A stretch of 50,286 nt of DNA. It comes from Thermoproteota archaeon. GTDB taxonomy: Archaea; Thermoproteota; Methanomethylicia; Methanomethylicales; Methanomethylicaceae. Shown piece after piece: positions 1-50,286 of the stretch (within the stretch, counting starts at the first letter, position 1; every line of letters starts with the position of its first letter). The notes beneath the pieces were generated by a model. The model saw only the letters and a program-made list of their open reading frames with translations, had not been told where the DNA came from and ran no database searches. A program made the position numbers and the translations under genes. The DNA lies in NCBI GenBank assembly GCA_020832905.1, contig JAJHRG010000001.1:424617-474902 (forward strand). Reading direction: 5' to 3'.

Positions 1-1806
1 TTAATTAAAGATACACCTGTTACTAAAGGTGATACTATTCCAATACCAATACTTGGAGAAGCTTTAAAGCTTGTTGTAACTGCAGTACAACCATCACCTT
101 CAGCTTATGTTACTCATGATACAGAAATAATAATAAAAGAAGAACCTGTAAAGGAAGTAGAAGCAGCTATTCCAAGAGTTACATATGAGGATATTGGAGA
201 TCTTGAAGATGCAAAAATGAAAATAAGAGAAATGATTGAATTACCAATGAAACATCCTGAATTATTTAAACACTTAGGTATTGAGCCTCCAAAAGGTATA
301 CTATTATATGGTCCACCTGGTTGTGGTAAAACATTATTAGCAAAAGCAGTAGCAACTGAATCAGGTGCTAATTTCTTTTCTATAAATGGACCTGAAATTA
401 TGAGTAAGTTCTATGGAGAATCTGAAAGTAGATTAAGAGAAATATTTGAAGAAGCTGAAAAAGCTGCTCCAAGTGTAATTTTTATTGATGAAATTGATTC
501 TATTGCACCAAAAAGAGAAGAAGTTACTGGAGAAGTTGAACGTCGTGTTGTAGCTCAATTATTAACCTTAATGGATGGATTAAAATCAAGAGGTCAAGTT
601 GTTGTAATAGCTGCAACAAATAGACCAGAAGCAGTAGATCCTGCATTAAGAAGACCTGGAAGATTTGATAGAGAAATTGCTATACCTATGCCAGATAAAA
701 AAGCAAGAAAGGAAATATTACAAGTTCACTTAAGAAATATGCCATTAGCTGATGATGTAAATATTGATGAATTAGCAGAATTAACACATGGTTATACTGG
801 AGCTGATATTGCTGCATTATGTAGAGAAGCTGCAATACGTGCATTAAGACGTTTTTTACCAAAAATTGATTTAGAAAAGAAAACAATTCCTGCAAATATA
901 CTTAAGGATCTTAAGGTTACTAGAAATGACTTTTTTGAAGCAATGAAAGATATTACACCATCTACACTAAGAGAAGTCTATGTTGAAGTACCAGAAGTTC
1001 ATTGGAGTGATATTGGAGGATTAGAAGATGTTAAGAAACAATTAAGAGAAATGGTAGAATTGCCAATGAAACATCCTGAATTATTTGAAAAAATGGGAAT
1101 AACTCCTCCAAAAGGTATACTATTATATGGTCCACCTGGTTGTGGTAAAACATTATTAGCAAAAGCAGTAGCAACTGAATCAGGTGCTAATTTCATAAGT
1201 GTAAGAGGACCTGAAATACTTAGTAAATGGGTTGGAGAATCTGAAAAAGCTATAAGAGAAATTTTCAAAAAAGCAAGACAAGCTGCTCCTTGTGTAATAT
1301 TCTTTGATGAAATTGATTCTATTGCACCAGTAAGAGGAGGAAGATTTGATTCTTCTGGTGTTACTGAGAGAATTGTTAATCAACTTCTTGCAGAAATGGA
1401 TGGTTTAATTCCATTAAGAGGTGTAGTTGTAATAGCTGCAACAAATAGACCAGATATTATTGATCCTGCATTATTAAGACCTGGAAGATTTGATAGACTT
1501 GTTTTCATACCATTACCTGATAAAAAAGCAAGAGAAGAAATATTCAAGGTTCATACTAGAAAAATGCCTCTTGCAGAAGATGTTAATATTTCAGTACTAG
1601 CTGATATGACTGAAGGCTATACTGGTGCAGATATTGAAGCAATATGTAGAGAAGCAGCACTTAATGCTATAAGAGAAGATTTAAAACCTAAAAAAGTTGA
1701 AATGAGACATTTCATAGAAGCTATAAAGAATACACCAAAGAGCTTATCTCCTGAAGATGTGAAAAGATATGAAACAATGAAAAATATGCTTAGATTTTAC
1801 CAGTAG
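1..1806 (+). CDS. cdc48: Cdc48/VAT-type AAA+ ATPase, 5' end missing
   Basis: Double-ring AAA+ unfoldase that extracts and unfolds proteins, often feeding the 20S proteasome. The frame is open from base 1, so the gene begins outside the window; 601 residues remain of the usual 730-750. The first ~65 residues are the end of the N-domain. Ring D1 has Walker A GPPGCGKT near residue 104 and Walker B FIDEID near 161. Ring D2 has the same Walker A near 377 and FFDEID near 434. The protein ends in Phe-Tyr-Gln, a hydrophobic-Tyr-X (HbYX) tail of the kind that docks into the proteasome. A 90-base stretch around each Walker A is identical in the two rings. It converges on the synthase gene with one base between the stop codons. 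Confidence 0.96.
286..375 (+). repeat. 90-bp exact repeat, D1 copy (cdc48)
   Basis: Bases 286-375 are identical to 1105-1194. They encode the same 30 residues, including Walker A, in the two AAA rings. Identity extends to every synonymous position. Shared function explains the protein identity; recent gene conversion or very strong codon bias is needed to explain the DNA identity. Confidence 0.9.
1105..1194 (+). repeat. 90-bp exact repeat, D2 copy (cdc48)
   Basis: Second copy of the repeat at 286-375, in the Walker A region of the second AAA ring. No mismatch by eye over 90 bases. Confidence 0.9.
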
Positions 1807-1807
1807 A

Positions 1808-3349
1808 TTATCGATACATTTTAAATATTTTATTTATTCCATCCATTATTGCATTTATAGAAGTCATTACAATATCTCCACCTACTGCAATACCTCTAGC
1901 AGTTTTTCCTTGTTTATCTTCTAATAAAACTTCTACTGTACATAATGAATCAGTTCCACCAGATATTGCTTCTAACTTATAGTTTAATAAATTAATTTTT
2001 TCTTCAATAGCATTTTGTATAGCTTTTGCTGCAGCATCAACTGGACCGATTCCTGTACTTGCTACAATTTTCTTATTATTTCCTATTGTTATTTGAATAG
2101 TAGCTGTAGGTGTTATTTTATTTCCTGTAATTATTAAAACCTCATCTAGTTTTACAATTTTTTCAGTTTCTGGTATTGCTCCTATTACTTCATCTACAAT
2201 TGCAATTACATCATCTTCTACTATTTTCTTTTTATGAATTGCTAATTTCTTAACTTTTTCTACAACTTCTTTTATTTTTTCATCTGGAAGATTAAATTTT
2301 TCTTTTACAAATGCTGCAACAGCATGTTTTCCTGTATGTTTTCCCATAACAATTCTTCTTTTTTGTCCAACCATTTCTGGTGTAATAGGCTCATAACTTT
2401 CAGCTTTTGCAAGTACTCCATGTACATGTATTCCTGCCTCATGTGCAAATGCATTATCTCCTACTATTGGAAAGTTAGGCATTAATTTTATCATACTATA
2501 TCTTTCAACAAGTCTTGAAGTTTCCTTTAATAATTTTAATTTTATTCCTGTTTTTACCTTATACATAGCTGTAAGAATCATAACTGTTTGTTCTAAGCTA
2601 GCATTTCCAGCTCTTTCTCCTAGTCCATTTATTGTAGTATGAACTTGCTCAGCTCCTGCTTTTACTCCTGATACTGTATTTGCAACAGCTAATCCAAAAT
2701 CATTATGACAATGTACTGATATAGGTTTTTTCAATACCTTCTTTAATTCAGATACTAAATAAAACATAGCCTCTGGTTCCATTACACCTACAGTATCTGG
2801 AACATTATGTATATCTGCACCACATTCTTCTACACTTTTATAAAATTTTATTAGTCTTTCTAATGGTGTTCTTGTAGCATCTTCACATGAAAATTCACAT
2901 TCAAAACCATGTGCTTTTACATATTCAGTACATTTTATTGCTTGTTTAAGAGCTTCTTCTTCATTCATTCTAAGTTTATATCTTAAATGAATATCAGAAG
3001 TAGCTATAAATATATGAATTCTATCAACATCTGCTCTAATACATGCATCTATATCTTCAAATGTACATCTTGCTAATCCACAAATCTTTGCTCTTAATCC
3101 CATTTTCTTCATTTCTTTTACAGCTTTTTCTTCTTCTTCAGAATTTATAGGAAAACCTCCTTCTATTACATCTACTCCTAACTCATCAAGTTTTCTTGCA
3201 ATATCTAATTTCTCTTCGATAGTAAAACATACACCAGGTGTTTGTTCTCCATCTCTTAATGTTGTATCAAATACATAAACTCTTTCAGGAAGTCTATATC
3301 TTTCTCTTATTATCTTATTAAAATCGCTTACAAATATACCTTCTTCCAT
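1808..3349 (-). CDS. leuA: 2-isopropylmalate / citramalate synthase family protein
   Basis: Condenses acetyl-CoA with a 2-oxo acid: 2-oxoisovalerate for leucine, or pyruvate for isoleucine via citramalate. The TIM barrel starts with the DTTLRDGEQTPG metal/substrate motif at residues 28-39. HCHNDFG (213-219) supplies metal ligands, followed by a GLGERAGNASLE motif. The C-terminal ~130 residues form a LeuA-type allosteric domain. At 513 residues it matches LeuA or CimA and is too long for AksA (~400, homocitrate synthase for coenzyme B), which lacks this domain. LeuA and CimA cannot be separated by eye. The ATG start at 3349 follows an AGGTGT ribosome-binding site. Confidence 0.9.
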   Translation of the reverse strand: MEEGIFVSDFNKIIRERYRLPERVYVFDTTLRDGEQTPGVCFTIEEKLDIARKLDELGVDVIEGGFPINSEEEEKAVKEMKKMGLRAKICGLARCTFEDIDACIRADVDRIHIFIATSDIHLRYKLRMNEEEALKQAIKCTEYVKAHGFECEFSCEDATRTPLERLIKFYKSVEECGADIHNVPDTVGVMEPEAMFYLVSELKKVLKKPISVHCHNDFGLAVANTVSGVKAGAEQVHTTINGLGERAGNASLEQTVMILTAMYKVKTGIKLKLLKETSRLVERYSMIKLMPNFPIVGDNAFAHEAGIHVHGVLAKAESYEPITPEMVGQKRRIVMGKHTGKHAVAAFVKEKFNLPDEKIKEVVEKVKKLAIHKKKIVEDDVIAIVDEVIGAIPETEKIVKLDEVLIITGNKITPTATIQITIGNNKKIVASTGIGPVDAAAKAIQNAIEEKINLLNYKLEAISGGTDSLCTVEVLLEDKQGKTARGIAVGGDIVMTSINAIMDGINKIFKMYR

Positions 3350-3366
3350 AAATTACACCTTAGATA

Positions 3367-3376
3367 GTATTATATA
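3367..3376 (+). promoter_or_regulatory. Probable TATA box for the AhpD-like gene
   Basis: TATTATATAG lies about 25-30 bases before the ATG at 3400. Archaeal transcription starts about 25 bases after the TATA box, so this mRNA may be leaderless. No Shine-Dalgarno sequence precedes the ATG, which agrees. Confidence 0.5.
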
Positions 3377-3399
3377 GTGGAAAAAAGTATTATAACTTT

Positions 3400-3762
3400 A
3401 TGGAACTACAAGAAAGTTTTAAAAAGAAAATGGGCTTTGTACCTGGAATTGTGGATTTAGCTACTGAACTTGATCCAAAATTACTTACATTTTATGATTT
3501 CTGTGATAAAACAGTTCAAGAGGATGGTGCTTTACCATCAAAAATAAAAATGCTTATTATTATGGCAATGGGAGCTCAACGTCATTGTAAAGAATGTGTA
3601 GTTTCTGCAATGCGTGCAGCATATAGGAAAGGAGCAACAGAAGAAGAAATTTTAGAAGCTATTCGTTGTATTGCAGTAGCAGGTGGAGCACCAGCATTAG
3701 CTGCTTGTAAAGATGCTCTTCAACTCCTCAAAGAGAAAAAATTAGACAAAGAAGGATGTTAG
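3400..3762 (+). CDS. AhpD / carboxymuconolactone decarboxylase-like protein
   Basis: Small all-helical protein of 120 residues in the CMD/AhpD-like family. The CKEC motif (residues 63-66) is the CxxC redox pair used by AhpD-type alkyl-hydroperoxidases, here within RHCKECVVSAMRAA. Likely role is thiol-dependent peroxide handling or a related redox task; the substrate is not evident. It stands alone on the plus strand and converges on tbp with two bases between the stop codons. Confidence 0.8.
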   Translation: MELQESFKKKMGFVPGIVDLATELDPKLLTFYDFCDKTVQEDGALPSKIKMLIIMAMGAQRHCKECVVSAMRAAYRKGATEEEILEAIRCIAVAGGAPALAACKDALQLLKEKKLDKEGC

Positions 3763-3764
3763 TA

Positions 3765-4316
3765 TTATTCATAAAGTACTCCTAATTCCTTAAGTCTTTC
3801 ATAAACTTTTTCTACTGCTATTCTTACTTCATCTTCATGTTTTGCACCAGTACATACCATCTTACCAGATGAAAATATTAATAATACTACTTTTGGTTCA
3901 CTCATTCTATAAATAAGACCAGGAAACTGCTCAGGTTCATACATTACATTTTCTAATAAATATGCAGCTTTTTCAAGATTTACTTCTGCATTAAGATTTG
4001 CAGAAGCTACTATGTTCTGTATTTGAATTTGTGGTTCTCCTACAATTACTATATTTCTTTCTCTTAAGTTTTTTATAATTTTCTTTATTGCTGCATGTAC
4101 TTCTTTTTCTGATTTTGCACCAGTACATACCATCTTACCAGATGAAAATATTAAGGTAGCAGTTTTTGGTTTTGATAATCTATAAATAAGACCAGGAAAT
4201 TGTTCAGGATTATATTCTACACCAGGTACATTTGCAGATATAGCATCTAAATCTATATTCTGATTAATTGTAACTGATGCAACAACATTCTCTATTCTAT
4301 AAGAAGGTTTTGCCAA
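3765..4316 (-). CDS. tbp: TATA-box binding protein (TBP)
   Basis: General transcription factor that binds promoter TATA boxes and recruits TFB and RNA polymerase. The 183-residue protein is two imperfect direct repeats, about 1-92 and 93-183. Both contain EQFPGLIYR and [12 protein letters not shown], the saddle fold's DNA-contacting strands. The length is normal for archaeal TBP. A 42-base block (3840-3881 and 4113-4154) is identical between the repeats. The ATG at 4316 follows a GGGAGTG-type ribosome-binding site. Confidence 0.98.
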
Positions 4317-4362
4317 AAATCTTCACTCCCAATTTTTTTCTTATTTCTTTTCTCTCATAAAC

Positions 4363-4884
4363 TTATAAAGATTTTCTTCTTTCAGGTATAATCATTATTA
4401 TAATTGCAGTTACAATAATGAGTATAATTATATAGTATCCCATATAGGGAAAATACCAAACAACTTTTCCTATAATTCTATCTTCAGAAACCCATGTTAA
4501 TGGATTATTTGGATTTCCATCTGGTAGTAAATTAGCATCTCCCTTTGTTAATATGTAAAACTTATCACTAATTTCCTTTTTATCTATTGCTCTATGCATA
4601 ATTGGTAATGGATCATATATAACAAATATGAAAAAATCATATACTTTTGTATTTGGCAGCATATATACAATAATATCTCCATTAGTCCTATTAGCAATTA
4701 TTTCACTAGCATTTACTTTTTTTATAAAAACAAGAGATCCAGTAGGTATAGTAGGTTCCATGCTTCCTGAAATTACTATGGTAAAAGGAGTATTAGTTCC
4801 TGATATAGTTCTAAAAATACTAATAAAGGAAATAATAATTATTAGAAATACTATAACTGTTATATGTGACTTTGATATTTTCAT
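4363..4884 (-). CDS. Signal peptidase I, archaeal (S26B) type
   Basis: Membrane serine protease that removes signal peptides from secreted proteins. A hydrophobic segment (about residues 8-26) is followed by the nucleophile motif SGSMEPT (Ser41). A second membrane segment lies near 150-168. IMHRA (His97) carries the histidine that replaces the bacterial lysine in archaeal and ER-type enzymes. The start codon overlaps the porB stop by four bases, so it is probably co-transcribed as the last gene of the por operon. Confidence 0.9.
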   Translation of the reverse strand: MKISKSHITVIVFLIIIISFISIFRTISGTNTPFTIVISGSMEPTIPTGSLVFIKKVNASEIIANRTNGDIIVYMLPNTKVYDFFIFVIYDPLPIMHRAIDKKEISDKFYILTKGDANLLPDGNPNNPLTWVSEDRIIGKVVWYFPYMGYYIIILIIVTAIIIMIIPERRKSL

Positions 4885-5795
4885 ATTTCTTTTACTGGTC
4901 CTAGTCCAAATTTTTTAGCAAGCTCATCAGCATATTCTTGAATTTTCCTAATTTCTTCTTCACTTAAATGTTTAAATCTTCCCTGAAGTTCTAAGTACTT
5001 TTTTACAGGTAATCTTACTGGTACTGGAACTGTGACTCTGATTTTTCCATTTTCAACTTCATAAAGTGGCCAAAGTCCTGTTAAAACTGCTAATCTTCCT
5101 ATTTCAATTCCCATATTTGTTTCAAATCTCCATCCAGTTGTACAAGGTGTTAGTACATGAATTAATGCAGGTCCTTCAACATCTAATCCTTTCTTTACTT
5201 TATTTATAAGATCAATAGGATATGATGGACATGCAGTTGCAGCATAAGGTATTCCATGAGCTACAGCTATTCCAACTAAATCTTTCTTTTTTGTTTTCTG
5301 ACCTATAGATTTTTTACCAGGTGGAGTTGTTGTTGTTGCAGCACCGTAAGGTGTAGCAGAACTTCTTTGTACTCCTGTATTCATATATGCTTCATTATCA
5401 TAGCATATGTATAAGAAATCATGACCTCTTTCTAATGCACCACTTAATGCTTGTAAACCTATATCAAAAGTTCCTCCATCTCCTGCTATTACAACTACAT
5501 GAAATTTCTCATTACTTTTTCCTTTTCTTCTTAATGCTTTCATAGCTCCTTCTATACCTGAAGCTACAGCTGCAGCATTTTCAAAACCTAAATGAACCCA
5601 TGGTACTCTCCATGATGAGTATGGAAAATATGAAGTTGCAACTTCTAAACAGCTTGTTGGAGTCACTATTACTACATTATTTCCAGTAGCCTTTAGTATT
5701 TGTCTTACTGTAGTACCTACCATACAACCAGCACAAAGTCTATGACCTGGAGCAAGATATTCCTCTTTTGGTAATTCTTTTATTGTTTTAAACAT
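4881..5795 (-). CDS. porB: Pyruvate:ferredoxin oxidoreductase, beta subunit
   Basis: Thiamine-diphosphate subunit of the enzyme that interconverts pyruvate and acetyl-CoA + CO2 with ferredoxin. Cluster cysteines appear at C21 and C24 (LCAGC) and in PTSCLEVATSYFPYS (C49), with another in TPCTTGW. The TPP-binding motif starts at GDGGTFDIG, about residues 105-113, and ends near CYDNEAYMNTG. The LEVATSYFPYSSW block resembles pyruvate rather than 2-oxoisovalerate enzymes, but specificity is an inference. Six bases separate it from porA. Confidence 0.93.
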   Translation of the reverse strand: MFKTIKELPKEEYLAPGHRLCAGCMVGTTVRQILKATGNNVVIVTPTSCLEVATSYFPYSSWRVPWVHLGFENAAAVASGIEGAMKALRRKGKSNEKFHVVVIAGDGGTFDIGLQALSGALERGHDFLYICYDNEAYMNTGVQRSSATPYGAATTTTPPGKKSIGQKTKKKDLVGIAVAHGIPYAATACPSYPIDLINKVKKGLDVEGPALIHVLTPCTTGWRFETNMGIEIGRLAVLTGLWPLYEVENGKIRVTVPVPVRLPVKKYLELQGRFKHLSEEEIRKIQEYADELAKKFGLGPVKEI

Positions 5796-5801
5796 AATTC
5801 T

Positions 5802-6968
5802 TCACTCTCTTAATCCTATATATATACAAGGTTTGGGTCTTCCTTCTTCTGATACTTCTTTTACTATTTCAAACATTTTAATAAAGTCATCTATAAGTAT
5901 ATCTCTTCCACCAAGTCCTCCTACAAAGCTTTGTATTATAGGTCTATTTTTAGCATTATAAAGAGCACAACATATATCAGTATATAGTGGATGACCAGGA
6001 CCACCTGGAGTTAATGCTCTATCTAGTACACCTACTCCCTTTACATCTTCTAATAATTTTATAATTTCATCTTTTGGAAATGGACGAAAACATCTTATTG
6101 ATAGTAATCCTACTTTTTCTCCTTTTTTTCTAAGTTCATTAACTACAAATTTTGCAGTACCTGTAACAGCTCCCATTGTTATTAAAACATATTTAGCATC
6201 TTCCATCATATGTTCATTAACATTACCGTATTTTCTTCCAAAAACTTTACTAAATTCCTTATTTACATTATTAATATTATTTCTACTTCTTTCTATTGCT
6301 TCTAATGCTTGATACTTCATTTCAAAATAATATTCCGGTGGTCCAACTACTCCAATAGTATATGAAAGCTTTGGAGATACTCTATTTATTAAAGGCTTTG
6401 ATGGTATATATTCTCTTACTAACTCTTCATCAGGTAATTCTACAGCTTCATATACATGACTTAATATAAATCCATCAAGATTTATCATTACTGGTAACAG
6501 TACTTCTTCAGCAATTTTAAATGCTTGTATTGTTGTATCAAAAGCTTCTTGGGCTGATTCTACCCAAAATTGTATCCAACCACAATCTCTTTCTGGCATT
6601 GCATCTGAATGATCATTCCATATATTTAATGGATGTGATAGTGCTCTATTTACATTTGCCATTACAATTGGTGTTCTAAGTGAAGATGCCATAAAAAGTA
6701 CTTCATGCATATATGCAAGACCTTGTGATGAAGTAGCAGTAAAAACTCTAGCACCAGTTAAAGAAGCTCCTATACATGCACTTATTGCTGAATGCTCAGA
6801 TTCTACATTTACATATTCTGCTTCTAACTCACCATTAGCTATAAATTCAGAAATCTTTTCTACAATTGGTGTTTGTGGTGTTATAGGATATGCTGCAACA
6901 AAATCAACATCTGCCATTTTTACAGCATATGCTACAGCATAATTTCCATTAAGTGCTACTCTCTTCAT
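5802..6968 (-). CDS. porA: Pyruvate:ferredoxin oxidoreductase, alpha subunit
   Basis: Pyrimidine-binding and transketolase C-domain subunit of POR, 388 residues. AAYPITPQTPIVEKI near residues 24-38 and the following EHSAISACIGAS segment are typical of PorA. TSSQGLAYMHEVLFMASSLR is the usual substrate-site region. It overlaps porD by 20 bases and precedes porB, giving the order gamma-delta-alpha-beta used by four-subunit archaeal POR. Confidence 0.93.
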   Translation of the reverse strand: MKRVALNGNYAVAYAVKMADVDFVAAYPITPQTPIVEKISEFIANGELEAEYVNVESEHSAISACIGASLTGARVFTATSSQGLAYMHEVLFMASSLRTPIVMANVNRALSHPLNIWNDHSDAMPERDCGWIQFWVESAQEAFDTTIQAFKIAEEVLLPVMINLDGFILSHVYEAVELPDEELVREYIPSKPLINRVSPKLSYTIGVVGPPEYYFEMKYQALEAIERSRNNINNVNKEFSKVFGRKYGNVNEHMMEDAKYVLITMGAVTGTAKFVVNELRKKGEKVGLLSIRCFRPFPKDEIIKLLEDVKGVGVLDRALTPGGPGHPLYTDICCALYNAKNRPIIQSFVGGLGGRDILIDDFIKMFEIVKEVSEEGRPKPCIYIGLRE

Positions 6969-7245
6969 ATTCTCTCACCATTGTTATTGCTTTTACATTA
7001 CAACTTTTTTGACAAATTCCACATCCTTTACAATAAGATAAATTTATTTCATAGGATCCATCTTCTTTAATCATTATTGCTCCTTCAGGGCAATAAATCC
7101 AACATAAACCACATTTAGTACATTTACTTTTATCTAATATAGGTCTAAATACTCTCCATGTAGTAACATCAAATTCTACTGAATTACCTGGCTCTATTAT
7201 CATTGCTCCTATAGGAATTTCTTTCCATGTTTTCATTCTATTCAC
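6949..7245 (-). CDS. porD: Pyruvate:ferredoxin oxidoreductase, delta (ferredoxin) subunit
   Basis: Electron-transfer subunit of 98 residues with two [4Fe-4S] sites. The motifs are CTKCGLCWIYCP and CKGCGICQKSC, each CxxCxxCxxxC. It passes electrons from the TPP site to external ferredoxin. It overlaps porC by four bases and porA by 20 bases, indicating translational coupling. Confidence 0.93.
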   Translation of the reverse strand: MNRMKTWKEIPIGAMIIEPGNSVEFDVTTWRVFRPILDKSKCTKCGLCWIYCPEGAIMIKEDGSYEINLSYCKGCGICQKSCNVKAITMVREYEESST

Positions 7246-7796
7246 CTTTCAAATATTATTGTTTGATTAAAAGCTTCTCTAACAGCTTTAATGTTCTTTT
7301 CTGCAATTTCTTTTCTGAATCTTTCTCTTATTACTAATTCAATACTTCTTAATTTAACAATATTTGTGGTCTTAATTACTGCACCTAATATTGCAGTATT
7401 TGTTATAGGAGATCCAATTTCTTTTATAGCAATAGTTGTTGCATCAACAGTAGCAATTTTCTTAGCATTTTTAAATTTTTCAGCATAATATTCTGGTTTT
7501 AATGGAGTATTAAGAATAACAATACCATCATTTTTAAGACCATCTTCAATTCCTTTCATGTTACATATGTGACTATCAAGTACTACTATGATATCTGGAT
7601 TGTAAATTTGTGTTCTTAATAAAATATTTTCATCATCTATTCTTGTAAATCCTAAAACAGGTGCTCCTCTTCTTTCAGGACCAAAAGCTGCAAATGCTTG
7701 AGCATATTTTCCCTCATTAATTGCTGCAATTGCTAATATTTCAGCTGCAGTAACAACTCCTTGACCTCCTCTTCCATGCCATCTTATTTCTAACAT
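7242..7796 (-). CDS. porC: Pyruvate:ferredoxin oxidoreductase, gamma subunit
   Basis: First gene of the por operon, 184 residues. It opens with EIRWHGRGGQGVVTAAEILA, the conserved start of POR/KOR gamma subunits. FGPERRGAPVLGFTRI is a second family hallmark. The subunit helps form the CoA site. The upstream gap (7797-7883) holds the promoter for this operon and, on the other strand, that of the next gene. Confidence 0.93.
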   Translation of the reverse strand: MLEIRWHGRGGQGVVTAAEILAIAAINEGKYAQAFAAFGPERRGAPVLGFTRIDDENILLRTQIYNPDIIVVLDSHICNMKGIEDGLKNDGIVILNTPLKPEYYAEKFKNAKKIATVDATTIAIKEIGSPITNTAILGAVIKTTNIVKLRSIELVIRERFRKEIAEKNIKAVREAFNQTIIFER

Positions 7797-7883
7797 AACT
7801 ATTACACCAAGGATATTGTTATTTAATAACTAGAAGAATATTTAAAAATTATTATTAATAATGTTATAAATAAGTGAGATTTT

Positions 7884-8306
7884 ATGGAGAATGATATCAT
7901 ATCTGCTATAGAGAAGCAATTAAATGAAGGAAAGGGATTTGAAATAAATTTTAAAGGTGAAATACCGAATATTAGTGATATTAAAGGAATTTCAAAAATA
8001 AGTAAAGAAGAAATTATTGATAATATTAAAGGAATTAAGAAAATTAAGAAGAAAAAAATATTAGAAGAACATAAAAATTTCATTATTGATATCTCCAAAG
8101 TTTTAATTAAAAATAAAATTCCTTTTAAGGTTACAATATTTCCTAATGAAGTAATTTTACGTTTTGACTTAGATCATTATATTCATTTATATCCTGATAA
8201 ATTTGTAATAATAGGTTTCAATAGTTTAAATGAATTTCCAATATCTTTAATAAAATCTTATTTTCCAAAAGATAAAGAAGTTAAAATTCTTCATCAAGTT
8301 AGGTGA
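7884..8306 (+). CDS. Uncharacterised 140-residue protein
   Basis: Family not recognised. The N-terminal ~70 residues are charged and Lys/Ile-rich and probably helical (GIKKIKKKKILEEHKNF). The C-terminal half looks like an alpha/beta domain with alternating hydrophobic strands. No catalytic motif, signal peptide or membrane segment is visible. The ATG follows AGTGAGAT, a reasonable ribosome-binding site. The small membrane-protein gene starts four bases downstream, so the two probably form a unit. The very AT-rich sequence inflates Lys and Ile, so composition says little. Confidence 0.7.
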   Translation: MENDIISAIEKQLNEGKGFEINFKGEIPNISDIKGISKISKEEIIDNIKGIKKIKKKKILEEHKNFIIDISKVLIKNKIPFKVTIFPNEVILRFDLDHYIHLYPDKFVIIGFNSLNEFPISLIKSYFPKDKEVKILHQVR

Positions 8307-8310
8307 TATT

Positions 8311-8490
8311 ATGAAGATTTCTGCAATTATATATGGTTTTTCTTTAATTTTAATTTTTTTACCAACTTTTATTTATTACATAATTAGAAGAAATGATGTT
8401 TTCTCTATTATATCATATTTTATACCCTTTGTAATTGGTATTATAATTATTACAATTTCAGAGAAATTACTTAAAATAAAGCTTAGTTAA
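8311..8490 (+). CDS. Small membrane protein, 59 residues
   Basis: Short gene directly after the 140-residue protein. The upstream stop codon lies in AGGTGATATT, which also serves as its ribosome-binding site before the ATG. The product has two hydrophobic segments, about residues 4-25 and 33-50, separated by a basic RRND turn and followed by a Lys-rich tail. Its 3' end overlaps the convergent carbonic anhydrase gene by 24 bases. Family not recognised. Coupling to the upstream gene is the main reason to call it. Confidence 0.6.
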   Translation: MKISAIIYGFSLILIFLPTFIYYIIRRNDVFSIISYFIPFVIGIIIITISEKLLKIKLS

Positions 8491-8970
8491 ATTTTTGTAA
8501 ATCTCTATTGTACTTTTTATTCTTATTAAATCTTTTTCTTCTACAGTTCTAACAACTTTTCCTGGAATTCCCATTACTACACTTCTATCTGGAATTTTCT
8601 TTCCCTCAGGAACTAAAGCTCCTGCTCCTATAATACATTCATTACCTATTTCTGCACCAGTTAATATAATTGCTCTCATTGCAATAAGACAATTATTTCC
8701 AATTTTACATCCATGTAATATACAACCATGACCTATTATACAATTATCTCCTATGATAGTTGGAAAACCAAAATCAGTATGTATAATAGATCCATCTTGT
8801 ATACTAACATTTTTTCCTATTATTATTTTCTCAATATCTCCTCTAATTACTACAAATGGCCATATGTTACAATATTCTCCTATAACCACATCTCCTATGA
8901 TAATTGCATTTTCATGTATGAATGCTGATGATGATATTATTGGTTTTTTTCCATTAATTTCTTGTATCAT
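8467..8970 (-). CDS. Gamma-carbonic anhydrase family protein (left-handed beta-helix)
   Basis: Hexapeptide-repeat protein of 167 residues, trimeric in known homologues. Repeats of the I-I-G-x-x type run through residues ~15-140. The three expected zinc histidines are present: one in SIIHTDFG and two in GHGCILHGC. It could hydrate CO2 (useful beside CO2-releasing POR), though many members have other or no known activity. It overlaps the upstream DUF2124-like gene by four bases. Confidence 0.88.
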   Translation of the reverse strand: MIQEINGKKPIISSSAFIHENAIIIGDVVIGEYCNIWPFVVIRGDIEKIIIGKNVSIQDGSIIHTDFGFPTIIGDNCIIGHGCILHGCKIGNNCLIAMRAIILTGAEIGNECIIGAGALVPEGKKIPDRSVVMGIPGKVVRTVEEKDLIRIKSTIEIYKNLTKLYFK

Positions 8971-9458
8971 TTTTCTTCACATAATTTAAATAATGAAACA
9001 GATAACTCTGCATTTATAAAGTATGTAAATTTAAATGTATTTATCCATTCTGGTTTATCCATTACTCCTTGAAAACAAATACCTATTACACAATCTAGTT
9101 TACTTATTTTTTCAAGTTTTTCTTTTAATTCATATGGATTTACTTGTGATTTTGGCATTGCTAAACCACCTAGTAATACAACAATATCAAAATCTTTTTC
9201 ATCAGTTTTTTCTCCTGCTATATAACCAATTCCTTCTTTTACATTTAAAATTACAGGAGCATCTCCATTAGGAGAGAAATAAGTCTTTATTGGTAAATCT
9301 CTAATGCCATATGTAAGAAATTCAGCAAAAGGAAGACATGTAAAAGGTGTACCAACAAATAATAACTTACCTGTTTTTTTAGAATCAATTATTGCTTTTC
9401 TAAAACATTTACTTAATCCAACAAGTCCTTTTTCTATCATGATTTCTTTCTTTATCAT
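8967..9458 (-). CDS. DUF2124-like protein
   Basis: 163 residues, Rossmann-like alternation of strands and helices. The segment FVGTPFTCLPFAEFLTYGIRD and the VVLLGGLAMPKS motif recall DUF2124, an archaeal family common in methanogens and of unknown function; this assignment is from memory. It is the first gene of a two-gene unit with the carbonic-anhydrase-like protein (four-base overlap). No membrane segments are visible. Confidence 0.6.
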   Translation of the reverse strand: MIKKEIMIEKGLVGLSKCFRKAIIDSKKTGKLLFVGTPFTCLPFAEFLTYGIRDLPIKTYFSPNGDAPVILNVKEGIGYIAGEKTDEKDFDIVVLLGGLAMPKSQVNPYELKEKLEKISKLDCVIGICFQGVMDKPEWINTFKFTYFINAELSVSLFKLCEEK

Positions 9459-9511
9459 TTTCTCACAATTTTTAAATAATGTTTTTCATATTTCTATTTT
9501 TGGGATGAATT

Positions 9512-10141
9512 TTGTCAATAGATTTAAAATCAATACTTAGTGAATTTATTAAAATGTATCCTCCAAAAGGTCCATTACCTTCCTTTTCAATTTCTCATAT
9601 AGTTAAAACCTTATTGTTATTAGAAAGTTCTACTATAGGAAGACAGGCTTTATCTAAATTACTAAATATTGGAGAAGGAGCAACTCGTACAATTATAAAA
9701 AAACTTTATGATAAAGGCATAATAGCTATTGATCCTATAGGTGGATGTTATTTAACAGATTATGGTAAATTAATTACAAAAAAATTAAGAGAATATATTA
9801 TTTCTGAAAAAGAAGCAGATCTTAAAGAATTTGGAATATTTCTTCCTGCATGGGCAATACATATAAGACCTTCATATATTCCTAATATTACAAAAGCTAG
9901 AGATATTGGTATAAAATATGGTGCAGAAGGTGTACTTATTTTTCATTTTAAAAATTCCAAAATTTCTTTACCAATGATAACTGATGATATTTCTAAGGAT
10001 TATCCTAATACTTCAAAATTTATTAAATCTTTTACACTTAATGAAAATGACTTAGTAATTATAGGATTTGCAAAAGATATTATAACTGCTGAAATAGCTA
10101 CAATTGCTATAGCAATTCATATAATATTAGAAATTATTTAA
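9512..10141 (+). CDS. Winged-helix regulator, DUF4443-like
   Basis: 209 residues. The N-terminal ~85 residues are a winged helix (TIGRQALSKLLNIGEGATR is the helix-turn-helix), followed by the wing and LTDYGK. The C-terminal ~110 residues resemble the DUF4443 domain of TACK archaea, possibly a ligand-sensing domain. The start is TTG at 9512 behind GGGATGA; no ATG fits. It lies 63 bases before the ABC importer on the same strand, so it is a candidate regulator of that operon. The family assignment is tentative; the HTH is clear. Confidence 0.75.
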   Translation: MSIDLKSILSEFIKMYPPKGPLPSFSISHIVKTLLLLESSTIGRQALSKLLNIGEGATRTIIKKLYDKGIIAIDPIGGCYLTDYGKLITKKLREYIISEKEADLKEFGIFLPAWAIHIRPSYIPNITKARDIGIKYGAEGVLIFHFKNSKISLPMITDDISKDYPNTSKFIKSFTLNENDLVIIGFAKDIITAEIATIAIAIHIILEII

Positions 10142-10159
10142 CAATATTATAACAAATGG

Positions 10160-10181
10160 TATAAATATTAGTACAATTGTA
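10160..10181 (+). promoter_or_regulatory. TATA box plus first operator-like palindrome of the ABC importer
   Basis: TATAAATATT (10160-10169) is a good archaeal TATA box. Directly after it comes AGTACAATTGTA (10170-10181), containing the perfect palindrome TACAATTGTA. A factor bound here would sit between the TATA box and the transcription start, where archaeal repressors block polymerase. The same word recurs at 10214-10225. Confidence 0.6.
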
Positions 10182-10204
10182 TATAAGTAATGGGGGGAAT
10201 CTTT

Positions 10205-11173
10205 ATGAAAAAAAGTACAATTGTACTCTCTATTGTCCTGATAGTAATAATAGTCTCAGTAATTGGTATTTATATTTCACAAATATCAACTCCTAAGGTA
10301 AAAGTAAGAATTGGCTATTTAACAGGAGATTTACATCATTTAGCATTATTTGTTGCTATAGCAAATAATTACTTTGCAAATTATGGTATAGAATATGAAG
10401 TTTATGAATATATAAATGGACCTACATTAATGCAACATTTTCTTGCAGGAGAACTTGATTTTGGTTATGTTGGAACACCTCCAGCATTAATTGCAAGATC
10501 ACAAAGTATAGGTTCTCCTAATGCACCTATTGCTATTGCTTCTGCTAACTTAGAAGGATCTGCATTAGTTGTTAATCCTAATATAAAAAGTATATCAGAT
10601 TTAAATGGAAAGAAAATTGGAACACCAGGTACTGGTACTATACAAGATGTAATGTTATCAATATTTATTAGAAATAATAATTTAAATATTACAAAATATC
10701 CTATGACTGTACGTGATTTACCTTTAGCATTTGCTAGAGGAGAAATAGATGGTTTTATTGCATGGGAACCATATCCTTCAATTGCAATTTATCAATATAA
10801 TGCATCAATACTACTTACATCTAAAGATTTAATGCCAGATCATCAGTGTTGTTTATTAGTAGTTTCAGAAAAATTCTTAAATTCAAGACCAGATATTGTT
10901 GAAAAAATGGTTAAAATTCATATTACTGCAATAAACTTTATAAATAGTAATCCATTAAAAGCTAAGGAAATAGCTATTAATAAAACTGGTCTTCCTGAAA
11001 AAGTTATTGAATCTGCATTATCAAGAATAAAATACAATGCAACAATAAATACTGAAAGTGTAAAAACATTCCTAAAAGAATCAATATCTCTAGGTATTAT
11101 TAAGAATGTAGATCCAGAGAAAATAGATGAATTTTTAAAGGGCTTTATTTCAACTAAGTTTATTGGTGGCTAA
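10205..11173 (+). CDS. ABC importer substrate-binding protein (SsuA/TauA/NMT1-like)
   Basis: Extracytoplasmic solute-binding protein, 322 residues. A Lys-Lys start and hydrophobic segment (about residues 5-25) form an uncleaved anchor or signal; no lipobox cysteine is visible. The mature part has RIGYLTGDLHHLALFVA, then LAGELDFGYVGTPPALIA and GEIDGFIAWEPYPSIA, the hallmarks of nitrate/sulfonate/taurine/thiamine-precursor binders. I chose ATG 10205 over ATG 10190 because GGGGGGA lies between them as a ribosome-binding site. Ligand unknown; coenzyme M or another sulfonate is a hypothesis from the mcr neighbourhood. Confidence 0.88.
   Translation: MKKSTIVLSIVLIVIIVSVIGIYISQISTPKVKVRIGYLTGDLHHLALFVAIANNYFANYGIEYEVYEYINGPTLMQHFLAGELDFGYVGTPPALIARSQSIGSPNAPIAIASANLEGSALVVNPNIKSISDLNGKKIGTPGTGTIQDVMLSIFIRNNNLNITKYPMTVRDLPLAFARGEIDGFIAWEPYPSIAIYQYNASILLTSKDLMPDHQCCLLVVSEKFLNSRPDIVEKMVKIHITAINFINSNPLKAKEIAINKTGLPEKVIESALSRIKYNATINTESVKTFLKESISLGIIKNVDPEKIDEFLKGFISTKFIGG
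10214..10227. promoter_or_regulatory. 14-bp perfect palindrome, second operator-like site
   Basis: AGTACAATTGTACT is a perfect inverted repeat just inside the binding-protein gene. It shares 12 bases with the site at 10170-10181. The centres are 44 bases apart, about four helical turns, so dimers on both would face the same side of DNA. Confidence 0.55.
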
Positions 11174-11175
11174 TA

Positions 11176-11952
11176 TTGAAATATCATATTAATTATCTTT
11201 TTTCTTTTCTTTCTATTATTGTATTTCTTATATTGTGGCATTTATTTTCAATTATAATTAATATTCCTTATTTTCCCAGTCCAATATCAGTTATTAAAGC
11301 AATTTTAGAAATTGCATTGATTGGTGATGTTGATAAATATACATTAGCTCAACATATCTATGTAAGTGTAGAAAGAGTATTATTAGGATTTTCTATTGCT
11401 GCTATAACAGCAATTCCCTTAGGTTTAATTATTGGAATAAAACCTTTAATTAAAGACACTATTACACCAATTATTGAACCTATAAGATTTATTCCTCCAA
11501 TAGCTTGGATTCCTTTAGCAATAGTTTTACTAGTAGGTATTACAAGATATATCTTTATTATATGGGTTGGAGCTTTCTTTCCTATTTTATTAAATACTAT
11601 TGCAGGCATAAAAAGAACATCTAATATTTTAATTCAAATGGCAAAAAGCTTTGGTTCAAGTAGAAATCAAATAATATATAAAATTATTATTCCAAGTTCG
11701 CTTCCTGAAGTAATGACAGGTCTAAGAGTTGGACTTGGAGTAGGATGGATGTGTATTGTAGCAGCTGAAATGATAGGTGGAGAGCCTATAGGTCTTGGAA
11801 GACTTATAATAAAATATGCAGGATTACTTAGATTAGATGTAGTAATAGCTGGAATGATAGTTATAGGAATAATAGGTATGCTTATGAACTATATTATATT
11901 AGCAATAGAGAAAAGATTATTCAAATGGAGACAAGAAATTATTATAACATAG
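11176..11952 (+). CDS. ABC importer permease (SsuC/TauC-like)
   Basis: Integral membrane protein of 258 residues with about six hydrophobic segments. The coupling loop that meets the ATPase is visible as AKSFGSSRNQIIYKIIIPSS, a form of the EAA motif, followed by PEVMTGLRVGLGVGW. It is a BPD_transp_1-type subunit of the nitrate/sulfonate class. The TTG start at 11176 sits two bases after the upstream stop, behind GGTGGC. Confidence 0.9.
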   Translation: MKYHINYLFSFLSIIVFLILWHLFSIIINIPYFPSPISVIKAILEIALIGDVDKYTLAQHIYVSVERVLLGFSIAAITAIPLGLIIGIKPLIKDTITPIIEPIRFIPPIAWIPLAIVLLVGITRYIFIIWVGAFFPILLNTIAGIKRTSNILIQMAKSFGSSRNQIIYKIIIPSSLPEVMTGLRVGLGVGWMCIVAAEMIGGEPIGLGRLIIKYAGLLRLDVVIAGMIVIGIIGMLMNYIILAIEKRLFKWRQEIIIT

Positions 11953-11961
11953 GTGACTATA

Positions 11962-12735
11962 TTGAGTAAGGAAATAATTGTAGATTCACTTACAAAAATA
12001 TTTACACAAGGAAAATCAAAACTTGAAGTTTTAAAGGATTTAACTTTTGATGTAAATAAAGGAGAGTTTATATGTATAGTTGGACCATCTGGATGTGGAA
12101 AAACTACACTTTTAAAAATTATATGTGGTCTTGAAGAACCTACTTATGGTAAAGTATTAATAAGAAATGAACCTCCAAATCCAATAAAACATCGTTTTGG
12201 TATGATATTTCAAGAAGATTCTTTATTACCATGGAGAAATGTTATAGGAAATGTAAAATTTGGATTAGAAATTAAAGGATATAATAAAAAAGAATCAGAA
12301 GAAATATCTAGAAAATATATTGAAATGGTAGGTCTTAAAGGATTTGAGAACTACTATCCATATCAATTATCTGGTGGAATGAAGAAAAGAGTAGCTATTG
12401 CTAGAGCCTTAGCAATTGATCCTGATCTAATACTAATGGATGAGCCTTTTGCAGATTTAGATGCTCAAACTAGATCATTAATGCAAAGAGAATTACTTAG
12501 AATATGGTTTGGAGTAGGAAAAACTGTATTATTTGTAACTCATAATGTAGAAGAAGCTGTATTCTTAGCAAATAGAGTAATAGTTTTAACAAAACGTCCA
12601 TCAAGAGTAAAATCTATAATTAATATAGAATTACCATATCCAAGAAATAGACTTAGTCAATCGTTCATTTCTTATCGAGAAAAAATACTAAAATTATTTC
12701 ATGAAGAAATGGGGGTCTCTGAATTTGGAACGTAG
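11962..12735 (+). CDS. ABC importer ATPase (SsuB/TauB-like)
   Basis: Nucleotide-binding subunit driving the importer. Walker A is GPSGCGKTT, the Q-loop is FQEDSLLPWRN, the signature is LSGGM, Walker B is LILMDEPFADLD, and the H-loop is VTHNVEEA. FQEDSLLPW is typical of the nitrate/taurine/sulfonate class. I prefer TTG 11962, five bases after GGTGA, over GTG 11953, which lies inside that ribosome-binding site. It overlaps the next gene by 11 bases. Confidence 0.92.
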   Translation: MSKEIIVDSLTKIFTQGKSKLEVLKDLTFDVNKGEFICIVGPSGCGKTTLLKIICGLEEPTYGKVLIRNEPPNPIKHRFGMIFQEDSLLPWRNVIGNVKFGLEIKGYNKKESEEISRKYIEMVGLKGFENYYPYQLSGGMKKRVAIARALAIDPDLILMDEPFADLDAQTRSLMQRELLRIWFGVGKTVLFVTHNVEEAVFLANRVIVLTKRPSRVKSIINIELPYPRNRLSQSFISYREKILKLFHEEMGVSEFGT

Positions 12736-13255
12736 TGCTTTTGATGAATTAATAGAAGCATTTTTAAAATCTAATGAAGATTTCTCATTAACTTTACGTT
12801 CCATTATGAAAAGAATGAATATCTCTATAAAAAAATTAAGTCAAGAGACAGGTATACCTATAAGTACATTAAATAAAATATTAAATGAATCAAGAGATAT
12901 TAGAATTTCAACTTTAAGAGCTATAATTTCATATTTTCGTAAAATTGAGAGAGTATCTTCTGATATAGTTATAGGAATTATTGCCTCTAGATCTACATTA
13001 GATAATATATCAAAAAAACAATTATTAATAAAAGGGAAAAAAGTTTTGATAAAAGAATATCCTGCATCTAATATTGAAGATGCTATAATAAATGCAATAA
13101 AAGCAGAATGTGATAGAGTTAATGGAATTATATGTGCTCCTATTATTGCAAGTATAATTGAAAAATTTATTAAAATTCCAATAGTTACTATTAAAGTTAA
13201 AGAAGAAAATATCATTGAACCTATTGAGAAACTTATTGAAAAAGTTATTTCATAA
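12725..13255 (+). CDS. XRE-type helix-turn-helix regulator, fourth gene of the importer operon
   Basis: About 176 residues. An N-terminal helical part precedes a clear HTH near residues 30-65 (ISIKKLSQETGIPISTLNKI). The C-terminal ~90 residues look like a small alpha/beta sensor domain ending in an amphipathic helix. The TTG at 12725 is preferred: GGGGGT lies about nine bases upstream, whereas ATG 12701 has none. It overlaps the ATPase gene by 11 bases and ends 74 bases before mcrB, so it could sense the imported compound and control the importer, mcr or both. This role is inference. Confidence 0.78.
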   Translation: MERSAFDELIEAFLKSNEDFSLTLRSIMKRMNISIKKLSQETGIPISTLNKILNESRDIRISTLRAIISYFRKIERVSSDIVIGIIASRSTLDNISKKQLLIKGKKVLIKEYPASNIEDAIINAIKAECDRVNGIICAPIIASIIEKFIKIPIVTIKVKEENIIEPIEKLIEKVIS

Positions 13256-13288
13256 GAAATAAAAGATCAAATAATAATTTAGTAAAGC

Positions 13289-13297
13289 TTTTTATAA
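13289..13297 (+). promoter_or_regulatory. mcr operon TATA box; probably near-leaderless transcript
   Basis: TTTTTATAA sits 33-41 bases before the mcrB ATG at 13330. With the usual ~25-base spacing, transcription would begin near 13320, leaving a leader of at most about ten bases. No Shine-Dalgarno sequence precedes mcrB, in contrast to mcrG and mcrA. Confidence 0.6.
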
Positions 13298-13329
13298 TTC
13301 CTTGTTTTTACTTTTAAACAGTGAAAAGT

Positions 13330-14664
13330 ATGCCAAAGTATCCTGATAGAATTGATTTATATGACGATAGAGGAAAACTCATTGATACTAATGTACCAAT
13401 AGAGGCAATAAGTCCATTAAAAAATCCAGCAATACATCGAATAATTAATTACATAAAACAATTTGTAGCAGTTGACCTAGAAGGAATAGAAAAGGCATTA
13501 GCAACAGGTGAAGTTGGAGGAAAATTTTGTATTATAAGAGGAAGAAATTTAAAACTTGATTTAGTGAAAAATGCTGAAAGTATTGCTGAAGATCTTAAGA
13601 AATGTATACAAGTAGATCCAAATGATGATACTGAAGTAAGACCAGTTAAAGGTGGAAAATATTTACTTGTAAGAGTTCCAGCTAAAAGATTAGCTGTTGG
13701 TGTTGAATATACTACAGGTGTAACTACAGTAGCTGCAGCTTTATGCTGTACAATAATTGAAAAGTTTAATGTAAGTATATGGGATGCTGATTTAGTACAT
13801 ACTGCAGTTTGGGGAAGATACCCACAAACTATGGATATGTTAGGAGGACATGTTTTCTCACTACTTGCAGTACCGCAACAAAATGAGGGTATGGGTTATG
13901 CTTTAAGAAATATACCATGTGCACATATTGCATTAATAACAAAGAGAAATGCAATGAATGCAGCAGCTTTAGCTGCTATACTTGAACAAACTGCAATGTA
14001 TGAAATGGGTGATGCTATAGGAAGTTTTGAGAGATTACATCTCTTAGGACTTGCATATCAAGGATTAAATGCCAATAATATGGTTTATGATCTTGTAAAA
14101 GAAAATGGAAAAAATGGTACTCTTGGTACAGTGGTGATCTCAACAGTAAAGAGAGCAATAGAAGATAAAGTAATCTATCCTCTTACTAAAACTCCTTCTG
14201 GTTATACCATCTACACTACTAATGATTTAAGTAAATGGAATGCATATGCAGCAGCAGGATTACTTGCTGCTACCATGGTAACATGTGGTGCTGCTAGAGC
14301 AATGCAACATGTACCATCAGTTCTAATATACTTTAATGATTTACTAGAAAGAGAAACAGGTCTTCCTGGTGTTGATTTTGGTAGAGTTGCAGGTACAGGT
14401 GTTGAAATGGCATTCTTTAGTCATTCAATTTATGGTGGAGGAAATCCAGCAGTTTTTCATGGTAATCACATAGTTACAAGACATAGTAAAGGATTTGCTA
14501 TTCCATGTGTTGCTGCAGCAGTTGCATTAGATGCTGGAACAACAATTTATTCTCCAGAAAAAATTAGTGGTATTGTAGGAGAAGTATTAAGTGAAGTACC
14601 TGAATTAAGAGAACCATTAAAATATGTTAATGAAGCAGCTGCTTCTATAAAAGGAAGTGTTTAA
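13330..14664 (+). CDS. mcrB: Methyl-coenzyme M reductase, beta subunit
   Basis: Beta subunit of the nickel-F430 enzyme that forms methane and the CoM-S-S-CoB heterodisulfide from methyl-CoM and CoB. ATG 13330 gives MPKYPDRIDLYDDRG, which lines up residue for residue with known McrB N-termini; GTG 13321 would add three residues. Conserved segments include LRNIPCAHI, LEQTAMYEMGDAIGSFER, FFSHSIYGGG (coenzyme B pocket) and GNHIVTRHSKGFAIPC. The 444-residue length is normal. Just after SIYGGG the usual GPG is NPA. First gene of mcrBGA. Confidence 0.98.
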   Translation: MPKYPDRIDLYDDRGKLIDTNVPIEAISPLKNPAIHRIINYIKQFVAVDLEGIEKALATGEVGGKFCIIRGRNLKLDLVKNAESIAEDLKKCIQVDPNDDTEVRPVKGGKYLLVRVPAKRLAVGVEYTTGVTTVAAALCCTIIEKFNVSIWDADLVHTAVWGRYPQTMDMLGGHVFSLLAVPQQNEGMGYALRNIPCAHIALITKRNAMNAAALAAILEQTAMYEMGDAIGSFERLHLLGLAYQGLNANNMVYDLVKENGKNGTLGTVVISTVKRAIEDKVIYPLTKTPSGYTIYTTNDLSKWNAYAAAGLLAATMVTCGAARAMQHVPSVLIYFNDLLERETGLPGVDFGRVAGTGVEMAFFSHSIYGGGNPAVFHGNHIVTRHSKGFAIPCVAAAVALDAGTTIYSPEKISGIVGEVLSEVPELREPLKYVNEAAASIKGSV

Positions 14665-14681
14665 AATAGGAGGTGTTTAAG

Positions 14682-15458
14682 ATGGTAGAATATAAACCTC
14701 AATATTATCCTGGTAGTTCTCTCATAGCTGCTAATAGAAGAAAATATATAGATCCAAATTATAAGTTAGAAAAACTAAGATCAATAAGTGATGAAGATTT
14801 AATAAGATTATTAGGTCATAGAGCTCCTGGTGAAGCTTATAAGAATGTACATCCACCCTTAGAGGAAATTGGAGAACCAGATTGTCCAATAAGACAATTA
14901 GTTGAACCAACACCAGGTGCTAAAGCTGGTGATAGAATAAGATTTATACAATTTACAGATTCTGTTTACTTTGCTCCTTTAGCTCCATATATGAGAGCAT
15001 GGATGGGACATATGAGATATCGTGGTGTTGATATAGGTGTATTATCTGGAAGAACTCCTTTAGAAGCACGAGAGCGTGATTTAGAAAAAGTTGCAAAAGA
15101 GCTTATAGAAACAGAGGTATTTGATCCTGCAAGAGTTGGAATTAGAGGTGCTACAGTACATGGACATGCTTTAAGATTAGATGAAAATGGATTAATGTTT
15201 GATGCTTTACGTAGATATCAACTTAATAAGGCTACTGGTGAGGTTGTATACGTAAAAGATCAATTAGGAGTACCATTAGATAAACCAATATCTGTAGGTA
15301 AGCCATTACCTGAAGAAGAACTTAAAAAGAGAACAACTGAATTTAGAGTAGATGGAGTACCATTTAGAACTGATACTGAACTTATTCAATTTATACAAAG
15401 AATTCATATGCTTAGAACTGAGGCAGGTTTTAATCCTGAGAAAGTTAAAAATATTTAG
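14682..15458 (+). CDS. mcrG: Methyl-coenzyme M reductase, gamma subunit
   Basis: Gamma subunit of MCR, 258 residues. It opens with [19 protein letters not shown] and contains [24 protein letters not shown] and a [20 protein letters not shown] block, all typical of McrG. ATG 14682 is chosen because the strong site GGAGGTG (14669-14675) lies seven bases upstream; the in-frame GTG at 14673 is part of that site. No mcrD or mcrC lies between mcrB and mcrG, unlike the classical mcrBDCGA operon. Confidence 0.98.
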
Positions 15459-15487
15459 TGAAAAATAAGTAAAATGGAGAGGATAAA

Positions 15488-17155
15488 ATGAGCGAAGAAA
15501 AAATGTTTCTAGAGGCTCTTAGGAGAAAGTTTAAGGAAGCTCCTACAGAAAAATATACCAAGTTTTACATATATGATGGTTGGAAACAATCAAAAAGAAA
15601 AAGAGAATTTGTAGAAATAGCTCAAAAGATTGCAAAAGAAAGAGGAATTCCATTTTATAATCCAGATTTACACTTAGGAGGAATTCCATTAGGTCAGAGA
15701 GTCTTAATGCCATATCGTCTTTCTGGAACAGATATTTATTGTGAAGGAGATGACTTACACTTTATTAATAATGCTGCTATGCAACAAATGTGGCATGATA
15801 TAAGACGTACAGTTATAGTTGGATTAGATGCTGCACATATGGTATTAACAAAACGTCTCGGAAAAGAAGTAACTCCTGAAACAATTAATCATTATTTAGA
15901 AGTACTAAATCATGCTCTTCCTGGTGCAGCTGTTGTTCAAGAGCATATGGTTGAAACTCATCCAGGACTTGTAGCTGATAGTTATGTAAAAGTATTTACT
16001 GGTGATGATGAACTTGCAGATGAAATTGATGATAGATTCTTAATTGATATTAATAAAGAATTTCCAAAGGAACATGCAGAACAATTAAAAGCAGCTATTG
16101 GTAAGCGATTATATCAAGTATGTCGTATGCCAACTATAGTTGCTATGACATGTGATGGAGCTACAATGTCTAGATGGGCAGCTATGCAAATTTCAATGTC
16201 AATGATAAATGCATATAAATTAATGGCAGGAGAAGCAGCTGTTGCTGAGTTTGCTTTTGCTGCAAAGCATGCAGAACTTATTGAAATGGGTACACTACTA
16301 CCATGGAGACGTGCAAGAGGTCCAAATGAACCTGGAGGAATTCCATTAGGATATATTGCAGATATATGTCAAGCTTCTAGAGTTAAACCAGATGATCCTG
16401 TTTGGGTAGCTCTTGAAGTAATTGCAATGGCTGCAGTACTTTATGATCAGTTCTGGTTTGGTAGTTATATGTCAGGAGGAGTAGGATTTACTCAGTATGC
16501 TACATGTACTTATACTGATAATATACTTGATGATTTCTGCTATTATGGTGCAGATTATGTTAAAAAGAAGTATGGAGGATTTGCAAAAGTAAAGCCAAGT
16601 TGGGATGTAATTAAGGATGTTGCAACTGAAGTAACACTATATGGATTAGAGCAATATGAAAAGTATCCAGCATTAATGGAAACTCACTTTGGAGGTTCTC
16701 AAAGAGCTGCGGTTGTTGCTGCAGCTGCTGGAGTTTCAGTAGCTTTAGCCACAGGTCATGCTACAGCTGGAGTTAATGGATGGTATTTAAGTCAATTACT
16801 TCATAAGGAATCAATGGGTAGATTAGGATTCTATGGTTATGATTGTCAAGATCAATGTGGTTCTGCAAATAGCTTCTCTTGGAGAAGTGATGAAGGCTTA
16901 ATATTTAATCTTAGAGGTGTAAACTATCCAAATTATGCAATGAATGTAGGACATCAATCAGCTTATGCTGGTATAATATCAGCAGCACATGGAGCAAGAG
17001 GAGATGCATGGACTACAAATCCATTAATAAAAGTTGCTTTTGCAGATAAAGATTTAAAATTTGATTTTACTCATCCAAGACTTTGCTTTGGAAAAGGAGC
17101 ACTCAGAGAATTCATGCCTGCTGGTGAAAGAGATCTAATTATACCACCTCACTAA
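15488..17155 (+). CDS. mcrA: Methyl-coenzyme M reductase, alpha subunit
   Basis: Catalytic alpha subunit, 555 residues, canonical methane type. Aligned by eye to the Methanothermobacter marburgensis enzyme: Gln151 is the F430 nickel ligand (147 there). Sites known to be modified in that enzyme are His261 (257), Arg275 (271), Gln405 (400), Gly450 (thioglycine, 445), Asp455 (450) and Cys457 (452). The signature [15 protein letters not shown] is intact, so this is not a divergent alkyl-CoM reductase. Oddity: position 453, Leu in the reference, is Cys, giving YDCQDQCG. The ATG follows GGAGAGGA. Confidence 0.99.
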
Positions 17156-17171
17156 TTTTTTATTTTTTTTT
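17156..17171 (+). terminator. T-tract after mcrA
   Basis: Sixteen bases, all T except one A, directly after the mcrA stop. Archaeal RNA polymerase terminates at such T-runs without a hairpin. It runs up to the start of the DUF483 gene, which has no ribosome-binding site and may depend on read-through or its own start. Confidence 0.6.
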
Positions 17172-17783
17172 ATGAATGGTTATTTAGCTTTAAGAAAAAT
17201 TATAGATACTATTTTTGATATTTTTACATTATCACCAAAAGAAGCAAGAGAGAAATATCCTCTTTTTCCTAATTTTGCAGAACATATTTCTAAATTATTT
17301 CATGAAGAAAGATTAATTGATATATCAGAAAGACTAGAAATTCAAGCTGAAATTGTTAAAAAATATAATCCACCAGTAAGACCTGCTTTAGATCCTTATG
17401 TTTCTATGCAAATAGGAATATTCAATAAGAATTTTTCAGATTGGGAAATAGGATATTTTTTAAATTATCCTGATTGTTGTATTAGATCATTTACAGAAGA
17501 AGTAAGATATGGTATTGATGAAAAGCATTTAAAGGAAATAAAAAATTTTAATAAAGCTATTTTAATAACTGCAGGCTTTATTCCACATAGTTTATTTTGT
17601 AGAAGAGCTTTTCAAAACTCATTAATTTGTATATTAGAGGAAAAAGATATTCCAATAATAAAAAAACTAGAAGTAGAAATTTTTAATTCATTACCTCATT
17701 TTCATCCTGAATATAGATATCACTACTATGAAATAATTTCTAGTAAAATTTTTGGTAAATCATATAATGAGTTTACTACATAA
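17172..17783 (+). CDS. DUF483-like protein
   Basis: 203 residues, probably DUF483, an archaeal family of unknown function. The central segment EIGYFLNYPDCCIRSFTEE has the paired cysteines typical of the family. A later Cys lies in SLFCRRAF, and HFHPEYRYHYYE is His-rich, so metal binding is possible. It follows mcrA by 16 bases across a T-tract. Its last 58 bases overlap the convergent HAD gene. Position next to mcr suggests, but does not show, an MCR-related role. Confidence 0.72.
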   Translation: MNGYLALRKIIDTIFDIFTLSPKEAREKYPLFPNFAEHISKLFHEERLIDISERLEIQAEIVKKYNPPVRPALDPYVSMQIGIFNKNFSDWEIGYFLNYPDCCIRSFTEEVRYGIDEKHLKEIKNFNKAILITAGFIPHSLFCRRAFQNSLICILEEKDIPIIKKLEVEIFNSLPHFHPEYRYHYYEIISSKIFGKSYNEFTT

Positions 17784-18430
17784 TCAGTATTAAGATCAAT
17801 ATTACTTCCATCTCTATTTACAAATATTGAAATATTTGCTTCTCTTAATGCCATAATATCATTTACATCGTTTCCAACCATAATCACATAGCTATAAAAT
17901 GATTTTAATAATTTTACAAGATTCATTTTTTCTCTTGGTGTTGCATTACAAATTACAAATTTCTCTTTTATTCCTAATATTTTTGCACACTTTAAGGTTG
18001 CTTTTTTACAATTTCCAGTTGCTATGAATATATCACATATTTCTCTTAACTTACTTATAGCATATTTTGCGTCATCATAAATTTTACCTCCTAATCCTAC
18101 AGCATATCTTATGTTTCCTTTTTCATCTAATATCAATGCCTTACATGTACCTATTTCAGAATGACAATGATTTAATGCTTCATTTTCAACTTTTTTTAAT
18201 ATTTCATAATTTTTTCTTATTTCTTCTATATTTATTTTTGGTTCTTGAGAAGAAAAAGAACAGCTTACTTTAAATCTATTACCTTCTATATTTAGTAAAT
18301 ATCCTTTAAGTTTTTTAACAATACTTAGTGTACTTATATGATATATGAATTCCTTTTTTTCAAGATCAAATAGTACTCTACATGGATTTAATATAGTTCC
18401 TGATTTATCAAATACAATAGCAACTTTCAT
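17726..18430 (-). CDS. HAD-family phosphatase, soluble P-type-ATPase-like
   Basis: 234 residues. The nucleophile motif is FDKSGT (near residues 7-12), close to the DKTGT of P-type ATPases. The C-terminal motif IMVGNDVNDIMALREA holds the acidic Mg ligands. There are no membrane segments, so it resembles the soluble P-type-ATPase-like HAD proteins of methanogens. ATG 18430 overlaps the DUF2098 stop (ATGA) and gives a good HAD start; an upstream ATG at 18442 is less likely. Substrate unknown. Confidence 0.82.
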   Translation of the reverse strand: MKVAIVFDKSGTILNPCRVLFDLEKKEFIYHISTLSIVKKLKGYLLNIEGNRFKVSCSFSSQEPKINIEEIRKNYEILKKVENEALNHCHSEIGTCKALILDEKGNIRYAVGLGGKIYDDAKYAISKLREICDIFIATGNCKKATLKCAKILGIKEKFVICNATPREKMNLVKLLKSFYSYVIMVGNDVNDIMALREANISIFVNRDGSNIDLNTDYVVNSLYDLPKILLEIIS

Positions 18431-18696
18431 CCTGCTCCACATACACCAGCACTTGAATCCATTGTACCTTCATCTCTTATTTCAATAGTTTTCTTTTCCT
18501 TCTTTGCTTTTTCAGAGACTTTTTCTTCAGTTTCTTCCTTAATTTTCTCTTCAAGAGTTTCAATAAAATCTATATCGTAAAGAAGTCCTGTAGAGTCTAA
18601 TTTTACCCATTTCTTACCAGCAATTTCTACAATCTCTAAGATTTTACCAATTGTTCCAGTTCTTTTATAAACTACTAAACTTCCTTCTCTTAGCAA
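18427..18696 (-). CDS. DUF2098-like small protein
   Basis: 89 residues. The N-terminal ~50 residues form a small beta-barrel-like domain (GSLVVYKRTGTIGKILEI, then WVKLDSTGLLYDIDF), matching DUF2098, which is common in methanogens. A Glu/Lys-rich linker follows, and the tail is SSAGVCGAG with one cysteine. It starts at TTG 18696 behind GGGGATAA. It is translationally coupled to the HAD phosphatase by a four-base overlap. Function unknown. Confidence 0.75.
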   Translation of the reverse strand: MLREGSLVVYKRTGTIGKILEIVEIAGKKWVKLDSTGLLYDIDFIETLEEKIKEETEEKVSEKAKKEKKTIEIRDEGTMDSSAGVCGAG

Positions 18697-18752
18697 TTAT
18701 TATCCCCATAATTTTTTAATTATATCCTTCCTTATTAATTTAAGGGATAAAA

Positions 18753-19688
18753 ATGGAAACATTAAAAGAAATTGTAAAGATTATAAAAGAATTCAAAGGT
18801 TTTTCAAGAAAAGCTGAAATTGGTGATATAATAAAAATAATTGGTAATATTGAATATGATGATGCTGGAATAATTGAGTTTAAAGAAAATTATATTGTTA
18901 TTTCTGCTGATGGAATAACTGAAGATTTAGTAAAATTAGATCCATGGCTTGCAGGATATTACTCTGTACTTGTAAATGTTAATGATGTTGTGGTAAAAGG
19001 AGCAAAACCTATTGGCTATGTTAATGTAATTTCAGGACCAAAAGAAATACGTAATAAAATTGCTCAAGGTGTACATGATGGATTAAAAAAATATGGTATA
19101 AAATTATTGAAAGGTCATACACATCCAGATACTTCATATTCTGCAATAGATGCTGCTGTAATTGGCATAGCAAAAAAAGTTATTAGAGGAACTACTGCTA
19201 AACCAAATCATAAAATACTAATAGCTATTGATACTAATGGATTTTTATTAGAAAAAAGTTGGACTAATTGTTTTGATAGTACAATAAATAAATCTTCAGA
19301 AGATATAAAAAACATGATATCTTCTTTAATTAATTTTATAGAATTAAATAATAATATTACATGCTCAAAAGATATTAGTGCTCCTGGTATTATTGGAAGT
19401 CTAGCTATGTTATGTGAAGCAAGTAATGTTGGTGCAAAAATTTACTTAGATAAAATTCCTAGACCAAAGAATATATCTATTTATGAATGGTTAATTACAT
19501 ATCCTGCTATGGGCTTTATATTTGGTATTAATGATTTTTGTGAAACTAAAATATTGGAAAATGTAGGATTTTCAGTTGAATACATAGGTGAGTTTATATC
19601 AGATAATAAAATAATATTAATTCTAAACAATAAAGAAGAAATTTTTATGGATTTATCTAAGGAATCAGTTATAGGTATTAAAAAATAA
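18753..19688 (+). CDS. mmp2: Methanogenesis marker protein 2 (AIR-synthase/SelD-like)
   Basis: 311 residues in the AIR synthase-related superfamily, whose members make phosphorylated intermediates from ATP. Visible features are VISADGITEDLV, NVNDVVVKGAKPIGYVNVIS and KGHTHPDTSYSAIDAAVIG in the N-terminal domain. APGIIGSLAMLCEASNVGA lies in the C-terminal domain. Mmp2 is nearly restricted to organisms with MCR; its substrate is unknown. ATG 18753 follows AGGGAT. Its stop abuts the convergent atwA gene with no spacer. Confidence 0.88.
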   Translation: METLKEIVKIIKEFKGFSRKAEIGDIIKIIGNIEYDDAGIIEFKENYIVISADGITEDLVKLDPWLAGYYSVLVNVNDVVVKGAKPIGYVNVISGPKEIRNKIAQGVHDGLKKYGIKLLKGHTHPDTSYSAIDAAVIGIAKKVIRGTTAKPNHKILIAIDTNGFLLEKSWTNCFDSTINKSSEDIKNMISSLINFIELNNNITCSKDISAPGIIGSLAMLCEASNVGAKIYLDKIPRPKNISIYEWLITYPAMGFIFGINDFCETKILENVGFSVEYIGEFISDNKIILILNNKEEIFMDLSKESVIGIKK

Positions 19689-21287
19689 TTACTTCATATT
19701 AGCTAATTCTTCTGGTAATAAATATTTTATTACATCTAATGTTGGACCTCTTGTAATTAATTTACCTTCTCTAAGTAATATTACTTCATCACAAAGTTTT
19801 GTTACAAAATCTAAATCATGAGAAACTATTATGAATGTTTGTTGCAATTCTCTTCTTGCATTTTTTATTGATTTTATTATATCTCTTTGAGTTAATAAAT
19901 CTATTGTACCTGATGGCTCATCAAGTATAACAATTAGAGGTTCTTTTATTAAGACTTGAGAAAGAGCTATTCTATGTCTTTCTCCTTCACTTAACTCATC
20001 AGGATATTTATCTAGTATTGCAATAGCATAATCTTCTTTAAATCCTACTGCTTTTAATGTTGAAATTACTTTAAATCTTGCAAATTCATCAGGTAATTCT
20101 AATCCTATAGCATCAGTTAAATTCTCTAATATTGTTCTATATGGATATAGTGAATATTCTTGATGTAATATTCCTATATATCTAGTAGCTCTTCCTCTTC
20201 CTGTTGGTCCTGGTTCTGACATATCTACCCATTCATCACCTATTTTAATTAATACTTTTCCTGATGTTGGATTTGTTATTCCTGCTATAATTCTTGATAA
20301 TGTTGTTTTTCCAGCACCACTTACTCCAATAATTCCAAATATCTCTCCTTTTTTTACCTCAAAGGAAATTCCATCTAATGCTTTTACAATACCTCTATCT
20401 ATAGAAAAGAAATATTTTCTTACATTTTCTACCTTCAATATTATTTCTTCTATTTTTTTAACTTCTTCATATTCTTCAGCTTCTTCTCTTATGAATATAT
20501 TTATGATTTCCTTAGGATTACCTATAGCTTCAATTTTTCCTTCATTTAATAATATTGCTTTTTCACATAATATCTCTATTACTTGAGGTATGTGAGATGT
20601 TACTAATATTGTAAGATTATTCTTTCTTGTTTCTTCACTAAGTACATTACTTATAAGTTTTGTATTAATAGGATCTAATGTTCCTGTAGGCTCATCTGCA
20701 AGTAATAATATTGGCTTAGTTGCTAATAATCTTGCTAAAACTACTCTTTGTTTTTCTCCTCCACTTAAATCTCTTGCTATATGAATTATTCTATGTGAAA
20801 GACCAAATTTATTTATAATTTCTATAGCTTCTTTATTAATATCTACTTCATTTTTTTGTATAGATTTTGAAAGAGCTTCTATTATATTTTCATATACTGT
20901 TAAATTACCATAAAGACCAAATGTTCTTTGAAACATCATAGCTACTCTATTCTTAATCTTTTTAGTTATTCCATTATCCTTCCAAAAATCTACTTCTATA
21001 AGTTCTAATTTACTACTACATAAAGGACATGGAGTATTTACATTACTTGGCTTATCTACATATCCACATGATTTACAATATGAAATTCTATATATCACTC
21101 TTCCAGAAGTTGGTTTATACTCAGGTATTCCTTTTAATATTGATAAAAGTACACTTTTCCCTGAACCACTTTTTCCTAATATTCCTATTTTATCTCCTTC
21201 GTTTATAGTTAATGAAATATCTTTTAATACGTATTTTCCATTAAATTTTTTAGAAATATTTTCTAAGATTACAAAAGTTTCTCTCAT
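19689..21287 (-). CDS. atwA: MCR activation component A2, tandem ABC ATPase with zinc-ribbon insert
   Basis: Soluble protein with two ABC domains and no membrane part. Component A2 supplies ATP-dependent force in activating MCR to the Ni(I) state. First domain: Walker [10 protein letters not shown]-loop [11 protein letters not shown], signature LSGGEKQ, Walker [13 protein letters not shown]. Second domain: [28 protein letters not shown]. Between Walker A and the Q-loop of domain 1 sits a four-cysteine insert (C71, C74, C87, C90), as I recall for canonical A2. It is the last gene of mmp15-ycaO-tfuA-atwA, sharing one base with tfuA. Confidence 0.92.
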
Positions 21288-21937
21288 TACAACACCTCAA
21301 TGATTTCTTTAATTTTCTTTAGCACCTCTATTGCATCTTCACGTTTTTGATCTATTCTTTCTAATTTTATAATCTCAAATATTTCTTTTGCTCTTTTTAT
21401 GCCCAATTCAGGTATACATCTTTGTATAATTCTATTATAATTTCTTAAATAAAATGGCACTTCTTTAGCAATTCTTAATATTATCTTAGCTTCTTCTTCA
21501 CTTATTTTTGATTTATTTAATAAATAATCTAGGGTTGCTCTTATATTGACTAAAGCCTCAGAAATAGGTTGATATGTTACAGGATGATATGCTACTGCAA
21601 CTTCATCATCTGCATTTATTCTTCCTTCTTTATACCATTTATATATCTTACCAATACCTATCATTCCATAATTATCTAATTCACATGCTCTTAATGCTCC
21701 TATACTTGCTCCACCTACTACTATTACTCCTCTATCAATAGCACTCATAATTTCTCTAGGAGTAACTGTTGTTCTATGATAGAATACTCCATCAATTAAT
21801 CCTATTATTTTAGCTCCATCTTCTATTGCTTTTAGTACATCTCCTCTTCCAGCAGGAGGTCTATAATCAGCTATTGGTAATATTTTTAATGCTTCTTCTT
21901 TAGATAAACTTGGACCTAAAAAAACTATAACCTTCAT
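21287..21937 (-). CDS. tfuA: TfuA-like protein, partner of YcaO in McrA thioamidation
   Basis: 216 residues. It opens with VIVFLGPSLSKEEA and contains DYRPPAGRGDVLKAIEDG, GLIDGVFYHR and VVGGASIGALRACEL, all TfuA hallmarks. With YcaO it converts the McrA active-site glycine (Gly450 here) to thioglycine, probably by helping deliver sulfide. It overlaps ycaO by four bases and atwA by one, so translation is coupled along the operon. Confidence 0.93.
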   Translation of the reverse strand: MKVIVFLGPSLSKEEALKILPIADYRPPAGRGDVLKAIEDGAKIIGLIDGVFYHRTTVTPREIMSAIDRGVIVVGGASIGALRACELDNYGMIGIGKIYKWYKEGRINADDEVAVAYHPVTYQPISEALVNIRATLDYLLNKSKISEEEAKIILRIAKEVPFYLRNYNRIIQRCIPELGIKRAKEIFEIIKLERIDQKREDAIEVLKKIKEIIEVL

Positions 21938-23127
21938 AATTTTCCCTTAATACATCTTTTCCCTATTCTATCTTTATCTATAGCATAAACTTCTAATCCT
22001 GGTACTATTACACGAACTGTAGGAACATTAATTTCCTCTTTAGTTAGATTTACTACTATTACTTCATCTATTCCTATTGCTTTTAATCTATTGATAATAT
22101 ATTTAATATCACTTAAAAAATCATCATTATTAATGGAAGTAATTTCACTTAATTTTATACTTTCTTTAGATTTTTCAAACCATTTTTTATTTAATCTTTT
22201 CATTCTATCATATCCAATAATTCTTGCAAATGCTGCTTTATATGTATCTTCTCTTACTCCATGTATTGTTACTAATCTACTTTGTGCTGCTTCTGTTAAT
22301 GCTCTAATTAATGCAATTTCAGGAACTAAATGACTTCCAATACCAAGGGAAAGTAAAGCAGGATCTTTTGTAAGTTCATCATCTAATGCAACTCCTATTG
22401 TTGGTATTCCTATATCTGATGTAATATCTTTTATATAAACTTCAATAGAAGCTTTTTCAAATTTATTAATAATATTACTTATTATTCCATTTGAATCTAC
22501 ATAAACATCTCTTCCCTTTGTAATACCCGCTTCATATAATGACCATGCATCTCTCTCTATTACTTCTAATAAACCATGAACTATTGCTTCTTCTATTACA
22601 TTACCAGAAGCTAAACCATTAGTATTTGTTCTAAATAATTGATTCTTTCTTTTATAGGGATGAAAAACTGCTTCTGCAGGAACTAATATATTACAACTAT
22701 TCATAAGTGAAAAACCAAATACCCATTCTATTTCTTCATCATGAGAATAATATACAAATGGAGGTAATATTAATTTTCTTGGATCTAATACTTTATATTT
22801 TTCTGATAAAGAATTATAACTTCCTCTTATTATCATTTTATAATCTGGCTCAGCAGAATATCTTTCTATTCCTTCCATTATTGCTGATACTTCAGCAGCT
22901 TCTGGTGTTATTCCCTTACCACTATATACAGATACAGCACCTTCAGCTGCTTTTGGTCTTATTGTTGAAAAAATAGGTAGTCCTATTCTATCTAATCCTG
23001 TAATATCTGCTATTCTTGTTATTCCTACTTTATGATAAATCTTTCTTAAATATTCTAATGTCTCTTCTATTTTCTTAGCTCTATGTGTTCCTTCTTTATA
23101 TTCTTTCTTTATAGGTCTTAATATCAT
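21934..23127 (-). CDS. ycaO: YcaO thioamidation enzyme (methanogenesis marker protein 1)
   Basis: 397 residues. YcaO enzymes activate a backbone amide with ATP; in methanogens this one installs the McrA thioglycine. Family motifs visible are [36 protein letters not shown] and [10 protein letters not shown], which hold the Glu-rich Mg-ATP site. The C-terminus lacks the Pro-rich tail of azoline-forming YcaOs. It is coupled by four-base overlaps to mmp15 upstream and tfuA downstream. Confidence 0.95.
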
Positions 23128-24374
23128 TGTTCTTTTTCCTCAAGCTCCTTTACACCTGATACCATTAATGCTGCTCCTACTGCTCCTATTAAGTTAGGCT
23201 TTGGAGGAACTATTACTTCAACATTTAATATATCAGACATTGCTTTAACAAGTCCTTTTATTAAGGCCGTTGAACCTACTTCTATTATTGGATATCTTAT
23301 ATCAATTTCTTGTAATTGTTGCTCAAATACTTGTTCAGCTACACTATGACATGCTGCAGCAGCAACATCTTCTATTTTAGCTCCAGCAGCTAATGCTGCT
23401 ACTAAATCTTGAAGACCAAATACTATACAATATGCATTCATTAATATATTTTTAGGATCTCCTTTTAAGGCCAATTCTCCAAATTCTTCTAAACTAACTC
23501 CAAGTCTTCTAGCACTTGTCTCTAAAAATCTACCAGAAGCTCCTGCACAAACACCTCCAACTGTAAAGCTATCAGGAATACTATCATAAAGTGTTACAGC
23601 CTTATTATCCATTCCTCCTATATCTATTACAGTAGCATCTCCTTTCTGTTTATTAGCTAAAAATAAAGCTCCTTTTGAACATGTAGAAACTTCTTCCATT
23701 GATAATTGTGCATTATAGTATTCTTTTAATATTCTTCTTCCATAACCAGTTACTCCTATACCTTCTAGTTTATCAATAGTAACATTTGCTTCTTGAAGTG
23801 CTATTTCAAGTGCTTTTTTTCCACTTTCTAGTACACTTGTTGTTGGAATCCAACCTGTACCAATTATTTCATTATCCCTCATAACAACTGCTTTTGTAGT
23901 TGTTGAACCTGAATCTATTCCTGCAGTTAAACCTTCTTGTTTTGTACGTGCAAACAATGGCTTTTTACTTACTATATTAACAAGAGCTTCTAGTCTAAGT
24001 AATAATGCTCCTGCTTTTGTTCTTTCAGTAAATGAATATGTTACAACTGGAATTTTGCTTTTGCTCTGAATATATCTTCTTATGATACTTCTTGTAAGAG
24101 CACCTTCTGCACATCTAAAACATGTTGCCAATAATACACCATCAACTTCTACTCTTCCTTCTACAATTGCTTTTGCTCTTGCCATCATTACCTTCAATCC
24201 ATTACTTACTGCATGAAATCCTATTTCTTCTTCTGCTGTTTTTATATCTGAAATATCAATTTCAGGTATTATTATTTTAGCACCAACAAGCTCTGCAGCT
24301 TTTTCAATTTCTTTTTGTATTCCACTATATTCAGTTCCACATGATATTTGAGCTATTCTTATTTTTCTATTCAT
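23124..24374 (-). CDS. mmp15: Methanogenesis marker protein 15, ASKHA activase-like
   Basis: 416 residues from ATG 24374, which has GTGAT seven bases upstream; an in-frame GTG at 24386 forms part of that site. The N-terminal ~140 residues are specific to Mmp15 and include a Cys pair in ATCFRCAEG. The rest is an ASKHA ATPase like the 2-hydroxyglutaryl-CoA dehydratase activator: [13 protein letters not shown], then [12 protein letters not shown]. Both cysteines that bind the bridging [4Fe-4S] cluster in those dimers are kept, in [11 protein letters not shown] and AYCIVFG. Role unproven; the operon points to McrA maturation or activation. Confidence 0.88.
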
Positions 24375-24425
24375 ATTAGTTATCACTTTTTATTAAAATA
24401 ATACTTAATAATAGTTCTAATTTCA

Positions 24426-25574
24426 TTATTTAATTCTTATCTCAATAATATCTTTATCTGCTAATATATGTTCTGCTCCAACTCTTTCACCATCATAATT
24501 TACTGATGACCCCCAAATTCTTGCATATTTAAAATTCTTATAAAATTGAGAATGTATCATTTTTGCAATATCTATTACTTTTGTTCCTATTGGTACAACA
24601 ATTGGCTTTTTTGAAATTTCACCATTTGGCTCTTTAGTATAAACTCTTATTATTCCAAGCATATTAAATAGAGCTTTTCCAATTAAAGATAATCCTTCTC
24701 CTGTTATTGTTGAAACCCCTATAACCTCTTTATTAATTACTTTTTTAAATTCTTCTACTGCATTAGGATACTTATCTATTTTATTTATTAAAATTAATGA
24801 TGGTTTGTAAATTTTTGTTTGTTTTATTGCCTCCTTAAAGTCTTCTAAATTTACTTCTCCAAAAACTTTTACTAATGCATCACGTATTCCATTCTCTCTA
24901 AATAGTTTTTTAATTTCTTCAATATTACAATTTATTCTTCCTATACATTTTATTTGAATTCCATTAGAATTCCTAATTTCAATTTCAATTTTCTTCTCCC
25001 TCTTTTCTATAGTAATACCAGCACTTTCAAGTTCTTTCACTATAATATTATATTGATTAATAGGATCTTTTCCATCTAATAGTATTATCAATCCATCACA
25101 ATTTCTTATGAGATTTAAAGTTCTTAATCCTAAAGTTCCATTTTTCATTCCTTCATAAATAGCTGGAGTATCAATTAATTGAAATTGTATATCTTCATAC
25201 TGTAACATTCCTGGTATAGGTATTTTTGTTGTAAATTCATGATCTGAAATTTCTGATTTTGCATTTGTTAATTTTGTTAATAATGAACTTTTTCCTGATT
25301 TTGTCATACCTATTATGGCTATTTGTGCTGCTCCTTCTTTTTTTATTGAAAATTGATCTCCTCCTCTTCCAGTTTTTCTCTTTTTTTGTTCTTCAAGTTC
25401 TTTCTTTAATTGTGATAGTCTTCTTCTTAGATAAGCTCTCATTTTTTCTGTTCCTTTATGCTCTGGAATTAATGATAGAAATTCTTGTAGATACTTAATT
25501 TTCTCTGGTAATGTTCTTGCTTCTATATACTTTTTTTCAGCAGCTTTAGCTTGTGGTGGTAAATTTGTTGGCAT
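24426..25574 (-). CDS. DRG/Obg-type GTPase with TGS domain
   Basis: 382 residues, archaeal homologue of developmentally regulated GTP-binding proteins, which act on ribosomes or translation. The N-terminal ~70 residues form a basic helical hairpin (LRRRLSQLKKELEEQKKRK). The G domain has GMTKSGKSS (G1), FTTKIP (G2), DTPA (G3) and NKID (G4). A TGS domain occupies the last ~75 residues. Length and order are typical. Confidence 0.93.
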   Translation of the reverse strand: MPTNLPPQAKAAEKKYIEARTLPEKIKYLQEFLSLIPEHKGTEKMRAYLRRRLSQLKKELEEQKKRKTGRGGDQFSIKKEGAAQIAIIGMTKSGKSSLLTKLTNAKSEISDHEFTTKIPIPGMLQYEDIQFQLIDTPAIYEGMKNGTLGLRTLNLIRNCDGLIILLDGKDPINQYNIIVKELESAGITIEKREKKIEIEIRNSNGIQIKCIGRINCNIEEIKKLFRENGIRDALVKVFGEVNLEDFKEAIKQTKIYKPSLILINKIDKYPNAVEEFKKVINKEVIGVSTITGEGLSLIGKALFNMLGIIRVYTKEPNGEISKKPIVVPIGTKVIDIAKMIHSQFYKNFKYARIWGSSVNYDGERVGAEHILADKDIIEIRIK

Positions 25575-25590
25575 ACATAATAATTATTAT

Positions 25591-26559
25591 TTATTCGCTT
25601 TTTTTACTTTTATTATAAAACATTCTTGCTATTTTTACTACTTTTTCTGCTAATTTTATTGCACTTTTATCAAAAAGATATGTATTTGGTTCTATTCCAA
25701 AACCACCTTCATCTATAATTGCATCTATATCCTTAATACCTTTTTTTGCTAAATCTTCTATAAATCTTATAAGGTCTCCTTCTATATCTGTTGAAAAAAT
25801 ATCTCTTTTTAGAATGTAATATTTAAGATTAAGCTTTTCCAATATTTCCAATATATCTTTATTATATTTTATATTAATTGCTGCTCGAATATTTGGATTT
25901 ATCTTCATTACTGCTAATAAAATTTTTCCAAGATGACCTGATACTCCAAATTCTGGATCCATTAATGCTTTTGCTTTTCCTCTAAATCTTACAATTCTTC
26001 CAGGAATTCCAGCTATATCTGATATTGTTTTTGCTTCCTCAATTGCCATAACAATATTTGAAAATACTTCAGGTAATAGTAAGTGAAATTCTTGACATTC
26101 CTCAAGCATTCCTACAGCAACTTTAACTTCATTAATTACTTTTTTTCTTACTTCTAATACATCTGATAGACTTAAATGTAATTGCATACATATCATACAT
26201 CTTTCATCTTTAAGCTTTGATAATTGTGACTTATGAGCAGAACATATACTACCTCCTTTTCTTAAATTTAAACAAATTCTACAAATATTATATATAATCT
26301 CTGTATATCCTCCTTTTCTTGTATTTATTTCAGAAGCTAATCCTTTTGCAATATTTTTTACTTCTTCTAAATTAAAATATTGAGAAACTAGACTATTTTC
26401 ATCTTGACTTAAATAATTACTTACAGCAGCTTGAGTAACTCCTAATAAATTTGCTATTTTAGTTTGTGACCAATTATAAGTTTGAGAAAGTTCTTTTGCA
26501 ATTAATATTCTTAATAATGGTAAAAACTTTCTTACAACAATTTCACATGGTTGATTCAT
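25591..26559 (-). CDS. thiR: HTH-ThiN regulator (ThiR-like thiamine repressor)
   Basis: 322 residues. The N-terminal HTH (WSQTKIANLLGVTQAAVSNY, near residues 30-50) is followed by a cysteine cluster: CRIC near 93, then SICSAHK and CMICM. The C-terminal ~190 residues match the ThiN thiamine-phosphate synthase fold, including GIPGRIVRFRGKAKALMDPE and GGFGIEPNTYLF. Archaeal HTH-ThiN proteins are known regulators of thiamine genes that sense thiamine phosphate. No ThiD domain is fused, so catalysis is less likely. ATG 26559 follows GGGAGGA. Confidence 0.87.
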   Translation of the reverse strand: MNQPCEIVVRKFLPLLRILIAKELSQTYNWSQTKIANLLGVTQAAVSNYLSQDENSLVSQYFNLEEVKNIAKGLASEINTRKGGYTEIIYNICRICLNLRKGGSICSAHKSQLSKLKDERCMICMQLHLSLSDVLEVRKKVINEVKVAVGMLEECQEFHLLLPEVFSNIVMAIEEAKTISDIAGIPGRIVRFRGKAKALMDPEFGVSGHLGKILLAVMKINPNIRAAINIKYNKDILEILEKLNLKYYILKRDIFSTDIEGDLIRFIEDLAKKGIKDIDAIIDEGGFGIEPNTYLFDKSAIKLAEKVVKIARMFYNKSKKSE

Positions 26560-26578
26560 ATATTCCCTCCTATTTATT

Positions 26579-26599
26579 CATTATAAACCACATTATAAA
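26579..26599. promoter_or_regulatory. Tandem CATTATAAA repeats in the thiR promoter
   Basis: CATTATAAA occurs twice with three bases between (26579-26587 and 26591-26599), 20-40 bases before thiR. Read on the minus strand these are two TTTATAATG elements. They could be alternative TATA boxes or a direct-repeat operator for autoregulation. Confidence 0.4.
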
Positions 26600-26631
26600 T
26601 TATTTATATTACTTACTAATAAAGATATTGT

Positions 26632-27126
26632 TTAAAATTTTAAAATATATTTATCATATAGTCCAGATTTTACATTTTCTAAAAATGAGACTATTTTGAA
26701 TAATGGAACAATATAAACATTACTAATTTCTATAATATTCTCTTCATATAAAGTGATAATTGCTAATATGATTATGATTTTTCTCCAATCTCTTATTATG
26801 CTTATTTTTTTAATCACATTAATAAAATTCATTCCTCTATTATAATGTTTTAATGATGCTTTTTTCAAAGCTGATAATTTTCTATATTTTGCTTTCCAAT
26901 GTTTACAATCTATTAAAATTATTCTTGGATTTTGTATAGCAATAATATCTATTTCATTTCTCTTTCTATTATATGAAAATCTAAAATTATTAATTGTTAG
27001 AAATCCATTTTCTGATATAACTTCTGATACAAATTTTTCAAAATCTTTCCAATTTTCTTCTTTTAAAATTTCTTCTAATTGTTCACCTAAGCTTATTCTT
27101 CTTTTTATTTCATCTAATGATATCAT
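26632..27126 (-). CDS. PD-(D/E)xK nuclease-fold protein
   Basis: About 164 residues. A helical start precedes WKDFEKFVSEVISENGF (Glu on the first helix), then NRKRNEIDIIAIQNPRIILIDCKHW. D..DCK forms the PD-(D/E)xK catalytic set, as in archaeal restriction-like nucleases. The C-terminal part is helical and hydrophobic. Start is uncertain: ATG 27126 is preferred, with GAGGT 12 bases upstream; GTG 27144 would overlap the nadE stop. DNA or RNA target unknown. It follows nadE on the same strand. Confidence 0.75.
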   Translation of the reverse strand: MISLDEIKRRISLGEQLEEILKEENWKDFEKFVSEVISENGFLTINNFRFSYNRKRNEIDIIAIQNPRIILIDCKHWKAKYRKLSALKKASLKHYNRGMNFINVIKKISIIRDWRKIIIILAIITLYEENIIEISNVYIVPLFKIVSFLENVKSGLYDKYILKF

Positions 27127-27140
27127 TACATCTAAAAACC

Positions 27141-27962
27141 TCACTTTTCAGGAATAAGTTTATTAGTAGATCCAAAAAGTACTTCATGTGGAATTTTTGC
27201 TATTGGTGGAGTTTTTAATTTATGCTTATTTTTTATAACCATATTTACTATCTTTCTTACTTTACTTTCCTCTATACCTGTTACTCTTATAATATCATTT
27301 ACTTTATACTTTAAATCTAAATAATAATAAAGAATTTCATCAATTTCATCATATCCCATTCCTAATTCACTTTTTGCAGTTTGACCAGGCCAAAGTCTTG
27401 GACTACTTTCTTTTTCTATTATCTTTTTAGGAATTCCTAAGTAATTTGCTAATAATCTAACTTGAGTTTTATAAAGATATCCAATAGGAAGTAAATCTAC
27501 ACCACCATCTCCATATTTTGTGAAATATCCTATAGCTAATTCACTTCTATCTCCACTTCCTATTACAATTCTATTTTCAGCATTTGCAAAATAGTATAAA
27601 ATTATCATTCTAATTCTTGCTCTTAGATTTCCTTCTGTAACTAAATTTGTTCTACCTAATTTTCTTAAAAATAATTCTACAAAGTCTGTAATTTCTATGT
27701 TTTTTGTCTCTATATTATACATATTAGCAATAGTCATAGCATCATTAATATCTTCTTTTGGAGTAACATAACTATCAGGCATTATTAATGCAAGTATTTT
27801 TTCTTTTTCAAAAGCTTTTGCTAATAATGCAGCTAATGTAGAAGAATCTAGTCCTCCACTTAATCCAAAAATTACTTTACGATTTTTTACTTTACTTCTT
27901 AGAAAATCTATTATGTATTTTTCAGTTTTTTCAAGATCAATTTGCTTAAATACTTCAAGCAT
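27141..27962 (-). CDS. nadE: NAD synthetase, ammonia-dependent
   Basis: Makes NAD from deamido-NAD, ATP and ammonia. The PP-loop ATP site is FGLSGGLDSSTLAALLAKAF, near residues 33-52. VIGSGDRSELAIGYFTKYGDGGVDLLPIG is the conserved deamido-NAD/ammonia region. No glutaminase domain is present, and 273 residues fits the NH3-dependent archaeal class. GGTGAT precedes the ATG at 27962, which lies only 24 bases from the divergent tpiA start. Confidence 0.95.
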   Translation of the reverse strand: MLEVFKQIDLEKTEKYIIDFLRSKVKNRKVIFGLSGGLDSSTLAALLAKAFEKEKILALIMPDSYVTPKEDINDAMTIANMYNIETKNIEITDFVELFLRKLGRTNLVTEGNLRARIRMIILYYFANAENRIVIGSGDRSELAIGYFTKYGDGGVDLLPIGYLYKTQVRLLANYLGIPKKIIEKESSPRLWPGQTAKSELGMGYDEIDEILYYYLDLKYKVNDIIRVTGIEESKVRKIVNMVIKNKHKLKTPPIAKIPHEVLFGSTNKLIPEK

Positions 27963-27986
27963 ATACTAATCACCAAGGGATATAAA

Positions 27987-28667
27987 TTGAAACTTTCTTA
28001 CCCTCTAATAATAATAAACTATAAAACTTATTTAGAAACTTTAGGTAAAAAAGGTTTGCAAATTGCAAAAATAGCTGAGAAAATTTCTTTAGAATATGGA
28101 GTTTGTATTGTTGTAGCACCTCAATTTGTAGATATAAGAAAAATATCTGAAGAAGTTTCTATACCAGTTTTTGCTCAGCATGTTGATTCTTATCCACCAG
28201 GTGCTTATACTGGACATATTACTCCAGAATCAATAAAAGAAGCAGGAGCTTGTGGCACTCTTATAAATCATTCAGAAAAACGTCTAAGAATTGATATAAT
28301 AGAAGAAATAGTATCAAGATGTAATAACTTAAATTTAAAAACTTGTATATGTGCTAATAATACTTTAATTGCTAAAGCATTATCATTATTAAAGCCAGAA
28401 ATGATTGCTGTAGAACCTCCTGAACTTATAGGTTCTGGAATTTCAGTTTCAAAAGCCAAGCCAGAAATTATAATTAATTCAGTAAATAGCATAAAAAGTA
28501 TTAGTCCAAGTGTTCATGTTTTATGTGGTGCAGGTATAACAGAGGGAATAGATGTTAAAAAAGCTATAGAATTTGGCTCAGAAGGAGTACTAGTTGCTTC
28601 TGCAATTGCAAAATCTAAAGATCCAGAAAAAATATTAAAAGAATTTGCAATTGCATTAACTAAATAA
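27987..28667 (+). CDS. tpiA: Triosephosphate isomerase
   Basis: Interconverts glyceraldehyde 3-phosphate and dihydroxyacetone phosphate. Catalytic residues are visible: Lys in INYKTY, His in LINHSE and Glu in AVEPPELIG; the phosphate loop is CGAGI. TTG 27987 behind AAGGGA gives 226 residues, the archaeal size. An ATG at 27942 would add 15 unlikely residues and overlap nadE. The promoter must lie inside nadE. Confidence 0.95.
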   Translation: MKLSYPLIIINYKTYLETLGKKGLQIAKIAEKISLEYGVCIVVAPQFVDIRKISEEVSIPVFAQHVDSYPPGAYTGHITPESIKEAGACGTLINHSEKRLRIDIIEEIVSRCNNLNLKTCICANNTLIAKALSLLKPEMIAVEPPELIGSGISVSKAKPEIIINSVNSIKSISPSVHVLCGAGITEGIDVKKAIEFGSEGVLVASAIAKSKDPEKILKEFAIALTK

Positions 28668-28682
28668 GATTTTTTTAATAAC

Positions 28683-30578
28683 TTATCTTTTTTTATATTT
28701 CCTAACTACTTTAGGTGCCTTTATACTAGCAACAACTTCAGGAAAGCTTTCTAAGTCACTATTTGGCATATACATTGCATTAATATATTCTTCTTCAAAA
28801 ATAGGCTCAGCAGCTAATTCTACATATTTCATTTTTTTTACAACTTCCTCAGCTTCTTTTCTATAATCTATTGATTTTAAGCATAATCTAGCACCTGAAC
28901 CTGCAGTATTTCCTAAGAAGGAAATTTTTGAAATTGGTAATTCTGGTATCATACCTATTAATCTTGCACTAGAAGGATCAATATAACTTCCAAAAGCACC
29001 AGCTATTATTATTTCAGAAAGTTCTTCTTTTTTAAAACCAGCTTTTCTCATTAAAGTCATATATCCTGCATACATTGCTGCTTTTGCTTTTTGAATTTCT
29101 CTTATATCATCTTGAGTTATAACAATATCTTCTTCTTTATTTGCAGTTTCTTCTTTAAATGCTATGATAAATTCTTTACCATTTTCACCTTCACGTATTC
29201 TTTTATGATTTTGTAAAATAATTCTTCCACTTGTATCGATTACTCCAGTTCTTAACATTTCTGCAATAGCATCTATTATACCAGAACCACAAATTCCTCT
29301 TGGTTTTTCATTATCTATAGTTACATATTCAACATCAAAATTTTCCTTTATTCTTACTCTTTCTATTGCACCACTTGCAGCTCTCATTCCAAATTTTATA
29401 TGTGCACCTTCAAAAGCTGGACCAGAAGCTGTTGAACAACACCATAATCCATATTTATTTCCTAAAATTACTTCTGTATTTGTACCTACATCCATAAGTA
29501 AAGTAAGTTTCTCTTTTTCATGAATTCTTGATGCTAAAATATCAGCTATAGCATCTGCTCCTACAAATCCAGCTACATTTGGTAATGTATAAATACCTCC
29601 TATTGGATTTATATTAACTCCAATATTTTTAGCTCTTGTATAATATCCTTTACCTATTACAGGTGCATATGGTGATAGACCTAACCATTTTACATTTAAA
29701 CCAAGGAATAAGTGATGCATTGCTGTATTTCCTACAACAACAACTTCATAAATATTATTCCTCATAATATTTGTTTCTCTAATTCCTTTTTCTATTAATG
29801 AATTAATTCCATCTATTATTGTTTTTTGAATTTCTCTAAGTGCATCTTCACTTTGTGAAGCATATTGTATTCTTGAAATTACATCTTCTCCATATTTTAT
29901 TTGTGGATTCATTATTCCATCAGAGAATATTACAGTTCCATCATTTAAATCTACAATAAATAATGCAAGTTTTGTTGTACCAATATCTATAGCAACTCCA
30001 TAGCACTTATCTACTGTATTACCAGCTTCTATATCTATTATTTCATTACCTAAAATAGTAAAGGTAACTTTCCAATTACTTTCTCTTAGAATTTTTGGCA
30101 TTTTTCTTGTAACTTCATAATTTATTGTAATATTTCCTATATTTAATTTTGATAAAATATCAAGTACTCTAACATCATCTCCTCTTGGATCATTTAATGA
30201 TGGTGGTGTTATTTCTAAATAAATTTTTTTAACATTTGGATTAAGTCTTGATGGAGGCTCAACTCCCATTATTACTAATCTCTGTCTTCCTGTTCTACTT
30301 TGCTCTGGTATGTTTACTACAATGTTATCATGAACTTTAAGTTGACAAGCTAAGCGAAATCCTTTTGATATTTTTTCACCTAATCTTCGTTTCTCATGAT
30401 CAGTAGGTGGATTAGTTCTTCCTTCAATTACTTCTACTATACACTTACCACATAATCCTTTTCCACCACATATAGCAGAAATATCTATATTACCTTTTAT
30501 TGCAGCTGATAATACTGTATTTCCTTCTTCAATTGTAATTCTTTTTCCATCAGGAAGAAATTTTACTTCATATTCCAT
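28683..30578 (-). CDS. RACo-like reductive activator: [2Fe-2S] ferredoxin plus ASKHA ATPase
   Basis: 631 residues. The ferredoxin domain (about 1-95) has C37, C43, C46 and C78 in the C-x5-C-x2-C...C pattern of plant-type [2Fe-2S] sites. A linker follows, then an ASKHA ATPase with GVAIDIGTTKLALFIVDL near 190, VVVGNTAMHH and LLMDVGTNTEVILG. This is the architecture of RACo, which uses ATP to reduce inactive Co(II) corrinoid proteins. The C-terminal 2x[4Fe-4S] domain of archaeal RamA is absent. Its start overlaps the A2-like ATPase by 11 bases at the end of the mmp3-6-17-7 operon. Target could be a corrinoid protein or MCR itself. Confidence 0.88.
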   Translation of the reverse strand: MEYEVKFLPDGKRITIEEGNTVLSAAIKGNIDISAICGGKGLCGKCIVEVIEGRTNPPTDHEKRRLGEKISKGFRLACQLKVHDNIVVNIPEQSRTGRQRLVIMGVEPPSRLNPNVKKIYLEITPPSLNDPRGDDVRVLDILSKLNIGNITINYEVTRKMPKILRESNWKVTFTILGNEIIDIEAGNTVDKCYGVAIDIGTTKLALFIVDLNDGTVIFSDGIMNPQIKYGEDVISRIQYASQSEDALREIQKTIIDGINSLIEKGIRETNIMRNNIYEVVVVGNTAMHHLFLGLNVKWLGLSPYAPVIGKGYYTRAKNIGVNINPIGGIYTLPNVAGFVGADAIADILASRIHEKEKLTLLMDVGTNTEVILGNKYGLWCCSTASGPAFEGAHIKFGMRAASGAIERVRIKENFDVEYVTIDNEKPRGICGSGIIDAIAEMLRTGVIDTSGRIILQNHKRIREGENGKEFIIAFKEETANKEEDIVITQDDIREIQKAKAAMYAGYMTLMRKAGFKKEELSEIIIAGAFGSYIDPSSARLIGMIPELPISKISFLGNTAGSGARLCLKSIDYRKEAEEVVKKMKYVELAAEPIFEEEYINAMYMPNSDLESFPEVVASIKAPKVVRKYKKR

Positions 30579-32241
30579 TATTACTCATCTCTAAATATTT
30601 CTTTATTACATCTTCTGGTTTTCCATCCATTACTACTTTTCCATTTATTATTAATATGCATCTATCTGCTACTTCTTCTACAAAATCTAATTGATGACTT
30701 ACTAGTATAATAGCTGGTTTAAAAATTTCTTTTATTTTCTTTAATGTATTTGCAATTTTTCTTAATGTTAATGGATCTAAATCACCAAAAGGCTCATCTA
30801 ATAATAATACTTTAGGCTTAGAAATTAAAGAAAGAAGAAGTGCAATTCTTATTTTTTCTCCTCCAGATAATTCACATACTTTTCTATTAAGAATTTCACT
30901 TTTCATATTAACCCAATTTAGCATTTTTTCTGCAATTTCTCTAGTTTTTTCAGGATCTTTTTCTTTGAAAATTCTTTTCAAATCTTCTTTACTTAATCCT
31001 AATTCACTTAATTTTATCTCCATATCCATATCAGGAAGTTCTGCAATTCTTCCTAAGATATCAATTGTTACTTCACTTAAACCTTCTTTTTCTGCTCTTT
31101 TTATTGCTTCTTCTAAAAGTCTATAATCTTTAATTCCAAGACGAGCTGCAAATAATTCCAATATAGTAGCCCAATATGGTAAATCAAATTCTTGATGCAT
31201 CATACTTATTTTTCTTCTTGCTCTTAAACTCTTCTTTCCAAATTTGCTAATTTCAACCCATTCATTTTTATGAAGTACTAAAATACTTCCACTACTTGGT
31301 ATTTCAAGACCAGCTAACATTCTTAAAAGAACTGTTTTTCCTGCAGCAGAAGGTCCAATAATTGCTGTAATTTCTCCTGTTCTAAAACTTAATGTTGTAT
31401 TATTAAGTTCAAAAACTTTTCCATAAGGTATTAACTCATATACTTTACTTACATTCTCCATTCTGAGAATTTCTTTTCCTTTTATTTCCTTTTTTTCTAA
31501 TGGCTTTTCCATTTTTGAAAGAAAAAAATCTACAACATCTTTTGGCTTTCCATCCATTATTATTCTTCCCTTTTCAATAAGTAAAACTCTATCTGCAAGA
31601 TTCTTATGAATATCAGGATTATGAGAAACAAATAATATACTAATATTATAAGCTTCTCTTACTCTTTTAAGAACATCAATTAAATCATTTCTACTATTAT
31701 GATCTGTCATTGTTCCTGGCTCATCTAATAACAAAAGCTTAGGTTTTCTTGCAATTTGTCTTGCAATAATTAATCTTTGCTTTTCTCCTCCACTTAATAT
31801 CATAGCCCATAATTCTGCTTTTTTATCAAGTCCTATAACTTTTAAAATTTCCAATGCTTTCCTTTTATATTCTTCATATTCTCCTTCACATTCTGGAATA
31901 GTTTCTTCTCTTATATCCTGATATCTAAGTGCTCTTATAACATTATTTACTACAGAATCTGACCATAATCCAAAACTTCTTTGAAGTTGAATTGCAGTTC
32001 TTTTTTGTAATTCTAAAAACTTTTCTTTAGGTGAATTTGCTTCTACTTCTAAATCCTCAAATATTATTCTACCACTATTAAAACTTTCAACTCCTCTTAT
32101 TATTCTTAATAGTGTAGTTTTTCCAGCACCACTTTCTCCAAGTATTCCTAAGATTTCTCCTTTTTTTAATTCAAAAGATACTGAATCAAGTGCTTTAATT
32201 CCATTTGGAAATATCTTTACAATATTTTCACATGTTAACAT
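30568..32241 (-). CDS. Second A2-like tandem ABC ATPase, no zinc insert
   Basis: 557 residues, two ABC domains, no membrane segments. Domain 1: Walker A GESGAGKTT, Q-loop QLQRSFGLW, signature LSGGEKQ, Walker B LLLLDEPGTMTD. Domain 2: GPSAAGKTV, LSGGEKI, VLLLDEPFGDLD. The QRxFGL Q-loop is shared with the canonical A2 at 19689-21287, but the four-cysteine insert is missing. A longer helical insert lies in domain 2 (about residues 370-430). It starts nine bases after mmp7 and overlaps the RACo-like gene by 11 bases. Its place in the activation operon suggests a role in MCR activation. Confidence 0.86.
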   Translation of the reverse strand: MLTCENIVKIFPNGIKALDSVSFELKKGEILGILGESGAGKTTLLRIIRGVESFNSGRIIFEDLEVEANSPKEKFLELQKRTAIQLQRSFGLWSDSVVNNVIRALRYQDIREETIPECEGEYEEYKRKALEILKVIGLDKKAELWAMILSGGEKQRLIIARQIARKPKLLLLDEPGTMTDHNSRNDLIDVLKRVREAYNISILFVSHNPDIHKNLADRVLLIEKGRIIMDGKPKDVVDFFLSKMEKPLEKKEIKGKEILRMENVSKVYELIPYGKVFELNNTTLSFRTGEITAIIGPSAAGKTVLLRMLAGLEIPSSGSILVLHKNEWVEISKFGKKSLRARRKISMMHQEFDLPYWATILELFAARLGIKDYRLLEEAIKRAEKEGLSEVTIDILGRIAELPDMDMEIKLSELGLSKEDLKRIFKEKDPEKTREIAEKMLNWVNMKSEILNRKVCELSGGEKIRIALLLSLISKPKVLLLDEPFGDLDPLTLRKIANTLKKIKEIFKPAIILVSHQLDFVEEVADRCILIINGKVVMDGKPEDVIKKYLEMSNNGI

Positions 32242-32250
32242 TTTAACACC

Positions 32251-33159
32251 CTACGTAAAGAAAGACTCTGGTAAAATTTTAATGAGTATATAATCTCTCA
32301 TTTTTGATTTAATTATATTAGCAATCTCTATAAGCTTTTTTCCTTCAATTTCTATAGATGCTATTTTGTTCTTGTACTCATCATATGGAAGTTTTACTCT
32401 TACACCATCTATTTTTAATGTTACAGGATTAGGAGAAAGTACTTCATTAACTTCAGGTAATTGTCTTTCTATTTCTTTTTTTACTAATGCAGGTTCAACT
32501 ATCAATGGATCTAAATCCATTTCTCTTCTTCTTTTTTCTGCAATTTTTCCTAAAATTTCAGAAATTTCATTAAGCTTTTTTATCATATCCATAGTTCTAG
32601 CTCTTTCATTAAATCTTCCAATACCTCCAATATACCCACTAACATTTGGAAGAATTAAATTATCAGGTTTACCTGTTACTACAACAGGAATTGAAATTTC
32701 ACTAAATAGCTTACTTTTAAATTTTGAAATACAATATTCAAAATTTCCTAATACAAATAATGCAATATCATGTTCTTCTATTAATTGCTTTTCTTCTTTT
32801 GTTATATGTGCTATTTTCTGACCAACCCCTCTTGCTAATCCTATGATATTTGTCTTTGCACCATGTCTTCTTAAATTCTCTGCAATATCACATACTGGAT
32901 GTGGTAAATGATGTCTTGATAAACTAGGTGAAACAACAGCTATTTCAGTACCAATAAGTGGAGCTTCTCTTATCTTTCCTTTAAGTTCTATTACTAACTT
33001 ATTTAAATCATTAAATTCTTCTTCAGGAATTGCTAAATACATTATTACATCTAATCCTATTATATTCTTTTGTATTAAGTATCCTCCAATATCTTCTACA
33101 AATTCTATTAATTTTTCATGTTTATATGTTCCCCCTTCAAATACAATATACTTTAACAT
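32251..33159 (-). CDS. mmp7: Methanogenesis marker protein 7 (MCR activation complex)
   Basis: 302 residues. Mmp7 co-purifies with McrC, Mmp3, Mmp6, Mmp17 and A2 in MCR activation. The core SPSLSRHHLPHPVCDI followed by ENLRRHGAKTNIIGLARG is clearly homologous to the McrC segment SPSKRHITRPICEI, so the two are paralogues. Other cysteines are few (one in FEYCIS), making Cys in PVCDI a candidate metal ligand. The start shares one base with the mmp17 stop. Confidence 0.9.
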   Translation of the reverse strand: MLKYIVFEGGTYKHEKLIEFVEDIGGYLIQKNIIGLDVIMYLAIPEEEFNDLNKLVIELKGKIREAPLIGTEIAVVSPSLSRHHLPHPVCDIAENLRRHGAKTNIIGLARGVGQKIAHITKEEKQLIEEHDIALFVLGNFEYCISKFKSKLFSEISIPVVVTGKPDNLILPNVSGYIGGIGRFNERARTMDMIKKLNEISEILGKIAEKRRREMDLDPLIVEPALVKKEIERQLPEVNEVLSPNPVTLKIDGVRVKLPYDEYKNKIASIEIEGKKLIEIANIIKSKMRDYILIKILPESFFT

Positions 33160-33710
33160 TATTTCTCTACCTTAATCTCATGAGCTTTTTTAATCCATTC
33201 TTCTTTTATTGGATCTTCTGAAGCAATAACTGTAAGTATATCTTTTTCTTTTATAGTGTGTCTAATTCTAAAACCCTCAGGAAGTACTCTATTTACTAAT
33301 TCTATTATTCTTTCAGAAATATCTACTTCTTTTTCTCTTATCTTAATTTCCTTAATTTCATTAATATCAATATTTCTTAATAATATTTCAAATCTACCAA
33401 TCTGTTCAACTTTATCTCTTCCAAATTTACTCCATAAAACTCTTAAAGCATCTGTTACATCAATTTCATTTTCTAATATTATTTTTATAGTATTTGCTCT
33501 TTCTTCAAATCTTGCTAAATCCTTAAGTAAATTTCTTCTTTTTATTTCCTTGTAACTTACTTTCATTATGCATAATGGAATTTCTAAATTCATATATAGA
33601 TATACCCATTCTATACTTCCTCCTAAAATTAAATCTTCAATACTTTGTTTTATAATCTTAATATAAGCTTCTCTTCCTTTTTCATCATTTGTATCTACTA
33701 TAATCTTAAT
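33159..33710 (-). CDS. mmp17: Methanogenesis marker protein 17, with ATT start
   Basis: Member of the MCR activation complex. The first ATG (33593) would give only 144 residues, but the frame stays open for 39 more codons with no ATG, GTG or TTG. It reaches ATT at 33710, seven bases after GGAGGAG. The extra residues, KIIVDTNDEKGREAYIKII and so on, agree with what I recall of other Mmp17 N-termini, and 183 residues fits the family. The ATT overlaps the mmp6 stop (ATTAA), implying coupling. The next gene, mmp7, shares one base. Confidence 0.82.
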   Translation of the reverse strand: MKIIVDTNDEKGREAYIKIIKQSIEDLILGGSIEWVYLYMNLEIPLCIMKVSYKEIKRRNLLKDLARFEERANTIKIILENEIDVTDALRVLWSKFGRDKVEQIGRFEILLRNIDINEIKEIKIREKEVDISERIIELVNRVLPEGFRIRHTIKEKDILTVIASEDPIKEEWIKKAHEIKVEK

Positions 33711-34116
33711 GTCTTATCTCCTCCTCTATTATTTTTTTAAGTACTTCAACATCAATCTTCTTCTTTGGTTTTTCTTCTACTGGTTTTTCTTCTTCTAATG
33801 CTTTTGCTACATTCCTTAATGCTTCTCTTTCAGTTCCAAGCATAAAAAAACCTGGTCTTGGTCCTCCACCTCTTTTTGCTCTACAAATACGTTCGTCTCC
33901 TATTCTATATCCTCTTATTTTAAAAAATATTCTATTTGGATCCATACTTTCTAATTCTTTTATAGCTTTTTTCAAATCTTCTTCTTCACCTTCAATTAAT
34001 AAACCATAACATGTTTCCTTATAATTAATTCCACTAATTAATGAAATCTTTTCTATTAACATTGAAGGTGTAAGACTTGAATCAGGAGAAAGCATTACAA
34101 CATATGTTTTTTTCAT
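33706..34116 (-). CDS. mmp6: Methanogenesis marker protein 6
   Basis: 136 residues, part of the purified MCR activation complex in known methanogens. RGYRIGDERICRAKRGGGPR followed by PGF is the family hallmark (near residues 71-93). The C-terminal ~30 residues are a charged Glu/Lys helix (EEEKPVEEKPKKK). Cys in ETCYG and in RICRA are the only cysteines seen. Its ATG shares one base with the mmp3 stop. Family call rests on remembered motifs. Confidence 0.8.
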   Translation of the reverse strand: MKKTYVVMLSPDSSLTPSMLIEKISLISGINYKETCYGLLIEGEEEDLKKAIKELESMDPNRIFFKIRGYRIGDERICRAKRGGGPRPGFFMLGTEREALRNVAKALEEEKPVEEKPKKKIDVEVLKKIIEEEIRH

Positions 34117-35606
34117 TAACTTTCCTCCATTATGTATATTTCATCTTCTAATTCACTTATTACATCTAATCCTTCTACTACTTCTCCTATTATATTTGTA
34201 CCACTAAAATCTTCTGCAGTTGGTCCAAATTTATTACTTTTTGTTAATCTTATTCCTATCATACCAGCAAATCTCTTTACAGAATTTGTTACACCGATAG
34301 CTCCTGGATTTACAATATCCTTTGGTATATTTTCTGGCAATAATGATCTTCCTAAGTCTTCATCACCTTTAAATAATATTACATCTTTTGTCTTAAAAAA
34401 TAATTTTAATACACCAATTTTTCTCAAATCAATTCCTGTAATTTTTTCAAAATATCTTACTGAATTAGGAGCTTTATCTCTATAAAGTTTTATTTTAAGA
34501 ATTTTCTTTTTCTCTAATCCCTTACATATAACTTCTCCTTTTTTGTATATTTCAATTGTAGTAGATGGATTACATTCTATAATAATACTATCATCATCTT
34601 TATTACCATCTCTTATATGTCTTATATTTAATTTCTCTAATAGCAATGATGCTTCTTTTTGTGTTTTTCCAAGCAAATCTAATTTCTCAGGTTTTATTGA
34701 AATTCTTATTCTATCCCCTTCTGAAGCAATTTCTGCTAATTCTAATCCTCTTACTACTCTTCCTACTATATTATGTTCACTAGATATTGGAGCTTTTTGA
34801 GTATAAATATAAATAGCTCCAGTATTATCTCCACTATTTCTTACAGAAACTACACCTTTTTCTCTTACTCCAATTTTTTCTTTTTTTAAATTAAATAATT
34901 TCCTATCATAAGCTATAAATTTACTTGTTTTCCTAGTGACAATAAAACCATTAGCTAAACTATTATATACATGTTCACTACTTATTGGAGAATCATAATT
35001 AAGAAGTATTTCTATTTTTGTAAGAATCTCATCACCTTCACTTAGCTCATAATTATCATCTGCCTTAATTAAATAACCTGATTTAATTCTTTTTTCAATA
35101 ACAGGTGAAATTTTTTCAATTTTATCTCCTATTTTTAAAATATCAAGTAAATATTTTCCATAAACTATTCTTCCCATGATATCTCCTTCACTTGGAGGAA
35201 AATATAGGCCACTATGATTTCTTTTACTAAATATTAAATGTGTTTGCTCATTACTCATACCTGATATACTTATTGTTACATCATATTTTTTTAATTCTAC
35301 ATCCTTTATTACTGGCTTAAAATCTGTATAAACAGGTCCAAAAGCAATAGCATCATTACTTACCCATCTTACATTACAATTTTCAAAATTTTTGTAAATT
35401 TCTCTCCATTTATCTAAAGTTCTATTATTTTCCCAAATAATAATCATTTTACCTTTATTAGTAATAATTTCATAAAGATTAGTAATTATATTTTCAAAAT
35501 CTATTTTTCTTTTTACTACTGATATAAATCCATTACTTTTTATAATATCTCCTAATTTCAAACCTTTTTCTACTTCTACCTCATTACCATCAATTCTTAT
35601 TTTCAT
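34116..35606 (-). CDS. mmp3: Methanogenesis marker protein 3
   Basis: 496 residues, first gene of the leftward activation operon. The N-terminal ~60 residues look like a ubiquitin-like/ThiS-type domain (IRIDGNEVEVEKGLKLGDII). Two cyclophilin-like barrels follow, with GLYFPPSEGDIMGRIVYGK and, near the C-terminus, IGIRLTKSNKFGPTAEDFSG and GEVVEGLDVISELED. Mmp3 is part of the MCR activation complex; isomerase activity is not established. GGTGA precedes ATG 35606. It is divergent from mcrD. Confidence 0.88.
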   Translation of the reverse strand: MKIRIDGNEVEVEKGLKLGDIIKSNGFISVVKRKIDFENIITNLYEIITNKGKMIIIWENNRTLDKWREIYKNFENCNVRWVSNDAIAFGPVYTDFKPVIKDVELKKYDVTISISGMSNEQTHLIFSKRNHSGLYFPPSEGDIMGRIVYGKYLLDILKIGDKIEKISPVIEKRIKSGYLIKADDNYELSEGDEILTKIEILLNYDSPISSEHVYNSLANGFIVTRKTSKFIAYDRKLFNLKKEKIGVREKGVVSVRNSGDNTGAIYIYTQKAPISSEHNIVGRVVRGLELAEIASEGDRIRISIKPEKLDLLGKTQKEASLLLEKLNIRHIRDGNKDDDSIIIECNPSTTIEIYKKGEVICKGLEKKKILKIKLYRDKAPNSVRYFEKITGIDLRKIGVLKLFFKTKDVILFKGDEDLGRSLLPENIPKDIVNPGAIGVTNSVKRFAGMIGIRLTKSNKFGPTAEDFSGTNIIGEVVEGLDVISELEDEIYIMEES

Positions 35607-35663
35607 TTTTCACCAAGTAAATTTATTTAAGTTTTTACCAATATTTATAAATTGGTGCTATAT
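35607..35663. promoter_or_regulatory. Divergent promoter between the two MCR-activation operons
   Basis: 57 bases separate mmp3 and mcrD. ATTTATAAAT (35643-35652) is a TATA box well placed for mmp3 on the minus strand. AAATTTATTTAAG (35619-35631) is suitably placed for mcrD on the plus strand. The two lie within each other's transcription start areas, so firing in one direction may limit the other. Confidence 0.5.
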
Positions 35664-36017
35664 TTGAATTATGAAATACCACCTGAAATTGAAATAATGC
35701 CAAGAAGACTTATGCCAAAAAGTAAAGCTGAAGAATTTGTTAATTTAATTAAGAATACTGGATTAGTTAAAGAAGTATTAATATATAAGCAAAAATATTC
35801 AGATGGAAAAAGCTATTTAGCAAATCGTTTTATCTTAATTATTAATATTAATTCTCCGGAAGAAGTTATAGAAAAGATAAAGCCTATATGTAATCAAATG
35901 ATGCCATATGGATATGATATAAGAATTGGTAGATTTATTAAATTAAGACCTACAGTTTCAGATTACATTAGAGGTGATTACTACTGGATAAAATCATCGG
36001 AAGAAGTGCACAAATAA
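35664..36017 (+). CDS. mcrD: McrD, MCR operon protein D
   Basis: About 117 residues. McrD binds MCR during assembly and is encoded inside the mcr operon in most methanogens; here it leads a separate operon with mcrC and mmp5. The conserved C-terminal block MPYGYDIRIGRF followed by LRPTVSDYIRGDYYW is diagnostic. TTG 35664 is preferred, six bases after GGTG; TTG 35652 or GTG 35655 would place the start in that site. It overlaps mcrC by 34 bases. Confidence 0.87.
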   Translation: MNYEIPPEIEIMPRRLMPKSKAEEFVNLIKNTGLVKEVLIYKQKYSDGKSYLANRFILIININSPEEVIEKIKPICNQMMPYGYDIRIGRFIKLRPTVSDYIRGDYYWIKSSEEVHK

Positions 36018-36628
36018 TTGATTGTAGAGAAACTCAAGGTATTGGAGAAGGTGGAGGTTTAGCTCAAAGAGGTACAATATCAGAAACTGAGCATTTTGAT
36101 GTTATTGCAATAGCAATGTCTCCATCTAAAAGACATATTACTAGACCAATATGTGAAATTACATATGGTCTAAGAGAACAGGGAATTAGAACTAGTGTAA
36201 TTGTATTGGAATCTGGATCAGGAGTACCTCCAGATTCTCCATATGGAGGAGCTCCTGGAGGTACTATGGCTGGAATAAATGAAAAAGAAATTCTTCAAAT
36301 AAGAAGATTTAAATTAGCTTTACTTCATCTTGGTGGAATTTTAGGTCATATTGTTTATAAAGCAAAAACATTTCTTCGTTATGTTGATATACCTGCAATA
36401 ATAGTTTGTGAAGCACCAGCTGATTATGAAGATTTTGCTAAAGTTGGAATAATTACAAGATTAGTTCGTCCTCCTCCAGATAAAGTTGAATGTTTTGGCA
36501 TCATAGTAGATATAGTAACTGGTGTAATAAGAGGAGTAAGTATTCCAAGAGATAAATTAAATGAAATAATCATGAAAGTAAAATATTGGTTAAATGAAAT
36601 AGAGAAGAAAGGAAAATTGGTGTATTAA
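35984..36628 (+). CDS. mcrC: McrC, MCR activation complex subunit, with CTG (or ATC) start
   Basis: About 214 residues. The first ATG (36116) would remove the conserved start of McrC. The open frame upstream encodes IIGRSAQIIDCRET then GIGEGGGLAQRGTISE, the McrC hallmark. No ATG, GTG or TTG occurs between the stop at 35975 and this block. CTG 35984 lies six bases after GGTGA and is the best start; ATC at 35993 or 35996 is possible. SPSKRHITRPICEI is shared with Mmp7. McrC recruits the ATP-dependent activation complex to MCR. It overlaps mcrD by 34 bases. Confidence 0.88.
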   Translation: MDKIIGRSAQIIDCRETQGIGEGGGLAQRGTISETEHFDVIAIAMSPSKRHITRPICEITYGLREQGIRTSVIVLESGSGVPPDSPYGGAPGGTMAGINEKEILQIRRFKLALLHLGGILGHIVYKAKTFLRYVDIPAIIVCEAPADYEDFAKVGIITRLVRPPPDKVECFGIIVDIVTGVIRGVSIPRDKLNEIIMKVKYWLNEIEKKGKLVY

Positions 36629-36629
36629 A

Positions 36630-37067
36630 ATGGCAAAAGTATTCATATTTCCACCAAATAGTATTATACTTTTTGATCTTGTAAGAAGATTTGGACATAT
36701 TCCACTAGGATTAGGAGAAGAAATTTCTAAAAATGTAAATAGACCTGAAATAGATTCTCCTCCTATGAATATTACTCCTGATTTTCCAAGAAGAGGCTTA
36801 AAATATGCTGCTATAGAAGTTCCATCTGGTGTAAGAGGTAGATTAGCACTAATAGGTCCATTAATTGAAGAAGCAGATGCTGCTATAATTATTGAAGATC
36901 CTGAAATTGGTTTTGGTTGTACAAGCTGTGCAAGAGCTAATGAATTTTTGATATATTTAGTAAAACAAAGAAAAATTCCTTACATAACTGTTCCATATCC
37001 TTCTTCTGAAGAAGAAGCAAGAATAATGGTTCAAAAAATAAAAAATTTTCTTTTATCCTTAAAATAG
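36630..37067 (+). CDS. mmp5: Methanogenesis marker protein 5
   Basis: 145 residues. FIFPPNSIILFDLVRRFGH, EIDSPPMNITPDFPRRGLKY and EVPSGVRGRLALIGPLIEEA are Mmp5 hallmarks. A Cys pair lies in FGCTSCARANEF (CxxC), a likely metal or redox site. It starts one base after mcrC and is the last gene of mcrD-mcrC-mmp5. Mmp5 is close to universal in organisms with MCR; its role is unknown. Confidence 0.9.
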   Translation: MAKVFIFPPNSIILFDLVRRFGHIPLGLGEEISKNVNRPEIDSPPMNITPDFPRRGLKYAAIEVPSGVRGRLALIGPLIEEADAAIIIEDPEIGFGCTSCARANEFLIYLVKQRKIPYITVPYPSSEEEARIMVQKIKNFLLSLK

Positions 37068-37304
37068 CTATTCAAATTTTTTTAATTTCTCTTTTAATTT
37101 TTCACAAATAAATTCTTTAGCTTTTATCAAATCTTCTTTTTCTCCTCTTAATACCCACATCATTGGTGGTTTTTCTCCTTCTTCAACCATTGCTTCTTTT
37201 ATTGGCATTTCTACAAGTTCTAAATTAAATCTATTAACTGCTTCTGCAATTATTGAATATGGTGTTCCAGCAGGAATTGGCATTAAGTACTTTTTACTAC
37301 TCAT
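37068..37304 (-). CDS. Uncharacterised 78-residue protein
   Basis: Not recognised. Probable small alpha/beta protein: a conserved-looking KKYLMPIPAGTPYSIIAEAV start, a strand MMWVLRGEKEDL, and a Lys-rich C-terminal helix. No cysteines and no membrane segment. It starts 15 bases after the HMG-CoA reductase gene on the same strand and ends exactly against mmp5. The GEKEDLIKAKEF segment resembles the GEEEDLKKAIKEL strand-turn-helix of mmp6, perhaps by chance. Confidence 0.7.
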   Translation of the reverse strand: MSSKKYLMPIPAGTPYSIIAEAVNRFNLELVEMPIKEAMVEEGEKPPMMWVLRGEKEDLIKAKEFICEKLKEKLKKFE

Positions 37305-37319
37305 ACATTAACTTCTTTT

Positions 37320-38591
37320 TTATTTTAGGTTTTTATTTTTTAATAAATTAATTATTTCTTTAGCTCTTGATATAGAGAAATTTCTTTCCTTTACAAGTAT
37401 TTCTGCAACTTTATCTATCATGTCTCCATGAGCACCTGCTGCTATTGCAATATTTCTTGCATGTAGCTCCATATGTCCTCTTTGTATTCCCTCAGTAACA
37501 AGAGCTCTTAATGCTGCAAAATTTTGAGCTAATCCTACAGCACACATTACTTCTCCTAATTCTCTAGCACTTTTTACATTTAAAATCTTTAAACATAGTT
37601 TTGCTATAGGATGTGTTCTAGTAGCACCTCCAACTATTCCAACTGCAAGTGGTAATTTTAATTCTCCAACTAAGTCTCCATTTTCATTTTTATACCATCT
37701 AGATAATGGCATATATCTTCCAGAAAGTGAAGCATAAGCATGTGCTCCTGCTTCTATTGCTCTTGTATCGTTTGCTGTAGCTAAAGCTACAGCTATAATT
37801 CCATTCATAATTCCTTTATTATGTGTTGCTGCTCTATATGGATCATATAGTGCAAATTTATATGCTCTTATAATATCATTTACAACTTTCTCTCCACCAA
37901 TTACTTCTTTTTTATAAACTACAGATGCTTTTACTATTCTTTCAGTACAAAGATTTGATAAGATTCTCAATAATACTCTTCCATTAGTTAACTTTTCTAT
38001 TTCAGGAGCAATTCCTTCTAGAATTGTATTTACTGTATTTGCACCCATAGCATCTTTACAATCAATAAAGAATTCAACTATTAGCATTTTATCATCAGGT
38101 GGACCAATTATTTTTGTAGATAAATTTCTTACCCCTCCTCCTAAAGAAACAAGTTCTTTAATAAATTCATTTGATTTACTAATAAGTAGTGCTTTATTTT
38201 CTTCAATTTTTTTAATAGCTTCAGTTAAATTAGGTACATCTACTACTTGAATTTGTCCACGCATAATTGATTCAGTACTTTCAGCTTTAAAACCTTCAGG
38301 AAGTGCAAGTTTTGCTGCATGACTTGCTGCTGCAACTACAGATGGTTCTTCTATTGCCATTGGTATGAGATAATCCTTACCATTTATTCTAAAATTAACT
38401 GCTATTCCTAAAGGAAGTTGGGTTAATCCTATAACATTTTCTATCATTCTATCTGCAATTGAAATATCAAGACCAGAATCTAGTATTTTTATATCATCAT
38501 CAGTTAATTTAATTAATTCCTTTATTATTCTTCTTCTTTCTTCAATACTCATTTTATAGAATCCTGGTATTCTAGAACTTCCTCTTTCCAT
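37320..38591 (-). CDS. hmgA: HMG-CoA reductase, class II type
   Basis: Makes mevalonate for isoprenoid lipids from HMG-CoA. Class II features: SSRIPGFYKMSIEERRRII at the N-terminus, EEPSVVAAASHAAK (catalytic Glu), DAMGANTVNTI, and MELHARNIA (catalytic His). Most archaea use class I; class II is the Pseudomonas mevalonii type, seen in some archaea by transfer. At 423 residues it is full length. The start overlaps the upstream HAD gene by 43 bases, and the overlap is credible because the conserved N-terminus lies in it. Confidence 0.93.
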   Translation of the reverse strand: MERGSSRIPGFYKMSIEERRRIIKELIKLTDDDIKILDSGLDISIADRMIENVIGLTQLPLGIAVNFRINGKDYLIPMAIEEPSVVAAASHAAKLALPEGFKAESTESIMRGQIQVVDVPNLTEAIKKIEENKALLISKSNEFIKELVSLGGGVRNLSTKIIGPPDDKMLIVEFFIDCKDAMGANTVNTILEGIAPEIEKLTNGRVLLRILSNLCTERIVKASVVYKKEVIGGEKVVNDIIRAYKFALYDPYRAATHNKGIMNGIIAVALATANDTRAIEAGAHAYASLSGRYMPLSRWYKNENGDLVGELKLPLAVGIVGGATRTHPIAKLCLKILNVKSARELGEVMCAVGLAQNFAALRALVTEGIQRGHMELHARNIAIAAGAHGDMIDKVAEILVKERNFSISRAKEIINLLKNKNLK

Positions 38592-39241
38592 ATATTCATT
38601 AACACCTCTAATACTCCTTCACCATTATCTTTATTACAAACTATATCTGCTTTTCTTTTTAATTCTAATACTGCATTATTAACTGCAATTTTAAAATCAG
38701 CTATTTCAAAAAGTGATATATCATTTACTTCATCTCCTATTGCAATAATTTTACCATTTCCAATTCTTTCTATTGCAATTTTTACACCTTTTCCTTTATT
38801 CCAGCCATAAGGCATTATCATAAAACTATCTTTATTAAACTCTATGTTAACATAATTAAGAAAATTATTTTCTTTTATTATTTTTTCAATATAATAATAA
38901 TTTTTTAAATCACTATATATAATTACATCTCCTAATACAAAACTTATTCCATTTTTATTAAGTAAGTTTATTATTTTTTCTCTCATTACAAACCAATTAT
39001 TATCTGGAAGAATTTCTTTTTTATTTTCTGAAAATAAAATTGTTCCATTTTCTAAAACTAATACATCAAATATTTTTAATACATCTTTATCAGGAATATC
39101 ACTTAATCTTCTTCCTGTTGCTAATATTTTCTTTTTTGGAAGTTTAATTAAAAATTCTTTAAGCCTTTTATCTATCATAAAATTATTATTTTCATCTGCA
39201 ATTGTTCTATCATAATCTGTTACTATTATATCTATTTTCAT
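38549..39241 (-). CDS. HAD-family phosphatase, Cof / sugar-phosphatase type
   Basis: 230 residues. The nucleophile motif is VTDYDRTIADEN (Asp8 and Asp10), followed by LATGRR and a C2-type cap with ENGTILF. The last motif is GDEVNDISLFEIA. This class includes phosphoglycolate, sucrose-phosphate and mannosyl-3-phosphoglycerate phosphatases. The neighbouring glycosyltransferase suggests a sugar-phosphate substrate. It starts 30 bases after that gene and overlaps hmgA by 43 bases. Confidence 0.86.
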   Translation of the reverse strand: MKIDIIVTDYDRTIADENNNFMIDKRLKEFLIKLPKKKILATGRRLSDIPDKDVLKIFDVLVLENGTILFSENKKEILPDNNWFVMREKIINLLNKNGISFVLGDVIIYSDLKNYYYIEKIIKENNFLNYVNIEFNKDSFMIMPYGWNKGKGVKIAIERIGNGKIIAIGDEVNDISLFEIADFKIAVNNAVLELKRKADIVCNKDNGEGVLEVLMNIWKEEVLEYQDSIK

Positions 39242-39271
39242 TTAATCACCACAAGGATATTTTTCATAATT

Positions 39272-40525
39272 CTATTCTCCAAGTAATCTCTTATATAAAG
39301 TAATATGATCTCTTACTCCTCTTTCCGAGGAGAATTGTTCTTTAAATATTCTTTTACCTTCAGCTCCCATTTTCTTAGCAATATCTTCATTTACAAGAAT
39401 ATATTCTAAACATTCTGATAATGCTTTTACATCACCAGGGCTTACTAAAAAGCCATTTACACCAGGCCATATTTGTGTAGGAATTCCTCCAGTACAACTT
39501 CCTATTACTGGTTTTCCAAATGCCATAGCTTCTGTTATAGCAAGTCCAAATCCTTCTTGAATTGATGGAAGAACTACAACATCACATGCTTTATAAGCTG
39601 CCATAAGCATTTCTCTACTTATAGCACCAGTAAAAATTACATTATTATGTAGTCCCTTTAAAGAAATAAGCTCTTGTAATTCTCTTAAATATTCTTCCTT
39701 ATCTTTTACTTTAAGTACTTCTTTACTTAAAGAACCATTACCAATAAAAATAAGCTTAAATTTAATATTTCTTAATTGACTAACAGCTTCTATTAAGAAT
39801 TTTTGTCCTTTTAATCTATCTATTCTTGCAACACATAAGATAATTTTTTCATCTTCTTTAATACCATAAACTTTTTTAAAATCAATATTTGAATCTTCAA
39901 CTTCTATAAATGGTGGTATACATGTTACTTTATTCCACTCAAGACCAGATTTTAATGCAGTACTTACATATGATTTTGTTGAAAATATTGAAATTGAATA
40001 ATCTTTTAAATAATCTATTACAAATTTTCTCCATGGTAATTCAACACCTTCAGGAAATGGTATATGCCATGTAAAGGGTTTTGGTAATTTTAAATCAATA
40101 ATCATTTTACTTAATGGTAATAATTGAAAATCATGAATATGTACAATATCTGGTTCTTCTTTTTTAATAATTTCTCTTATTCTTTTTTCAAAATATTGAT
40201 TTACTTTAATATATTCATTAAAACCATAAATATGCTTATTGTATAATCGATCTAAGGGAATGTTTCTTTCGTGAAATACTTTAAGTAAAAGTTCTTTAAA
40301 ATTAGTATATCCTGCTAATACTTCTTTTTCTATTTCTCTATCAGCTGGTACTCTATATACTTTAAAACCTTCAATTTCTTCTTCAAATGGTCCACCTGGT
40401 TTTTTAAGATTAATAAAAATTGCATCATGAGATTTTTCTCTTAATTTACGAGCTAGCCATATTAGATAATATGAAACACCACCAGTACTTGGAAAAAATG
40501 ATTGACTTACAAAAAGTATTTTCAT
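39272..40525 (-). CDS. Glycosyltransferase, GT4-like with OtsA-like acceptor motifs
   Basis: 417 residues, GT-B fold. FFPSTGGVSYYLIWLARKL is the N-terminal Gly loop. VHIHDFQLLPLSK and WHIPFPEGVELPW resemble the trehalose-6-phosphate synthase motifs HDYHLLPL and HIPFP. The C-terminal half has RIDRLKGQKFLIEA and EGFGLAITEAMAFGKPVIG, the retaining GT4 EX7E motif. It overlaps the coiled-coil gene by four bases and precedes the HAD phosphatase, suggesting a synthase/phosphatase pair for a sugar solute. Donor and acceptor unknown. Confidence 0.87.
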   Translation of the reverse strand: MKILFVSQSFFPSTGGVSYYLIWLARKLREKSHDAIFINLKKPGGPFEEEIEGFKVYRVPADREIEKEVLAGYTNFKELLLKVFHERNIPLDRLYNKHIYGFNEYIKVNQYFEKRIREIIKKEEPDIVHIHDFQLLPLSKMIIDLKLPKPFTWHIPFPEGVELPWRKFVIDYLKDYSISIFSTKSYVSTALKSGLEWNKVTCIPPFIEVEDSNIDFKKVYGIKEDEKIILCVARIDRLKGQKFLIEAVSQLRNIKFKLIFIGNGSLSKEVLKVKDKEEYLRELQELISLKGLHNNVIFTGAISREMLMAAYKACDVVVLPSIQEGFGLAITEAMAFGKPVIGSCTGGIPTQIWPGVNGFLVSPGDVKALSECLEYILVNEDIAKKMGAEGKRIFKEQFSSERGVRDHITLYKRLLGE

Positions 40526-42105
40526 AATATTCTCCTTAATATAATACTTTCTTGAATTTTATTAATTACTTTTTCCTCTTTTAATACATTAATTCCTTGA
40601 AGAATTCTATCTTTCTTCTTTAATATATTGAATACATCTTTTGCTTCAAATAATAATAGAGGTAAATACTTAGTGAATACTGCTTTTACAATTTTTGAAT
40701 CTAAATTTAATTTTCTACTTTTAATCTTTTTATTATCAATTATTACAAAAGGTTCTACTATATCAACATCAGCTTTTCTAATAATTCCATAATATGGTAT
40801 GTATATTAGCTTTATATCATCATGATGATTTTCAGATTTATATACATATTTTTCTAAATTATCAATTTCTTTTTTTATTAGATTAATAATTTTATCATAT
40901 TTTTCTTTATTTCTAATATACTCAAATTTAATATGATTTTCCTCTATTTCTAATTCTATTAATGCTTTCTCCTTATCATTAATTATTGAATTAAGCTCCT
41001 CAATTGCAGTTTCTCTATTTTTTATATATTCTTCTCTTATTCTTCTACACTCTAAATCTTCTTTACATTGAAGAAATCTTATTTCTTCTAAAATCTTAGA
41101 TAAATCCTTATTAAGCTCCTTAATTCTATTTTCTAATGAGTTTTTCTTATTTTCCAAATTTTTTAATTCATTTAATATTGCAAATTCTTCATTATTAAGT
41201 CTTTCTAATTCTTTTTCTATAATATCTAACTTTTTGATTAATTTATTTATCTTCTCAATGTTTTTTACTTTATTTTTTATAATTATTATTTTATCTCTTT
41301 TTTTACTTAATTTAGAAATTCTTTTTCTTAAATCTAATAAATTCTTATTTTTACTATCAATCTTATTAATGACTTCTGTTAGCTCTTTATTTAAGTTATT
41401 CAAAATAGTAATTATGTTCTCTTTTTCATTATTTAAAACATTCTTTTGCTTTAATATTTCACTTTTTACTTTTGATATATCTCTTTTTTCACATTCTAAA
41501 AGAAGATTTTCTATAATACTTTCTTTTTCTTTTATTTTTTCATCAAATTCCTTAATAATTCTATTTTTCCTTTCTCTAATACTATTAATTTTTTGGTTAT
41601 ACTCTTCTTCTAATTTAGAAATTTCTTTCTCAATATTTACTAATAGTTCATTTAATGAAGTATATACTCTTAAAACTTCATTAGTAATACTAATAACATC
41701 TTCCTTACTTAAAGTACATGGAATTGCAAAACCATCATTAATTTCATCATCAATAACTATATACTCCTGACAAATAATATTATCAACTTCTAATAAATTA
41801 AATTCATGAACTTTTATAGAGACTTCTCTAGACTTAATCAAAAACTCCTTTATTTCTGTTTTATGTAATTCTAAACCATCAATACATATGATATTATTAT
41901 TTTTACTTACAATAAAAATAGGATAATAAAATTTGTAAATTGCATCAATTTTTCTTATTTTTTCCTCATTAAAAAATCTAATATAACTACTTACTTTACT
42001 TGATATATCTAATCCTTTTAAAATTGCAATTACATCTCCTACATAATCTGGAAGTGCTCTAATTTCATTATTTTCTTTAATATATGAAAAATTTAATCTT
42101 TTCAT
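40522..42105 (-). CDS. Long coiled-coil protein, unknown function
   Basis: 527 residues; family not recognised. A globular N-terminal part (~1-150) precedes a long Glu/Lys/Asn-rich coiled coil (~155-430) with heptad-like spacing. A globular C-terminal part (~430-527) includes KLIYIPYYGIIRKADVDIVE. A Cys pair lies in QCKEDLECRRIR. It lacks Walker motifs, so it is not an SMC or Rad50 ATPase. It is the first gene of a five-gene leftward run and overlaps the glycosyltransferase by four bases. Confidence 0.85.
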   Translation of the reverse strand: MKRLNFSYIKENNEIRALPDYVGDVIAILKGLDISSKVSSYIRFFNEEKIRKIDAIYKFYYPIFIVSKNNNIICIDGLELHKTEIKEFLIKSREVSIKVHEFNLLEVDNIICQEYIVIDDEINDGFAIPCTLSKEDVISITNEVLRVYTSLNELLVNIEKEISKLEEEYNQKINSIRERKNRIIKEFDEKIKEKESIIENLLLECEKRDISKVKSEILKQKNVLNNEKENIITILNNLNKELTEVINKIDSKNKNLLDLRKRISKLSKKRDKIIIIKNKVKNIEKINKLIKKLDIIEKELERLNNEEFAILNELKNLENKKNSLENRIKELNKDLSKILEEIRFLQCKEDLECRRIREEYIKNRETAIEELNSIINDKEKALIELEIEENHIKFEYIRNKEKYDKIINLIKKEIDNLEKYVYKSENHHDDIKLIYIPYYGIIRKADVDIVEPFVIIDNKKIKSRKLNLDSKIVKAVFTKYLPLLLFEAKDVFNILKKKDRILQGINVLKEEKVINKIQESIILRRIL

Positions 42106-42285
42106 AATAAACTTTACGAAAAGATATAATATAAGTAAATTTGTAATTATAAATATTTATCAATTTAGGAAAAGCTTATATATTAGCTACTAAACCCTAT
42201 TATCTTATGCAAATACATAATTGTCATAATACAAAACCATCATATATTAATGTAAAAATCTATTCAAGAGGGAGGTAAATAAGTA
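42106..42285 (+). promoter_or_regulatory. acs promoter and leader; longest gap in the window
   Basis: TTATATATTA (42176-42185) is a probable TATA box. Transcription would start near 42208, leaving a ~75-base leader that ends in a strong GGAGGT (42271-42276) before ATG 42286. The leader is A-rich with no convincing hairpin or riboswitch by eye. The left part must also hold the promoter of the coiled-coil gene. No tRNA-like cloverleaf seen. Confidence 0.5.
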
Positions 42286-44232
42286 ATGGAGGAAATTAAA
42301 ACTCTACCATTATCAAGAAGTATTTATCCTGATATTAGTATACTTAAACATATTTACAATAAGAGCTTAGAAGATCCTGAATCTTTTTGGCGTAAAGTAG
42401 CTGAAGATTTATTTTGGTATGAGAAAAATGGACCTGTATTTGAACCAATAGATTCACCACCTTATGGTCGTTGGTTTCCAAATTGGAAAACAAACTTATC
42501 ATATAATGCAATAGATAGACATATAGAAAGTTGGAGGAAAAACAAAGTAGCTTATTACTGGGAAGGAGAAAATTATGAAAAAAGAGTTCTTACTTACTAT
42601 GATTTATATAAAGAAGTCAATAAATTTGCATATGTTTTAAAAAATCTTGGAGTAAAAAAAGGAGATAGAGTAACAATCTATATGCCTGTAATACCAGAAC
42701 TTCCTATAAGTATGTTAGCTTGTACAAGAATTGGAGCAATACACTCAGTAGTATTTAGTGGTTTTGCTTCTTATGCTTTAGCTGAAAGAATTAATGATTG
42801 TCAAAGTAAAATTGTAATAACTACAGATGGAACTTTTAGAAGAGGAAAATTAATTAATACTAAGAAGATTGTTGATGAGGCACTAAGATATACAACAACT
42901 GTAGAGAGAGTTATAGTTATAAAAAGAGCAAATATTGAAGTTGAAATGATGGAAGATAGAGATTACTGGTATGATGAATTAAAACCTTCTTCATGTCCTT
43001 ATGTAGAACCAGAAAGAATTGAAGGTATACATCCAAGCTTTATTTTGTATACTTCTGGTACTACAGGAAAGCCAAAAGGAATAGTTCATGGAACTGGAGG
43101 ATATATGGTTTGGGCATATTTTACTCAAAAAGTTGTCTTTGATATAAATGATAGAGATATATTTTGGTGTACTGCAGACATAGGATGGATTACAGGACAT
43201 ACTTACGTAGTATATGGTCCACTTTTAGCAGGAGCAACAGTATTTATTTATGAAGGAGCACCTGATTATCCAAAACCAGATAGATGGTGGGAAATAATAG
43301 AGAGATATGGAATTACTATCTTTTATACATCTCCTACTGCTATAAGAATGCATATGAAATATGGAGAAGAATGGATAAAACGTCATGATTTATCATCACT
43401 AAGATTACTTGGAAGTGTAGGTGAGCCAATAAATCCAGAAGTTTGGAATTGGTATTATAAATATATTGGACAGGAAAGATGTCCAATAGTAGATACTTGG
43501 TGGCAAACAGAAACAGGAGGAATAATGATTTCTCCTCAACCAGGTCTTGCACTTGTTCCACTAAAAGCTGGTTCTGCTACACTTCCACTTCCTGGTGTTG
43601 ATGCTGATGTATTTACAGATGATGGAAAATCTGCAAAACCAAATGAAAAAGGATATTTAGTTATAAAAAGACCATGGCCAGGATGTCTTATTGGAATATG
43701 GAATAATCCTGAAAGATTAAAAACTCAATACTATTCTAAATTCCCTAATGTTTACTATACTGGTGATTTTGCTATTAAAGATAAAGATGGTTATTTCTGG
43801 TTACTTGGTAGAGCTGATGAAGTTTTAAAAGTTGCAGGACATAGAATAGGAACTGCAGAACTTGAAGCAGCTTTTCTTTCACATCCTGCAGTTGCAGAAG
43901 CTGCAGTAGTAGGAAAATCAGATCCTATTAAAATGCAAGTTCCTGTAGCTTTTGTTGTATTACGTCCTGGATATACTCCTTCTCCTCAACTTAGAATTGA
44001 ACTTATTAATCATATTAAAGAAACTATAGGTCCTATAGCTACACCTCAAACAGTATATTTTGTTGAAAAACTTCCTAAGACTAGAAGTGGAAAAATAATG
44101 AGAAGAATTCTATCAGCTGTTATAGAAGAAAGAGATACAGGTGATGTTACAACATTAGAAGATGAAACAAGTGTTGAAGAAGCAAAAAGAGCTTATGAAG
44201 AGCTTAAGAGGATGATAGAGGAGATTCCTTAA
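42286..44232 (+). CDS. acs: Acetyl-CoA synthetase, AMP-forming
   Basis: Activates acetate with ATP and CoA to acetyl-CoA, AMP and PPi. The 648-residue length and ANL superfamily motifs fit: [19 protein letters not shown] (P-loop), [10 protein letters not shown] (the Trp that limits the pocket to acetate or propionate), [20 protein letters not shown] (hinge) and [10 protein letters not shown] (catalytic Lys). Acetyl-CoA can feed POR to give pyruvate. Its last 29 bases overlap the convergent treT gene. Confidence 0.95.
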
Positions 44233-45493
44233 GTATTCTTAATATTTTTAAATAATCTCTTAATTGTCTTGTTATTAAGAAATTCTTTCTGACATGTTCT
44301 TTTGCTTTCCTTCCCATTTTATTCCGTATTTCAGGATTTCTTATCAAATATAATATCTTTTCAGCAGCTTCTCTAACATTACTTACTAAAAATCCAGTTT
44401 CTCCATCTAATATTTGATATTTTATTCCTCCAGTTTTTCCACCAATAACTGGTTTACCTTTCCACATTCCTTCAGTTACTGTTAATCCAAACCCTTCTTT
44501 AATACTCTTTTGAATTATTATTGTTGATCCTCTTTGAATAGCATTTATTTCTTTATGTGCATCTGATGGTAATAATAATACATGAACATTTCTATCATTT
44601 GTTGCTTTCTTAATAGTTTCATAAAAAATTTTTTCACCTTCAGGATCATCTGATGCTAAACCTCCAACTAAAACTAATTGTAATGATTCTCTATACCTTA
44701 TTACTCTAAAAATATCTACTGCAAATTTCTTTTCATCTAATAATCCATGAAAATCTATCATTCCTATTCTACTTTTTGCCAATTCAAAAGCTTTTATTAC
44801 ACCTATTGGATCTTTAAGTTTATCAAATCTTGATACTTGAGTAATTATAGGTCTTTCTGGATCAATATCATATTTTCTTAACGTATCTTTTATATAATCT
44901 TCTGATAATTCAATATTCTTTTCACTTAATGGATCAATTGATGGAGGAACAATGAATTGAGGACCATTATAATCTTGTCTTATATATTCTGGTAAGTGAA
45001 CTATTATACCATCATATTTTGAAATTAATTTAATTAAGAAACTCCATAAGTTTTGATTTGGATTAGAAATATCAATATGACATCTCCATAACCATTTTCC
45101 ATTCTTTTTATATTGTATTAAAGCTAATGGTTGAGGATCATGTACAAATACAAAATCTTTATTTAAATTTATTAATTCTGCATTTACTTTATTAACTTCT
45201 AGATATTTATTAATCATATTTTGAGAAATTTCAATATTTTCGCCATGAATAGCATTATGAAAGTTCTTAGTTATTTTGAAAAATTCATCATCTCCTTGAA
45301 TAATTTTCCACTCTGTTTTCAATCCAATAGAATTCATTAATGGAACTATAGATCTTAATAATTCTGCTACTCCTCCTCCAATATATGTAGAATTTATATG
45401 TAATACTTCATAACCTTTTAAATTTTCACTTATGGATTTTATTTCTTCTATTATCTCTTTTCCTACAAAAGGAATATAATCTTCAAGCCTCAT
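44204..45493 (-). CDS. treT: Trehalose glycosyltransferring synthase-like GT4 protein
   Basis: 429 residues. It resembles TreT, which makes trehalose from NDP-glucose and glucose. Motifs: [20 protein letters not shown] near residue 33, [29 protein letters not shown], and in the C-terminal domain [16 protein letters not shown] and [20 protein letters not shown]. Length and order are typical. It may belong with the other glycosyltransferase at 39272-40525 in compatible-solute synthesis. No operon partner is evident. Confidence 0.9.
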
Positions 45494-45531
45494 ATTATCT
45501 AAAGAATAATTCTCAGTAGGAGTGAATAAAT

Positions 45532-46056
45532 TTGACTAAAGAATATAAAAAAATCTACTTAAAAATGAGTTTATTGAGAATATTTTCAAGATCATTTATT
45601 TTATTATTATTAATACTATTTAGCTATGTTATCATGTCTTATATAGAACAAATAAACCTTATAATACCCATAATAAATATACCATTAATTTCATTAATCT
45701 CTATTATGATATTAGCAATTATTGGAATTATGATCTATCGAATATTTTATGATATTCTCTTATTATTACCAAAATTCTCAAAAATATTAAATATTATCTT
45801 TAAAAAAATAAATTCAGACTTTGAAACTACAATAAAAAGAATACTTTATGATATTATCATTCTAATTTCTATGATTGTTATCTTAATTATTCTTATGCCA
45901 TTATTTGCAAAAATACCATTTATAGGTATTTATTTATCTACAGCTTTATCATTACTAGCTTTAGCAATAACAATTTTAATATTTTGGGATTTGGGAAAAA
46001 TAGTTTATAATAAAATAGAAGCTCTTGCAGAACACATTGCTGAAAAACTAGAATAA
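45532..46056 (+). CDS. Membrane protein, about four transmembrane segments, unknown
   Basis: 174 residues, very rich in Ile and Leu. Hydrophobic segments lie near 15-38, 42-65, 100-125 and 128-152. The C-terminal ~25 residues form an amphipathic helix (VYNKIEALAEHIAEKLE). Family not recognised. TTG 45532 follows GGAGTGA by six bases. It precedes rpo12 by 32 bases. Confidence 0.75.
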   Translation: MTKEYKKIYLKMSLLRIFSRSFILLLLILFSYVIMSYIEQINLIIPIINIPLISLISIMILAIIGIMIYRIFYDILLLLPKFSKILNIIFKKINSDFETTIKRILYDIIILISMIVILIILMPLFAKIPFIGIYLSTALSLLALAITILIFWDLGKIVYNKIEALAEHIAEKLE

Positions 46057-46088
46057 CATATTTAAGTAAGTAAGTAATTGGTAAATTT

Positions 46089-46235
46089 ATGCCTCAATAT
46101 ATGTGTAGTAACTGTAGAAAAATTGTTGATATGAAAGAATTATTTTCATTACCAGGTGTAAGATGTCCTTATTGTGGATACAGAATACTATTTAAGGTTA
46201 GACCTCAAGTTGTAAAGGAGATTAAAACTAAATAA
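46089..46235 (+). CDS. rpo12: DNA-directed RNA polymerase subunit Rpo12 (RpoP)
   Basis: 48-residue zinc-binding subunit of archaeal RNA polymerase, equivalent to eukaryotic RPB12. The zinc ligands are C6, C9, C26 and C29 in MCSNC and RCPYCGYRILFKVRP, the last being the family hallmark. ATG at 46089 is the only sensible start. Its stop overlaps the convergent agmatinase gene by eight bases. Confidence 0.95.
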   Translation: MPQYMCSNCRKIVDMKELFSLPGVRCPYCGYRILFKVRPQVVKEIKTK

Positions 46236-47112
46236 ATCTACTAGCAATACAGCAAATTTCATATATTATCTTTGATGCTACTATTGAGGTAATTCCATTA
46301 TCATATAGTGGTGTTACTTCTACTACATCAAATCCCAATATTCTATCATCTATTACTTCTTCTATAATATCTAATAAAGCTGAAACTGAAATACCTTCTG
46401 GTTCAGGATTTCCTACACCAGGTGCATATGATGGATCAAGAACATCCATATCTATTGATATGTAGATTTTTTTCTTATTTTTTAATTTCTCCTTAAGTAT
46501 TAAGCCTATATTCTTAGCACTATTCATATTAATTTGTTTTGATGAAATAAAGTAAATATTATTATTCTTTACAAATTCTATTTCTTCTTTACATGCTGCT
46601 CTCACACCTACTACTATAGTATTTTCAGAACCAATTTCTTCAATTATTCTCCTCATAATACATGCATGAGATAGCTTATTTGATAAATATTCATATCTCA
46701 TATCAAAATGAGCATCAAATGATAATATAGTAATATCCTTTAGACTTTTTGCTACACCTAATGTAATTGTATGTTCCCCACCAATCATTATTGGAATTTT
46801 TTTAAGATTAACTATTTCTTTAATTACTTCACTAACTCTTCTTATTGTTTCATTACAATCTCCATGAACAATTGCTAAATCTCCTAAATCATGAGTTCCT
46901 ATATTTTCAAAATCATTATTACTTCTCCATGACCAAGTTTCTATATTTACAGAAGCTTCTCTTATTGCAGATGGTCCAAATCTTGAACCAGGTCTATAAC
47001 TTGATGTACTATCAAATGGTACACCAAATAATACAAACTTACTATCAGAGAAATTCTTATTAAATCCTCCAAAGAATTTTTGTTGATGATTTATATATAA
47101 TAATGATCTCAT
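46228..47112 (-). CDS. speB: Agmatinase / arginase-family ureohydrolase
   Basis: 294 residues. Probably hydrolyses agmatine to putrescine and urea for polyamine synthesis. Manganese ligands are visible in GGEHT, SFDAHFD and SIDMDVLDP. RPGSRFGPSAIREAS at the N-terminus is typical of agmatinases. Substrate choice within the family cannot be proved from motifs. Its divergent neighbour is glyS, 64 bases away. Confidence 0.9.
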   Translation of the reverse strand: MRSLLYINHQQKFFGGFNKNFSDSKFVLFGVPFDSTSSYRPGSRFGPSAIREASVNIETWSWRSNNDFENIGTHDLGDLAIVHGDCNETIRRVSEVIKEIVNLKKIPIMIGGEHTITLGVAKSLKDITILSFDAHFDMRYEYLSNKLSHACIMRRIIEEIGSENTIVVGVRAACKEEIEFVKNNNIYFISSKQINMNSAKNIGLILKEKLKNKKKIYISIDMDVLDPSYAPGVGNPEPEGISVSALLDIIEEVIDDRILGFDVVEVTPLYDNGITSIVASKIIYEICCIASRFI

Positions 47113-47176
47113 GGATAATCACCTAAAAATACATATCTGAGATAATATAAATAAGTAATTACTAATAGGTGATGAT

Positions 47177-48889
47177 ATGGATAAATATGATAAAATTATT
47201 GATCTTGCAAAAAGAAGAGGATTTTTTACTACTTCATGTGAAATATATGGTGGTATAGCAGGTTTTCTTGATTTTGGACCAATAGGAACATTACTTAAGA
47301 GAAATATTGAAAATAAGTGGAGAAAATTCTTCATATATAAACATCATGGATTAATTTATGAAATTGAAACACCAATTGTAATGCCCTCTAAAGTATTTGA
47401 AGCTTCAGGACATGTAGAACACTTTACAGATTTTATGGTAGAATGTTTATCTTGTCATAGAAAATTTAGAGCAGATCATGTAATATCATATCAGCTAGGT
47501 GAAATTAGTGGATTAGAAGGAAAAAATGCTGAAGAACTAGAAAAAATAATACAAGAAAATAATATACGTTGTCCTGAATGTAAAGGTAAATTAGGAAAAG
47601 TTTCTAAATTTAATCTACTTTTTGTTACTAACATAGGTCCTTATAGTGGAAATACTGCCTATATGAGACCAGAAGCAGCTCAGGGTATGTTTGTTAATTT
47701 TAAATATATACATACAATTATGAGAGAAAAATTACCAATAGGTCTAGCTCAAATAGGTAAGGTTTTAAGAAATGAAATTTCTCCTAGACAAGGTCCTATA
47801 AGACTAAGAGAATTTACTATAATGGAAATTGAGTTCTTTTTTGATCCAAAAAATCCTGAATGTTATCTTTTAAATGAAGTAAGCAATGAAAAAATAAATT
47901 TATTAACTAAAGATCTTATTTTAAGAGGTGAAAATAAGCCAATAGAATTAACAATTGAAGAAGCTATTAAAAATAAAATTATTTTATCAGAATGGTTAGC
48001 TTACTTCATGGCTCTTTCTAGAATGTTTCTAGAAGAAATAGGTGTTCCTAAAAATAAACAAATGTTTATTGAGAAATTACCAAGTGAAAGAGCTCATTAT
48101 TCAGCTCAAACATTTGATCAAGTAGTAGAATTAGAAAGATGGGGATGGGTTGAAGTCTCTGGTCATGCATATAGAACAGATTATGATTTATCAAGACATC
48201 AAATTTATAGTGGTCAAGATTTAAGAGTATTTAGAAGATTTACTACACCAAAAAAAGAATATCGTATAATTGCTATACCTAAAATTGATATAATTACTAA
48301 AAATATTAAAAATAATGAAATTATAGCAAAAATTATTTCTATAATAAAGAGTAAAAAAGCTGAAGAACTTAAAAAAGAATTAGAAAAAGGAAACATAATT
48401 ATTGATAATATTGAAATAAAACCTGAATTTGTAGAATTTAAAACTGAAGAAATTACTATTACAGGTGAGCATTTTATACCTCATGTTTCAGAACCTTCAT
48501 TTGGTACAGAAAGACTAGTTTATGTAGCTATGGAATATGCTTATAGAGAAAAAGATAATAGAGTAATTTTATCATTACCAAAAGATATTGCTCCAATAAA
48601 AGTTGCAGTTTTTCCATTAGTAAATAAGAATGGTTTACGTGAAAAAGCAATAGAAGTCTATAATTTAATAAAATCAAAAGGATTTATAGTAGAATTTGAT
48701 GATGATGGATCTATAGGAAGAAGATATGCTAGAGCTGATGAAATTGGCATACCTTTAGCAATTACTATTGATTATAAAACTATGGAAGATAATACAGTAA
48801 CAGTAAGAAATAGAGATACATGGGAGCAAGAAAGAATATCCATTAGTGATATAATAGAATATTTAAATAACTTCTTCTCATCAAAGTAA
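47177..48889 (+). CDS. glyS: Glycyl-tRNA synthetase, archaeal/eukaryotic (alpha2) type
   Basis: Class II aminoacyl-tRNA synthetase of 570 residues. The N-terminus has KRRGFFTTSCEIYGGIAGFL and DFGPIG. A zinc-ribbon-like insert follows (CLSCHRKF, then RCPECKGK). Motif 2 is FRNE-like RNEISPRQGP, next to REFTIMEIEFFFDP. Motif 3 is FGTERLVYVAMEYAY. The C-terminal ~100 residues are the anticodon-binding HGTP domain. ATG 47177 follows AGGTGATG. The 90-residue gene starts 12 bases downstream. Confidence 0.97.
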   Translation: MDKYDKIIDLAKRRGFFTTSCEIYGGIAGFLDFGPIGTLLKRNIENKWRKFFIYKHHGLIYEIETPIVMPSKVFEASGHVEHFTDFMVECLSCHRKFRADHVISYQLGEISGLEGKNAEELEKIIQENNIRCPECKGKLGKVSKFNLLFVTNIGPYSGNTAYMRPEAAQGMFVNFKYIHTIMREKLPIGLAQIGKVLRNEISPRQGPIRLREFTIMEIEFFFDPKNPECYLLNEVSNEKINLLTKDLILRGENKPIELTIEEAIKNKIILSEWLAYFMALSRMFLEEIGVPKNKQMFIEKLPSERAHYSAQTFDQVVELERWGWVEVSGHAYRTDYDLSRHQIYSGQDLRVFRRFTTPKKEYRIIAIPKIDIITKNIKNNEIIAKIISIIKSKKAEELKKELEKGNIIIDNIEIKPEFVEFKTEEITITGEHFIPHVSEPSFGTERLVYVAMEYAYREKDNRVILSLPKDIAPIKVAVFPLVNKNGLREKAIEVYNLIKSKGFIVEFDDDGSIGRRYARADEIGIPLAITIDYKTMEDNTVTVRNRDTWEQERISISDIIEYLNNFFSSK

Positions 48890-48901
48890 TATGGTGATAT
48901 T

Positions 48902-49174
48902 ATGTCAAAAAGACCTCCTGAAAAGAGATTAAGAATTAGAAGAGTAGATGGTATAGAGAAGGGGACATGTAAAATGAATTCAGAAACATATAATTACTTG
49001 AAGATAACTGATAAAATAGAAATTATTGTTGCTGGTAAGAAAAAAATTGAACTTAATGCTTTTCCCTTTTCAGATGTTCCTGAAAATGAAGTATGGGCAA
49101 ATCCTGATGAAATGAAATTAGTAGGTATTGCAGATAATACAATAGCAACTGTTAGAGCTGTTATGAAGAAATAG
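48902..49174 (+). CDS. Small protein resembling a Cdc48 N-domain double-psi barrel
   Basis: 90 residues. By eye it follows the first half of the Cdc48 N-domain: GTCKMNSETYNYLKITDKIE, GKKKIELNAFPF, VWANPDEMKLVGIADNTIAT, VRAV. The family match is a guess from pattern, not a recognised assignment. The first ~15 residues are basic and could bind RNA. ATG follows GGTGATATT, 12 bases after glyS, so the two are probably co-transcribed. Confidence 0.7.
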   Translation: MSKRPPEKRLRIRRVDGIEKGTCKMNSETYNYLKITDKIEIIVAGKKKIELNAFPFSDVPENEVWANPDEMKLVGIADNTIATVRAVMKK

Positions 49175-49222
49175 TAGTAATCAAAATCTTTATTAAAAGA
49201 TAGTTCTATTATCATTAATGAG

Positions 49223-49894
49223 GTGTTTAGTATAGCAGAAGAATTAAGCTCAATAGTAAATGAAGTCTATCGTAGATCTATAGATCTAATTGTTGAACAC
49301 TCAAGAAAGACTCGAGATACATTAGATCTATTAATTACTGCAATTTCTAAATTTTCATCTTCTTCATATAATGAGCTTAAAACTATATATGAAAGAATTT
49401 TACAAATTGAAGAAGAAGCTGATAACATAAAGAGAGAATTAATTGAACAATTAACAAAAAGTGCACCAGCTTTTCTCTATAGAGAAGATTTCCTTAGATT
49501 TGCTATAAAAGTTGATGAAATAATAGAATATATGTTATCTTTTACTAGAAGACTTTTAAAAATATTAGAAAATAAATTAGAACCAATTTCTAAGGATATA
49601 TTTGAACCAATTTTAACTGGTATCTCAAATGAATATGATTATTTAAAAGAAGCTATTATGATGCTACCAAGAAATCCAAAAAAAGTATTAGATCTTGTTG
49701 TAAAAGTTCATGATGCAGAATCAAAAGTAGATTTATTATATCATGATGCTGATTTTAAGTTACTAATGGAAATGAAGAATATAAAGGAACTATTACTTTA
49801 TAGAGATTTAATTCACTTACTAGAAGATATAAGTGACTCAATAGAAGAAGCTTCAGATAATTTAAGAATATTAGCACTACATAGAATTATTTAA
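49223..49894 (+). CDS. DUF47 / PhoU-like helical protein
   Basis: About 223 residues, all-helical, in the DUF47 (TIGR00153) family related to PhoU, often linked to phosphate transporters. Acidic metal-site patterns appear in QIEEEADNIKRELIE and LEDISDSIEEASDNLR, the two family motifs. Start is uncertain: GTG 49223 could be leaderless (TATA-like TATTAAAAG lies ~25 bases upstream). Alternatively GAGGTG is a ribosome-binding site for ATA at 49232. It overlaps the convergent membrane-protein gene by 18 bases. Confidence 0.85.
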   Translation: MFSIAEELSSIVNEVYRRSIDLIVEHSRKTRDTLDLLITAISKFSSSSYNELKTIYERILQIEEEADNIKRELIEQLTKSAPAFLYREDFLRFAIKVDEIIEYMLSFTRRLLKILENKLEPISKDIFEPILTGISNEYDYLKEAIMMLPRNPKKVLDLVVKVHDAESKVDLLYHDADFKLLMEMKNIKELLLYRDLIHLLEDISDSIEEASDNLRILALHRII

Positions 49895-50286
49895 TTTTGT
49901 TTTAATAATTACTTTATTTAATCCATAGATAGATGTTATTACAAAACCTAGAAATAATTCAAACCAAAATGTTATAATACGCATTAATATTGTTACTGAG
50001 CTTGCTATTTCTAATGGAATACCAAATTCCATAAATAGTACTGTAATTGAAATCTCCATAATACCTATCATTCCAGGTATTCCAATAGGTATAATTTGAA
50101 TCATACTCATTAATGAAGAAACTGTAAGAACAATCCAATATGAAACATAATAATTCATTGAAATAAATGCTAAGTAAGGTATTAAAGCTAATAATAACCA
50201 TCTTACTATTAGAAAAATAAAAGATAAAATAAGTACTCTTATATTTTCTAGATCTTTTTCAAGTTTGCTAATGTCTTCTTCTACTT
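49877..50286 (-). CDS. Flippase-like (UPF0104/LPG synthase TM-type) membrane protein, 5' end missing
   Basis: C-terminal 135 or so residues of a multi-span membrane protein. The frame is open to the window edge on the minus strand, so the start lies outside. IPIGIPGMIGIMEISITVLF and ASSVTILMRIITFWFELFLGF match the conserved end of the lysylphosphatidylglycerol synthase transmembrane/flippase-like family. At least three hydrophobic segments follow a charged loop (VEEDISKLEKDLENIR). Confidence 0.75.
   Translation of the reverse strand, partial: VEEDISKLEKDLENIRVLILSFIFLIVRWLLLALIPYLAFISMNYYVSYWIVLTVSSLMSMIQIIPIGIPGMIGIMEISITVLFMEFGIPLEIASSVTILMRIITFWFELFLGFVITSIYGLNKVIIKTKLNNSM

Follow-up and report, generated by a model that had tools for sequence, protein, structure and literature searches.

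Why does an activase of the kind that restores Co(I) stand as the last gene of an MCR-activation operon across a whole archaeal order? The purified complex that brings MCR to Ni(I)-F430 is slow and requires an artificial reductant. The operon offers a specific link, open to experiment, between the two most demanding reductions of methylotrophic methanogenesis, in a group with a cultured relative. We addressed the question in a window of 50,286 nucleotides from a Methanomethylicaceae genome (GCA_020832905.1, contig JAJHRG010000001.1), and in comparisons with related and more distant archaea. We conclude that the operon probably serves joint expression of the MCR activation machinery and a reactivator of corrinoid proteins in general, and that the adjacent A2-like gene appears to be a different, older MCR-associated ATPase gene.

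A RACo-type activase at the tail of the operon

The gene at 28683–30578 (minus strand) is predicted to encode a complete RACo-type [2Fe-2S]-ASKHA reductive activase of 631 aa. A Pfam search found Fer2, RACo_linker (PF17650), Raco_middle (PF17651) and RACo_C_ter (PF14574), the last three all above cut-off, corresponding to a [2Fe-2S] domain, a linker, and the middle and C-terminal ASKHA domains. The N-terminal domain carries the pattern C-x5-C-x2-C...C, with C37, C43, C46 and C78 as cluster ligands, and these four cysteines are invariant in an alignment of 18 operonic RACos. The nearest solved structure is RACo 3zyy (E=1.7e-137), and the AF2 model aligns to 3zyy and to 4c1n, the RACo:CoFeSP complex. 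The coordinates are those given by a sequence-only reading of this DNA, and domains and closest structure agree with its RACo-type assignment. The match to the RACo of Carboxydothermus hydrogenoformans (3ZYY, 4C1N; AcsV family) is full-length, with four domains and the [2Fe-2S] and ASKHA motifs in common; however, the window protein is about 38–40% identical to it and falls below the AcsV cut-off (NF040756, 533 bits vs 800), its genome has no CODH/ACS corrinoid protein, and its gene lies in an MCR-activation operon. RamA, the methylamine corrinoid activase of Methanosarcina, has a homologous ASKHA core and would be expected to have the same class of client, but the window protein carries an N-terminal [2Fe-2S] domain and scores below the RamA cut-off (TIGR04270, 149 bits vs 500; a RamA-type gene of a relative reaches 781 bits). 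True RamA-type genes adjoin mtaB/mtaC in some relatives.

The RACo frame overlaps that of the A2-like tandem ABC ATPase (30568–32241, minus strand; 557 aa) by 11 bases, ATGGAATATGA, which confirms directly on the sequence an overlap claimed earlier. Preceding them on the same strand are mmp3 (34116–35606; TIGR03268, 486 bits), mmp6 (33706–34116; TIGR03272, 136 bits), mmp17 (33159–33710; TIGR03291) and mmp7 (32251–33159; TIGR03274, 411 bits), all exceeding curated NCBIfam cut-offs, with a gap of 9 bases between mmp7 and the A2-like gene. The earlier statement that no gap exceeds nine bases holds only with a non-canonical ATT start of mmp17 at 33710; counted from the first ATG at 33593, a gap of 112 bases to mmp6 is left. 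The mmp17 frame is open to 33710, and the probable ATT start there would give the full family length of 183 aa. On the plus strand, the divergent neighbour mcrD (35652–36017; partial match to TIGR03260 and PF02505) is followed by mcrC (35978–36628; TIGR03264), in which a probable TTG start at 35978 restores an N-terminal Cys in translation, and by mmp5 (DUF2112; 36630–37067; PF09885). The window also holds, on the minus strand, mmp15 (23124–24386; TIGR03286, 653 bits), a CoA-activase-type ASKHA ATPase, and a true A2 (AtwA; 19689–21287). It therefore encodes all five known components of the MCR activation complex McrC-Mmp7-Mmp17-Mmp3-A2 (8S7V, 9H1L; PMC12176620). The L-cluster ligand positions of Mmp7, placed by alignment with M. 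maripaludis Mmp7, are conserved in the window protein (H84, C90, C143). RACo and the A2-like ATPase, in contrast, are absent from the published component list (PMC12176620).

The arrangement is conserved in, and specific to, Methanomethylicales

The proposed position of the pair at the tail of the mmp3-6-17-7 operon was confirmed, and the order mmp3-6-17-7-A2-like-RACo on one strand recurs in 22 of 22 assessable Methanomethylicales genomes and thus is not due to chance. The ends of the A2-like and RACo genes usually overlap across the order. In other MCR archaea RACo was not found beside mmp7 at any of 21 loci, nor was it in any of five Nezhaarchaeal-type genomes, a comparison that left out Methanomassiliicoccales, Methanosarcinales, methanogenic Archaeoglobi, and Korarchaeal and Bathyarchaeal loci. 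Linkage of RACo to mmp7 is therefore not shared across the MCR archaea compared, and the RACo-terminated mmp operon is a conserved, lineage-specific feature of Methanomethylicales. mmp7 itself was confined to the class Methanomethylicia in a phylum-wide survey of 250 Thermoproteota genomes.

In trees, the operonic RACos fall within archaeal RACos linked to methyltransferases. One tree unites them in one weakly supported group (67/20), and in a broader tree the RACo copy of a Nezhaarchaeal-type genome (G036) falls among them; because of both, it is likely, but not firm, that the operonic copy arose once.

RACo tracks corrinoid proteins

Among 40 genomes of the class Methanomethylicia, RACo-family genes were found in all 30 that carry a soluble corrinoid protein, and such a protein is absent from all 8 RACo-less genomes. 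The association with mtaC/mtbC-type corrinoid proteins is significant in the 40 class genomes (p=5.9e-7) and outside the order (p=0.002), whereas no association of RACo with MCR was detected in class genomes outside Methanomethylicales (p=1.0). The sequence-only reading had held that a role in MCR activation would fall if the gene followed mtaC/mtbC-type proteins and not mcr-activation genes; it follows the former across the 40 genomes and, outside the order, does not follow MCR, which is much of that pattern. Consistently, 14 of 17 RACo loci outside the operon adjoin genes for corrinoid proteins, corrinoid methyltransferases or CODH/ACS, and none of the 17 has mcr or mmp genes beside it.

All genomes carrying an operonic RACo encode one or more corrinoid proteins, and the suggested search for genomes that keep RACo beside mmp7 without corrinoid methyltransferases found none in the class. 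Conversely, the two class genomes with mmp7 but no RACo carry no PF02607 corrinoid protein either. M. jannaschii, Methanothermococcus and the Nezhaarchaeal-type genomes G034 and G035 have MCR but no RACo. Since M. jannaschii, Methanothermococcus and the two mmp7-bearing relatives have none, MCR as such does not need RACo.

The window genome encodes one PF14574 protein, no RamA and no second RACo, and has five corrinoid-protein matches beside MtmB-, MtaA-, URO-D- and MtrH-type methyltransferases; neither CdhD nor MtrA was matched in it. Across Methanomethylicales, the CODH/ACS corrinoid protein was rejected as the RACo client on account of the absence of CdhD (one weak fragment match, in G018), and MtrA on account of its absence from the order except in one genome. 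The operonic RACos retain the residues conserved in corrinoid-linked RACos, with 2/121 departures from conserved columns, the fewest of all lineages. Altered conserved residues that would mark a switch of partner were looked for in the operonic RACos and not found.

Probable co-expression of a corrinoid reactivator with MCR activation

RACo most likely still serves B12-type (corrinoid) enzymes, the alternative that had been set beside a dedicated MCR role and the reading that is now best supported. Its [2Fe-2S] domain would accept one electron, and its ASKHA domain, with ATP, would re-reduce accidentally oxidised Co(II) in soluble corrinoid proteins. The clients would be MtmC/MtbC/MtaC-type proteins that supply coenzyme M with methyl groups in a methyl-reducing methanogen; M. 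petrocarbonis, a cultured relative, carries out H2-dependent reduction of methanol and monomethylamine (PMC12244365). In the ancestor of Methanomethylicales, RACo probably came to stand at the end of the mmp3-6-17-7-A2-like operon, which would allow joint production of two repair systems for super-reduced metals, the Co(I) of methyl transfer and the Ni(I) of MCR, with the A2-like ATPase presumably having its own role and not acting as an obligate partner of RACo. Several observations sit less easily with this: linkage to MCR activation is strict (22/22) though corrinoid-methyltransferase operons offered sites, the operonic copy has no corrinoid protein gene as a neighbour, and ten assessable genomes keep the operonic RACo despite holding a RamA-type or second RACo gene. 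Even on this ordinary reading, RACo and not RamA is the likely corrinoid activase of Methanomethylicales methanogens, and the A2-like ATPase is set apart as an MCR-associated family of its own.

Alternative roles

Taken as a whole, it is unlikely that the operonic RACo of Methanomethylicales is an ATP-driven electron donor to the MCR complex, whether exclusively or beside corrinoid clients. If true, it would be the kind of physiological donor that is missing from the published complex. A dual role, in which RACo serves corrinoid proteins and also donates electrons to the MCR activation complex, would account both for the strictness of the operon and for the co-occurrence with corrinoid proteins, but nothing seen here points to its MCR half and elsewhere MCR works without RACo; we consider it distinctly improbable.

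Slightly harder still to sustain is recruitment of RACo as a dedicated MCR electron injector, which would be charged by ferredoxin, dock on the surface of Mmp7/Mmp17 near the distal L-cluster (FeSIII) and use ATP to drive electrons by way of the clusters to Ni(II)-F430. The strict conservation of the operon throughout the order and the retention of RACo alongside RamA-type activases in some genomes are in its favour, as is the fact that the published complex activates MCR poorly and requires Ti(III) citrate; its authors expect further factors and point out a parallel to ATP-driven corrinoid reduction (PMC12176620). Yet RACo is not beside mmp7 in the other MCR archaea examined and is missing from the MCR-bearing genomes named above, and a switch of partner should have left more altered conserved residues than are seen. 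Mmp15, of another ASKHA family and adjoining mmp7 in other MCR archaea across lineages, is a more economical and more general candidate, and the window genome would be left with no known corrinoid activase. The earlier proposal of the pair as a dedicated electron-injection module for Ni-F430 is accordingly not favoured, as the two genes dissociate and RACo tracks corrinoid proteins and, outside the order, not MCR.

The overlapping frames and the constant company of the two genes in Methanomethylicales could suggest that RACo and the A2-like ATPase are obligate partners in a single two-ATPase module, irrespective of what it acts on. We regard this as very improbable and rejected it, since either gene can be found alone: Methanocaldococcus, Methanothermococcus, CSMAG genomes and G034 have A2-like orthologues but no RACo, and Methanofastidiosia and the NM3 lineage have RACo but no A2-like gene.

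Mmp10, a B12-radical-SAM enzyme that methylates an McrA arginine, is a corrinoid enzyme of MCR maturation, and re-reduction of its cobalamin by a RACo encoded in an MCR operon would link corrinoids to that maturation, but M. jannaschii matches the Mmp10 model yet has no RACo, and no genome of the class, the window genome included, has Mmp10 above cut-off, so this client was rejected as next to impossible.

The A2-like ATPase is distinct from A2

The A2-like protein had been described as a second A2. It is an A2-related ATPase, with both ABC domains carrying Walker A, signature and Walker B motifs in the tandem architecture of A2/AtwA, but it scores 323 bits against the A2 cut-off of 517 (TIGR03269), and the true A2 at 19689–21287 reaches 754 bits (8s7v_K, E=5.7e-175). 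In a motif comparison, the four-Cys Zn loop of the N-terminal half, present in the window's true A2, was found in 8 of 8 A2 and in none of 19 A2-like proteins. The P-x-x-F contact of A2 with the McrA N-terminal helix is likewise missing from the A2-like proteins, where an insertion of ~30 aa replaces the site; this motif is a weaker marker than the Zn loop, because its F is leucine in the A2 of one family (f9). Two to three AtwA copies have been reported in Methanothermobacter (PMC3087415). By sequence, the supposed second A2 belongs to a distinct family, which appears to be a separate and older MCR-associated ABC ATPase. Its AF2 model has A2 (8s7v_K) as best structural match, with a TM of 0.67–0.71.

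The operon and its last two genes

The frames of the RACo-type [2Fe-2S]-ASKHA activase (28683-30578, minus strand, 631 aa) and the A2-like ABC ATPase (30568-32241, minus strand, 557 aa) share 11 bases, ATGGAATATGA, read directly in the sequence; gene positions and overlap agree with the sequence-only reading. Upstream of this pair lie mmp7, mmp17, mmp6 and mmp3 (NCBIfam matches), and the divergent neighbours of the operon are mcrD, mcrC and mmp5. Gaps of at most nine bases, as previously claimed, hold if mmp17 starts with an ATT at 33710, which gives it its family's full length, but not with the first ATG, 112 bases after mmp6. The apparent ATT start overlaps the mmp6 stop by five bases (33706-33710), and an ATG-based annotation would lose about 39 residues. 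Upstream of mcrC (35978-36115), the frame is open to a TTG at 35978, inside mcrD, adding an N-terminal cysteine such as would be expected of an L-cluster ligand.

No part of the RACo architecture is missing from the activase, which carries the Fer2, linker, middle and C-terminal ASKHA domains. Among solved structures it is closest, by sequence and predicted fold, to RACo (3zyy) and the RACo:CoFeSP complex (4c1n), the model having low confidence in its [2Fe-2S] domain. All 18 operonic RACo sequences keep the four cysteines that bind the cluster (C37, C43, C46, C78). The score of the activase falls short of the AcsV cut-off and, by a wide margin, of the RamA one. Its family, cluster residues and nucleotide-binding domains are established, and we regard it as a further member of a known family, encoded in a genomic setting that is new.

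The label "second A2" for the ATPase needs qualification. The protein is an A2 relative, with A2 itself as the closest match to its predicted fold, but it reaches 323 bits against a curated A2 cut-off of 517 and lacks the Zn loop conserved in A2 (PMC12176620). This four-cysteine loop is missing in 19/19 A2-like proteins and present in all eight A2 proteins compared; the same 19 carry an insertion of ~30 residues at the site by which A2 grips the unfolded McrA helix. Methanothermobacter has long been reported to carry AtwA in more than one copy (PMC3087415), so there is precedent for a second A2-type ATPase. The true A2 (AtwA; 19689-21287, 754 bits) stands beside tfuA, mmp1 (YcaO) and mmp15 in a second minus-strand cluster (19689-24386), whose gene ends overlap or abut and which is kept in the nearest relative, WYZ-LMO11 (RACo 92% identical).

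Conservation of the operon

Among 40 genomes of the class Methanomethylicia, 22 carry the operon on one contig, with the A2-like and RACo genes terminal in 22/22. Of these, 21 (counting the window genome itself) belong to the family and one to a sister family; one further family genome, with the operon split over contigs, was not assessable. Named bearers are Methanomethylicus, Methanosuratincola and other Methanomethylicota MAGs. Neither gene was found in the mmp7 flanks examined at 21 loci from Hadesarchaea, Methanococcales, Alkanophagales, Methanofastidiosia and others, several on short contigs. In a Nezhaarchaeal-type family, RACo lies elsewhere in the genome or is absent; four of its genomes (loci L157, L158, L190, L194) carry the A2-like gene in opposite orientation between mcrD and mcrA, and the true A2 adjoins mmp7. 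Here mcrA is the counterpart of window 15488-17155, the position of the mcrA search match. We conclude that the operon is real, conserved and lineage-specific, and that it joins a corrinoid activase to MCR activation.

RACo follows corrinoid proteins and the A2-like ATPase follows MCR

The proposal that the two proteins form a dedicated electron-injection pair for Ni-F430 is not favoured: they occur separately, and RACo goes with corrinoid proteins. A2-like orthologues (347-465 bits; next-best ABC ATPases in these genomes at most ~154 bits) were found in Methanocaldococcus, two other Methanococci, two CSMAG genomes and Alkanophaga, and the same search found none in Methanofastidiosia, NM3, CSMAG_1224 or one Hadesarchaeon. 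The distribution of RACo in these genomes is nearly the reverse, Alkanophaga having both. Because the A2-like ATPase accompanies MCR in RACo-less lineages, we regard it as an MCR-associated gene in its own right. In the Euryarchaeota MAG CSMAG_2293, the A2-like gene (L221:9021-10718) is followed by an unannotated 366-aa gene (10758-11858) whose start looks ASKHA-fold-like, by eye only.

RACo-family genes occur in all 30 genomes of the class that have a B12-binding methyltransferase corrinoid protein, and the RACo-less genomes (8/8) have no such protein. RACo thus tracks mtaC/mtbC-type corrinoid proteins (Fisher p=5.9e-7 in the class and p=0.002 outside the order Methanomethylicales) and, outside the order, shows no association with MCR (p=1.0), which counts against the electron-injection proposal. 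The p values make no correction for shared ancestry and serve as description. This co-occurrence is established. G034 and G035 are the most informative here: both carry mmp7 with adjoining MCR-activation genes and miss corrinoid protein and RACo alike. At 67% and 72% completeness these absences are uncertain, and G035, which is fragmented, gave no mcrA match. The control, M. jannaschii, has MCR and no RACo.

Non-operonic RACo genes adjoin corrinoid proteins, MtrH- or MtaA-type methyltransferases, or CODH/ACS genes in 14 of 17 cases, and mcr or mmp genes in none of the 17. In the methyl-reducing Methanofastidiosia and NM3, mtaA-type genes adjoin RACo, and all seven RamA-type genes lie with mtaA/mtaB/mtaC or mttB-type genes. 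Phylogenetic trees nest the operonic RACos among methyltransferase-linked ones. Only 2 of the 121 columns that all other lineages conserve are altered in the operonic group, a smaller fraction than in any other lineage, and a partner switch has therefore left no sign. One genome, G010 (contigs C25, C18 and C14; L042, L033, L066), has three activases: the operonic RACo, a RACo adjoining an MtbC-like corrinoid protein and a RamA-type gene by mtaA/mtaB/mtaC.

Probable co-expression of two metal-reactivation systems

Corrinoid co-occurrence, the neighbours of other RACos and the trees make the alternative offered by the sequence-only reading, a corrinoid-methyltransferase activase co-expressed with MCR, the likeliest: the operon would bring together two metal-reactivation systems and not constitute a new Ni-F430 electron injector. 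RACo would serve the corrinoid pool, ATP presumably acting as in characterised activases, and its place in the operon may mean that Co(I) and Ni(I) are needed together. Oxidation depletes Co(I), and the Co(II)/Co(I) potential of a protein-bound corrinoid is close to -530 mV, so corrinoid methyl transfer depends on an ATP-driven reactivator. In one O-demethylase system that has been characterised, activating enzyme and ATP lift this potential to ~ -250 mV (PMC6739815).

A direct action of RACo on MCR keeps some weight, since the operon is so strict and the published activation complex requires an artificial reductant, its authors expecting more factors and explicitly likening activation to ATP-driven corrinoid reduction (PMC12176620). 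Mmp15 (653 bits), which belongs to the acyl-CoA-dehydratase/benzoyl-CoA-reductase activator type of ASKHA activases, accompanies mmp7 across lineages and is a candidate of wider reach for supplying MCR with electrons.

The window genome has one RACo-family gene and five corrinoid-protein matches, whose neighbours include two MtmB homologues, an MtaA/MtbA-type gene, a URO-D methyltransferase, and MtrH- and MetE-type genes (one corrinoid match each); neither CdhD nor MtrA was found in this genome. In seven genomes of the order (at least 90% complete), the operonic RACo is the sole family member, and the number of corrinoid proteins ranges from one to six. A cultured relative, M. petrocarbonis, gains energy from reducing methanol and monomethylamine with H2 (PMC12244365). 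The two MtmB homologues of the window genome (contig C6, ~544-547 kb; L151:7707-9074, 388 bits, and L151:6344-7729, 356 bits; PF05369) adjoin a corrinoid protein and are open throughout with zero in-frame UAG; these monomethylamine methyltransferase homologues are apparently pyrrolysine-free.
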